Shown here: positions 1 to 64,000 of the stretch, one piece after another
How positions within the stretch are numbered: the stretch's first letter is position 1
How the letters are laid out: each line of letters starts with the position of its first letter
NCBI GenBank assembly: GCA_003665825.1
Contig: QPFY01000003.1
Location: 310,001 to 374,000, forward strand
Source: Microbotryum silenes-acaulis
Taxonomy: Eukaryota; Basidiomycota; Microbotryomycetes; Microbotryales; Microbotryaceae
Direction: 5' to 3'
DNA length: 64,000 bases
Translations under genes and position numbers: made by a program
The notes under the pieces: model-generated
What the model saw: the letters and a program-made list of their open reading frames with translations, nothing else
Told to the model about the DNA's origin: nothing
Databases searched by the model: none

Positions 1-544
1 CACGGCACGACCGGTCACACGGGATCTGATGGCCCGTCTTCCCGAGACCCAAAACTCTCGACGAGGTCTGCTCGTCGACGAACACCTGCGCGTACTCGGT
101 GCCGAAGGGGTCTTTGCTCTCGGTGACTGCACCGCTACCAATTACGCCCCTACGGCCCAGGCCGCATCGCAACAGGGTGTCTACCTCTCGCGCGTCTTCT
201 CGCAATTGACCAAGAAGCAACACCTCTTGTCCGAGTTGGAGCAGGCCAAAGCCACCAACGCCGACCCGGCCCGTCTCGACTCGTTGGCCAACGCCGTGAT
301 TCGAGCGAGCAACATCCAACCGTTCCATTATTCGCACCAAGGCTCGTTGGCCTACATCGGATCGGACAAGGCGATCGCGGACCTGCCGTTGATGTCGGGC
401 AACTTGGCCGTTGGCGGGATCGCGACGTACTACTTTTGGCGATCGGCTTACCTGTCGCAGTTGTTCTCGTTGAGGAATCGACTGCTTGTCGCTGGAGATT
501 GGTTGACGACCCGGGTGTTGGGTCGTGATGTTTCGAGGGAGTAG
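1..544 (+). CDS. Type II (rotenone-insensitive) NADH dehydrogenase, C-terminal part
   Basis: The reading frame is open from base 2, so the gene begins outside the window; about 180 C-terminal residues are present, ending in TAG at 542-544. Visible are TARPVTRDLM at the left edge, a flavoprotein segment (RRGLLVDEHLRV, then EGVFALGDCTATNYAPTAQA, the FAD-contacting GD motif), and a C-terminal amphipathic region (YIGSDKAIADLP, then GGIATYYFWRSAYLSQLFSLRNR) typical of fungal NDE/NDI enzymes. The family oxidises NADH and reduces ubiquinone at a face of the inner mitochondrial membrane without pumping protons. External (NDE) and internal (NDI) forms cannot be told apart because the N-terminal targeting region is missing. 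No intron is needed in this part. Confidence 0.93.
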   Translation, partial: TARPVTRDLMARLPETQNSRRGLLVDEHLRVLGAEGVFALGDCTATNYAPTAQAASQQGVYLSRVFSQLTKKQHLLSELEQAKATNADPARLDSLANAVIRASNIQPFHYSHQGSLAYIGSDKAIADLPLMSGNLAVGGIATYYFWRSAYLSQLFSLRNRLLVAGDWLTTRVLGRDVSRE

Positions 545-1186
545 ACGCAACGATTACTAGGTGGTTTGACTGCGCGGTCAGCTCTGATGTGTTGCCACTG
601 CTCGACTCGCGCATTTTTCTCTGCGGCTACTCAGGCGCGCACCATCACTATATAGAGTTCCTTGTGCATGTATCCCCTCTATCTTTTTCGCGGGATCATT
701 TATGAGGACAACGCGCTACAATGTAATACAGACCTAAACTTTCGATCCTTTCTCAGTCAACCCCTTGCGCCGCCGACTCGGGTCGCAACTTGTGCCCTAC
801 GGGAAATCCGCGCAACCGCAGTTAACCGGGGTCGACTTGGGCGCGACAATTGAGCAACCGCGGGCACGCAGGTCCGACTTTGGCTTGATCGTCAGAAGCC
901 AAAGTTGACCGCGGTGTAACTGCGGTTGCGCGGATTTCCCGTAGGGTACTTGTGCCTTCCTGATCGGGAAAGGGAAAGCCCCGACAAGCGCACGCGCGCG
1001 CAAAATGAAACTGAGGCGATGAAGTCATCGCCCGCAGGGGGGTCGTCCCCTCCGCGCGCGCATCTCACCTTGTGCTCTTGACACTTTGCTTCTCCAACCT
1101 CTCGCCTAACCCACCACCCTGCCTACTCTCGAACACTAGGGGGCCTCCAACGAATCAACTCAAACACCCTCGCAACGCTCTTACCA
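545..1186. other. Intergenic region between the NADH dehydrogenase and eisosome genes
   Basis: This holds the 3' flank of the dehydrogenase gene and the promoter and 5' UTR of the next gene. No credible ORF is present. The only structured content is the inverted-repeat element at 795-946, annotated separately. The last 120 bases are C/T-rich, as is common in 5' leaders in this window. Confidence 0.8.
787..954. mobile_element. Foldback/MITE-like element with perfect 30 bp inverted repeats
   Basis: The arm at 795-824 (beginning CCCTACGGGAAATCCGCG) is the exact reverse complement of 917-946, 30 of 30 bases. Pairing continues imperfectly inward for about 17 bases, and a second inverted repeat (CTTTGGCTT at 878-886 with AAGCCAAAG at 896-904) sits in the spacer. 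The 8 bases outside each end, 787-794 (AACTTGTG) and 947-954 (TACTTGTG), match at 7 of 8 and look like a target-site duplication. The element proper is therefore 795-946, 152 bp, with no coding capacity. The ends differ from those of the hAT element at 30.2 kb. Superfamily unknown; an 8 bp duplication would fit hAT-type mobilisation, which is inference. Confidence 0.7.
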
Positions 1187-4100
1187 ATGGCGGCGTTCCT
1201 GCAAAAAGTGCAACACTCGAATCGGGTCTCGTTAGGCCCCAAGGAGCTCGCGCCTTTGGCCGACATCATAGGCGCCGAGAAGCGGCTGATGGATGCGTAC
1301 GTAACCCCGCTTTCACAATACTGTGGTGGTATATGCTTGGGACAGGGCTAGGCCGTGATGAGGTGACGGGTGCTGGGCTGGATTGGTCAGGATGTGAAGG
1401 TGTGATGAAACAGCGCAAGGTTGTGGATCACTCGGGGCTTCCGCAGCACCGCCACAACCCGTCGACTTCGGCTTGGTCGGTTTGACCCCGAGCGGGCTGG
1501 GACGACGACCGCTAGGCTCGGCGCGGGGGGGGGGGGGAAGTTTGTGGACGGAGAAAGTGCGGTGCGAGGGGGGGCGAATAAGGTGGTCATGTCCAGGGAA
1601 CGCGCGTCGGTGTACGGACCGTCTCCTCAGAAAAGAGCTGCTATCCTTACACCCTAAAGAGAGCCTTACTCACCGTTCCGCGCTTGCTCCCCTTCCCTTC
1701 TGGCCTTCCGAATACTCGTCCACTACGCGCCTTTGGGATAACAGGACACAAAAGCTAGCGATCGAAGGGACTAAAGCGTCCAGTGCATTGAAGGAATGGG
1801 GTGTAGCTGAAGGACCCGATCTGGGGGTATGTACGGCATCCACGCTCAAGACGAAGAGGCTAGCGCTCGATGAACAACTGACCTCGTCTTGTCTGAATAC
1901 GTGCAGGACATCTTGACCAAGATTTCCATGTTGTACGACTATGCTTCGTCCGCTGAAAGGGCTTATGCCGAACACACCGGAAACGCTCGGTAAGTTCGCC
2001 GACAGAGGTCACGCGACGTCATCACCTGCTCATCACCATTCGCTGTCCTTCATCTTCCAGCCTTCACTTTAAAGAGATTAGAACGAGGGAAGAACACTTG
2101 ACATCGTTGAAGAAGAGCAAAGAGACTTTGGGCAACAAGATTGAGAACCTCGACCGAAAGGTTCGTGATGACGTCGTTGAGCGCCGGTCATGATCGAACG
2201 CCCCCCCCCCCCCCCCTGATCATCACCCCCTTCTTATGACGGCAGGTGTCCAAGATGAAGGAGGAGAATAAGGACTTGCCCGCGAGCGTCCACCGACTGA
2301 GCGAGATGCGCAGCGAGATGATCGGGCTCGAGCATTCGGTCCTCAACGAGGAGAGCAAGCTCGGCGACTTCAAACGCTCGATCGTCCGCGAAGCCATGAG
2401 CCTCAAGCTCGGTGCCTTGCTTGAAATGGCGGAAAAGATGGTCGTCGTCGCTGAACTGGGCAAACTCATGATCGACGAGATTCCGACCGAGAGGACCGAA
2501 CCGGGGGCTCCTCGTGCTCACTACAACAGCTACGACCGCACGGACGAGTTGATGCAACAGGCGCAGAGGTGCATCCAGGACGTCGTCTTCAACCCCGTCC
2601 CACTCGGTGAGGGCCAACAGTACGACCATGACCGATATCACACGGCCGAAGACGATTTTCGAGCTGCGCAGCCACAGGGTGGCGGTGCTCCCGTCGATGA
2701 CTACCGAGGTGGTTATGGAGGGATGGCCGAAGAGAAGCAATGGAGTGGACCGAACGACTACTACGGTGGCCAACACGAGCGGTGCGCGTCGGAATCACAA
2801 GCCCCCGCTCTGCCCGAAATTTACTCGCAACCTCTCCTGCCCCCGGGTGCCGGATCCGGCGGTTTCAGCGGCAACAAAGGCCGAGAGCAGCAACAGCAGC
2901 AGCACGACCAAAATGGATCTAACGGTGCTTTGGCCGCTCCTTTCGCCCACTACGAGCAGTACAACCAGACCTCGTCCCCCTACTCGGGTTCGAACGGCAG
3001 CCACGCCCCCTACGTCGACGCCCCGAGTGGATCGAATCGACCATCGTTCGAGCACCCTGCAACCACGCAGGATCCGTCGCAGGCGCGCGCGTCGTACGAA
3101 CAGGAGTCGCCTGCGCTGACCAAGGAACGTGAGCAGGCCGAGGAAGCTGCCCGTGCGGCCCAGCAGCCCAATTCTTGGCGCCAGAACTCGCAGCCCAACG
3201 TCGCCTCGACTCGAGAAGCGAAAGGTCACAATCAGGCTTATGACAACGGAAGTGATGTGGAACCGGCGGCACCTTCGCCAGCTTATGTGGCGCAGGCCGA
3301 ACGACCTCGCACACCGGTCCAAGAGCAGCAAGAGCAGCCTACCTATGTTTCGCCTTCGGCCATTGGTTCCAACGCGCTGCCCAACAACCGCGCTTCTCCC
3401 GTCGTCGGCGGCGTGTCGGCCTTTACCCATCCCGACTATGATCGACCCTACGTCCCCAAGGCCGGGGATGGTGCCTACCACGGGCAACCTGCGGGAGCGC
3501 CTCCACCTCCCAGCAATGCCAACGGCTCCGGAAAAAACACGGCCTACCTTCCGCCCGTCAACACCGCTCCTGCGCCTCCACCCATTACCCCTACCCCGAC
3601 TTCCCCCTCCTCGTCGAGTGGTAACCGCCGACCGGTCGTGATCCGCGGTGAATCAGCTTTGGGTTCGAAGCACGGCGACGTTTTTGTCGCGAACCGAGCG
3701 CCGATCGACGGCGGTGCCTTGAACTCCGCCGCACCGAGCGGCCCAAACGTCTCGTCGAGTGGATACGCCGCTGGAACGGGTGCAGGAGGCGCGAGTGGTT
3801 ATTACCGTTCCTCGGATGCCAACAGCGGTAGTGGCAAAATCCCCGCCGGTGCGTTCCGTCGCGGTCCTTCGAACCAATACATGGCCGGTGGTGTCGCTGC
3901 AGGTGGCCAGATGTTGCCCGGTCCCCCTAGAGCGAACGATTTTGGGCCTTCGACGACGACGAATGGTACTTCGCCTTCGCCTAGCGAATCGATGTCGATT
4001 CGGGATCAGTACTTGGCGAGGGATACGGCGCTGTTGCAGCAGCAACAGCAGCAGCAGACAGAGGGGTTCGCAGGTGTGGGTGCAGGTGTGGGTGCAGGTC

Positions 4101-4363
4101 CCCGGTTCGATGTGAGTTTCATTGAAGGGGGTTTTGAGGTATTGTTCTGACAGGGTCCATCGTTTTCTCCATAGGTCACACCTCTCAACATATCAAACCG
4201 CAACAGCGTGATGGGCGGGACGGCCCCTTCCGAAGTCGGGTCCTCGATCGCCCCGCCGTCGTATCACCCATCGGCGCCGTCCCAACCACCATTCTCACAG
4301 CAACAAGGTCCTCGATCAGGGACAGGCTTCAACTCGTCCCATTTTGTTACGAGGTTGGATTGA
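1187..4363 (+). CDS. Eisosome core protein, Pil1/Lsp1 family, with a long disordered C-terminal tail
   Basis: Six exons can be joined in frame: 1187-1296, 1745-1826, 1907-1989, 2061-2160, 2246-4111 and 4175-4363 (809 residues). The first about 240 residues form an F-BAR-like Pil1 domain: RLMDATQKLAIEGTKASSALKEWG, then a coiled segment (HFKEIRTREEHLTSLKKSKE), then LKLGALLEMAEKMVVVAELGKLM and YDRTDELMQQAQRCIQDV, which align by eye with yeast Pil1 around its AFNYQFDSIIEHSEKI region. Pil1 proteins polymerise under furrow-like plasma-membrane invaginations and sense lipids. The remaining about 570 residues are Gln/Ser/Pro/Gly-rich and probably disordered, far longer than the acidic tail of yeast Pil1 (339 residues in total). 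Two introns carry long homopolymers (G13 at 1525-1537, C16 at 2201-2216). Confidence 0.85.
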
Positions 4364-5504
4364 GGAGGTGTGCTTGAACCCCGATCTGACTACACACGTC
4401 ATACATATGTCTCTTACTATTGCCTCGCTCGCTAATTTGGAGGTAGCGCTCCTGTGTGAGTTTTATACTTGACCTGTTCTTTTGCCATGCTTTGATTTTC
4501 CCTAGATGATCATCATCTTTAAGCACTTTTGCCTCCCTTCCTTTAGTGAATGAAACGAGATGGAATTCTGAATGGTGTTGTTCTTTACAGCTATGTTGCT
4601 TTGACCGAGCAAGCGACTTTGGGCCGGCCACTTCTCGACGCCGTTCGAGCGGGCTTGAATCGGGTTTCACTCCATCTCCAAACTAGACCGACGCCGACAC
4701 TCCGAGGCAAGTCCGATGGTCCGAGCACCCATCGCGAACAGAGTCTGAGCTTCTACACCAGGTGCCCGAGACCGATGACGCGGTGTTGCGGGCTTTCGCG
4801 AGAAGATGAACGAAGGTCTCCTGTGTGCGGCTGCATGTGCGGCCTGGGCCGGAACAACGGAATCGCTCGTGCATCAGGGTCAGAGGCCGGAGACGGAGTG
4901 ATGACGTAGACGACGGCGGAGAAGACCATCGTTCTGTTAATGGGATGGCATGAAGGTGAATCCGGTGCATCAGCTACGCATTCCCTGCCTTACTAATGCA
5001 AGACGTTAAAGAGATGCAGAACGCCCGCCCCAAGTTATTCGATCCGAACTGTGCAAAAATGTACGCATAGCTGTACCGTAGCAGCAAACTTGTGCACTAG
5101 ACCCCTATGTTGTGACAATTTTCGCCGATCTTATCACCAACGGATGTATCGGACCTCCGCCAACTATATTATCTTCTGTGGGGTCAGTAAAGCTGCTAAT
5201 TTCATGCGGAAAGAGCTCTGTCTGAGAGAGGAGGAGCACACCCTTTCTCAGGCGACTCTGATACGACCCGTCCGGATCACGCGATCGATCACACAGTGTT
5301 TCGGTCAAGCCATCAGCTTTTACGTTTACCAGATCCATCTCAGTTATAACTCATCACTTCGATTAGATTACAGTCCACCACTAAGCACGGAACCGATTGT
5401 ATACCTTGAAGAAGAACGCCCCACCCATTGAACTTGTGCAGAGACCACTGATGGTACTCTCCTAACCCCTTTCCCCCGTCACTTGCGGAGATGGCTTCAT
5501 CCCC
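4364..5504. other. Intergenic region between convergent eisosome and transporter genes
   Basis: No intact gene is visible. The middle (4906-5051) is a degraded copy of part of the neighbouring transporter gene, annotated separately. The rest lacks an ORF with recognisable similarity and probably includes the 3' UTRs of both flanking genes. Confidence 0.7.
4906..5051 (-). pseudogene. Relic of an MFS transporter gene (exon start plus upstream intron)
   Basis: The stretch aligns by eye at roughly 80 percent with 6695-6828 inside the intact transporter gene, with a few 1-3 base indels. Shared blocks include GACCATCGTTCTGT, CATCAGCTACGCATTCCCTG, TGCAAGAC and ATTCGATCCG. In the intact gene the segment covers the start of the exon encoding MVSSAVVYGIGH and its upstream intron, in the same orientation as here. 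On the minus strand the relic still reads MVFSAVVYVI before diverging. Similarity fades left of 4906. It looks like the remains of a tandem or local duplication whose other copy is the gene at 5505-7690. Confidence 0.65.
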
Positions 5505-7690
5505 TTACAACACATAAACAAAGTCAGGGTTCTCCCGGTCGGTCATATCCAGGAAAGCGTTCTCAAAGCCGGCTTCGACCTGCTCGAACTTGCTGTTCAT
5601 CGAGGTATCGACGATGACCGAAGTTTGCCCGTTGGCGGCGCGCTGCACAGCCTTCTTGCGATTCAGCCACGCAAAGTTGAAACCTTGGAGCGTGATCAAG
5701 CCGATAAGGATGCAGAAAATGGCGAGTGCCCCTTTAAGTCCAGGACTGCAAATGGGAGGACGAGAGTGTAAATGTCATTGTCACCCACGCTCAAGAACTC
5801 TGCAGATGTGACTGACTAGTAGTCGGGTGCGTCCTTGGATTGGAAGATCTGACGACGAGTGAAAGAGGCCGAGACATGAGATATCACTTGAGCTTGAGGG
5901 GGCCAGCTTTGAGGCGTCTTCCTGAAGCGACACTCACATAGGGTCCGGCGATGTTACCGATTGAAGAAGCGGCGTTGTACGCGGTGAAGATGGCGGCCTT
6001 CTTGGTCTGTCCGCCTGTGTTGCTCGACATCCAGGCCACGATCAAGGGGTTGGCCGAAGAGACGAACGCAATGAGGTAGTAACCGACGAGCAGCACCGAT
6101 CGATGAGCTTTGTCGTGAGGGACCGCATACAGGATAGCGACACCAACGACGACAGGGACCATGAAGATGCCCATGATGATCGACTTGACCTTGAAGCGGT
6201 ATGCGAGCCATGACGCCAGCACGATGATGATCATTTGGATGGCGCCGAAAGGTACATTACTATGGAGGTGAGAATAAGGAAGAGTTAGACGAGATTTGGA
6301 GTAAGTTGAACCGATTATCAAATACCCACAGAATAACGGATTGATAAGAGCTGAGACCGACGAGCCCCTGAAGGATGAGAGCACCAAAAACGCTGCTGAC
6401 CGAGGTTCCGACGTTGACGCAGAAAGTGCAGCTCATGAAGATCCAAAACGAAGGCTGCAAGATGAGCTCCTTGATCTGCGCGAGCTTGAACTCGGACGAT
6501 GCGACACCGGTCTGGTTGGCACGAAGGCGCTCGACGGCTTGGAGGCGCTCGTGAGGGGTCAAGAACCGAGCCTTGAGGGGCGAGTCGTCCATGCGCCAGT
6601 AGAACAAGGGTGCGGTGACGAGCGTAATGATGGCGAATATCAAGAAGACGAGCTGATAAGTGTACAGCGCGCTCGATCGGATGTGGCCGATGCCGTAGAC
6701 GACTGCGGAGGAGACCATCGTTCTGTCAGGGGGATGAAAGCGAGCCCGGTACATCAGCTACGCATTCCCTGTCTTATGCAAGACATTAAGAGACGCAGAA
6801 CTCACGCCAGGCCATTCGATCCGTACTGAATACGTTTGTTTCGCGTATGGAGATGTTATACATCAGCTGGAGACTTTTTCACGCGGTTCGGAGAGTAACT
6901 CACCCAGATCGCGACGCGCACGGGCTGCTCGCTTCTCCTATAAAATGCTGACGTGATCATCATGAAGGCAGGAAGCACTGCTGCCTCGAAAACTCCCAAA
7001 AAGAACCTGGTCGCAAGCATTGCGTGGTACGTCTTCGAGGCCGCCATGCCCGCGAGTGACGCGCCCCACAGAAAGATGATGAGGGGGACAAAGCGACGTA
7101 GGGGCACCTTGACGAGTAGGTAGGCCGCGAGGGGTTGCATCACCAGTTGGGCATAGTAGCCGATGTTACCGATGTTGCTGTATTGATTTTAGAGGACGAT
7201 ATGTTCATATTCGCCAGAGATACAGCGTAGGAGTGACTCTGCTTACGAGTACTGGTTTCCGACAAGGCCGACTTGTTTCTTAAGCCCGAACACGGCCGAA
7301 AGTCCAACAATAATCTTGTCGGAGACTTGGAGGAAGTAGACTGGGAGTACACATATAATATGACCCGTCGGTCAGTCATTCTCTTCGGCCCAAGGTACGC
7401 AGATCTCGCCCTCTATCTTACCCCAGGACAGAAATAGCAAAATGTGTATGTCGGTTTTTCGACAGATCCTTCGACTCTGTTCATCGTCATAGTTGCGATT
7501 CAGCACTGCGGCAAACAAGCGTCTCTGAACTCTTTTCAGTCGGACGTACATCTTCTGCCGTGACGGTGACTCGCTCCTCCGACATCGCCAGAGCGGCATC
7601 GGCGTGTTTCGCACACTCGTTATGAGCGGTCATGTTCTTGTCCATGGGCTCGGCTCGCTTCGAGTCCGCCGAGGCGATGGAGGCTGCCAT
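5505..7690 (-). CDS. MFS transporter, anion:cation symporter family (allantoate permease DAL5-like)
   Basis: A multi-exon gene starting at the ATG complementary to 7688-7690 and ending with TAA at 5507-5505. After a hydrophilic N terminus (MAASIASADSKRAEP), exons encode RRICRKTDIHILLFLSW, then VYFLQVSDKIIVGLSAVFGL and VGLVGNQYS, then NIGNIGYYAQLVMQPLAAYL, FLGVFEAAVLPAFMMITSAF YRRSEQPVRVAIW, a central loop (LTPHERLQAVERLRANQTG), and C-terminal membrane segments with WMSSNTGGQTKKAAIFTAY. This pattern, including the NQYS and GVFEA motifs, is typical of the fungal ACS/DAL5 group, which imports organic anions such as allantoate, nicotinate, pantothenate or peptide derivatives at the plasma membrane. 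The substrate cannot be read from sequence. The first introns start GTACGT and GTAAGA and are about 70-95 nt long. Confidence 0.88.
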
Positions 7691-8525
7691 GTCGGGAAAA
7701 GTTCTTGGGTGCCGGCCGGCAACGGTTGAAAGGGGTGAGGGAAGGAAGATGAATCTGGGGCCCCAGAGGAGTTCACTAACGAGGAGACGGGCAAAAGATG
7801 AAGTGGGAGCGGAGACAAGCCTAAACTAGCCGAGGGGCAACTCCGCGGCGCGCTAGTCCGTCCCAAAAGAGAGCCGTGGGGGGTGGGGCGCGGGGGCGGG
7901 AAGACACCGAGGCCGGGAGCCCCGTGACAATTTGGCGTCATCCACGGCCAGCTGTGCTTGAACAATTTTCTCCCAATATTCGCGTACACAGCACACGATT
8001 TACCCTATTTGTAGGTAACCGCGGTAGTCGCCCAGCAGGTTCCTACCTACCTAGAAGTAATCATCCACCAAAGTCCGATGTTGCTCCGTCGCGCCGGCAT
8101 CCAACTTTACCGTCGGCCGACGGAGACTGGATCACGTGATGCGAGTCTTGCCACTCGACCGCAACTCGACCGCTTGGCGGGGAGGGACGTGTGGCCCCGG
8201 AGCGGCGGAGCGGGCGGCAGCGGGCCGCCGAATAGGCTAGCTCAGGGCCGCTTAGCAACCGCAACGCGGCAGAGCAACACATGAGAACATTGGAGCAGCT
8301 TATTTGCGATCCAGGGAAGTGGTTCCCGTAGAACACAATAGAGTTGTTGAGCGAAGGAAGGTGGAAGCGGAGGCGGACCGGACCGCCGCTGCACACCCCT
8401 CGGATGTCTTTCTCCCCCGCTCGTCCATCCGCCCGAATACGAAAGTGCCCAATACGAAAGTGTCATACGCCCTCGCCCGAGGAAGCCGTACGCCTCTACC
8501 TACCTAATTCCTATCTGCTCAAACG
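7691..8525. other. Divergent intergenic region: transporter and GH31 promoters
   Basis: The two flanking genes are transcribed away from each other, so this 835 bp holds both promoters and 5' leaders. Minus-strand ORFs at 7630-7989 are Pro/Ser/Arg-rich, overlap the transporter start and have no recognisable domain; I treat them as chance ORFs. No convincing operator or repeat was seen. Confidence 0.7.
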
Positions 8526-11500
8526 ATGCCTCGTATCGTGATCCCCACCGGCTTTAAGGAGACGACCAGTCCTGGTCGGGTTGCACCGACCTGCACCCTG
8601 CGAAACGCGCAGGGACACACCTTCTCGGTCCACGTCGTTTCGAGCGAGATCACGCGGGTTGTGCACGCGTTGCCCAGCCAATACCGCCAAAAGACGAATG
8701 GTGAGACCGAGTTTGAGACCAATGTGTCTCCTGCTGAGGTCAAGGTCAAGGTGGGTTCCAGCTTGTCCATGTCGAGCTGTGGCCGGGCCATCTTGTGCGG
8801 CACGCGTGGGGCACCACGGTCGGCTACTCTCAGCCCTCGGTTCGAACACCAACTCTCTGTCGGGCAAAGCGGATCGAGACGCTTACATTGTGACAAGTTT
8901 GATATTCCTAGAGTAAACCCGACTCTTCTTTCGTGACAATATCGACCCCAGTCACCCGAATCGAAGTCGACTACGCGCAATGCCCGCGGCTGCAATTTTT
9001 CCGATCCAGCGGCGTCCACATTGAAGGTGCCGCCGATGCGCAGGCGACTTGCTTCCACGCTGACAGCCACACGCGAGCGTATTCGTTCGACGCACAGTCG
9101 GGCGCAGTGCTACATTTGGTGAGCTTGAGTGCATATGGATACATAATGTAGACGCAGGATCATCCGCTGACGCTCAAATAATCACTTTACGTTGTCCTTC
9201 TCCTCATCGGGTAGACCGAACGGGAGAACTACCTGCCCGTCTCGGAACACGAGGATGGCATCTCGCGTGATGTGAACTCGCCTCTCCGCAACGAGTTCGT
9301 TTATGGTCTCGGAGAATCGAGGGGGTTCGAAAAGACGGGACGCAAGTACACGTTCGAAGGCCGGGACGCACTCGCCTACACGCCGCAGAACGGTCAGTCT
9401 TCGATGTGCCCCGCCAATCCTTATGCCGAGGTCGTGCTGACCCTGGTATGAAGCATGAGTAACTCAGGTGATCCTCTCTACAAAACGCATCCCTTCTACT
9501 GCGTATATAACAAGCGATCGCAGACCTGGCACGGCGTATTCTACAACTCGCTGGTTGATTCGAGCATCGACATGGGTGCCGAGGGTGACATCCTCTTCGG
9601 GTGTTTCCGAACGTACAAGGCCAACTCGGGTCCGGTAAGTCGCTCTTCCCGCGTGTCTCATTCTATTACCGGTGGCTAACTGAGACGATCGCGATCGACA
9701 GCTGGACTACTACGTCATCTCGCCGCGTGACGGATCCCTGCCCTCGCTCATTTCACTATACGCGTCACTCGTGTCGCCTTCGCACTCTACCCCTTATCCC
9801 ATCTCGGCTTCGCCGGTCCTCCCTCCGCTCTCCCAGTTTGGGTATCTTGCCTCGAGTCTGTCGCTTGCGGCCGATCCGAAAGCGCAGGAAGCCGTGATCG
9901 GATTCGTGAAAAAGTCTCGCGAAGAAGGATTTCCCATCGATGGGCTGTATCTCAGTTCAGGATGGTGCCAAGGTCGGTCCGGGTATTCAACACATTTCAT
10001 CAACGTTATTACCTGCTTTTTATTCAGTTCTGACCTGTCGTAATCGACAATTTTGCAGAGGAAGGTACAGATCTGCGACACTACTTTGCCTGGAATAAAT
10101 CCCGGTATCCCAATCCGGCCGAGTTCGGACGGACCGTTGAGCAAGACCTCCAAGTCCAAGTCATCGTCAACGTCAAGCCGTGGCTCCTCGAGACGCATCC
10201 TGGTATCCACTCAGCGGCCAAGGTCGGCGCGTTCGTCAGGGCCCCTAAAGATGCTTTGGGGGATCCGAGCCGAGCGAGTGAAGAAGGTGACAAGAGGGAT
10301 CTGGTCTGGAGCAGCGGTTTTGCGGCTCATGCTCTAGGAAGGTACCTCGATTACAGTGAGTCGCGACGGGTCTCATCGATCCAGAAGGCTCACCGGTCCT
10401 GACTAGTGCCTTCATGAATCCTGACCAGGCTCAAAGGGTGGGTCCAAGTGGTGGATCGACTCGGTCCAACAGCAGTTACTCTCGAATAATCTGACCGGCA
10501 TTTGGATCGACAACAACGAGATGGCGGGCATGGTCGACGACGACGCCACGTTCAAGGGTGAACTCGGTCTGTGGAACGCTACAACTGCTCAGGACAAGAT
10601 TGGGGACAACGTCCAGAGGCGGATGGGCTGGAGTCGAGGAGAAACAACTGTTGGAAGTGTGGGTAAAGCGGTGCAGACAATGGGCATGGCCAGGGTCAGT
10701 GCCAGATCAGAGGGTGATCGATTTCAGGATTGGCCTTGCTGACCAAGCCTTGAGGAATGATCCCAACAGGCAACGTACGAAGCCCTACTTTCCGCCCGCC
10801 CCAATGATCGTCCTGTCATCGTATCTCGATCCGGTCTCCCTGGCATTCAAGCCTACGCACACGCCTCGTGGTCAGGCGACAACGCCACGACTTGGGCCAC
10901 ACTGGCCCACGGTGTGGCTTTGACGTTGTCTCTCGGACTGTCGTTTGGTCCCGGCCTGTACGGGCATGACATCGGAGGATTTGCGGGCGCGCACCACCCC
11001 AGTGCAGAGCTTTTGATTCGTTGGTGCCAAAACGCCGGAGCCTATCACTCGCGCTTCACCGTGCATTCCTGGAAGGAGACGTCGACGACGATGTGGATGT
11101 ACAAAGGACTGGAGCCAGGCGTGACCGAAATCCTATGTGACGTGCTCGCGTGGCGATATCGGCTCGCACCGACGATGTACTCACTCTATGTCACTCATTA
11201 CCATCGAAGAGGGTGGCCTGTTGTCAAGGTTAGTCGCAGGAAGCACATAGAATGGCCGATGCACGAATCAGCGCTGACGTCCTAGGTCGTGAACGCAGCC
11301 CTTGTTGTGGTACCACTCTTGTGATCCGTTGACCTTGTTCGAGAGCCAGGCGTACTTGTTCGGCTCCCACGTGCTTGTCGCTTCCGTCGTCGAGTTCGGG
11401 GCTCGCACGAAGCGGGTCTACCTGCCGTCTTCTACAGTCGGCGAGGAGAGACAGGTTGAGTGGTGCGAGCTCGACACCGGAGTCTGGCATACAGGCGGAC

Positions 11501-11993
11501 AAGTAATCGTCATGGGTAAGTCTTGTGCTATGATGCGATTACGCCTGTAATTGACTAGCTTCCCCGTCTTTTGCTTCCCTTACCAGATGCACCCCTATCG
11601 CGCACCCCGACTTTGGTTCGAGCTGGAGGTATCCTTGTGCTAGGGCCGACGTGCAAGAACAACTTGTTCGAGTCGTTCGGCTCGCGTCACGTCCTCATCT
11701 TCCCCTCATCCGCCCAGAGCGGATGCTCGGGTCGCTTCACTTTGGTCGAAGACGACGGTGTCTCGAACGAGCACACGCTGAACGGCGTCTACACCGAGAT
11801 CGACGTGTGGTATCGCGTCAAAAATGCCGAAGAAGTTGAAGTCGGCTTTGAGGTCTCGAGGAATGAGTATGTCACCAAGTGGAAGAATTTGACTTGGGAA
11901 CTGCCCAAGGGCGATCGCCGTAAGATCGTGGTCGCCGAGGGGTTGAAAGGGCTTTATGATCCTCAAGGCATCTTGTCGGTAGAGGTGTTTTAA
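8526..11993 (+). CDS. Glycoside hydrolase family 31 (alpha-glucosidase/alpha-xylosidase type)
   Basis: At least ten exons from MPRIVIPTGFKETTSPGRV to the stop at 11993 encode roughly 900-950 residues. The N-terminal beta domain carries NEFVYGLGESRGFEKTGR; the catalytic barrel starts near FGYLASSLSLAADPKAQEAV. The nucleophile motif is GIWIDNNEMAG (Asp of WIDxNE) near 10500, and the acid/base Asp lies in the ASWSGDN motif near 10870, followed by GPGLYGHDIGGFAG. The beta-sandwich after the barrel reads PLLWYHSCDPLTL and FGSHVLVASVVEFGA. GH31 enzymes hydrolyse or transfer alpha-linked glucosyl or xylosyl residues. No signal peptide is visible at the chosen start, so it may be cytosolic; substrate unknown. 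The exon after 11305 must use the acceptor at GAACGCAG, because the earlier CCTAG acceptor runs into a stop. Confidence 0.9.
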
Positions 11994-13024
11994 GTTCAGG
12001 TTGGATTATGATGGACGATGGAACCAGAAATACACTTTTTGCTTTTACAGAGCCCCATCACTGAACCTTTGATGCACCTTTGATAATGCAGCCCCGTCAG
12101 CGTGGGCTCTGTACGGATTTGAAAGTTTACCCTGTTTTGGTCCAACCTATTGAAACCTGCGATACGAACCCGAGACAAGCGTCACGACTTTCATAACCGA
12201 GGTCGAGCGCCTTTGCGAGCTGTGCAACCGCCAAACGAATGGACATCGACCGTTCCGAGCTCGACGCCAACAACGTGTAGGATCTTTTCTCGCAGCGCTT
12301 CGCCACGGCACCTTTTCTCGAACGGCTTTATTTCATGGCAGAGGTCGTTACAACGGATATCAGCATGACAATTTATCACGGAGACACTAGACAGTCTAGT
12401 GGTCACCGCTGACCTGCACTGATTGGTGTAGTCCAATGATCGCGAGTTGGCTCAAGTGGCGTGACGCGGCTGCTCAGGGCGGCCCGCTCGGCGGAAACTC
12501 ACAGGCCCGGCCGGGGCACTGCATAGAAACGATCACTTTGATCAGTGATCTAATCGCTCAGCCGTCGTGTCGAATCACGGTGCTCTGAGCTACCAAGTAG
12601 CACCATCGTTAGATCGCACTTTTCTCCTTTTCTTTCCTGTACACGTCGACATTGGCCTTCAGTCCTGCAGAGGCGCCACATAAGGTAAGCAGGTCAGTAG
12701 TAGATGCTAATGAGCTGCATGCTACTTCAGCTTTTATCAGCATGGCCCAAACCATGAATTCATCTTGGCACTGACATCCGACTCGACCCTGGGTCTCGGC
12801 TATCGCACAGCAGGCGTGCAACGGCCGTTTGACACTGGCCAGATCGCAGATCGCGGAGTCCGCGCACCACTTCTCTCGGCACACGCGAGAGCTGCATCAG
12901 AGACATCAACGTTGGCGAGACATACGCACCCCAGGTACTCTCGCAACTAATTCCTCGTCGACGCTTGAAGGGTGGCTCTGTAAGGGCGGTGGGCGGTCCA
13001 GCATTGTGACAGCGGCCGCAATTC
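11994..13024. other. Intergenic region, no gene seen
   Basis: About 1 kb between two plus-strand genes. Several short overlapping ORFs on both strands show no conserved domain or consistent codon pattern. A short perfect inverted repeat, GATCACT (12531-12537) with AGTGATC (12544-12550), is the only local structure noted. Confidence 0.65.
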
Positions 13025-16000
13025 ATGTCTCGTTTCTTGACGACGTGGGAGGCGCCCGTCGCGACAGGCTCGGAGACACCGGCGGCCAGCTCTAGCCCGC
13101 GTGGGTCGGCGCCGTCGTCATCGTCACCGACTTTGGTTGCCGCAGCGGCAGCAGCGGCGAGTCGTCCTGCTCGCTCGCCTCTCCGCCCCTCGCGCCCCTT
13201 CCTCCCCTCCACATTCGCATCCCCAGCACTTTCTTCGTCGGCATCATCGGCATCGACTCCACGCACCTACAGCGGGTCGACGGCGCTGTCTTCGCCTTGT
13301 AACTTGCCTCCGACCGTCCCCGCCGCCGACGTCGGGTTACCCTTGGGTCCGAGCGCGCCAGCTCCCAGGATTCTCGGAGTGGAGACGGCGGCCCTGTTGT
13401 CGCTTCCTCCAGCGAGCGTTGAATCGACGATGCGACCGCCGACCCAGGTAGTCACAAGCAACCCGGTGTCGTGTTACGACTCGACGGCGTCCACCTCGGA
13501 TGATGAGCAGCACGATCAGTCTCGCGCAACCCGGAGGTCACGGAACCGGCGAGCTCATGCGTCGGCGGGTCCATCTTCGACGGTTCAGACAGTTTTCGAG
13601 GAACCCTTCCGACGAGCGTCGTATGAGGTGCTCCCCGGACCGCCGTCGACATCGACATCGGCGAACGGGACACCGCAGTACGGGAGCTTGGACCCGGCTC
13701 GCGGGTACGGTAGAGCCGGTACGTGGCCTTCTGTACCTTCAAGAAGACTCTCCCAGCAATCAGACGCATCCAGAACATCGGCCCTTGCACAACTCATCGG
13801 AAATAACGCCCAAAAAGATATTTCTCCGGAAGGGTTAGGTCTGCAGAATATCGAATACGACGTCGAGGGCCGATCAAGACGTGAGTTGCTTGCGAGCCCA
13901 CGTTAGACCAATTGCTCGCCGCCTCCTGGGACTGATGCGATGCAACATCTCGTAGGCGTTCATACCCATACAGGAGGTACTGGAGAAGGCTACGATGGAC
14001 GGAACTCCTACGTTCCTTCCAGCGGCGAAACGGCGTTCTCATCGGCGAACGAATTTTACAGCTCTCGGTCGCCGGTCTTTCCTCAGTCTTCACCCACTTC
14101 GCCCGGCGAAGGGCGGTTTCCAACAACGTCACCCGGAGGAGAGTCTCCTACACTGGGTAGTGGCTCATCCCGTGCCAAATTGGATCGTCCGCCTCCCGTG
14201 CGCCAAGCACGGTCGACCCGCTTCCTGCCGGACCAGGTCCACAAGCATGAACGGGGTCGGAACGGCAGTGCGGGCAGCGCTTTGGAACCCCGACACCCCA
14301 ACGGCTCCGGCTCCTCTTTTCGGAGCGTCGAGCTTCAGCCCGACCACATCGTCTTTCCCGACTCCGCTCCGGCACCCTCGCAGACTCGGCGCTCGCGCTC
14401 ACCTTCCATCATGTCTCGTCGCTCGGGCGTCCGACCCGCGAACGCATTCGCCAGGTCGAGCACGACGAGCAACTACGACAGCGGCTTACTGGAGTACTCT
14501 GGCCGACCCGCATCGATCAGATCCGTCTGCAGCAGCAATACGGCGACCGAATTCGAGTCGCACAGGCTTTACTTTCCTCCACCCCCGCCGAAGCAATCCC
14601 CCAATCCGGCTTCGAACGCTTCGCTCGTCTTCCCCTCTGCGCCACGGCGGGCTCCACGCTCGCCGGACGCGACCCAAGATGGCGGTCCCTTCCCCGGACG
14701 ACCTCGAGCCTCGCCCAAGGCAAGATCACCGGTGTTCCCCAGTGCCTCGTCGCCGGTGTCCAGCGAGCGATCGGTTCGCACCAGCGCCCTCCCCTTCTTA
14801 GGTCCAGCTTTGTCCTTTAGTAAGACGAGCCCCACAAAAACCAGCTCGCCTTTTCCGCTCGTCTTGGCGCCGTCTCTCCAGTCCGATCCTGATTCAGGTC
14901 CCGAGGATGAGCTTGATCAGATGATCCGCGCGCAGCGTCGGGGGGTGTCCACGGCTCAAGCACCTCGCTTCGCGTCGACGGTCCGCTCGCCCAAGGAGAC
15001 GAACGTGTACGACGATCTGCTCGGCGAGGTCGACAAGGTCGAGCTCAAGGTCGCGGCGGTCAATCTCGGTCGGACTGTGCCTGCCTCTTCACGCTCGGCT
15101 GCGCCAATGCACGCGGTACCCCAATCGGAATTTCTGAGTGCGGCTTTCGAGGAGGCGCTCGCCGCACCGCATAGACGTCAACGCACGATCTCGGGGGATA
15201 CGGTCGCTTCCGACTCGTCTGCTGATTACTTTGACGCCAACGAGGGATCAATATCTCCGCTTCGGTCGTCGGAATCGAGTGACGGCGATGGCAAGCACCA
15301 TAATGGCATGCCACGGACCGGGCATCCGACGTCCGCGTGCGACCAACTGCGCAGGATGTCGGCGATTGGCGAGGAGGCCGAGGAGGAAGCCGAGGAGGGC
15401 GATCGCCGCAACTCGATCTTGACGCCGCGACGGCGGTCGTCGCCTCGCAACTCCAAGAACCTCTCCATCCTGCCTCCGCCTATCGACGAGAACGTGCGCT
15501 CATCCGAACCATCGCGGGATGCGCAGTCCATGCTCGCCAAAACACCACCTCGACCCCCGCCGCCGTCTCTGGCCCTGTCCCCGGACCTACCCTTGTCTTC
15601 ACCCTCGTCGAACGTGTTGCGCAATCGAGACCTGGCGCACTCGGCGTCGGTCAACTCGATGCGAGCGATGCCTTCGACGCCGAATCGGACCCTACAGAGC
15701 CCAGGCCGTTCAATGTACTCGCTCTCGAACGAAAGCTCGGTATCGACGCGCAGCTACGCAGGTTCGGTCGCCCCCTCGACGCGGTCGACGCGTTCGATCA
15801 CGAAGCGGTTCGGGAGCTTCCTCAGCGGCACGTCTTCGGCCTCTTCGTCTCCGCGGACCAAGTCGTTCGGCGCTAAGAATGGGCAGTTGAACATGGTCGG
15901 CATCAGTTCCGAGGCGATCCGCGCGGCAGGCCTGTTCCAAGACGACGGGCCCGAAGTGCTCACCGGCGAAGGTGACCCCCAGGCCAGCTCGACGCAGGGG

Positions 16001-16210
16001 CTCATGCCTCGCTTGCCGCTGTTGGAGCATGGGAATGGAGCCTCTTCATCCAGTTTGAACCTTTATAAGGCCTCCGAAGAAGTGACGCAACTTGAAGGGC
16101 TATTCGCTCGTTTCGAGAGGGAGGAGAAGGAGCGGTTGAAGAGCATCACCGCGCATCGCACTCGCAACGCATCGGCCCCGGCGGTAGTTGGGGTCGCATC
16201 TGTAACTTAG
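13025..16210 (+). CDS. Unknown Ser/Pro-rich, largely disordered protein (about 1,036 aa)
   Basis: Two exons, 13025-13880 and 13956-16210, join in frame across a 75 nt GTGAGT...TAG intron. The product is dominated by Ser, Pro, Ala and Arg with many short SP/TP and RRxS motifs (for example RRMSAIGEEAEEEAEE and RRNSILTPRRRSSPRNS), which look like substrates for proline-directed and basophilic kinases. No catalytic or folded domain is recognised. A possible structured C terminus, VTQLEGLFARFEREEKERLK, may form a coiled coil, and TRSITKRFGSFLSGTSS precedes it. Similar architecture is found in fungal polarity, septation or signalling scaffolds, but I do not recognise an orthologue and assign no function. 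The long open frame, with stop codons crowded in the other frames, supports it being a real gene. Confidence 0.75.
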
Positions 16211-17391
16211 GGTGATTTATTTGTTTGGCTAAGATGCATATCATATTGACAGTTTGGGAATATCTTGGGCCGTTGTAATGTTATATTTATCAGTAAGTAG
16301 TCGTGGGTTGCTGGATTCGTCTTTGACTCGACACCGGTCGAGTTCCGGAGACCCCTTTCCTGCCCTATAAGCTACCCCACATCCGGGCGCTGCCCCGCCC
16401 ACTTATGCACGGTTCACTGCAATGGCCGCGCCGCCGAATGGCCCTGGGACGATAAGAGCTGCTGCTTGGCAGACAACTCCTCGTTTTGAAAGAGCCATGA
16501 CTACGCGCATAGCCACCCGACTGCCTAATGAAAATCACTGGGCACCACTGTTAACACGCGCGGCCGCACGAATTAGCGGCTTCGACGTTGCAAGAACGAG
16601 AGGCTTCTTCCTCGCACCCTTTCGCTCTCATACAACCAACTTGGATCGCGTGTTCGCCTCATTTTGACGTGGTTTGGGTGGCGTCTGTAGACCTACCGCC
16701 GACTATCACGACCCCAAGACACGATTTCGCCTGCTGGATTCGCCATCGCGTCTCGTGCTGGACTCCACGCTCTTGCTCGATCAGTCGCCGGCCTCCCCAC
16801 CTCAGCGCCTCAGCGCAAGTCCACGCGACAGCTCCCTTCCGTGGCAGGTCCAGTCTCATCGGCGGCGGCGTCGCCAAGTGAAATCGGTCGCGTCCTTGCA
16901 CACCAGCGGAGAGCTCCGGGGGCGTCCGAGCCAACCCACATGCTGAGTGACGGCGCAAGGCTTTGATTTGACCTCCCAAGTCAGGTGAGTGCGAGTATTT
17001 GATGGGACGCGGGGCCGCGACCTGTCGTGCTGGGCGACGAGGTCTATCAGAGGTGGCTTCCAAGTCGATCCTCAGCGAGCTGGGCACAGATGCAGATGCA
17101 GAGGTGGAGGACGACGCGTCTAAATTAACATGGTGGCTGAGGATTGCATCGCTTGAAACGTGCGTGGACTCGTTTGCCACACTACTTCGATACAACCCGC
17201 GAGCAAAGGGAACTCCGCGGTCGGCCTCAGCTCGCCTCGCAACTCTGCGTAATTCGATGCTCCTCGGCCAGCTGCAGCCCAACCCAGTGCCCGCAGCTAC
17301 ACAATCGCAGGCACGAGCGCAGGCACGATCAGCCCCTGCATGCATATTGGGCTGACCCACTTGAGTAACACCACCAGATTTCATCGAAACC
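16211..17391. other. Intergenic region upstream of the BEACH gene
   Basis: It holds the 3' flank of the preceding gene and the promoter and leader of the BEACH gene. A minus-strand ORF at 16659-17723 (354 codons) is antisense to the leader and first exon of the BEACH gene and shows no domain, so it is not annotated as a gene. No repeats of note. Confidence 0.65.
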
Positions 17392-20300
17392 ATGCACCAC
17401 CTCCGACGCTTGCCGAGCGCGGCCTCCTTCTCATCCATGTTCGGTGGACCTCCCCCTTTGTCCGACACGACACCGACCTCGCCGTCGTCGGAAGCGAGAA
17501 GTCGCTCCTTTTCGATCGCGTCGTCGAGCCTTGCCGATGCGCTCGACAACGACATCCACGCCGGTCTCCACCTCAATGACGGAGAAGGGCCGTCGTCGCC
17601 GATCATTGACGAGGTTAGCGTCGCCAACAGCGAAATCATTGCCGCTCTCGAAGCGTTGCAGATCACCCAACGCGCAGGGTATTCCGAGCGATTGCGATTG
17701 ATCGCCAAGATCCAGCACATCATGATTGATCAGGTTCGTTTTCATCTCTCCTGCCGAGGTGTTACTTCGCCATCGCCTCGAACTTGCTCGAGCTGACACG
17801 CTCATACGTCGATCCCGAGCAGCCCGAAACTCGAAATGCTTTTCGCGAGCACGGTGGATTCCTCAATGCCGTCTCCGTCCTCGCATCCCTCGAGGAGCGA
17901 GCAGCGGCCGAAAATCATGGCGGGGTCGGCATCGATACGTCCGAGCAACGGCACGAACTGCGGTACGAACTCGTCAAGCTCGTCTTCGCCGTCCTGGCTC
18001 TTGCCTTCGAAGGGCATGACGTCAACCGGTCGACGTTCAACGACACGGTCGGGTACGAGGCTATCGGCGAGGCGATCAAGTTGAGTGGGCTCATGGAAGC
18101 CCAAATCGACGATAAGGACGTAGCATCTGGCTCGTCGACGACGGTCGAAGGACCGCCCGCTTCTCCCACTCCCGCCGAAAAGCTCTTCTCGATCCTCTAT
18201 GCGTTCCTCACCGCCGACTTCTCCTCCCCGCCAATCTACTCTTACCTTCGGCGGCACCTCAACTCGCCCTCTCCGGCCGAAACGGAATCTGCTCCCGTGG
18301 TGTTTGACGCCGATGCTAAGCCGGTAGAGGCGGTGATTGATCTTGCCGCCGACGCGGAACGTATCGTCGTCTTGCTGGCCGAACGCGCCGATGCAGTCCG
18401 GGAATCAGGAGGGGAGGCGGCCGAACACCCCGAGGTCGTGCCGCTGATGCTCAACTTGGCATCTCAACTCGGCGAGCTTGAGATCGTGCTGCGCCTGGCC
18501 GTGCTGTCCTCTCTGTTGCAGCTCATCTGGAGCTCGACACGTTCCCAGGTCGCGCTTAACGAGGTTGGGCTCGTCGGGATCGCCTTGTCGAGGCTGATCC
18601 CGTCTCAGGAGCAGAAGCAAGACGACCTGTCGCCGGTCGAGAGGGACCTTTGGATCAAGTTGATGCAGCGAACCCTCGAAATGGGCTCCGATACGCACAA
18701 CTCGCGGCGGCTGTTCCAACTCGCCGTCAAGGGGTGGCAGGGGACGGACGAGGAGGAAACCCTCGACGAAGAGGTGCTCGAATTGATCCTCATCGGGGTG
18801 CGGCGGTCGCGGTTCCCGAGCTTCATCCACTTTGACTTGTCCCCGACAGGCTATTCGGCTCTGGTGCTTCCTTCGCTGGGCCGCGTCTTTCCTCCGGCGA
18901 CGGTCGGCTACACCTTCATGGGGTGGATCTCGATCGACGTGCCTCCGCGAGCAGGGGACAGCTTCAGCGTGCTGGGATGCGGTGACTCGGCGGGAAAATG
19001 CCATCTCCAACTCAGCATCACGTCGGATCTTCAGTTCGCGGTCTCGACCTCCCCTTCCAAGCCCCCCGTCGTCTTCACGAACCACTGGCTGCAGTTGGGC
19101 AAGTTCCAACACGTCGCTCTCGTCCACCAGCGACCCAAGTACGTGCTTTCGTCCCCGATCTCTCTCTACGTCGACGGACAACTCGTCGATACGAGCAAAA
19201 TCGCGTACCCGACGGCGCCGCCCAAGGACTGTGACGTGCAAGCATGGCTCGGGACGCCGACGGAGCGGGTCGCCGAGGGCGGGCTTGGGAAGGGGCTGAA
19301 TCGAGTCAAGTGGAACCTTGGGCCGACATGGCTCTTGCACGCGGAGCTGCCGGAGCAGATGATATACGTGTGCTGGACGCTCGGCCCGCGCTACGCGGGC
19401 TTGTTCCAGGACCAACTGGGCCAGTTTCAAACGAACGCCTCGTCGACGGACCTCAACGTGCGGCTCGAGATCGCGGCCTCGAATGGGAACGCTCAACCGG
19501 CGACGCACGCGCTTATACAAGCGATCCGCGAACGGGGGAGTGCAGTCGTCCCCGACCACAAAATCTATTTCGCCTTCTCGGCGCTCAACGTGCTCGCCGC
19601 TGGCTCGTCCAGAGGGATCTTGGGGACGGGACTTTCGGACCGGGCTCGACAGGCCCTCGCTTCGACGGCCCCCTCGCCGAGAGGCAAAGCGATCGTCAAC
19701 TCGGCCATTCCGCGCAAGATCGACGATGTCCTTTTGATGCCGAATGGGTTGGGTCACTTGACACAAGCGCACGCGTGCAATCCGAGAGGACTCGATGCTG
19801 CGGTGTGGAAGATTGGGGGCGTCTCGGTAGTGACGAAGCTCATTGAGCTATCCAAGACGTCGGCACAGCTCGCTACGACGGTGCAGCTGTTTGTCGAATG
19901 CATTCAAGATAGTTGGAGGAACAGTGAGGATGCGGGTAAGTCCAGCATCTGGGTCGAGTGAAGCTAATGAAGCCTTGAACTGAGCTCGAGTTTTGCTCAA
20001 CAGAACGAACACAAGCCTACGAAACGCTGGCCTATTTGCTCCGGCACAAAGCGAGCCTCATCGATGCCCGCACCCATGATATTATACTGAGCTTTTGCGG
20101 TCTCGATGTGGACGAACCGACACGCTCCATTGTTTCCAACGTCCTCGCTTTCCGCTTCATCATCCTCGACCTGGTACTGTGGGGCGCCACCGACCTGCCA
20201 ATGCAGCAGCGCCACCTTCAGCGCCTGCGCGACTTTGTCCAGCGCAGCGAGCACGCCTCTTTTAACATGCGACGCGTCGTCAAGATGCACCTTGTTCGCA

Positions 20301-23300
20301 AGCTACTCTTTTCGCTCCGAGCTGGTTTGTTCTATCCTTCGATGAACGATGAGATCGTGGACTTTTTGATGCTCGTCGTGACGGCCCACTTCTCAACCGA
20401 GACGGTGCGCCATGTTGCGACCTTCTTGACGGCTACACTTTGCCAAGGTGAGTCGTGACCAGAGCGTAGCTTTAGGCGCTACACTGAATTGACCTGCTTG
20501 ATTTGGACCTGTGCAGTTGTCCACGTCTCGGCCCACCCCATAGAGCCGGCAGAGAACATCGATAGCCCCGATCCCGAAGCCGAGAACCCGGCCGAAGCGT
20601 TCGTACTGGACGTTCGGCGGCTCGACGCTGGATCATATGCGGCGTCACTCCGTGTATTGTCGGCGCTGCATGACCTCGTGCTAGGGACCGAATCAACGCA
20701 AGCGCTCGCCAAGTTTGCCAAAGTCATCACGACTAAATGGACGCTACTGTTCATTCTTGATCGGACGGCGCCGCCGCTTGCTGCGGTGCTGAGCTTGCGC
20801 ATCTTGGTCCGGCTTTTGCAGACGCAGGGTTCAGCGTTCGCGGCCAAGTTTGCAAATTCGACGGATGGTTATCAGATGCTCCGGAGTGCGACCCCGCACT
20901 TGTGGAACTTTGGCCAGATCCACCTCGCGCTCTTTGCGCTGCTGCACGGTCGCGACATCTCCAAAATCTCGCTCGATGCCGACTTCTCCCCCTCGGTCTT
21001 TGCGACCTGCTCGGTCGACCTGTCACCCATCGCATCCGAGGTCGTCCGGGTCCTCGTCGCCTGCGTCGCACGAGGCGTCATGGTCCTCGAGCGTAAACCG
21101 GCCGAGGCGGTGACGAGGGAATTTGTCACTCCGCAGATAGGGAGCGACAAGTCGCCGGCTCTGAACGGCGGCGAGGATCCCAAGCCGAGGTTATGGACAC
21201 GCCTTTCGCTGGCTCGTGGATTTGACGTCGTTCTGGCGCTGTTGGACCAAGCCAATCGCGCGACCACGGACTCCCACGACCATCTCGCGACGTCGGCTGT
21301 GGCGCTCCCCGATCTCGTAGCAGCGCTCAAACCTGCCTTGCGACTCGTTGGCGAGCTCGAGTACGCACCGGCTGAACACGTCCCCTCGTTGCCGATCATC
21401 ACACCGCGGAACGGCTACCACTTTGTCGCCACCGTCCGCCGAGGATCCCGCGTCTCCCTTGATTCGTTCTCCTCGGGGCCAGCAGAGGAAAGTGCCGGGC
21501 TCGGAGTACTTGGGGTGCCTCTTTCGACCTCGAACTCTTCCAGCCTCGAGGCCTCGCTTGCGTCACCACTCTGGACGTCGGTCATGCTTGATGGCCAGTG
21601 GCCACCGATCTTTGACGACCCCAAAACGATGGGTCCTGCCGCGACCTCGCTGCTGGACTTTTTGTCGTCACAAGTCACGGACGCCATCACGACGCGTCAT
21701 GTCAAGCGAATGTCGATTAGTGGCTTCGATCTTCCCATGACGTCGGCGGAACCACCTTTGCAAATCTTGCGCGACATGATTGACGCCTCGGCTTCGTCGG
21801 ACCTGCGCTCGCAAGCCACGTTTCGCACGTCGCTGCTCCGCGCCATCACGGACAGGCTGACGCGTGCCAGCACGGCGACGATTGTGGCGAACCGCGTCGC
21901 CAACTTTGTCGAGTTTGCGACCGAGCAAGCCTTCCAAGGATGGTACGCCGACATTGTTCACCTCATCAAGTTCGTCCTCTCATACATCGAGAAACTGCTC
22001 GACGAGTCGGCCCTGTCGGTCCCGCTGGATGCGGCCAAGCCGTTCGTGCAGTTGTACAAGTCGGCGAATCGATTGGTCTTGCTCGCCCTTGCCGACGACC
22101 TCGAAGTACCCGAGACGGTGCTCAATGTCCTGGTTCACCACCAGCTCACGCTCTTCGCGGGTCAGAACGCGGAGCCCGAATTCTTCCGCCTGCTCGTGTA
22201 CCGCCTCAGCGTTCTGACGATCGCCTCGCGTGAACCAGCCCCCTTAGTCGACTTTTTCAAGTTGCTCGTGCTGCAGCGGTCGGGTGACGTCGAAGATGCG
22301 TTGGGACAGCAGCGGAAACACGACTTTGAGCCGCCTTTCTCTAGCAAGGCCATCGATACCGACGTTGAAGGCTTTGTGACCTTGCTTATGTCGAGTGAGC
22401 CGCAGATCGAAGAACTGAGCGACTTTTGGGACGCCTTCATTGCGGGCGAGGTGTCTCGGCTGCGGCCGACCCTGGAGAAGGACATTTTGCGATTGGAGGA
22501 GCTGGCCACGTCGCTGAAACAAAAACGCGATGCGCAGCGCAAGCGCATGCGAACACAACGCACGGCGATCTACGACTGGAGCGAAGGCATTCACGAAGTC
22601 GAAGCGACCCGCGTCGCGCACACCCGCCAGGACTTTACCGATCATGCGGCCTACATCCATGCCGAGTGGATCGATCGATCGCAGGCGCTGTACAGGGAAC
22701 GAGGCATTTGGGGCACGCCGTTACCGACAGATCGATGGCAACTTGATTTCACCCAAGGACCGTATCGAATCCGCAAGAAGCTGCAGGCCGAGTTGCCGAA
22801 GAAGATTGCGCTGCCGCCGGCGGATACTTTAACTTCGAACCGCTACAGGCGGATGGGGAACGGCTCGACGAGTCGTCACGACTCAATATCGCAATCACCC
22901 GAGATCACTCTACGTAAGTCCCGGATCCCAAGTCTAGAGAAAACCTAGACTGACCCAATCCGCTGTCCACAGTCAGAGTGCAAACTGTGATGTCAGTGCC
23001 TCCCTCATCGCCGGGGCAGAGTAATTTGCCGGCCGAAGAGTCGATGTGGGTTGAAGGCGCCAGCATGGAGACCACGATGATTGACAGCGAGTCGCCCGAG
23101 CCGGTCACGGACGAGGATAAGAACCGCAAGGTCAGAAGATCGCTCGAATCCGGAGACGTGATCGAGTCCGTGTTCAACATCAACCGCATCGTCGGTCTTG
23201 ACGCTGTCGCTGGACTGTTGCTGCTTGCCAAGAAGAATGTCTACATTATCGACGGCTTTTTCCAAACCTCGTCGGGGGATCTCGTCGATGCGTGGGAGGC

Positions 23301-26150
23301 GCCAGAGGAGGTCAGTATTCGAGCGATGGCCTCAGCGGCCCTCACTACATGCTAATCTTGGCTCTGTCGTTATAGGAACGAGATCGTCACCTCCAGACGC
23401 TGGCCGAGTTGGCCGGTCAATCGACGGCTTCGGCCCACGAAGTCGACATCGCTCACCGAAGTCGCCGATGGGCGTGGACGGACCTGCTCGAGGTGCACGA
23501 GCGAAAGTACCTGTTCCGCAACGTCGCGCTCGAGCTCTTCTTCGCCGACGGTCGCAGTTTCCTCCTCACCTTTTCGAAAGAAAAGCGACAGGCCGCACAG
23601 AGTGGGATCGCGGCTCGCAACCCGGGTTCGGTTGCTACGGGTTCGCTCCACATTGTCGGCGCCACACTCGGCGCCAAGTTCTCCGACGCCGTGCTGGGCC
23701 AAAAGACCAAGCTCGAGCACATCACGAAGCGCTGGGAGCGGCGCGAGATGAGCAACTTTGAATACCTCATGCACCTCAACACCATCAGCGGTCGCACCTA
23801 CGCCGACTTGACGAACTACCCCGTCTTCCCATGGGTTCTGGCCGATTACCGCAGCGACTCGCTGGACCTGACGGACCCGGCGACGTTCCGCGACTTTTCT
23901 AAGCCGATGGGGGCCCAAAACCCGCAACGAGAGGCCGAGTTTGCAGAACGCTACCAGCAGTTGCAGGAGCTCGAGGACGGGACCAAGCCGTTCCACTACG
24001 GCACACACTACAGCTCGGCCATGATCACGGTCGGGTATTTGATCAGATTGAGGCCATTCACAGAATCGTACCTCGACTTGCAAGGCGGCTTTGACCACGC
24101 CGATCGCATGTTCCACAACCTTGCCAAAGCGTGGGACTCGTGTTCCCGCCTAAGCCACTCGGACGTGCGCGAACTCATCCCCGAGTTCTTTTTCTTGCCC
24201 GATTTTTTGCGCAACGCCAACGGTCTCAAGCTGGGTCTACGGCAAGAGAGCGATGCGCCGATCGACGACGTGGCCCTGCCACCGTGGGCCAAGAACGATC
24301 CCCGACTCTTCATCGAGCTGCACAGGAAGGCCCTCGAGTCGGACTATGTTTCGGCGCATCTGCACCTCTGGATTGACCTCATTTGGGGCTACAAGTCTGG
24401 CACCGGAGACGATGCGATCAAGGCCGTCAACGTTTTCCACCATCTTTCTTACGAGGGGGCGATTGGTAAGCTCACCCCGAGTGTTCGTCCTTGCGATCGC
24501 CGTACTGAGCAGGTAATGTATCCCCTTTTAGACTTGGATTCGATCGTCAACGTGGACGAACGGCGTGCAGCAACTTCGACCATTCACAACTTTGGAATGT
24601 GAGTCGTCAGAAACTCATTCGAAAGCTCTCAATCCGGATTGCGCGCTGATCTCCTCTCGTCCCCATGCGCCAGGACCCCCAAACAATTGTTCTCAAAGCC
24701 ACACCCGACCCGCATTCCTCCGTTGGTCGCAAAGGCCACGAGGCCCATCTTCAGCCACGATAACTCTATTGAGCTGCAGTACACGACACTGATCCAATCC
24801 ATCGTGCCGGTCTGCGACGTTGGCCAGCACATCTCGGCTATTCACCCTTCGACGACGCCCGAAAAAACGACTGCGACGGGATCACACACGCTCGCTTTCC
24901 CTGGGGATGCCTCACACTCGGTCTCGTGGGGCTACGCGGATCAAGCTGTGCGTGTGCACGCCAAGGGCAACAACAACCCTACATCGCTGTTCGAAGGCAT
25001 GCATTCCGAATGTGAGATCGCCCTTCCACTATAATGTCTAGCTACACAGCAGCAGCTGACCCAAATGCACCTATCTTTTCCGCAGTCGTGTCCGCCGCTT
25101 GCTTTGCGGATGTTCGCACCTTTGTCACGGCCTCGACTGATACGAACGTGTCCCTGTGGCGGTGGCGGTGGAAGCACCACCAGCGAGGCGAAGTCCAGTT
25201 CCAGCAGGTCGAGTGCCTCCGAGGCCATTCCGATCAGGTGGTCTGCCTCGCTGCCTCCCGACCGTACTCGATCGTGGTGTCTGGATCGGACGATACAACG
25301 GCCATCATCTGGGATCTCAATCGGCAGCGCGTGAGTGAACGCGGTTTCGTGTCTCTACGGCTGGTGCAGCACCCGTCTAACTCTGTCTGTCCACCCCTAG
25401 TTCGTGCGTGTTCTGGAAGGCCACGAGGGGCGCGTACAGTTGGTCACCATCGTCAGTCAACGAAGAGCTCAATCATTGTAGAGCCGCAGTATTAAGTCCC
25501 TCCGTCGAGCGCACGCTGATCTAAGCTCCGTACATCCACAGAGCGATACGACGGGAGACATTGCTACCTGCAGCGGGTCCGCTCTCCGGCTTTGGACGGT
25601 CAACGGTGTACTCATGGCGACGCAATCGACGTCCAACTTCGTCGACCCTATCACTTCCGTCGCATTCTCGCAGCACGAGACTGCTCCTCTTGTCGCCACG
25701 GGCCACCGAGGCGGAAGAATCATGCTGTGGGAGCGTGTGAAGTCCGACACGGAGCCGACCGGCTGGGCACTCAAGCTTGTCCACACGCTGCGGCACAAGG
25801 ATCGCCTCGACGCGAGACCCGTACCCGACATTACTTGCCTCACCTTCACGCGCCGGCAGTTATACTCTGGCGATTCGAGCGGCCGGTGCTACCTCTGGTC
25901 GCCTCCAGGCGTCGAGCTGTTCCTTCCCGACTCGATTGGCGGAGGGTCTTGCATGGGTTGCAAGCAAGCCTTTGGATTGCTCGAGACTCGACGCAGGTGC
26001 TCGTCATGTGCGGGGATCTTCTGCACGATGTGCACGACGACGAGTGTCGAGGTCGGGGGTCGCTTCTGCGCTAGCTGCTTCCGAGTGCTCTCACCTCTTG
26101 CGGTCGTAGAGCCAGCGGCTCCGCTGACCCCCACCGTCGCCGAGGGCTGA
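17392..26150 (+). CDS. Giant BEACH-domain protein with ConA-like, PH-BEACH, WD40 and FYVE-like zinc finger (ALFY/WDFY3 architecture)
   Basis: About ten exons encode roughly 2,600 residues. Order of parts: a helical armadillo-like N-terminal region; a concanavalin-A-like lectin fold near 18.9-19.3 kb (YTFMGWISIDVPPRAGDSFS, then HWLQLGKFQHVALVHQ); further helical repeats to about 22.9 kb; a PH-BEACH module near 23.0-23.6 kb (GDVIESVFNINRIVGLDAV, NVALELFFADGRSFLLTF); the BEACH domain near 23.7-24.7 kb (WERREMSNFEYLMHLNTISG, YPVFPWVL, PFHYGTHYSSA, FHHLSYEGAI); WD40 repeats near 25.1-25.9 kb; and a C-terminal Cys-rich finger near 25.95-26.08 kb (CMGC, RRRCSSCAGIFCTMC, FCASC). BEACH proteins act in vesicle traffic and selective autophagy. 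Intron positions after 24.4 kb are less certain. Confidence 0.9.
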
Positions 26151-27055
26151 GTGAATTGTTCTTCTTGAAGTTTTAGTTAGTAATCCTTTCTGATGTAGTA
26201 CCGCAATCCTTCTCATTGACAAAGTCAACAATGCCTCACCATTTCCGTGACCCCTGAGGACCCTTTGACATCCGGGTCTAGGCGCCTGACCCCCTAGCCT
26301 CCGTCTAGCCTCCGTCTAGCTGGCATCTTGTAGCCGTCGTTCATGAGCCATGCCCAGTCACGAAAATCACTCGAGTCATTGTGATCGGGACGGTGGCAGT
26401 CGGAGGCCGGTGACGTTACGCCGAGCAGGTTCTTCAAAGACTTCGCAAAAAAGTCTCGTCGAGACGTTTTCCCCCAAGTCCGTCTGAACACTTGAATCGT
26501 TTTAGTCAGACCCGAACACCCTTTGAAAAAGGAGCAAAAATGAAGCTACCTAAGCCTTCGGCTTGACATTCTCTCAGACTATAACGACTCGAAACAAGGT
26601 GAGCCGAGGGCGGGAAGTGGCTCGCATGCGGGCTAGAACCCCCAGGAAGACTTAACGGTCTTTGTTCACCTTGATCTCAACTAAGGTGCCGCCCCCCACC
26701 AATATCAACCCCTCCGGTTCCTTTCGGCCTGGGATACCCGGCGCCGCCAACGTGATCTTCAGTTCACGCAGTCTTATGACCATCCCCTCCACTTAGTTTG
26801 CAATCGGTCGACAGCTGGATGGACATGATACAGTTTCAGATAAATATCTCAACAGGCACCGCAAAGAAAAGTACAAAACTTGGGCCAGACCGAATCGCTG
26901 ACTCCTTGAGAAACCTAACGGACATCAGAAATGGACTTGAGCGTCGAGATCGACGAAGAAGGACGCTCATAATGCACCGAAATCGAACATGGCGCTAGTA
27001 TTGAAGGTGTTGTCAGAAGCGAACAGGGACGTCCCGGTTGCGAATGGGTCCCCAT
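26151..27055. other. Intergenic region between convergent BEACH and Zn2Cys6 genes
   Basis: Both flanking genes end here, so this 905 bp contains two 3' UTRs. No gene is seen. A small tandem duplication (TAGCCTCCGTC repeated near 26296-26320) is present. The ORF at 26798-26998 is short and has no recognisable product. Confidence 0.65.
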
Positions 27056-30000
27056 TTAGGAGAGCGTAGATCGAGAAGGTGAAATCGGATTGATTCGACG
27101 AGGCTGCATCACGGGACACGATGTAATAGAGTCATTAGTCATCGCGCTATCACGACCTACTGCATCCTTCCGCTCTCGCTCTGACTCACCTGATAGCCCT
27201 GTAGGTGAAGCTAGTGGAATTTGGGCGAGTAACAATGAGGGATCTTCTTCGACTGAGACCAAACGAGACGTCATGAACTCGGCGAGCCTTCGTTCGGCAA
27301 AGGGGTGGTAGTAGCACGTCATCTTCAAGCCTTCGATCAACCTACAGAGTAGTCTTGTCAGCTCGCCCTGCAGCCCAATACCATCAAACGCAGTGCCAGA
27401 CATACCACTGTTTCTCTTGTTCCGTAACGACCTCCTCACTCGCCGTCGGACCCGGCACCTTCCCCAACCTCTCCTGCGCCAACGTCGTCCAATCCTGCAC
27501 CAATTCCAAATTATAAAACTGATGATAAATCATATGCAAATCCGCGCCCGTCATGTACGCTTTGGCGTAATAAGCGAGGACCTTGAGCCCTTTACGAACC
27601 CGACTTGTTGCTTCGGTGAGGAGAGGGGCGGAAATGATGTCGGACCAGTCCATTAAGGTCGATCGGAGCATGTTGTTTAGGTCGAGGAGGTCTCGATCAA
27701 GACGGATGATGAGAGGACCGTAATCTTTTTCGTGGTGATGGTGATCGTGCTCCGTCGTTGTGGAATGCGCATAAGCTGGAGGAGCGAGGTCCCGCGTCGT
27801 CAACGCTGACAAGACGTGCTGAATTGTCGAACGGGTTTTGTCGATGCTGAGCCACACCTTTCGCACGGCCACTTCGATTTGAGCCGAAGGCTTGGAAGGG
27901 GGTGAGCTAAGGCGAGCGAAATCGCGTTGACAGGTACCTTTAAAACAAGTTCGACGCACAAGGTTCAGTTCAACGCAGCCGAACAATCCAGGGAGCCGCA
28001 CAACTCACATATCCAGCAATGCAGCAAATGCCTGATCGTCTGGAGCGCCTCGGGTCTTTCCTTCGCTTTCGCCAACAGCTTCTCCAACACCGGCAAGAGA
28101 TTATCATCCTCCGGCAAAGCTGGGATCACAATCCCAACATGACTGAAGTAGGCCCGCAAGTCATGATCATCGATACAAGGGAGTCGTCGTCCGAAAGCGG
28201 CTATTTGGGCGTCGGCGGAATAGAGACCGAATCCGAAGGTTTTCTTGAGTTCGATTTGGTCGACTTCGGCCGGAGCGGCGTCGAGCAATTGCTTGTACTG
28301 GTCCAAGGCGCTGCGTAACAAGCTACGCGACTTTTTAGGCTTGCTGTGGAGATAATATTGTGACATATCGGCTTAGTCCTCGCATGTTTTACCTAGTGTG
28401 CTATGACCGAACGGAACTCACAGCTCGACAAACATCGCCATCTGCATAAGCGTCATCAACGACCCCAAATTCTCAATCGACGCTTCCTCCGCCAACCCTT
28501 CATCGAAACACAACTGATGCGCCTGCTTGAGGAAGTTCGTGCACGCCGATTCACGACGCGTCCCCGCACTGAGGAGGGGAGCGTCGGGGTGGTCCCGGGA
28601 GTCTTTGGCTTCGATGGAGATGCCGAGGAGTCCGGAATGTGGTGAAGTACGCGCGCCTACGGCTCGGAAAGCGGCGACTGCGACCTAGGAGGACTCTCGG
28701 AGGGTCAATTTCTATGGCATTGAGCCTGTCCGAGGGACAACGAAGCTCACTTTGGCAGAAGGGCTTAGGAGCCACTCGTCCATTTGGAGCTCGGCCTTGC
28801 GCGATCGAAAGTAGGTATACGTGGGGAGCACGAAGCAGCACGACTCGAAGAAAGCTGGAGCATTCGATAAGCGGGTCAGATGGAACTCATGCAAGATTCT
28901 AAACTCATCGCACACTGACCATCACACAAATGCCTCGACAACGCCGCTGCCATCTGGGGCGTCGCTAGCCTCCAGTCGAGAGAGAATGCACCAATGCTAC
29001 TCGTAGTCGTAGCGAGCGTTGATGTTGTCAATATATCTGACGGATCGTCTGTCGGGAGTGTAGCCACAGCGGACGTCGACGAGGCGGGCAAGCCAAAGAG
29101 AGCCTCGAGCGACGAATCGAAGGCGGTGCCGTCGACGGCGAAAGATGTGTCAATGGGATTGAGGGAGCTCTCAGACTTTGCCGCGAGTTGACCCTCGAGT
29201 TCGGCTGCCAGGATGTAAATGGTGTATCGGTATCAGCGAGCTTTTGACCGGTAGCTCTCAGGCAAAACTTACCCAGCCGTTTCTCCAAATGAGCAATCCG
29301 GCTCGGATCGTTTTGGGCTCTACGGGAGGGAGGGGGAACGGCTAATGCTCAGCATCTGGGTGGAATTATGATCCATGAACAAGACGAGACGCACGATCTC
29401 TTGACCTTGGGTGTCCACCTAATGAGATCGCACTCCTCCTTGCGCTGAGCGCAATGGTGACATGTCGGAAAGCGACGGTCACATTTGACTAAGAATTCGA
29501 ATTCGTGCCAATAGTCAGCCTCAAGCCAGGCATACGCTCAACGCATGAACACTTGCACATTACTCGCCTTTGCGCTCTCGACACCGAATACAACTCTTGT
29601 CGCAGATGATGGTACCCGGAGGCAGTACCGGCTTGGGTTTCCTCTTTCGCATCGGCGGATTCGAAGTGGTCGCCGTCGTCGTTGTCGTTGTACTCGAAGA
29701 CGCGACCGCAGAACCACTCGTATCTCGCTGAATATGTAGCTCACCCTGATCGTCATCATGCATGTCCTCGTCCGATTCGTCGCTGCCCGAGTCGGTCGTC
29801 GCGGAGGGAGGAGCCCGGTCGGACGTGGTCGAGGTCGAGCTTTGCGCGCCAAGCGGGGCTGCAACATCGTCGTCGACTAGATTTCCCGGGAGCAAAGGTG
29901 CCTTTGGTAAGGTAGATGCGTAGGCCGACTCAAGTCGGGTCTGCTGCGCCCATGGGTTGAGGTCAATCGCAGAGACCGTCGCCGCGGACGAAAGGACTTG

Positions 30001-30180
30001 ATGCGACGATGATATGGGTTGAACCGATGGGCCACTGGGGACCATTGATGTGCCGGGTTGGGGTATGAACCGGTCCTCCATGGTGGAGGAGGTCGTTGAG
30101 CGGTGCGAGGGATGTCGCTGCGAAGGTCTGGATAAGCGCGGAACCGGCCGACAAGGGAGCCGAGCGAGTGGGGTTGCCAT
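27056..30180 (-). CDS. Zn2Cys6 binuclear-cluster transcription factor
   Basis: The minus-strand gene runs from ATG at 30180 to TAA at 27058-27056 with many introns. After a Ser/Thr-rich N terminus, a basic stretch (RKRKPKPVLPPGT) leads into the zinc cluster CIRCRERK-VKC-DRRFPTCHHCAQRKEEC, giving six Cys with the C-x2-C-x6-C spacing of Gal4-type factors. A linker then reads NDPSRIAHLEKRL, the usual coiled-coil dimerisation element. The C-terminal about 500 residues (for example SRSLLRSALDQYKQLLDAAP and HNLELVQDWTTLAQERLG-like helices) fit the middle homology region of fungal regulators. The intron inside the zinc cluster (29567-29489) only keeps the frame with a GC donor. Target genes unknown. 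A hAT transposon lies 23-31 bp upstream of the start codon. An alternative ATG (MEDRFIPQ) lies near 30081. Confidence 0.85.
29416..29590 (-). other. Zn2Cys6 DNA-binding motif interrupted by a GC-AG intron
   Basis: The first three Cys are split between exon 1 (CIRCRERK, ending at 29568) and exon 2 (starting at 29488, completing V then KC-DRRFPTC). The intron begins GCGAGT at 29567 and ends TTAG at 29489. Using the nearby GTAATG as donor instead creates an immediate stop, so the GC donor is the only reading that yields the conserved motif. Confidence 0.75.
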
Positions 30181-30211
30181 TTTTACCGAGACGAAGTTCT
30201 GGGGTTGAAAC

Positions 30212-30235
30212 CAGGGCTTCGCATTAGATCAGATA
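30212..30235 (+). repeat. hAT left terminal inverted repeat
   Basis: Starts CAGGGCTTCGCATTAG and is the exact reverse complement of 33926-33949 over 24 bases. The preceding 8 bases (30204-30211) are the target-site duplication copy. Confidence 0.95.
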
Positions 30236-30345
30236 GATGCCTATCTATATCTACACCTCCTATAACTATCGTTCATCTATCTATATGGCCATAGATCATA
30301 GATAGACAGATACGCTTGGACGTAACTACGCAGATATCTAAAGCA
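30236..30345. repeat. Left subterminal TATCTA-rich region of the hAT element
   Basis: Multiple CTATCTAT/TAGATAG motifs in both orientations lie just inside the left end. A similar cluster occurs at about 33785-33925 inside the right end. In hAT elements such subterminal repeats bind the transposase; that role is inferred here. Confidence 0.6.
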
Positions 30346-30765
30346 TCTGCCAGGAATACACATTGAGGAGACAGGTTGTCCATGGTCAGAGGGGTTCAAG
30401 CATATTCAAGAAGCATATCCGCTTAAGTTTCCAAGACCTTATCAAGTCATTGGCTTGGCTCCGAACGGTGGCGGTGAGACAGAGGCCGCCCTCCTGGCTG
30501 CCCAAGGCCGCCCTCCCGGCTGCCCGTTGTGCCCTACTAGTTCGGTCGGCTTCTATCTCGGAAGCGAAGCAAAACATTGCCTATCTTGAAGGCATGAGGC
30601 CTGAGACCTGAGCTCCTGAAAGGAAATGGGCAAATGAGCCAGAAGATTTTGGAGTCCGCATATTGCCACTGGTCGTCTGCCGGTTTCACTTCTCCCCTTT
30701 CTAGTACCTCCCCGTCTTCTCCCTCTCTAGCTCATAAATCCCCAAACTCCTCATCTTGCTACAAC

Positions 30766-33448
30766 ATGGCTACTCCTACTGCCACAGAAGATCTTGTCGC
30801 CACTGTCTTCAGCACGGAGGCGGAAGCAAAAGTGTTCTACACCGAGCTTCGGTCTGCTGGCCCCGAAGACCGATTGCAAGCGAGGTGCGCCGACGTTGCT
30901 CGGGCCTTCCTTTTCTCCCGAACCTCGGGAAAGTGGGATCATTTCGATGTCGTCGTGTTTCGATCGAATGGCAAATTGAAGATCCGAGCAACGTGCAAGA
31001 CTCGTCCAGCCTCTCATTGCGAAACCGTTGACTTCGAGACCGCACACCAACACGGCGTATCGAACTGGAACAGGGGCATCAAACAATGCCTGGCATCCAG
31101 GGGGGAAGGGGCGAACACGGTTAGTTCGCTTGAAATAATGTTTGCAGGCTGTTACAGCAGGTCACTAAAGATTTTTCTGTCTTGTACTTTCAGAACGTGC
31201 AACCATTGCTTTCTGCTGCAATCTTCGACAATGCGTTGTTCATGTTATACATCGTTCTTCACGTTGCAATCTCGAAGGAAGCGTTCACCCACGTAGACCC
31301 CCAACTTCAAACCTGGCTCGCCTACTCCTATCACGTCGCCAATGTGAATGCTATCCTCGGTAGTCACGACACCGTCAAGAGGGTACTCGTTCATCTACAT
31401 AGGGAGCTGTCGGTTCAATTCGGCGAATTTCTTGTCAAGCGAAATCGCGGGATTCATCTGGTCATCGATGGTTGGACCGCTCCCAACTGCATCAGTGTTC
31501 TCGGAGTCGTCGTAGTGTATGAACAAGATGGCGTCGTTCATCGTCACATACTCAAGTTGATCGAGTCGAAAGGTCGCCACGGCGGGAAAGAGCTCGCAGC
31601 GTCGCTTCATGAATGCGTCGAAGAGTTCAAGATCTCGCATCTCGTTCGAACCCTCGTGATGGACAACGCCTCGAACTGCAACAAGATGGCGGTGGAGTAC
31701 AAGAACCTCAATGACTCGTGGTGGGGACCCGAGATGCGAGTTCGCTGCTTCGCCCACATTCTCCAGCTAGTGATGGGCGCACTTTACGCTGCCTTTTCCA
31801 TGGCCCCTGCTCGTCCGCCTACTCCTCGGGCGCGCAAGAACACGACTGGCAAGCATGTATCTGCTTTCGACGGTCATCCCAACGTCGAAGATGATTCGGA
31901 TGCTGAAGATCAGAGGATCGACGACGAGATTGCTCAAGCTCTGTCCATTGCGACTGCCTCTGGTGACTACGACATTTCAGCATTGGAATTTACGGTGAAC
32001 AATTCGAAGACTTGCTTGAGAGAGGCTTTGATTGGGGCGAGTCGGTCGGCATCAAGATTCAACCCATCCTTCGACGAAAATGCATGACCATCATTCCTAC
32101 GATCGCCGATTTTGCACAACACGTTTCGGGACTGAGAGTCAAATCCTCCAACAAACACAGATGGCAGCAGTCGGTCGTTGCCACCGCCAAGGACCGACCC
32201 GATTCCAAGGCGACGGAGCTTTCCCGCAAAAACGAGACGCGTTGGAACTCTATTCACCTCTGCCTTCAGAGCCATGTTCTGTTCTCGAGTGCCATCGACT
32301 ACTATATGGCGCGCGACGACACACCCTCGAACATCGTGGACAAATTCGCCCTTCCTGATGACGCACTTGATATCGTTAAAGAGCTCCTTGACATTGGCGA
32401 ATACCTCAAGACCCTGACGGTTCAGTTCCAAGATGCAACGCCTCGCACTGGGGATGTCATCGCCGAGTTCGAACGAGTTGAAGGCATGCTTGACAACAAG
32501 GCTCAAACCGCTTCTCCCATGGTGCGCATCGCAGCCAAGTCCGCTTTGATTGTTCTGGGCAACTACTACTCGAAGGTTGGCGACGATTCGATTGCTGCAT
32601 TTGGGTCGATGTTCTTTCATCCTCGTCACCATCTGCGATTCTTTCAGCGACCTGGAACTGCTTGGGCTGAAACCGATATCAATGAGAAGCAGAAGAAGCT
32701 CCATGAAATCTACAAGAAGGTGTACCTTCCTCTCTATGAGGACATCCCCGAAGCTGGTCCTCCGTCCCCGATTGATTCCGATGCTTGCTCCGACCACGAT
32801 TTGTATGGTGATGAAGGAGGTGACACACAAGGCTCTCACAACTACTACGAGCCAGATGCCTTCCCCCAGTACTGGGCTAGGGGATGCGTCAGACTGAACA
32901 AGAACGACGCCTACAAGGGGTGCCCTATCAAGTATTGGGTGACACAACGTGCGATTCCAGGGCAGAAGGCTCTTGCCGAGATGGCAATTGACTTCATCAC
33001 ACTTCCACCAACTGCGTGCGATGCGGAACGCGCTTTCTCCACCGGCCGCCGGACGATCAACTATATGCAGCACAGCACCTCCGCCGAAGTTCTGAACGCC
33101 AAGATGTGTCTCGGTAGCTGGGCTAACCCGACCGCTCCTATCTTCGGGGGCACCCCCGAGGGCTTCGCTCGTCATGCCCGACCCATCATCGCAAGTGAGT
33201 TCAAATGAGAGGAGTCATGCTAGCCCCAGCTACTTGCAGCGACTGAGGACCCAATAATCTTTCTTGCAGGCAAGCTCCGTGCTCCATCGAAGCGTGTCGT
33301 GGCAAAGAAGAGTTCTTCGGCAGTCCACAAAGCGAATAAGCGGCAGCGCCACAACGTCACTCGAGAATCCTCGCGATCGACCTCGCTCTCGCAAAATTCG
33401 CCGATTGAGGAGCTGGAACTCTCAGACACGGACGAAGAATCGTCTTGA
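30766..33448 (+). CDS. hAT transposase
   Basis: Exon 1 is 30766-31119, starting MATPTATEDLVATVF. An intron at 31120-31193 (GTTAGT...CAG) leads to exon 2; the 3' intron is 33195-33269 (GTGAGT...CAG), and the last exon ends with TGA at 33446-33448 (tail SPIEELELSDTDEESS). The N-terminal part has a W..F..C...C...H...C pattern resembling a BED-type finger, imperfectly. RNase-H-like catalytic motifs are visible: VIDGWTAPN (first Asp), VMDNASNCNKM (second Asp) and RCFAHILQL; an acidic linker follows. The C-terminal dimerisation region is LPPTACDAERAFSTGRR. The frame changes between about 31940 and 32087. A 38 nt GT...AG segment at 31943-31980 would bridge it, but that is short for an intron here, so a frameshift is equally possible. 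Activity is therefore uncertain. Confidence 0.88.
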
Positions 33449-33784
33449 GCGCTACCCAAGTATGCAACAGAGTGAATCTTCGTTTCTCCCATGTACATAA
33501 TAAACCCTCAACAACATATTTTCTCTCTGTTTCTCTGTTTCTGCCCCTTCATAGATTTTTCAACCGAGTCCTCTAGCTTTCCCTCATTTGCACTTGCTCT
33601 CCGTCGTCTGTCAATAGAATACAAGGCACGGCTGCCATTCTGCCACTTCGTCGAGTTTTTCTGGCGGCAGCTGGAGAGATCTTGTCATGGCTGCAAAGGC
33701 CTTTTGTGTCGAGGACAAGGGAACAAGGGTCCGCCCTGTCATATCTATACACGCACATCTATGCATGCCTCCACACATCTAGTT

Positions 33785-33925
33785 ATCATCTATCAAGTGG
33801 CGTTTATCTACGTAGATATCCACTAGATATCTATCTTTCATCTATCTGTTCTGCTGTAGATGACAGATCTATAGATAGCCCGAAAAAAGGCAAAATTATA
33901 GATAGATAAAAGATATCTACGCGCA
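33785..33925. repeat. Right subterminal TATCTA-rich region of the hAT element
   Basis: Repeated ATCTATC, TAGATATC and TAGATAGAT motifs are arranged in both orientations, mirroring the left subterminal region. The base composition is much more AT-rich than flanking host DNA. Confidence 0.6.
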
Positions 33926-33949
33926 TATCTGATCTAATGCGAAGCCCTG
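33926..33949 (-). repeat. hAT right terminal inverted repeat
   Basis: Ends CTAATGCGAAGCCCTG and mirrors the left terminal repeat exactly over 24 bases. It is followed by the second target-site duplication copy GTTGAAAC at 33950-33957. Confidence 0.95.
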
Positions 33950-34217
33950 GTTGAAACCCAACACTCCGTGAGGTCTCAGTATACGATTGCAAATCAAAAA
34001 AAAACAAAACAACAAATTTCACCGAGTTGCGATTACTGGCACTGTTCAGCGGTTACTGATGGCCACGCGCCACGCGCCACCCCCATTTAGCTTGTCGGCA
34101 ACCACGGCTTTGAAGCGCAGAGCCAGAGCCAGCAGAGCCAGCAGAGCCCGCGTCGCGTCTCGTCCAAGCTCCCGATCGACGACCGGCGTGCCTCATCCCC
34201 GCCACGACATACCCGCG

Positions 34218-35935
34218 ATGCTTTCTCGAGAGGTGCTGCTCTTTTCACCTACACGTGAGGGTATTCCTTCCTCGGATGACGCGTTCAGTGCTCAGGATCT
34301 TGTTGCAGGTCAGTCGATCCCTCCTCCCCGCTCGCGTCACGAGACCACAGTCTCGGTGTCAGCTCCAGATCCCCTCAGCCGTACGTACTGACAAAGGCCA
34401 TCTACCCATCTCTCCTCGTCCTCCAAAACAGCCCAAGATGCGCTCGAAGCCGAAGCACGCGACACGATCCCGTTCGCCTTCACCGAGTGCACCTACGAGA
34501 TGGGCTACATCAAGCAACCCTTGTACGCGTGTCTGACCTGCCTCAACCACCGCGCCGTCTGCGCCGCGTGCTCCGTCTCGTGCCACGGTGAACATCATCT
34601 CGTCGAACTCTTCAACCGAAGGCATTTTCGTTGCGATTGTGGCACGGAGGCGATGGGGGCGGGGAGCGTGTGCGAGGTGACGAATCGCAAGGATGCACCG
34701 AGGAATGACGAGAATCGTTACGATAAGAATTTTCTGGGCAAATTCTGCGTTTGTGGAAAGGACTATGACCCCCACACCGAGACGTGAGTGGTCCGTACAA
34801 TGCACAGGGTTCTAATGTCTTGAAATTGACATGTCGATGTTTGCTCACAATACAGCGACTCAATGTACCAATGCCTCCTCTGCGAGGACTGGCTTCACCA
34901 CGCCTGTCTCATCGGATCCCACGTCGACTCGGCCGACTCGCTACTCGCGACCGACGATTTCGACCACGTCGTTTGCGATGCATGCGTCCGTCACGATCAC
35001 AAGGGCGTCAGGACCAAGCTGCTGGATCGCTATGCTGGAATCGAAGGGAGCGGGGTCATGCTGCTCGATTTCAAGACCAAAGCGATCATTGGGAGAGCGG
35101 CTTTCGATGAAGAGAACGAGAACGAGAACGAAGGGCAAGGTCATAATAAACCCGAAGCGAATGAAGAAGGAGACCTGTCGGAAACCAAGCCCCACGCTTC
35201 GAGCGGCGATGCCACGGATCAAGACCGACCAGCCAAGCGAGCTCGACTGGGTGAATCAACGATCAAGCCGGAAGCGTCCTCATCATCTTCTTCAGCGCAA
35301 CATGATATCACAAAGGGAGATACTGTCACAAACCTGCCTACAAAAGCTTGCAAAGCACCCTTACGACCCAGCCCATCAGATGTGTCCCCTCTCAAGCGAC
35401 TCGAGCTCGGCGGTGGCAAGCTGAACGTCTTTTTCGAGGAAGGATGGAGGATGAGGTGGTGTCAATGCCAAGAGGTACGCCTCTTCTCCTCGTCGGAGAT
35501 GAATACCAGTGTGTCCGGAGATCGCATTCATCGAACACTCAGCTGACGTGTATTCGCTAAGTCTAAGCAGTGTTCACCTCTCTTTGCCGACTTTCCATAC
35601 TTTCTGGAAGAAGAAGAATCGTATGAACCACCGGACGATCCTGATGCTCGTGAGTCATTACCATTCGAAAGACTACACAAGCACCATGCTGATATCTTAC
35701 GAATCGTTCACTCGCAGACAAATCGACACATGAACTCGGGATGGCCGCGCTCTCACGCATGCCCCGCGAGCAAGCGATCGAAGGAGCAATTGCATTCCAG
35801 GGTCTTTCGGAGCGGCTCAAAAATTACCTACGGCCTTACTCCGAGTCGGGTGCTACGGTCACAAAGGAGTTGATTGATGAGTTCTTTGCAAAGGAGCGGG
35901 AAGTATTGTCCGAGCAGATGCAGCAGAAGCGGTAG
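34218..35935 (+). CDS. UBR7-like protein: UBR box plus PHD finger (putative E3 ubiquitin ligase)
   Basis: Exon 1 (34218-34380) joins exon 2 across a 51 nt GTACGT...CAG intron, followed by a UBR-type zinc box: YIKQPLYACLTC, CAACSVSCHGEHHLVELF, RRHFRCDCG. Next come NRYDKNFLGKFCVCGKDYDP and, after an intron, the PHD finger SMYQCLLCEDWLHHACLIG, with FDHVVCDAC. The order UBR box then PHD matches human UBR7 and fission-yeast Mlo2. A low-complexity acidic/Lys region (35100-35330, GESTIKPEASSSSS) and a C-terminal helical segment (MPREQAIEGAIAFQGLSERL) follow. The family recognises histone tails or N-degrons and may ubiquitinate H2B, from knowledge of UBR7. The alternative upstream ATG at 34059 would add an Arg/Ala-rich leader. 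The promoter adjoins the hAT right end, 268 bp away. Confidence 0.87.
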
Positions 35936-36883
35936 GGCGGTGATCTTAGGTGGAGGTGGCGACGGGCGACGACAAGTCGGTCATTGCAGTAGGGCGGTGT
36001 AGGAACGGGCCGTTAAGGGATCGCTCTTCTCGGTATGAAATACACGACGCGTTTCACATCATCAAGACTCCGCCGGGAATCAACCCCCGTGCGGCACCGG
36101 CGAGACGGCTCGACTGACCTCCTTTCGGAAGGCGATCCCCCCGAGACTAGAACCCCTGTTCGTATGGTCGGTACCAGACTTTCTTGACTCTGCCTCAACG
36201 TACGCTACTCTACGGCTTCTAAGAAATTTCTCACCCTTCGGTCTGGATAAAGATTCGGTTCTGGTGCATTGCGACAAGGCTCGAGAAGACAAGTCCACGC
36301 TGAAGAGTTGAAGATGATGACGGTCAGTCTGCACGCAGAGCCTAGCGATGCAAAGATTCGCACGAAATATGATGTATGATATGTGGTGTATGGTGTATGA
36401 TATATGATATATGGTATCTGATATGGTGGTCCAGGGAATCTAGCGTTTGTTAGATTTTCAAAATTGACAGTCTTCCGAACCGCTGGCCGAGGGGTTCTGG
36501 GTTCGAAACGGTCGTCCGCACACCGGGCGCAGCAGCCAGAAACATCCTGTGGGGGGCGCGCCGCGCCGCTTCTAGTGCCATGCACGGGGTTATGGGTTCG
36601 TTCAAATGAAAGACAGGGACGTGCACCCTTCTTCTGGATGGCGGCCGAGAAGCTTGACATTATTATTCTGGCCGCGAGAGTCATGCAGCGATCATTATGT
36701 CGGCGATCCTCATCGACATGTCTTGGCCGCGCCCGGCAGTCGCCCCTCGGCGGCGATCCATCCTTCGTTCTCCCACTTCCTCCCTCCATCCCTTTCCTTT
36801 CCTTTCCTTCACCGCGTACTCTTTCTGTATCTCTCCACACAAGGAAGCAAGGGACTCGTCGATCCGATCGCACTCGACTTGCG
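35936..36883. other. Intergenic region upstream of the multicopper oxidase
   Basis: No gene is supported. It includes an AT-rich simple-sequence block at about 36367-36430 made of ATGATATATGG-like units, and a C/T-rich tract (36775-36815) just before the oxidase start that looks like a promoter or leader pyrimidine tract. The minus ORF at 36205-36906 runs antisense through both and is not believed. Confidence 0.6.
36367..36430. repeat. AT-rich simple-sequence repeat (TATGATA/TATGGTG units)
   Basis: Short imperfect tandem units of the form GTATGATAT/GTGTATGGT recur for about 60 bp. No coding or structural role is visible. Confidence 0.7.
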
Positions 36884-39800
36884 ATGAAGTTCTCGTACTC
36901 GATCATTGCTTGCGCCCTTCTCGCTTCCGGATGGGCCGACCTCGCACGGACTCACGGCGTCGACGCCGGCGGTGGTAGCATCGGGTGAGTTCTCTCGCTC
37001 GGCTCGGAACTCTGCGCCACTGACAATGGAGCTCCTAAGCGCGTCTCTTGAGACCAAGCCCCGAGCCCCGAACGCGTCATGATTGCTCACTCCTACTTCT
37101 CACACTCTTTTTATCTTTCAACAGGGTTTCTCTCCCACCGACGACCCCCTCCGATCCCAGCTGCACCGGTTCAAACGAATGGTTCTCTCCCTACCGGTCG
37201 ACGTTTGAAGCGCACGAGCGAGGCGAGAACCTTGATCAACTTAAACAGCCCGGCTCGATCGACGACTCAGAGTACCTGCTCAACCCCGATTTCAGCATCA
37301 ACAATTGTCAAACAACACGGTACTACTACTTGGACATTCACGAGACGCGTGCGGCACCGGATGGGTTCGAGAGGGAGATGTTCTTGTTCAATGGCCGGAT
37401 CAATGGACCCCTGATCGAGGCGAACCAAGGTCCGCCTTTTTCGTCGCTCTAGTGACCTTCTGTCATTAATCATGCAGATTGCTGACTCTTCATCACAACC
37501 TAATCGTCTTCCAGGTGACACCATCGTCGTTTACGTCCACAACTACCTCAACGTCGGCACGACGGTACACTGGCATGGCCTCGCGCAGAACGGGACCGGT
37601 TGGGCCGACGGTCCGCTCGGTAAGTCTCTTCGACCAGACCTCTTTGCCTCTTCCGAGAATCTACTTTTTCTTAAGCACTCCCTTCCGCCTCACCACAGGT
37701 GTCACTCAGTGCCCCATCCCACCCGGAACGACATTCATCTACAAGTACACGCTCAGCCGACCTGACCAGTGCGGAACATATTGTACGTTGCAACAGTTCG
37801 GCGTGTAGATCCCTTCGTAATGTAGGACTCATTCGGTGTGCATCTTCACGTACCAACGTACAGGGTACCATGCCCATCGATTGGGTCACTACGGTGATGG
37901 ACTCGTTGCTCCTTTGGTCATCCACTGCCCCGATGACCCACTCAAACGAGGTGACCTGTACGACATCGACCAAGTCGTCGTCGTCCGTGACCACTACCAC
38001 CCCTTATCGACGCGGATCATCAACGCCCTCCTCGTCAACGGTAGCTTCCAAGGATCCCCCGTGACACCTTCTCCGAACGCGGGTCTCATCAACGGTCGTG
38101 GTCGCTACAACTGTTCTTTCGCCCCCGAGGGCTCGGTCTGCACCGACGATGCCCCCCTCACCGAGTTCGAATTCCCCAAAGGTTCTCGCGTTCGTCTGCG
38201 CCTCATCAACCCTTCGGCCCATGCCCAGTTCTTGGTCTCTGTCGACGAGCATCCTCTCAACGTCGTTGAAGCCGATGACACGCCCGTGTGGCAGACGACG
38301 GTCCATCGTGTTCCCATCAACATAGGTCAACGCTATTCGGTCATTCTTAATACTACCGATAACAACGAGGGTGATTCGTTCTGGATGCGAGCCGACATCA
38401 ACACGTAAGTATCGCCTGTGATCCATCGGGGTCACATTCGTTCCTTCGAAACTGATCAATCATAAATCGGAACGGTTCTCGCAGGGAATGCTTTAGCGCC
38501 AACTTCACCGACCTAAACCCCGAAGTCAAGGCGATCATTCGGATCGGGTCAGCGTCATCGTCAGCATCATCGGAAAACGGGTCGAACCCTCCATCGCAAG
38601 GAGCTTCCAACGGCTCGAGCGATTCTTCAGGTGACCAATCTGGTAGTGGTAACCCGTCCGATCTTCAACAGTCTTCGAACAACAATGGTACGGGCGGTGA
38701 TGGCACCTCGAATGGTGGTGGCGAGGGATCAACTGACAACTCTTGGAACTCGACCGGTGACGGATCCGACCGATTCCACGGCGGTGATACAGGTACCTCA
38801 GGAGATGGACCTGACGGCTCTGATCAATCTGACAACTCTGGTGACGGCGACACTTCTGGTGATGGCGCAGATGACTGGGGCAATCAGGACGGTTCGGACG
38901 GTTCGGACGACTCGGGTGATCAGCAGGGGCCACAGGGAGCTTCTCGCTGGAAGAGGGCGGCGGGCCTACGCAAAAGGGACGGCAACAACAACAACTCTGG
39001 ATCCAACACTAACACGAATCAAAACCTTCCCACGTCTACCGATTGGTCCGACGCCGTCAACGGAAGCTGCCATGACCTTGCCGAGAGTGAGTGCCACCAG
39101 GCCCCGTGCATCCCTTTTCGGTGATGAACCCTTTTGACTAATCACATCCCTTCCACTTCAATGATCAGGCACCCTCGTTCCTCGTGTGCCTTTCAACCCA
39201 CCTGGGGCCAGCATCAGCCACGAGTTCAAAGCGACGATCCTCACCACCCCATCCGGCGCCGGCGGTTTCGCCGGCAACAACGTCAGTTTCGAGTCCTTCG
39301 TCGACGACCCCTTTTTGTTCCGCGTCAACCGAGGCGACGACATCCCCGCCGGACTTTCGGCCTCGATCGTTCTCGACGACAAGTCTCTCGCTCACGACAT
39401 CGTCATCAACAATGCCAACCCCATCGATCATCCTTTCCATTTGCATGGCGTGCAGATGCATCTCATCGCGAGGGGAGCGGGCTCTGTCAGTGCAGACAAC
39501 ATCTCGTCCGTCGCGCTCAATCTCAACAACCCGATTCGAAGGGACACGATCTCGGTCACTGGCAATACGTTTGCAATCGTTCGCATTATCGCTGATAATC
39601 CTGGAGTCTGGGCTTTCCACTGTCACATTGTCTACGTAAGTCTCTTGTGCACATCGGGGATCTCTTCATGGACCGAGCTGACGGTGTCGTCTTTGTCCCG
39701 AACAGCACCAAGTCATCGGTCTGATGGGTGTGGTCGTGATCCGCCCCGACTTGATTCGCAAGATGGAGATCCCCCAACACGCCCGAGACGTGAGTATGCC

Positions 39801-40014
39801 TGACCAATCGAATGGATGCCCGCTCATTCGATCGCTGACCCCTCGCTGTGTCCATCCCTCACAGCTCTGCACACGCGGCAGCAGCCTGAATGTCGCCCAG
39901 GGCCAAGACCCGCAAGCCAACATCGAGCCCGGTCGTCGCATTCGTCGCAGTATCAACCCTCTACTCCCATCAAAAAACTTCATCAGAAAACGCCTTTTAC
40001 TCAACCAGGACTGA
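36884..40014 (+). CDS. Secreted multicopper oxidase (laccase/ferroxidase-like) with a long Gly/Ser/Asp linker
   Basis: A signal peptide (MKFSYSIIACALLASGWAD) is followed by three cupredoxin domains over about eight exons. Copper-binding motifs are present: TVHWHGLAQNGTGWADGPL, GTYWYHAHRLGHYGDGL, HPFHLHGVQMH and WAFHCHIVYHQVIGL. The Cys-His pair of HCH, with Leu ten residues after the Cys, fits a type 1 site with a non-Met axial position. An intron splits HCHIVY from HQVIGL. Between domains 2 and 3 lies an insertion of about 170 residues rich in Gly, Ser, Asp and Asn (38540-39060), ending in dibasic sites (RWKRAAGLRKRDG). No transmembrane or GPI signal is seen at the C terminus, which argues against a Fet3-type membrane ferroxidase. 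Likely substrates (phenols, metals) cannot be decided from sequence. Confidence 0.88.
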
Positions 40015-40560
40015 TAACGATTCTCCTGAACGCACTTGGTCGATCTTGCGCAGCCACGTTCTTGAGCCTTCCCCACCAGAGGAAATATGTCAATGCCTTG
40101 ATTGTGTTGGTTCCTTGCTTCTGCATTTGCCTTCATCTTTCAGTTTTTCACTCTCTCATTTTCCCCTCCTGTACGACTTGGTCGGTTTTTTAACCCCTCG
40201 CAACCCCTCGCAGCGCATCTGATGATTCACTACTCGTCTTTTCCTTCGCCCTGTTTTCTAGACAATTTCTTGGAGTTTTGTAGGAGCTCGTCGTCATCGT
40301 CGTCGTCGTCGTTGTTGTCGTCGTCGTTGTCGGCCGTCGGCGTTTTTCTCGCATAGTTCTTTTAATTGCCCCTGGACACTGTGTTTCTCTTGTTCCTGCT
40401 CATTTCTTGTTTCTGCCCATACCTCTGGCGTGCACTGTCCCCCTGCCGAAATACTCCGAGAGAAGAGAGTACGTATCACACGAAGTGGACGATCGTGGCG
40501 ATGCGGTCTCAGCCTCTCCCCAACGACATGCAATAAAATCAAACACTCCCATCATTCGTT
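40015..40560. other. Intergenic region between convergent oxidase and methyltransferase genes
   Basis: It holds the 3' ends of the two convergent genes. A TCG/TTG trinucleotide repeat runs at about 40289-40333. No gene is seen. Confidence 0.65.
40289..40333. repeat. (GTC)n/(GTT)n trinucleotide microsatellite
   Basis: An imperfect run of TCG and TTG triplets (CGTCATCGTCGTCGTCGTCG and onward) lies in the 3' flank of the oxidase gene. It is not within a recognised coding region. Confidence 0.85.
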
Positions 40561-41818
40561 CTATTCCACCTGATAATCACTCTTCCACACCCTCAACCTC
40601 GTCCGATCCAGAACGATCTCCCATCCATCCCCTTCGTCCGTTCCAGCCGCATTCGGTCTCCCCTCCGCCTCTCTCCACGTCCGAGGATCCCATCGCGTCC
40701 AGCCCCAATTTGCTTTAATCTTTCGATGAATTAACAACGTATGCATTTAGTTAATCTCTGTTCGGTTGGAAGACGAACTCGAGTTGCCCGCCCTCTTACC
40801 TCTGGTTTCTTATGCGGTGCCATAACGACGAGCCATTTACACCTCTTTGATAATTCGGTCAACAAAGCCCAAAGTTCGCTCGTCGATTCGACCAGATGTA
40901 ACGCGAATGAGATGATAACCAAATCATACCTTCCTTCTTCTTCCCCTACCTCCTCTGTTAGACTTATATCCGTTCGTGAAGTTCCATCGTCCAAAGGAAG
41001 ATTTTCCGCTCGAGTTGAAGCCAAAGTAGGCAATTTCCCCTCTGCTACATCGGCAAACGATAATTCCAAACATGGCAAACCGGTTCGTATCCGATATCCC
41101 GGGGCGGTGAAAGGATCCGAAGCGATGATGTTGAGTGTTGGCATGGGGAGGGAAGAAAGGGGGGATTGTTTGGTCGGTCGAGAGATGACGGGTCGGCGAG
41201 TTGGGGGGAGGAAAGGGGGTCGACTTATGGAGGTTGGTATTGAAGTGGTGGGCGTGGGCGTAGATGATGTGGTCAATGATTGCGTCGCTGATGCTGAGGA
41301 CGTTGACCATCGAGATGATCTCCAAGCCAGCAACGCCTGTCATGAGAATCGTCAGCAGAGGATTGGTCTACAAGAGTGCATACACTCAACTCACCTCAGT
41401 CGCTTCCCCACTCCCTGCGGCGAGATCGACGATGTCCAAGCTGGAAGGCCGTTCGTGCTCCATGTAACGATCCATGAACTCGTTCAGGACCTAAACAAAG
41501 TGATCTTGGGAGTTCAGTTGTGGAAACGCATGAGCTCTGTGGCCGCTGTAAGCTCGAACGGACCTTCTTGAGTCCGAGGAAATGGAGATTGCGATCTGTA
41601 TGTAGGCTGGTATGTCAGCTTCTGCAGCTACAGAAAAGATTTTCGGAGAGCTTACATGACTCTGAGACCTTGTTGTAGTACCCTTCGACACCATGGCTGG
41701 TGGGGAAGACCGTGAGATAGGAGACTCGGGTCAGCTCAAAGAGTGGTGGGGTAGAAAGACGTGTCGACTTGCGTATCGTAGTTGGTGCGCATCGAGTGGC
41801 TGAGATTGCCACTCATTT
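40561..41818 (-). CDS. SAM-dependent methyltransferase-like protein
   Basis: Minus-strand exons encode LFELTRVSYLTVFPTSHGVEG, then NEFMDRYMEHERPSSLDIVDLAAGSGEATE, where DLAAGSGEAT is the glycine-rich AdoMet-binding loop, then IIASDPFTAPGYRIRTGLPC, then YDLVIISFALHLVESTSELW and CKWLVVMAPHKKPE. After an intron (GTAAGA...AAAG near 40825-40733) comes WGWTRWDPRTW and the C terminus RLRVWKSDYQVE. The loop, the acidic DP after beta-3 and the post-motif IISFALHL fit a class I methyltransferase fold; substrate unknown. The N terminus is unclear: ATG at 41818 gives MSGNLSHSMRTNYDTQVD in one frame, while the conserved LFELTRVSYLT lies in another about 40 bases on, with no normal-sized intron between. 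That may be an assembly error, a very short intron or a true frameshift. Confidence 0.7.
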
Positions 41819-42084
41819 TTCCGGGCTAATGTGGAGGTGCGAGGTAGGATTTGTGCGTCGACTTCTCTCGATCGAGTTGGGAGCTTCGCAACCAGCTCTG
41901 AAGCGCACTGCTCTGTGGCTCTCCGCCGCTCTCTTCCGCCCCTCCCTCACGTGATCTTACAAATTCCAACGCGCTCCCTGGACACCGTCTTCACAACACC
42001 TTGTCCTTCTCCTACTTTTCTCAGTCGACAATCTCACCTCAAGCTATATCCAGCCACACCGCATCTCAATCCCCTTGGCCCAAG

Positions 42085-43315
42085 ATGCCCCACAAGCGAG
42101 CGAAGCGCGCGATCCGGGACCAGAACACCGTCGCAGCGTCAGTCCGACCTCCAAAAGCAAAGTAGACCTCACACACACACACACCGTACTGAACCTCCTC
42201 AAAACTTTGATTCAAAAGAGGATATGACAACCCCCCCAAAACGGGCGACTCGATCCCTCACCCTAATCATGTTCAAAACTCGCTCCCACGAGTCGCGACG
42301 CCAGGTCAAGGCATCGGTGTATTGGCTCCAAGCGCTTCAACTTCGTCGTCTTCGATGAACAAGAACAAGAAGCGCAAGACGTTGATCGAGAACAAGAGGG
42401 ATTCGTTTGGAGGTCGAAAGGATATGGGCGGCATGTCCAAGAATGCTTATCGGTTCGTTCTCCGAATCCGAATCCGCTTGATTCGTGAGCAAGATGACTC
42501 GGGGGTCCGTTCTGCGTTGACTCGTGCCATATTCGTATCGAACAGCGTATTGAATGCTGTGGCTCTCAGAGAAGAGTACAACACCAACAAGAAACGACAA
42601 CGCCAAGAAGAACAGGACAAATTGAACCCGAACCAAAAGGTACGCCCAAAAAACCTTCTGAGTTCTCGTCTCCGAGGTCAACGATTAGACGGCTGAACTT
42701 CTCGTTTCTCCTCACCTGATTCGCCATCAACAGAAGGAAAAGTTGACTGCGATGCCGTACGAATCACTCCGCGACTTTAGCCATCGGGTCGAAATGTCGA
42801 TGCGTTCCTCCATCGACACCGCTATCCGAGGAGCCAAGTCAACAACTCAAAAGAAGAAGGAACGGTCCAAGACCAAAGGCAAAGGACGAGCGATCGACGA
42901 CGAAGAGGCCGAGATTCAAGAAATGGAGGAGGAGAATCAGAAACGGAATAGAGAGGCGAGAGGGGAAGACCCTGAAACGGCCATTGGGGGAGCTTCTACG
43001 GCGACTCCAGCCAAAAAGGCCAAGAAGGATACCCAAGAGGTGTTCGATCCGTTCGCCAAACGACAAGCACCGGCACGAGCAACCGAGTTCAAAGTCGCTT
43101 CGCAGACCCGAAGGATCGGCGACGTCGTAGATGCGCCACCTACCTTGAAAAAAGGCAAGCGAGGACAGACGAACGTGACGCGGATGAACGAACCCTTGCC
43201 AGCGAGCAGGATGCCCGTCAGCGGTGCGTTGAAGGCGTTGATGGAGGCCGAAAGAGAGAAGGCAATCCAAGGGTACCGGGAGTTGAAGGAGAGGCGAGAG
43301 AAGGAGCAGGAGTAG
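42085..43315 (+). CDS. Lys/Arg-rich nuclear protein, probably CCDC137-like
   Basis: Exon 1 starts MPHKRAKRAIRDQNT and joins a second exon (GYDNPPKTGDSIPHPNHV) across an intron containing a (CA)n run. Further exons give KKRKTLIENKRDSFGGRK, then MSKNAYRVLNAVALREEY across an intron, then KEKLTAMPYESLRDFSHRVE, a Lys-rich coiled region, and the C terminus ALKALMEAEREKAIQGYREL. The pattern of an N-terminal KRAK patch, an MPKxMxRVLNAxxxREEY-like motif, and a YESLxDFxxRVE motif resembles the CCDC137 family of nucleolar proteins. That assignment rests on memory of the family's motifs and is tentative. Introns are 60-110 nt. Confidence 0.55.
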
Positions 43316-43502
43316 AGTGACCCGTAGTGGTTTGCAATGCATGTGCGGACAACATCAGTGATCATCGCGTTCTCAACAACGCACTCGCCGGGACAACGAG
43401 ATGGAGAGAAGAGATTCACAATTTGCTTCGATACAAGTCACGATGAAAATCATACACACAAGCGATGACATCAAGAGGCCCTAAAAGAGAACAGGATCCC
43501 TT

Positions 43503-45217
43503 TTACGGGCTGGGCGACATGCCACGAGGACCATCGTTCTGCACCACGGCACCGGGGAACTGGGAAGCGCCCGAGTACTGGCCGAAGGGAACACCGGCGC
43601 CGTTGCCGCCCTTGACGTTGATGCCGTTGCACTCCCCGAAACCCTTGGCGAGCGTCGGGATTAAGGTCGATGTGAGCAAGCTCAAGACAGTCTGGGCGAC
43701 CGGGCCTTGGAAGACGTTGGACAAGAATGACGGGGCCTCGGCTTGGATGTTCATCGACAGGAAGCAACCGAGCTTGGCGGGATCGGTAAATGCACTCGAA
43801 TCATACAGGCCGTGGGAGAGATCGCCGACCTCGACGCCAGCGAACGAATTGACCTTGCCCGTGTTACCGCCGATAGCGCAAGTGGTGGGGTAGGCAAGGC
43901 ACTGCTGCGCGACACCGGTCAAAATGTCGGGCAAGGTCCAGGGGTCTTGGAGGCCACCTGAGAAGCGCCGAGGAAGGAGGAAATGTCAGTCACTGACAAG
44001 AGGATATCATAGACCCGTCGAATCACCACTCACGCTTGTAGAAGTTGTCGGGGATTCGCTCGTTACCGTACTTGTAGACCAAGTTGCCCGACGCATCGCG
44101 CGAGTACGAGAACCATTGCATGAGCGCCTCGGGGGTGAGCAAGCCCTCGGGGTGTTCCGAAGATCGGTTGGCCATCAGAGCAAAGACGAAGTGGTGCGCC
44201 GCGGGGGTGAAAGCAACACCGGCGAATGCGGGAGAGAAGTAGTTGGGGTTGGTGTTGATCGAGTAGAGCTTGCGGCGATGTTGGTGCAACGCGAGCGAGT
44301 CCATCGTGATCGAGCAGTCCTTGTTGACCTCGCACGAGGTATCGAGGAGCTCTTGGAAGAATTTGGGGTAACTGGCGCAGTTGGAGTTCATAGTGGGGGC
44401 GAGGAAGTCACCGCGGGTGATCGAAGCGTCACCTTCGGACTTGAGATGACCATAACCGCAGATACCGGACTCCTTGCCGAGTGCGGTGCCGAGGGGCAGA
44501 CCGAGGAGGTCGCCCACAGGTGCAAGGGCGGCCGTCTTGGGACTGAAACCTCCGATACTCCATTTTTGGGTAATTGGGTCACCGTCGAAGAAGGTCGTTG
44601 TCTGCTGAAGCACCTGGGTGGCGGTTTGGTCGAGACCGAACGCTTCCCAAAGACCTGTCTCGACGGCGGCGTAGGTGGCGATACCGTCGCGCGGAAGGTA
44701 CCCGTGGTTGGCGGCGGCGTTCAAACCGGCGCAGGGGCCTCGACGATCATTGGGTCCAGGTGCGATGAAGGCATGGTCGCCGGTGGTGCTGACGCGTTGT
44801 GCGTCGGCGTTGAAGCCAATTGGGAGGACTCGAGGGATACCGCCGATCTGAGGACGCATCAATACAAGCAGCGAGATGTGTCAGTCGCAATTGGAAGCCT
44901 CAGGCCATGATAAAATAGGTCGAGCGTGCTGTTGTGGTCCTTCGCACAACGTCCAGGCCGAAACAGTGCGCTGGCCAAGGCAGTGGCGCAGTGGCGCGCG
45001 CATGGCCCCTAAGCGCCGCGTAGGCACAGGACGCGCCGCCCAGACCATGTGAATGTGGCACCTCGCCTTGGTCATGAGCACTTACCTTGGGGAAGGGAAC
45101 AGTCGGGATTGCTTGACGACGCGAATTCCGCTCGGCGAGGTACTCTGCGATGTGCGGATATGCGTCGGCGAGAGTCGTAACCGCCGACAGTGTCGCTACG
45201 GCGAAGGTAATCTTCAT
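43503..45217 (-). CDS. Secreted heme-thiolate peroxidase/peroxygenase (chloroperoxidase/UPO family)
   Basis: Start at 45217 with a signal peptide MKITFAVATLSAVTTLADA; stop TAA at 43505-43503. The heme-ligand region reads RRGPCAGLNAAANHGYLPR near 44733, matching the family RxPCPxLNxLANHG-type motif except that the second Pro of PCP is Ala. The Mg-binding/distal motif SEGDASITRGDF follows at about 44430, then HRRKLYSINTNPNYFSPAFA. The C-terminal exons include FLSMNIQAEAPSFLSNVFQG and a Gly-rich end. Enzymes of this family (PF01328-type) use peroxide to oxygenate C-H bonds or to halogenate. Length and the EGD motif fit the peroxygenase group. I cannot place the catalytic acid-base Glu with confidence. 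A long first intron (about 45087-44851) separates the signal peptide exon from the heme domain. Confidence 0.85.
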
Positions 45218-47459
45218 GACGACGGAGCGTAAGGATGGAGAGAGTTTGTTACTGGGTCTCAGAAAGGAGAGGAGTGAAGAAGGAAATTTGACGAAAGAGA
45301 GTGACAAGAAGGGAAGTGTGAAGAAGGAAGAAGAGCGGGAAGCACGGATGCTGTATTTGTCGATCAAGTCAGCTTTGGGTTTTTCGGTTGGGGGTTGGCG
45401 GGGGCCCCATGTGGAGGTCGCCTCGGTCCAAGGAAAACAAAAAAGGAAGGGCTTACAGGCTAGCCGTTCCGAAATTGTTGGACCATCAACATTACGGATT
45501 CAAAGACATCGCTCAGTGAGGGGATGTGCATTAACGGCTAGCGTGCCCCGTGATGGAGGGCGAGAGGGTGCGGCGAGCTCCGCCACTCCCCTACCCCGTC
45601 GTCGGCTGATCTGTGTCGGTCGGGCCGTTGCGCGGATGGAGACACTTCGCTCGGGTGCCTAGCTTGATTTTAGCGTAAGGCAAGGTTGGTGGCACCTCGC
45701 TTCATGCCATCATGCCCCGCCAATGGCACATCACCCAATTGCGCTTCCTTCGGCCGCGCTCCCCAGACCCGCCGATCACCTTTTTTCATTAAGAAGATCG
45801 AGGTTTAATTGAACTAGCGCCGATGTTTTGCTTCGCCGCGCGGGCGGGCACCGGGGCACGTCCTTGTAAGTCGCGAGGTCAACGACAACGACGTCAACGC
45901 CGGCCTTCTGCGTCGGCGTTGTGGGCCACCAGCTGCGAACGTCTTTGGGACGCTTACGCCCGGCGGAGGCAACGTTGCAGAGAAGCGCCTACACGGTTTT
46001 TTACGCGCCTTCTACATAGTGGTTCCAAAATAATGGGCCGCGCGATCACCCAACACACCTGAGTCAGCCACACAGCTTGGTGCCGCTAAACGTCAAGTTC
46101 AGCATTTCTCTCCGTCGGGGCAGTGGCGGCGATTACGAGCCGAGCTCAATAACGAACGGTGTTTCCCAGGAGATTCTGAGGCAAAAAAATATTTACATTT
46201 CGGCTGTCTTCAGAGCGCCGCCGGTTGGGTCTTGCATTAGGGTACACCGTGGGCTACCCCGGGCGAAAGTTCTTTCGCAGAGACCCCTGCCGAGATCATT
46301 GCGCCGCCTCGTGAGCAGCGAGGCGCGGAATAATTCCGGGGCTAGCTGTAAAGTCAATGATAGCCGTCTAGAAAGCCACGAAATTACGCCGGCTATCTTC
46401 GGCGGTACCTACCTAGCAAGCAAAGAACAGTGGAAGAAAAGCCTAGGTGACCGAACAGTTTACGGAGTCCGGACCCCGCTTGCGCCCTGTTGCCGAAGCG
46501 ACGGCCAACTCGATGTGCCTTGCTAGCGCGCGGGGTCGAGTGCGGGGCCCCGGGCTCGATCAAAATAATCGTACGATCCGATCGGAAGATGGGGAACCAG
46601 TGCTTCGGCTGAGTGCACGTCATCGTCAAACAGCTGCAGCCCGTGTCGGTTATTCCTTGCAGGGTCTGAGAGATGTCCTTGTAGAAGACTTTTCCTTTTG
46701 TTCTTCTGATGAATATCGGTGTCATTTGGAGCCCTTGGAGCAAAGTACATAGCTAGGTACCAAGCTACCGCCGCAACAGTGGCACTCATCGGCAATTTGC
46801 CTAGCACTTGCCTGCTTTCCAAGTGCTGAACCAGCACGCTCGACCATTATCCCTTCCCGCGGCTCTGTAATTCAGGAACCCATCTCAATACATTCGCGTG
46901 TCGACCGAGTTCGCCCCATCCTGGGAACCACGGAAGTGGACAAGGGGAGAAGATTTCACGTGGTGGCGCGCCAAGAGCCCCAAGTAGCGAGCCCCTGAAG
47001 CCGTAGGGACCGATCACTCACAGCTTCCTGTAACCAAGCCCGCGCTGATGCTCGAACGGCAAGCAGTCGTTTTCAGGCATCATGTAGAGAAATTCCAACA
47101 TCGACCGGACAATCTTTGCTCGCCGGCCCGCGCGAAATGTGGAACGACTGCCACCCAACGGCATCTGGTGGGTTGGTACATCCTCACATCTGACGAATGT
47201 CCCACAATCAATTACTTCTGGACCCTGCTTTGAATGCATATTAGCGTTGTAACACGCGGAGGTGAGGCCCACCCCATGAAAGCAAATCGACAGGGTCGCA
47301 CCGTCACGGTCCGACGCGCTCGCGAGCCGACGTGATGCACACAGGCCGGTTCATCTCACGCCGAAGCAGCGCCGTGCAGGTGACCCCTCTCGCTCATTCT
47401 TCATCTCGAACCATCCCATCGGATCAACGATCGACGAGCAACCACGGAAATCTTGCCTC
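45218..47459. other. Long gene-poor intergenic stretch
   Basis: About 2.2 kb, the largest region here without a recognised gene. The peroxygenase promoter occupies the left end. ORFs at 45823-46062, 46077-46526, 46393-46743 (minus) and 47018-47272 (minus) have no domain, no consistent splice pattern and odd composition. A short inverted repeat (GCCGCCTCG and CGAGGCGCGG around 46302-46330) is present. It may be degraded mobile DNA, but no TIRs or coding remnants could be identified. Confidence 0.55.
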
Positions 47460-48326
47460 ATGACAGCACAGACGTCGTCTGTATTCACCCTCTCCGACCA
47501 CCCTAGCTCTCGATCATCGACGCTCCTCTCAATATCGATCAAGTCCGAAGAGGACGAGACAGGAGAGACCGATCCGAAGCTCCTCGATCTCAGCTTGATC
47601 CGCAGCCATGATGGTGACGAGCCCGACCAAGAACCTGAAGAACTCGAAGCCTTTGCATTGAATGAGACGAGATTGATCTTATTGGGACAGGAGGTTGTTC
47701 AAGTCTCGTTGGATCTTGATGGGTGAGTGTCGCGCAGCTGTCCTCAAGTGAAGGCGATCCGGATTCGTGCGACACGAACGAGGCTCGTGCGACGTACGAC
47801 GGAGAGAGTGACCTCGGATCACCAAATATGTTGGACCGAGTACAGCACCCGCGAGACGGATTTGAAACCTTTGCTGCGGGTTTATGAGCAAAGACGTTTG
47901 CATATCACAGTGAGTAGCTCTTCTTTCGTCTGGATACGTCTGATCGGATTCTCGAACAAGGACGGGTCAGGCTTCGCTCTCTCCGACCTGACTCCACACA
48001 GCCAATTCCGCACCCATCCCTACCGTCAGGACATCATCGTCACCATCTTACACCTCCAACTCCATCACCATCCTCTTCCAGACCATTTCATTCTCGTCGA
48101 CTCGGAATTCGAACTCAACTGCTGTAAGTCTCTCGACCCTTCGTTCCAGCGAGACCCCTCCGAACAACAACTCCTGATCATTTTTCTCCTGCCATCTACA
48201 GATCAACAAAGTTGGGCTGTGATGCGATTGAGGTGGTCGTGGTCTTTGGACGGTCGGCCGATCGAGGGAAGGGAAAAAAAGTGGCGCTTCGTACTGGGTG
48301 CGCCTCTGAAACCAAGTCTCGTGTGA
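47460..48326 (+). CDS. Unrecognised multi-exon protein
   Basis: Exon 1 begins MTAQTSSVFTLSDHPSSRSS and contains FALNETRLILLGQEVVQVSL, ending at a GTGAGT donor near 47724. Later exons read QICWTEYSTRETDLKPLLRV, then THPYRQDIIVTILHLQLHHH, and after a GTAAGT...CAG intron QQSWAVMRLRWSWSLDGRPI, ending LVxVIW-like at 48326. The frame is open in a consistent set of segments and splice sites are plausible, but no domain or orthologue is recognised. It is convergent with RPT2. Exon 2 boundaries are uncertain. Confidence 0.5.
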
Positions 48327-48398
48327 TATGGCTTTTATCACATCACCTCCCGTTGAAGCATGCATGATGTCGCTTTGCTTTGCTTGCACGGGGTCCTA

Positions 48399-50486
<2,088 letters not shown>

Positions 50487-50904
50487 GTCGGATCAAGCGA
50501 TGACGAGCAAAAGTGGGGTGGTGGACGGGAGCGCAAGCCGGATCACTTGACGAGCGACGCAGTGGCCGCGTCACCGCTCGAACCGATTTCAAAGCCAGGC
50601 CCAGCCAGTAATTTACCTATACGAGCGAAAATCGGGAAACGACCACGGATGAATCGTTGGACTAGTGCAAGTGAATCAGAATGTTCTGGGTTGTGTCTAC
50701 CTGGTCGGTCGGGACGGAAATACAACACCGAAAAGAGGTCCGAGCGGCCGCAGCAGCCACTCAGAAACTATCTCTTTTACAGCCCGAAACGAAGCACGTT
50801 GATAGCAATGAGTATAGTACCTCCAAGGCAAGGTGAGATTGGTTTACAACAAGTGATTTGCACGGGTACAAAAAACAAAAAAGCATGACTTCAACGAAGC
50901 GCTC
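50487..50904. other. RPT2 promoter and H2A 3' flank
   Basis: A 418 bp spacer between two minus-strand genes. It contains the RPT2 leader and the H2A 3' UTR. No gene or repeat is seen; I did not find a metazoan-type histone 3' stem-loop, which is expected for fungi. Confidence 0.65.
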
Positions 50905-51476
50905 TCAAGCATCGGCGCCAATCTTCTCTCCCTTCTTGCTCTTACTGTCAGGCACGTAATGTAAGAAAGCACAATCAGCAATCAAGTTTAGGCTAAGTCA
51001 TGCAGAATTACTCACGTCGGCAAGAGTTCGGAGTGAATGTTGGGCAACACACCACCTTGCGAGATGACGACGGCGCCGAGAAGACGGTTCAACTCCTCGT
51101 CGTTGCGGATCGCGAGTTGCAAGTGACGAGGGATGATACGCGACTTTTTGTTATCACGAGCGGCGTTACCGGCCAATTCGAGGATCTCGGCGGCCAGGTA
51201 TTCGAGCACGGCGGCGAGGTAGACAGGCGCACCGGCACCGACGCGTTGGGCGTAGTTGCCTCGGCGCAACAATCGATGGATACGACCGACGGGGAATTGA
51301 AGACCGGCCTTGGACGATCGCGACTGAGTCTTGGAGTCGGCTCCAGCCTTAGCCTTTCCACCTGAGTAGCGGAGAAGACGGAGAACGGATCAGTAACCTG
51401 CGCCAAAGTCGACGCCGATGAGGCTGAGGGGACAGAGCGAGTTCAGCAGCATACCTGATTTGCCACCGGAAGACAT
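50905..51476 (-). CDS. Histone H2A
   Basis: Three exons. Exon 1 (MSSGGKSG) ends at a GTATGC donor. Exon 2 holds the histone fold: [80 protein letters not shown]. The last exon, after GTGAGT...CAG, completes [16 protein letters not shown] and stops (TGA, 50907-50905). It is canonical H2A by core sequence, not H2A.Z. The C terminus lacks the SQ(E/D)-hydrophobic motif that most fungal H2As carry for damage-dependent phosphorylation. It is divergently paired with H2B across a 478 bp shared promoter. Confidence 0.95.
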
Positions 51477-51954
51477 GTTGTTTAGAAGGGTGTGGGTGGT
51501 TGGGGGTGAGGTTTGGGGATGAGAGTGTGTTATACGAAGAGAGCAGTTGTGTGAAGGAAGAAGCAAAGGGAGAAGCGAGCCCAACTCACGAACTCAACTC
51601 AGTTGGCGAGTCCGGAATTGTGCACTATTGCGCAAGGCGGTCGAGCATGACTTGAGTTAGGTGATTCGGCCAGCTTGGCTTGGACACCGTGGCCAACGCC
51701 GGCTAGCGCGCCCGCAGAGGCGCTGACGTGGGCTGACGTGGACCCATTATGCCAGCGTGGCGCCAGCGTGGCACACGTCACGAAAACAAGCACCCAAGTT
51801 ACCGCTCTGTTTCCACGCGCTTACAAAAATCGAACTCCATCACCTCACGCGCTCCAACAACTCTCTCCTTCCTCCTCATCACAAGTCTCAAACTTTGCCG
51901 CTCCCAACCCACCACGACACCACACCACCCAACCACCTAACCACCTCATCCACG
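51477..51954. promoter_or_regulatory. Shared divergent H2A-H2B promoter with paired tandem motifs
   Basis: Within 51720-51775 two different motifs each occur twice in tandem: GCTGACGTGG (twice, 51722-51741) and GCCAGCGTGGC (twice, around 51751-51773). TGACGT is a CRE/ATF-type core and GCCAGCGTGGC is near-palindromic. Placed between two co-expressed core histone genes, they are good candidates for histone-specific upstream sequences. Function is inferred from position only. Confidence 0.6.
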
Positions 51955-52551
51955 ATGGCTCCTCCTTCCAAAGTCGCCGAAAAGAAGCCCGCCTCGACCG
52001 CCGGCAAGGCCCCTGCCTCCAAGGCCCCCGCTGGCAAAGCCCCCGCCAAGAAGGCCGTCAAGAAGGCCCCCGCCGCCGATGGTGACAAGAAGAAGAAGCG
52101 CAAGGTCCGAAAGGAGACCTACTCGTCGTACATCTAGTCAGTCGCTCTTTCCCCTTCCACTCGCAGCGACCGTCTGCGAACGAGGCACTTACCTCCCTCC
52201 TGGCCTCGTCGCTACAGCAAAGTGTTGAAGCAAGTCCACCCCGACACGGGTATCTCGAACAAGGCGATGCTCATCCTCAACTCGTTCGTCAACGACATCT
52301 TCGAGCGTATCTCCCTCGAGGCTTCCAAGCTCGCGACCTACAACAACAAGGCGACGATCTCGTCACGCGAGATCCAGACCTCGGTTCGCTTGATCCTCCC
52401 TGGAGAGTTGTCCAAGCACGCCATCTCGGAAGGCACCAAGGGTGAGTCGGCCGGTGACAACATCGCTTTCGGTGATCCCCTTTCCGTTGATTCTGACGTG
52501 ATCTGTTGCGTTCTCCCAGCCGTCACCAAGTTCTCTTCGGGATCCAAGTAA
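51955..52551 (+). CDS. Histone H2B
   Basis: Three exons, 51955-52136, 52218-52441 and 52520-52551, joined in frame. The N-terminal tail is Lys/Ala/Pro-rich ([36 protein letters not shown]). The fold reads [40 protein letters not shown] and [20 protein letters not shown], and the C terminus is [17 protein letters not shown], with the Lys equivalent to the ubiquitinated residue (AVTKF). Packs with H2A in the nucleosome. Transcribed away from the adjacent H2A gene. Confidence 0.96.
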
Positions 52552-52866
52552 AGCAGACGGATGATTACTGTCGACTCTCCTTTCAGCATGTAGAACTTTT
52601 TGCGCATTGTTGTAACATCAGTTGTCAACCCAAACTCCAGATCACTCGGCTCGTCACGGCTTGCAGCAGCCGTTTGGAAAGCCTTGACTTGTTCGAACCC
52701 CACTTGCAACTGGGCAAATTTTGAGACGAAGCGACCGCTGGAACGACGCTGAAAGATGTCTGGTCTTCCCCCATTTGAATACACGAGACCGTCCGTGTCA
52801 ATTATTCCTGATATTTTACGGTATACTGGCTATACATCGATCTACCCTTGTAAGACAACGCTTTGC
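52552..52866. other. Intergenic region between convergent H2B and kinase genes
   Basis: A 315 bp region with the 3' ends of the H2B and TDA10-like genes. No gene or repeat seen. Confidence 0.7.
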
Positions 52867-54267
52867 CTACCCAAACCGAGGCTCAGTGCTAGTGGCCGAG
52901 TCGGATTGTGTCTGATCCTCCGTCGCGACCACCTCCCTCTCCCTCCCCGCGACCAGCTTCAAAACCTGCCCAAACCACCTCGTGTCCTTTGATTGTATCC
53001 CCGATTGAAAGAGTTCGTAAGAAGGCATGTACCTAAATCGGGGCATTCAGTTCCGAGTGAATGGGTCAATTTCGCGGCGAAAGGCTTGGAAAAACGAAAG
53101 GGAAAAGTCAAACTTGCCTGCCAATGAATTGCCGAACTTGTTCGTCGGTCATGCCAACCCCACCGTTCTTGGACTTCATCTTATGTTCTTGCTACTCGTA
53201 AAAAATGCCGAATGAAAAAAAGGTTTGAGAGATGGGAAAAAGGGTCAGTTCCCTGAGCGTGAGCAGGGAGGGCAAATTCGAAGTCCTGTTCCTTCCCAGC
53301 CCATTCGAGTCGATGAGACGAGGCACGTCTCCATTTCTTCCGGAGCCAACACTTTGAAAAGGACGTACCTCCAATCTCCATTGCCAAACATAACTCATAC
53401 CCTTCGGTTCAATCTGCACGAAACAATCCAAAAAGCTCCACAAATCCTTGGCATAATTCGCCAACCTCTCATTAACCCAAAGTAAGTGATTTAATGAGTG
53501 TTCGATGAAGAAGGGCGTTTCGTAATCGAGGTGTTGGGCCGCGTAGGTCTTGGGGTTTGGGGAGGTGGTGGTGTACAGTTGGGTGAGGGTTGAAGGATCG
53601 AGGGGTTGGAATCCTACACACCATCCTTCAAAGAGGACGATGTCGATCGGACCCTGAACAGGGATCGTTTCTTTTGCTCGGTCGCCTTGTCCGTCGTGTA
53701 GGGACTTGTCGTAAGTTGGTAACTCGACCACCTTGGATTCGTTTGAAGGCCCATTGATCCTAGCAAGGGAGGAGAGGACCGATACCCCCAAGGCTAAATC
53801 ATGCGTCCCGGGTTGACCACGACCTTGGATCAACTTGTTCGTCGGATGGGTAGCAGCGAGGGATTGGAGTTTCGCATGCGGGAGATAGAGCTCGTCGAGG
53901 GATAGGGAGGCCGTTCGCAAGGGGGCTAGTTGGGTCGGCAGTTGGGAGACGAGGTGCGATTTGCCTGACTCGGTGTGGGGGGAAAAGGCCCGGGGTGTGG
54001 GCGTTCGGGGAGTATACGGTGTAAACTTTGCGCCGTCAGCTCAAATTGTCGCTCACTTTGGACACCCACCGCCATAATACCTAGTGACCTACCTGATCCC
54101 TGCGGCCCTTGAACCCCCACAACCAACGGTGGGGTCGGCTTGGTCGAACCGTTCTTCGCCGTCCACGACGAACGATGTTGAGCCAAGCGCGCGAGGATAA
54201 AGTCCGTCGCGAGTTGGGCGGCTCGCGCTCCGTTGTCACCGATGATGGGGTTGCTGATGGGAGGCAT
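52867..54267 (-). CDS. TDA10 / glycerate-kinase-like P-loop kinase
   Basis: Start ATG at 54267 (MPPISNPIIGDNGARAAQL), stop TAG at 52869-52867. The Walker A motif GVQGPQGSGKS is split by an intron. Downstream are SLSLDELYLPHAKLQSLA, PTNKLIQGRGQPGTHDLALG, PIDIVLFEGWCVGFQPLDP and VNERLANYAKDLWSFLDCFV, then HKMKSKNGGVGMTDEQVRQF and a final exon YMPSYELFQSGIQSKDTRWF. This set matches fungal Tda10 and plant-type D-glycerate 3-kinase proteins; the exact substrate in fungi is not established. The intron before the last exon (53117-53035) starts GCAAGT, a GC-AG intron with the strong CAG/GCAAGT donor context. The upstream in-frame extension has no ATG. Confidence 0.85.
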
Positions 54268-54461
54268 CTTGGAAACGGGTTTCGGTGGGATAGTGATGGT
54301 GAAGGGTGAAGGGTGAAGGGGGAGCAGAGGCTGCGGAGCTGAGCAAACCGTGGTCGGTCCTGAGTACGTCACTTTGGGCCGCTTGTGGGGTATTACCGAG
54401 TTCACAACGATTTGAATGCCGTCATTAATCGTAAAGCTTCCATGCAGAATTAATACTTCCG

Positions 54462-56718
54462 ATGCAAATTCCCCGCGCCCAACCCGATCGGCGCACTCCC
54501 CTTCTCGCCGTCTCGTCTCGCTCCATCAAGTCTGAGGGAATGGTCGGCCCCACCACGACGCGCTACCTCCTAGGTCGCGTCTACACCAAGCTACCCTGCA
54601 CCTGTTCAAAACGATACAACGTCTACCGCTCTTATTCGACCGCCCGTAATAGCGCGATCGACGAGGATGCTCATTCGCAACCACCATTAGAAGCAATTCC
54701 TGGTCCGAGCACGCCCCAATCGTCGACGGCCAAGAGTGATTGGAAGAGAAGACAGGTGAAAACTGAAGAAGGGTTGTACTTTTTGAGGGTAGCGAATGAC
54801 TTGCTGATCCATTTCATATGGCACACCCCCTAGGAAGGCTCGAATTTCATCGACACCCTCTCGGTCGCTTTGTTCTCTGGAAAGGGAGGCGCAGGAGGCG
54901 TTTCTTTTCATCGGGAAAAGTTCATGGTGAGGAAAAGTAACGCAAACTATATAAACCACTTTCTCCTTCCCGAAACTGAAGCCCCCACAACCCCCTGAGA
55001 AAAGGCGCGAGGTCCCCCCTCAGGAGGTCCAGGAGGTCAAGGTGGATCGGTCTACCTCGTCTCCACACCAACGGTCACGTCCCTCTCCCATCTTCCCATG
55101 ACCCTCCGAGCAGGACGAGGTGGTTCAGGTGGTAGCAAATGGTTAGCCGGTAAGAATGGCCAAGACGTCTTTCTTCGCGTACCCCTCGGCACCGTCGTAC
55201 GGGAAGTTCGACGCAGGGAGAACGAATTGGATTCGTTGAAAGAGGAACGTGACGATTTGGAAATGGCTTACCAAGTCAACGAAGTGCGCTTACAAGAAGC
55301 GCAAAAGAGGACGTTGAGATGGGACGAGTGGAAAAAGGGCAAAGATCGGGCGGATAAGTTGGGGGAGGATTGGCACATCTTTCCGGAGGAAGAAGAGGTC
55401 GAGTTCGATCCTTTTGTCATGGCCGCTCATGAGAGGGTCAGGAAGGACTTGTTCGTGCTTTACCCCATGGCGGATTTGGCGAGTCATCCTTCGTTCCTCT
55501 TGGCCGAGAATCAACTCTTGAACAAGTTGCTTGCGAGAAAAGGAGGGATCCCGGGCCGTAAAGTGAGACGAAGGAGGAAGAGGGGTAGTCCCGTCGAGGC
55601 GGAAGCACCCCCTTTGTACCTCGACCTCAAGACGGCAACACCGTTATCGGAACCTATTCTACTTTTGGCGGGTGGGGAACCTGGGTTGGGTAATCCGAGC
55701 TTTCAGGCCGCGGATGATCGATCGCCCAAATATGCGACGAGGGGTGGGGACGGCGAAATGATGAGGTTGGAATTGGAGGTCAAGGCTGGGGGGGAGGTCG
55801 GACTGGTCGGAATGCCGAATGCGGGCAAGTCGTGAGTACATTCTGCTCATTCCACTCGGCGTGTAAGCGCATACAGCTGATCCTCACCACCACCCCTACA
55901 TCGAGACCAGAACCCTGCTCCGAGCTCTAACGTCCTCCACACCGCGCGTCGCCTCGTACGCCTTCACAACCCTCAATCCGCACCACGGCACCTGCGTCCT
56001 CTACTCTGACCACACCTTTTCCGGACCCCGAGGAACGATCTCCGATACGAGTTCGTTACCCGAGGAATTCTCCGCCGATTCACCACGAATCATCAAACCG
56101 CGTCGTTCGACGCGATCCGAAGACGACCCGCCGCAACCCGAACGTATCGAAGTGATGCGCTTCACCATCACTGACAATCCAGGGTTGGTCGAACGTTCGG
56201 CGCAAAATGTTGGATTAGGTCACGCCTTCCTTCGGCACTTGGAACGTTGTAGGGCTTTGGTTTACGTCGTCGATCTTGCGGGGGAGGTGGAGCCGCTGAG
56301 TGCTTTGAAGGCTTTGAAGGTCGAGTTGGAGGAATATGATCGCTTGAAAGGGACGGGGTTGAGAGGGAGCGTCAGAGGGGTCGTGGTCAATAAGGCGGAT
56401 TTGTTTGGTGGGGAGGAAGGAACGACCGAGGGGGAAGTGGATGAGGATCAAGGCCTTGCGCGAGCGTCGGTCAAAGAAGGACAGAGGAAGTTATCCGAGG
56501 TCATCCAATGGGTTCAGCAACTCGAGCACGAAATGGGAGTGGACAAGGGGTCGATCTGGGTCACCCCTGTTTCGGCGAAGAAGAGGGAAAACATGAAGAG
56601 TCTGGTCAACAAGTTGGCAGAGACGGTGGAGAAGGAAAGAGAGGTGGCGAGATTGGAGGAAGAGAGGGAGGAGAGGGAAAGGCAGGAGGAGCGGGAGAGC
56701 CTGATCAAGGGGATCTGA
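54462..56718 (+). CDS. MTG2: Mitochondrial Obg-family GTPase
   Basis: The N-terminal about 100 residues are basic and Ser/Thr-rich, consistent with a mitochondrial presequence. The Obg fold follows: LFSGKGGAGGVSFHREKF, GGPGGQGGSVYLVSTPTVT and AGKNGQDVFLRVPLGTVVRE. Then a Lys/Glu-rich insertion of about 145 residues (about 55206-55650), the rest of the Obg fold (LLLAGGEPGLGNPSF), and the G domain: GMPNAGKS (G1), TDNPGLVE (G3), VVNKADLF (G4), TPVSAKK (G5). Family members assist assembly of the mitochondrial large ribosomal subunit. The C terminus is a highly charged coil. Four or more exons; the G1 motif is split by an intron directly after GKS. Confidence 0.93.
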
Positions 56719-56938
56719 TGCGGGGCGATTGTGTAGCATGTTTCGATCTCGTTTCTATCGTGTTTCCATCAAGCTCTTGCAATATAACTGCTCCTCTGCA
56801 TGTCTGCACCTTCACCCTCGCCGAATTTTGAGTGCTGCATTCTCAACTCATTAATCGCCCTAGCTTTGCGCAATGAAAAGAAACGATGCTCTATATTAAG
56901 TTCTTCGCTCTCAAGTCCTACATCTCAAGCACAATGAA

Positions 56939-58175
56939 CTAATCGAGCAAGGCTTTTGTCTTTTCCTCAATCTTGCCGACCGTCGTTGAAGATTTCGAGT
57001 TGGCATAACTCAAGTAGGCGCTACAGGAGGGGACAGCAGAAGAGCTTCGCGTCAGTCAAAGAAAGCGAACCATAACATGATAATCGGAAGCATGCACTCA
57101 CTTCCAGAACAATGACACCACATTGACCAAAACCAACCTCAAATGTGCGGGCACGATCGCGAAATTGGCAATCTGTACGGGGATGAACAAGCCCCAATTT
57201 TTCTGCAACGTCGGCCACCAAGCGGAACGGACGCGTTCTTTCGCGCCTTGGATCCCTTGGCCTTCGGACAGGGCCATGGAGGTGTAGAAGACGCTGACGA
57301 GGACGGGGGTGAGGACGAATTGGTCCAGGCCGACGCGGGTGGCGACGACTGTAAGGGTTTTGAGGGGGCAGTAGCGACGAGAGTACGTTAGATAGACGGA
57401 TAACGTAGGTGGACGATCTGGGACGTACGAGCTGGTTTGGACTTGAGTTTAATCCCCTCGAGCATTTGGTACCACCTCGTCACGACAGGGGCAAAGATGA
57501 TACCTGATTGAAGAATGAGGCGGAGACCGACGAGATTAGCCGAGAGCGACAAAATTGGACGAGGGGACTGGTTCGTTGATGAGGTGATGGCGTCGTGTGC
57601 TCACCTCCATATAAAGCAAGACGAGCTGTTCGTACGACCTGAAACAGCGCAGTTCAGGAGGTCTCGGTGTCAGCTTGATCAATGGGGCCTCCGGTTCGAC
57701 CACACGGGTCGATGACGTAGTTGGACTTGGAACTCGCACGAGGTTGGGAGAGGCGGACGAGCAAAACCTCGACGTGGACACGAAATACTCACATCATGGT
57801 TCATTCCTTTTTTATCCACGGCCTGTTGAGCCAACACATCGCCTGCTCCGAACAGGGTAGCTGTAGCGTTGGGCAGCTCAGGATCAGCTCTCTGGTCAGA
57901 TTGCTCCGTCGCCGAGTCTGGCGGTGTTTCGGCCGGTGCGGAGCTGTAGAATGTCCCGGATAAGGTTTGGTAAGGCGTTATGTACCTGCAGTAGCTGATC
58001 CGGCCAGGTAGGGTCTCGCCACTCTAAGGGGGAAAACCCGGGCTATCAGTGATAAGGTCTGCAGCTCGTAGCTCCGCTCGGATTGCGAAGGTCGAGTGCG
58101 GAGCCAGTCGTTGCGGGGGAGGATGATCATTGCAACTTACAATGCGGCGTTGTAAGAGCGCAAGAGACTGGCCAT
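56939..58175 (-). CDS. Mpv17/PMP22-family membrane protein (SYM1-like)
   Basis: Start MASLLRSYNAAL at 58175 and stop TAG at 56941-56939. Exons encode GSATAGTLFGAGDVLAQQAV-like sequence near 57850, then RTARLALYG, FAPVVTRWYQMLEGIKLKSK, RVGLDQFVLTPVLVSVFYTS, AKERVRSAWWPTLQKNWGLF, IPVQIANFAIVPAHLRLVLV and NVVSLFWSAYLSYANS. The WWPTL and NVVSLFW signatures with four hydrophobic segments define the Mpv17/PMP22 family of inner mitochondrial or peroxisomal membrane proteins. Yeast Sym1 is needed for growth on ethanol under heat stress. Organelle cannot be decided here. Confidence 0.88.
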
Positions 58176-58412
58176 GTTAAGAAAGGGTATAGCTGAGGTG
58201 AGGCAGGGAGACAGACGGGGATCGCTCAGTGCACTCACTACGTAGCGCGGAGATGGCTCTCTCGCACCCAAACTAGAGTCCGTGCGCGCGCGCGAACGAT
58301 CGACAATTGGTCGACTTGCACGATCTGCTCAGCGCTCAGCTGCGGTTCCTTTCTCCTACGACTGCGTCTACCTTTGGCTCATTGTAGCCGCTCGAAAGGC
58401 GTTCAGAAGATA

Positions 58413-60329
58413 ATGACGGAGCAAACTAGGGACCGCTCGGAAGGATTCGGAGCCCCTTTCCACGCGTCCAAGCATGCGCTCTTCTGCTTCCGCTCGCTCA
58501 AGTTCCTCCCTTCCCCGTACCAAGCCGAGGATCAGGCACGGTACGCTATCGAACAGATTAATCCGCTGATCATGACGCTGACCGCTCTGCTCTTCCTCTT
58601 CCACGACAGGATGCCCCTAGCCTACTTCTGTCTCTCGTCCCTCTCCCTACTCCCTTCGACCTGTCTATCGCCAACGAACGACCCTTCCCTCTCAGCCTTG
58701 GACGTCCTGTTGAAACCCGAACAACGACAAGGCTACATCGACTGGGTCTACGAACAACAATCACCCGGTGGAGGGTTCCGAGGAGGGGATTCGATGGCGG
58801 CCGTCGGGGTGGGAGAGAGTGGAATTCATCAGTTGAGTTTCGAGTGTGGGGCCCCAGTCTTGGCCGTTCTCTCTCACAAGGCAAAGCTGACGAGCTGAGA
58901 GGTATGCACTCTAATCAGAGACAATTCGATCAATCTGGTCCCACTCGCTTCCCAACGTGATCAAGACGATTTCGATCGACTCATGGGCTATCCCGACTCG
59001 GATTCCGATTCACACTCGGGGAGAGGAAATCCATCGGAAATTCCGTCTCCTGCACCGTCCTCTCAACTCGAACACCCACTGGCTCCAGCCAACTTGATCC
59101 AGACCTACACCGCGATTCTCATCCTCGGTATCCTCGAGGATGATTTTAGTCGATTGGATCGCAAGGCTTTGTTGAGGTTCATAGCGAGGTGTCAAAACGA
59201 GGACGGATCGTGAGTCAGGGTCTTTGAGCCCTTCACGGGCCAAGCTGACTTTTCCATTGTCATACCGGATATTCATTCGATAGGTTTCTACAGTTTCCAT
59301 CGAGTCCTGAAGCTGGGGACCCAAGGTCGACCTATGCCGCTTTCGTCTTGGCGTCAATGCTCGACGATTGGTCTTCGATCGACCTCGAAGCTGCTTTAGC
59401 GTTCTTGATCACTTGCCAGGTGGGCTCTTATAGGACTTCCTCCGATGGATGTCATGTAGCTGATGTTCTTAATTATTCAGAGACCCGACGGAGGGTTCGC
59501 GACCGGGCCCAAATCCGAAGCACAAGGTAAGAAATAATCATCCGTGAGGTCTCCTCAATCCCTTCCGAGTCCCCCATTCTCAACGGTCTCTCTTCTTTCA
59601 CAACTTGACAGGAGGGACGACCTACTGTTCCATAGCCTGTTTCTCCCTCGCTTCTCGACTCCACTCCTTACCGACCCCTCAAGATCTCCTTCGATCTCTG
59701 GTAGGGAAACAAGTCGCTCCTTTCGCAACCCCGCCCTCAACGACCTCCTCCTCCTCCACCTCCAGCTCCACCTCGGCAGAGGACCCCGACCTTGACCCCC
59801 ACACACTCGCAGGCTTTCAAGGTCGTCTCTCCAAACCCCCCGACGCATGTTATTCCTTCTGGACCGTCGCCTCCCTCTCCTTAATATCTCCCTTATTCGA
59901 AACACCCGAACCAAGCAGAGGATCGGAACCAATCCCGTCGGCAAGAAAATGGTACAACCCTTCGATGGATCGGGAATGGTTATTGTCGTGTCAGCATGCG
60001 GTATATGGTGGTATCGCGAGGGAATCAGGAGCGATGCCTGGTAAGTGAATGTGCGAAAGGGTCTTCTTCTACGAGAGTTAGGGGAGAGCGCACTGATTCG
60101 GCTTCTCACCCCCCCCCCCTTTGTGCTTCTTCCCCCTCGTCGACCTTTCGCGCCGACCTCGCCGTCGAAAGATGTGTATCATACCTACCTCTCTTTGGCT
60201 GCTTTATCCCTAGGTTCGGATTCGAGTTCCGGAAAGGATTTGGGTCTTGCACCTTTGGTACCAGGGTGGAATTGTTCGGTCAAGGTTAAGGAGTATCTTC
60301 AACAGCAACGCCGATTGCGAGGAAAGTGA
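58413..60329 (+). CDS. CDC43: Geranylgeranyltransferase type I beta subunit
   Basis: Starts MTEQTRDRSEGFGAPFHASK. Prenyltransferase repeats are visible: YIDWVYEQQSPGGGFRGGDS, RFIARCQNEDGS, DPRSTYAAFVLASMLDDW, RPDGGFATGPKSEAQGGTTY and LSKPPDACYSFWTVASLSL. The zinc ligands are the Asp and Cys of PPDACYSFW and the His of DVYHTYLSLAALSL. The enzyme, with the shared alpha subunit, attaches geranylgeranyl to CaaL proteins such as Rho1 and Cdc42. A low-complexity Ser/Thr stretch (59740-59790) is inserted before the zinc site, and an acidic/Ser loop (DSDSDSHSGRG) sits near 59010. Exons are small with 60-80 nt introns; the junction near 58810-58920 is not resolved. Confidence 0.9.
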
Positions 60330-60499
60330 AGCGATGCATCGGTGGTTCATACACTCCGTAAACGATACATTTCAAATGCAAGCATTTCAAGCGTTCCAAT
60401 ACACCGCACACTATAGAGAACAAGAGTCGAACAAAGTGTTTACCAGAACACTTGTACCCTTCCCTCGAATCGAGACCTTGATCGTTTTGAACCGAGGAA

Positions 60500-62457
<1,958 letters not shown>

Positions 62458-63577
62458 GGTGGTGAAGGATTAGAGACAAGGTAGTTGGGTTCGAGGGGAG
62501 CGAAGATGACGTGGCTGGCCAAGCTTGATCGGGGTGAATTGCGGTGCTGCTGGTTCCTCTTTTGGCGGTTGGAGAAATGAACGCGTCGACGACGAGACGA
62601 CTCCGGGAACGCCGACTTGACTCAGCTTTGGAGTCGCTTTTTTTTTGGAGGCTGTTTGAAGAGGGGCGTCCTGAGCCGACTCGGATTGGACGAGGTTTCT
62701 GTGGTCTTCTGAGGCGTTGACTCGTTTATAAGCTTTGTAGAGTGTAGGAGCCAAGGTTAAGAGGCAGTCCGACTCGGAGAGCACCTCAGGCAGATTAAAA
62801 AGTAACCAGTCTTAGTAGCGCCGCCGCGCGGCCAGAAAAACCTATGCAAATAGGCGACCTGAGCCCGGTAGCAACTCGGCGCGGGAACAAGCTCGCAATG
62901 GTTTAAAGTCATTACAATTGATCCGGAAATGATTTTCCGGCTTGGCCCTATGACGTAAGTCATTGGCGGGAGAAGCTTGTAGAGCTTATAGAAAAGCTTG
63001 TTGAAGTCCAGGTATATCCATTAACGCCTCAGCACTGCTGAAGCCGTGGTATGTCTGGCCCAATGCAACACGTGATCTGACGGAATCGACGCGTGTTGTG
63101 CGTTGTTGATACGTTGACAGCTCTTGTCCTTAGGCCCCCTTTCGCCCGTACATTCAACACAAGACCCATTGGTCTCGCCGCGAAAATCCTCGTCCTCGAT
63201 CGCTGAACCGCATACACGTCACGTCCCTCGTTGATCTCCATTGATCTTGTGATCCTTTCACATCGCCAACTCATACCAAGTTTCCACGCTTCGGCGCTCG
63301 ACAAGCCCCACGTGAATGTCCGGCGATCGTCGTCCGGGCTTTTACCAGAGAACGAGCTTCTGAGGGCCTGCTGACATCCACGTCTTAACTATAGATTCAT
63401 CGCGTGGCCTCGGAACATTGCGGGCTCCTTCCCTCCTGGATAACCATTCACAAACAAGTCTCTGGGTGCGTGGTGGAAGTGCGGCTGCGCGGTCGTCGCC
63501 GCGCTGTTTGATTGGTTTAATGCAGCACCGTGTCGTTCTGACCTTCCCCTGTTCGCCTTCCAGCCTCTGCCTGCACG
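62458..63577. other. Divergent intergenic region between the MAP kinase and an unidentified gene
   Basis: About 1.1 kb. A minus-strand open stretch at 62470-62784 has no ATG start and overlaps the kinase leader, so it is probably UTR. No other gene is credible; minus ORFs at 63029-63304 and 63389-63718 are chance ORFs. The region holds both promoters. Confidence 0.6.
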
Positions 63578-64000
63578 ATGTTCTCTTCCAATACCATTTC
63601 GTCTAGCGAGCAATATGATGCGTACCATCCAAGTCCTGCGCCACCCAGCCGACCGCTTGACGCTCCCGCGTTCGCAAACATCGATTATCCAACCTATTCG
63701 CTCGAGTCGGGTAGCCACGCGTCCGCCTTCCCATACGACCTCCCTGTCCTAGGCAGCACAGCTAGCACAGGGCACCCATCAAGTCGACCCTCCTGTCCCG
63801 CCGATTCCGCCGCCAATCGCCTGCTGCCTGACCCCCTTCAATTGCCAATGGACGAAGCCAATACATCGTCGGGCGTCCTGCAACCCTCGCCGAGTTTCTC
63901 ATCAGTAGATGGAAGCACCCCGACAATGCATCCATCACCACTTTCCGCCGCGGATCAACAGTTCGCCCGCGTCGAAGTCCCTGTTGCCACCGTACCGATC
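63578..64000 (+). CDS. N-terminal part of an unidentified Ser/Pro-rich protein (runs off the window)
   Basis: From ATG at 63578 (MFSSNTISSSEQYDAYHPSP) the frame is open for 141 codons to the window edge with no stop. The segment is Ser/Pro/Ala-rich with Tyr-rich patches (FANIDYPTYSLESG) and many SxP motifs, typical of a disordered activation or regulatory N terminus. No domain is visible in the part present, so identity is open. Composition resembles the N termini of fungal transcription factors, which is a weak inference. Confidence 0.6.
   Translation, partial: MFSSNTISSSEQYDAYHPSPAPPSRPLDAPAFANIDYPTYSLESGSHASAFPYDLPVLGSTASTGHPSSRPSCPADSAANRLLPDPLQLPMDEANTSSGVLQPSPSFSSVDGSTPTMHPSPLSAADQQFARVEVPVATVPI

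Follow-up and report, generated by a model that had tools for sequence, protein, structure and literature searches.

Does a DNA transposon with flawless ends still function, and what became of its sister copies? The question is raised by a locus of Microbotryum silenes-acaulis that a first-pass annotation had described as a structurally perfect, recently inserted hAT transposon, whose completeness suggested that the family may still be mobile. The window analyzed here is the whole stretch of 64 kb (C3:310001-374000 in the contig labels of this analysis), and the element, a member of what is called here family A, occupies 3,738 bp of it (30212–33949).

The ends of the element are exactly as annotated. 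The left terminal inverted repeat (TIR; 30212–30235, forward strand), which starts with CAGGG, agrees with the right one (33926–33949, reverse strand) at 24 of 24 positions, base 25 being different, and identical 8-bp target site duplications (TSDs), GTTGAAAC, lie at 30204–30211 and 33950–33957. The TIRs of hAT elements are short and often begin with CA(G)GG. Allowing for at most two mismatches, the initial 20 TIR bases occur 67 times in the 29.85-Mb genome (34 and 33 by strand), versus no occurrence of a reversed control pattern; hence these ends are not a product of chance. In the 64-kb window itself, neither the TIR 24-mer nor even its first 8 bases occurs again, and no RNA family is found at gathering score. 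The left subterminal region (30236–30340) is AT-rich and contains ATCTAT/ATAGAT repeats (repeats D1, I1, I5, and I10), possible binding sites of the transposase; the first 200 bp of the element have a G+C content of 0.42. A 22-bp tandem repeat (30483–30525) has two units in the window copy and a single unit in many other copies of family A.

Between these ends one can identify a single transposase gene, on the forward strand, whose model was deduced from open frames and GT-AG junctions. It consists of exon 1 (30766–31119), a putative intron of 74 bp (GT...AG, 31120–31193), exon 2 (31194–33194), a second putative intron of 75 bp (GT...AG, 33195–33269), and exon 3 (33270–33448), which codes for a C-terminal tail that is basic and then acidic. 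The start codon is a choice, there being an alternative in-frame ATG upstream, at 30634. All four splice hexamers are kept in 24 of the 28 further aligned copies, and the remaining four are truncated, deleted, or misaligned at these positions. The first catalytic Asp, in DGWTAPN (31467–31469), the second, in VMDNASNCN (31662–31664), and a conserved C-F-x-H motif (CFAH, 31746–31757) correspond to columns D92, D157, and C185, F186, and H188 of an alignment of eight sequences (A1), in all of which they are invariant. The Glu in ACDAERAFS (33026–33028), which aligns in family A, in a sister family B, and in the homolog P0002, is presumed to be catalytic by analogy with Hermes and Ac. Exon 2 also contains a C-terminal dimerization domain (Dimer_Tnp_hAT, PF05699; 32924–33121; E = 7.9e-6, 26.0 bits for a cut-off of 21.4).

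The N-terminus is less typical. An N-terminal BED zinc finger is common, though not universal, in the hAT superfamily. Here, there is a BED-like region (C-K-T-R-P-x2-H ... G-x-x-N ... C, 30994–31089) whose Cys/His arrangement matches that of a BED finger only in part; family B reads similarly. No Pfam model matches exon 1 (30784–31116), and BED has no Pfam match in the whole protein, so that the earlier description of this region as atypical was apt. A structural model of exon 2, made from a copy with an open frame, has a low mean confidence (pLDDT 57.7, pTM 0.59). When this model is compared with the PDB using Foldseek, the 12 matches at E ≤ 0.001 are all chains of the Hermes transposase (E = 3.6e-9 to 6.9e-7), the next match having E = 0.11. 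A search of PDB sequences with the transposase gives nothing significant, the best match (E = 0.83) being an unrelated protein. The element thus has an 8-bp TSD, short TIRs, a D-D-E triad in a predicted RNase H–like fold, and PF05699; the N-terminal BED zinc finger is the one hAT feature that was not found. Because of the invariant Asp, Asp, Cys, and His columns, the dimerization domain, and the matches to the Hermes fold, its assignment as a cut-and-paste DNA transposon of the hAT superfamily is firm, as had been proposed.

The transposase gene carries its catalytic and dimerization motifs, as the first-pass annotation stated, but its frame is broken. A one-base frameshift in exon 2, near 32030, leads to a premature stop at 32085–32087, which is codon 416 of the spliced frame. 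A frameshifted transposase implies that the copy is not autonomous, and the window copy, as far as its sequence can tell, is structurally complete yet non-autonomous. The same frameshift is found in seven copies (the window copy, L011, L012, L015, L016, L017, and L020), which lie on several branches of the tree, with mostly moderate to weak support, and have no other diagnostic site in common. An identical change in so many copies might suggest that the window copy remains autonomous, the frame being restored by programmed frameshifting or by alternative splicing. This is very improbable: 22 of the 28 other aligned copies are free of the frameshift, three of its carriers (L015, L016, and L017) also have earlier stops, and no splice site or slip signal restoring the frame was identified by eye.

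If the window copy is indeed non-autonomous, one would expect its transposase to have come from elsewhere. Each of four frameshifted copies (the window copy, L016, L017, and L020) is flanked by an exact TSD of its own; therefore, either such copies were mobilized in trans or conversion spread the frameshift. Hence, the window copy most likely moved on transposase from other copies, or lost its frame later by gene conversion. The scatter of the carriers on the tree without a further common site favors some conversion or recombination. An open frame of full length (843–846 aa) exists in five of the 29 aligned copies, L021, L022, L023, L026, and L027; in L037 the frame is open but shortened by an in-frame deletion. 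L021, L022, and L023 have both TIRs together with the open frame, while L026 has no right TIR, and L027 is severed from its left 270 bp. All five have a mismatched TSD or one damaged end. The sequences therefore do not bear out the view of the window copy as a potentially active element, nor as an exceptional one; the family may potentially be mobile through the three other two-ended copies with an open frame.

The search for other full copies that the annotation called for was productive. The genome search, with 56 first-look candidates of which 40 were scored, returned at least 70 match rows, and 38 stretches bearing copies or fragments were compared (labeled L009–L046). In all, the genome has at least 25 non-redundant two-ended copies of family A, mostly of full length. 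The internal-deletion MITEs that had been envisaged were not seen: among ends with at most two mismatches, no left and right ends of family A lie less than 1 kb apart. Family B has 22 short end pairs. Substitution differences between copies average 1.17% (range 0.48–1.79) among 22 non-redundant copies, including the window copy. L033, L034, and L041, which are truncated or misaligned, were excluded from the pairwise and tree comparisons, and the near duplicates L010, L012, L013, and L023 were also excluded from the pairwise mean and from the substitution-class and recombination tests. The low divergence and the star-like pattern point to one burst. This is consistent with the claim of a recent insertion, and indicates that family A is young and would have multiplied in a single recent burst. 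Many insertions of 3–8 bp are seen across the copies, several of them duplicating adjacent bases; these could be excision footprints of other elements, or slippage.

Purifying selection cannot be demonstrated within the burst. The ratio of nonsynonymous to synonymous changes relative to the neutral expectation is about 0.88 for singletons and 0.65 for shared changes, which is not a significant difference (Fisher p = 0.39). Between families A and B, represented by one copy each, 43%, 33%, and 63% of positions differ at the first, second, and third codon positions, respectively (654 codons). The fewer differences at first and second than at third positions imply that the transposase was constrained before the burst. 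There is no sign of repeat-induced point mutation, as singleton C>T changes are not concentrated at CpA (24 CpA, 24 CpG, 33 CpT, 25 CpC). Shared C>T changes lean to CpG (9 CpA, 20 CpG, 7 CpT, 10 CpC).

After the burst, the dispersed and nearly identical copies recombined. Four-gamete incompatibility among pairs of sites within 100 bp is 0.046, versus 0.133 in permutations; none of 2,000 permutations is as low at this distance, and p = 0.001 at 200 and at 400 bp. The copies are thus mosaic, and therefore copies of family A recombined with each other. This holds for the whole set of copies rather than copy by copy for the pairs discussed next.

The flanks of the copies tell a similar story of exchange. 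TSDs are identical in 12 of the 25 non-redundant two-ended copies and mismatched in 13. The TSDs were compiled by hand, dropping L010 and L013 (duplicates of L009), counting L039 and L040 as one insertion, and omitting L046, for its two left ends, as well as the inner left ends of L030 and of L040. When the ends lacking a partner at their own copy (21 left and 15 right) are compared, four exact left-right matches of 8-mers link different copies, where 0.005 are expected at 4^-8 and letter shuffles give a mean of 0.041 and a maximum of 2. These are GGCGCAGG for L012/L011 on contig C3, CTTGAGAC for L023/L022 and AAGGTGCA for L028/L023, both on C2, and AGCAGTGC for L043/L024 on C9. In all four cases both partners are on one contig. 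The exchange between L022 and L023 is reciprocal up to one base. These two copies, as well as L011 and L012, are inverted with respect to each other and unusually alike (differing by 0.24% and 0.16%, respectively). L024 and L043 are in direct orientation, separated by an interval of 19.6 kb with retroelement-like stretches, and the sequence of L043 stops at element position 645, its right end being missing.

Three insertion sites other than that of the window have paralogous empty sites within the genome, and two of them concern exchanged pairs. The left flank of L028 and the right flank of L023, put together, align unbroken with a flank of L038 (209 of 218 positions) across one exact 8-mer. 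Similarly, the left flank of L043 and the right flank of L024 align with the flanks of L020 (322 of 378 positions), the empty site having a single 8-mer with one mismatch and indels being found elsewhere. As assembled, therefore, one insertion now has its two sides at different copies.

Other resemblances between ends are less telling. The left end of L011 matches the right end of L036 only when shifted by one position, a match counted as no more than possible; such offset matches weigh little because one also links L019 and L032, both of which have matching TSDs of their own. L009 and L021, on different contigs, have a right 8-mer in common. The left 8-mer common to L030 and L040 comes from the element itself, around left ends that are nested (on C15 and C8). 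The duplicated flanks of L022 and L028 (99.3% over 300 bp) account for a left 8-mer that these copies share with one mismatch. For eight of the 13 copies whose TSDs are mismatched, the sequence compared contains no exact left-right partner; of the remaining five, three have an end that lacks both an exact and a near partner. Hence, much of the history of the copies is unexplained.

How could one TSD end up at two copies? Most simply, to judge from this analysis, the exchanged ends would have arisen by ectopic homologous recombination, leading to inversions and related rearrangements. Exchanged TSDs between inverted copies are described as the signature of the inversions that Galileo generates by ectopic recombination (PMC2775673). 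An alternative with a precedent among hAT elements is reversed-ends or hybrid-element transposition, in which transposase would bring together a right and a left end from two different copies and insert this hybrid, so that the common 8-mer would be a newly made TSD: in maize, inversions made by reversed-ends transposition are reported to have breakpoints with matching TSDs of 8 bp (PMC8225341). As this model predicts, L011 and L012, almost identical copies, have one common 8-mer and different outer ends; L024 and L043 also have one 8-mer in common, the right end of L043 being missing. According to the model as described, the original flanks should further be found joined to each other at the excision site (PMC8225341), and in neither of the two pairs tested was such a joint found. 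The joint expected for L011/L012, AGAGGAA..GAACTTG, has five matches, none on C3, versus 10 for a reversed control. In the 19.6-kb interval between L024 and L043, the left TSD of L024, GCACTAGT, and any 7-mer of it are absent from both strands. These searches would miss a joint altered by more than one or two bases. The near reciprocity of L022 and L023 is, on the contrary, what ectopic recombination predicts. We thus regard alternative transposition as quite unlikely. Ectopic recombination is preferred because of the Galileo-like signature, the mosaicism, and these missing joints.

The exchange might also be an artifact, with the assembler switching between copies that in reality all have matching TSDs. 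The copies are 98%–99.8% identical over 3.7 kb, and on C21, C35, and C46 the same flanks surround a copy, which may reflect unresolved haplotypes or duplications. Against this, contigs reach at least 2.47 Mb, which suggests long reads, and partners lie on one contig in all four exact cases. For L024/L043, simply switching within a complete repeat would not be enough, as L043 ends at element position 645. Mosaicism of the copies does not depend on their flanks, though consensus errors could inflate it, too. Assembly error is therefore an explanation to be kept in mind, with perhaps a minor chance of being right.

In conclusion, family A is very probably a young hAT family whose window copy is non-autonomous, which multiplied in a single burst, and whose copies recombine and have exchanged flanks, most simply by ectopic recombination. 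The insertion was made by transposase cutting with an 8-bp stagger, as the TSD shows and, for other insertions, the paralogous empty sites. The frame of the window transposase is broken by one base, and other copies would most likely have filled its role, unless conversion removed the frame later. Recombination among dispersed copies followed the burst, and in the assembly several copies have swapped flanks within one contig, as is seen from shared TSDs and, for two, from empty sites. The swapped ends are a sign that sister copies of the window element took part in rearranging chromosomes. A bolder reading, which we find conceivable but lean against, is that of a recombining hAT network, born of one recent burst, in which about half of the two-ended copies have lost their own TSD, the copies have repeatedly inverted or shuffled tens of kilobases within a chromosome, and perfect-looking but frameshifted copies keep circulating through conversion and trans-mobilization. 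The locus is of interest mainly for the way in which its sister copies recombine as a network, and less for the perfect ends of the window copy. Intact TIRs and a TSD are no proof that a copy functions. It is a compact case of the fate of a young DNA transposon: burst, loss of autonomy, trans-mobilization, gene conversion, and exchange of flanks. Flank exchange marks chromosomal rearrangements, and the exchanged 8-mers are a list of predicted ones.

Family A has a sister in family B of the same genome, which has a similar 24-bp TIR, CAAGGGTTCTCATAGGATCAGATC, an 8-bp TSD, a length of about 3.4 kb, and 46% amino acid identity in exon 2. Unlike family A, it consists mostly of short end pairs of 0.4–1.2 kb (22 of 27, the other five being long); pairing by eye placed 54 of 65 ends in 27 pairs and left 11 unpaired, and TSDs were read for three. 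Among 7,994 scored candidates, at least four proteins are homologs of the transposase at E ≤ 1e-3. The closest among the matches listed, P0001 (on an ENA contig), has 39% identity over 52% of the query, in agreement with the suggested distance from known proteins. P0002, annotated as "Putative AC transposase" of Sparassis crispa, and P0004, of Kwoniella sp. CBS 6097, have 26% and 24% identity, respectively, and PF05699 is listed for both; they share the catalytic Asp columns and are too diverged to be in one family with A. A profile search found at least five proteins, two already known and three distant new ones; it is no measure of rarity because it missed P0002 and P0004 despite their being in the query alignment. 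Within the proteins and literature searched, family A looks undescribed, in a superfamily that is well known. Among the titles and abstract openings listed, none reports exchanged TSDs at the breakpoints of rearrangements for a hAT family of fungi.

Family A shares with the hAT superfamily (Hermes, Ac, hobo, Tol2) the 8-bp TSD, short TIRs, D-D-E transposase, and dimerization domain, and the fold predicted for its transposase, in a model of low confidence, is closest to that of Hermes. It differs from known hAT elements in its remote sequence and its atypical BED-like region. Other fungal hAT groups are described, including hAT7 (PMC12730594), whose reported 7-bp TSDs contrast with the 8 bp of family A. 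Galileo of Drosophila belongs to another superfamily (P), and there inverted and non-inverted chromosomes are described as compared directly (PMC2775673). What Galileo is reported to have in common with family A is the exchange of TSDs between copies at breakpoints (PMC2775673).

The window copy of family A, the young hAT family, lies upstream of a minus-strand frame with a Zn(II)2Cys6-like pattern (window 29200-30203), about 30 bp from the ATG of that frame at 30180. This pattern reads CDKSCIRCRERK and then, past a likely intron, continues in another frame as KCDRRFPTCHHCAQRKEECD. This places the element in what is presumably the leader or promoter of the frame.

Three copies of family A, on contigs C46, C35, and C21 (L009, L010, and L013, respectively), share flanks common to all three on both sides, with 98-100% identity over 300 bp, and therefore sit within either a duplicated segment or alternative haplotype contigs. 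Another family A copy stops at the end of contig C6, beside GGGGGGGTTAGG (L033:3080-3112), a sequence similar to telomere repeat; a chromosome end may have healed inside the element here. On contig C2, the stretch at 1662298 (L028) contains an element's left 271 bp, and the copy at 1690970 (L027) lacks that part; the two are separated by 29 kb and have opposite orientations, as if one element had been split by an inversion. Two family A left ends also form a 195-bp fold-back with unequal flanking 8-mers (L046:301-495), and extra left ends are found inside the copies of L030 and L040, both adjoining the same internal position of the element.

The genome contains a second hAT family, the sister family B, with the TIR CAAGGGTTCTCATAGGATCAGATC. 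Its ends were joined by eye into 27 pairs, of which 22 show a MITE-like spacing of 0.4-1.2 kb and the remaining five a spacing of about 3.3-3.5 kb. The TSDs were read for three elements (L049:2676-6066, L054:647-3994, and L055:513-3897) and are exact in each. Two left halves of family B, placed head to head, make up a 2.6-kb palindrome (L056:263-2850) with an arm-to-arm identity of 98.5%; because the arms differ, a simple hairpin-read artefact is disfavoured.

The interval between L024 and L043, family A copies on contig C9, includes a retroelement-like arrangement (L057:3183-8067, C9:464882-469766): a 147-bp sequence is repeated without change in direct orientation at a distance of about 4.7 kb, with long open frames between and around the two repeats. 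On contig C17 (position 357049), a 473-bp stretch (L048:1550-2022) has ends, CAGGGGTCCGCATTAGATCA, that are related yet diverged, and its flanks are unequal; it is perhaps an older relative. Small elements with ends CATCAGCAA...TTGCTGATG sit inside the family A copies of L039 and L040, and another, with similar ends, is found inside the copy of L036 at the equivalent of window position 32694. These small elements are a further MITE-like family.
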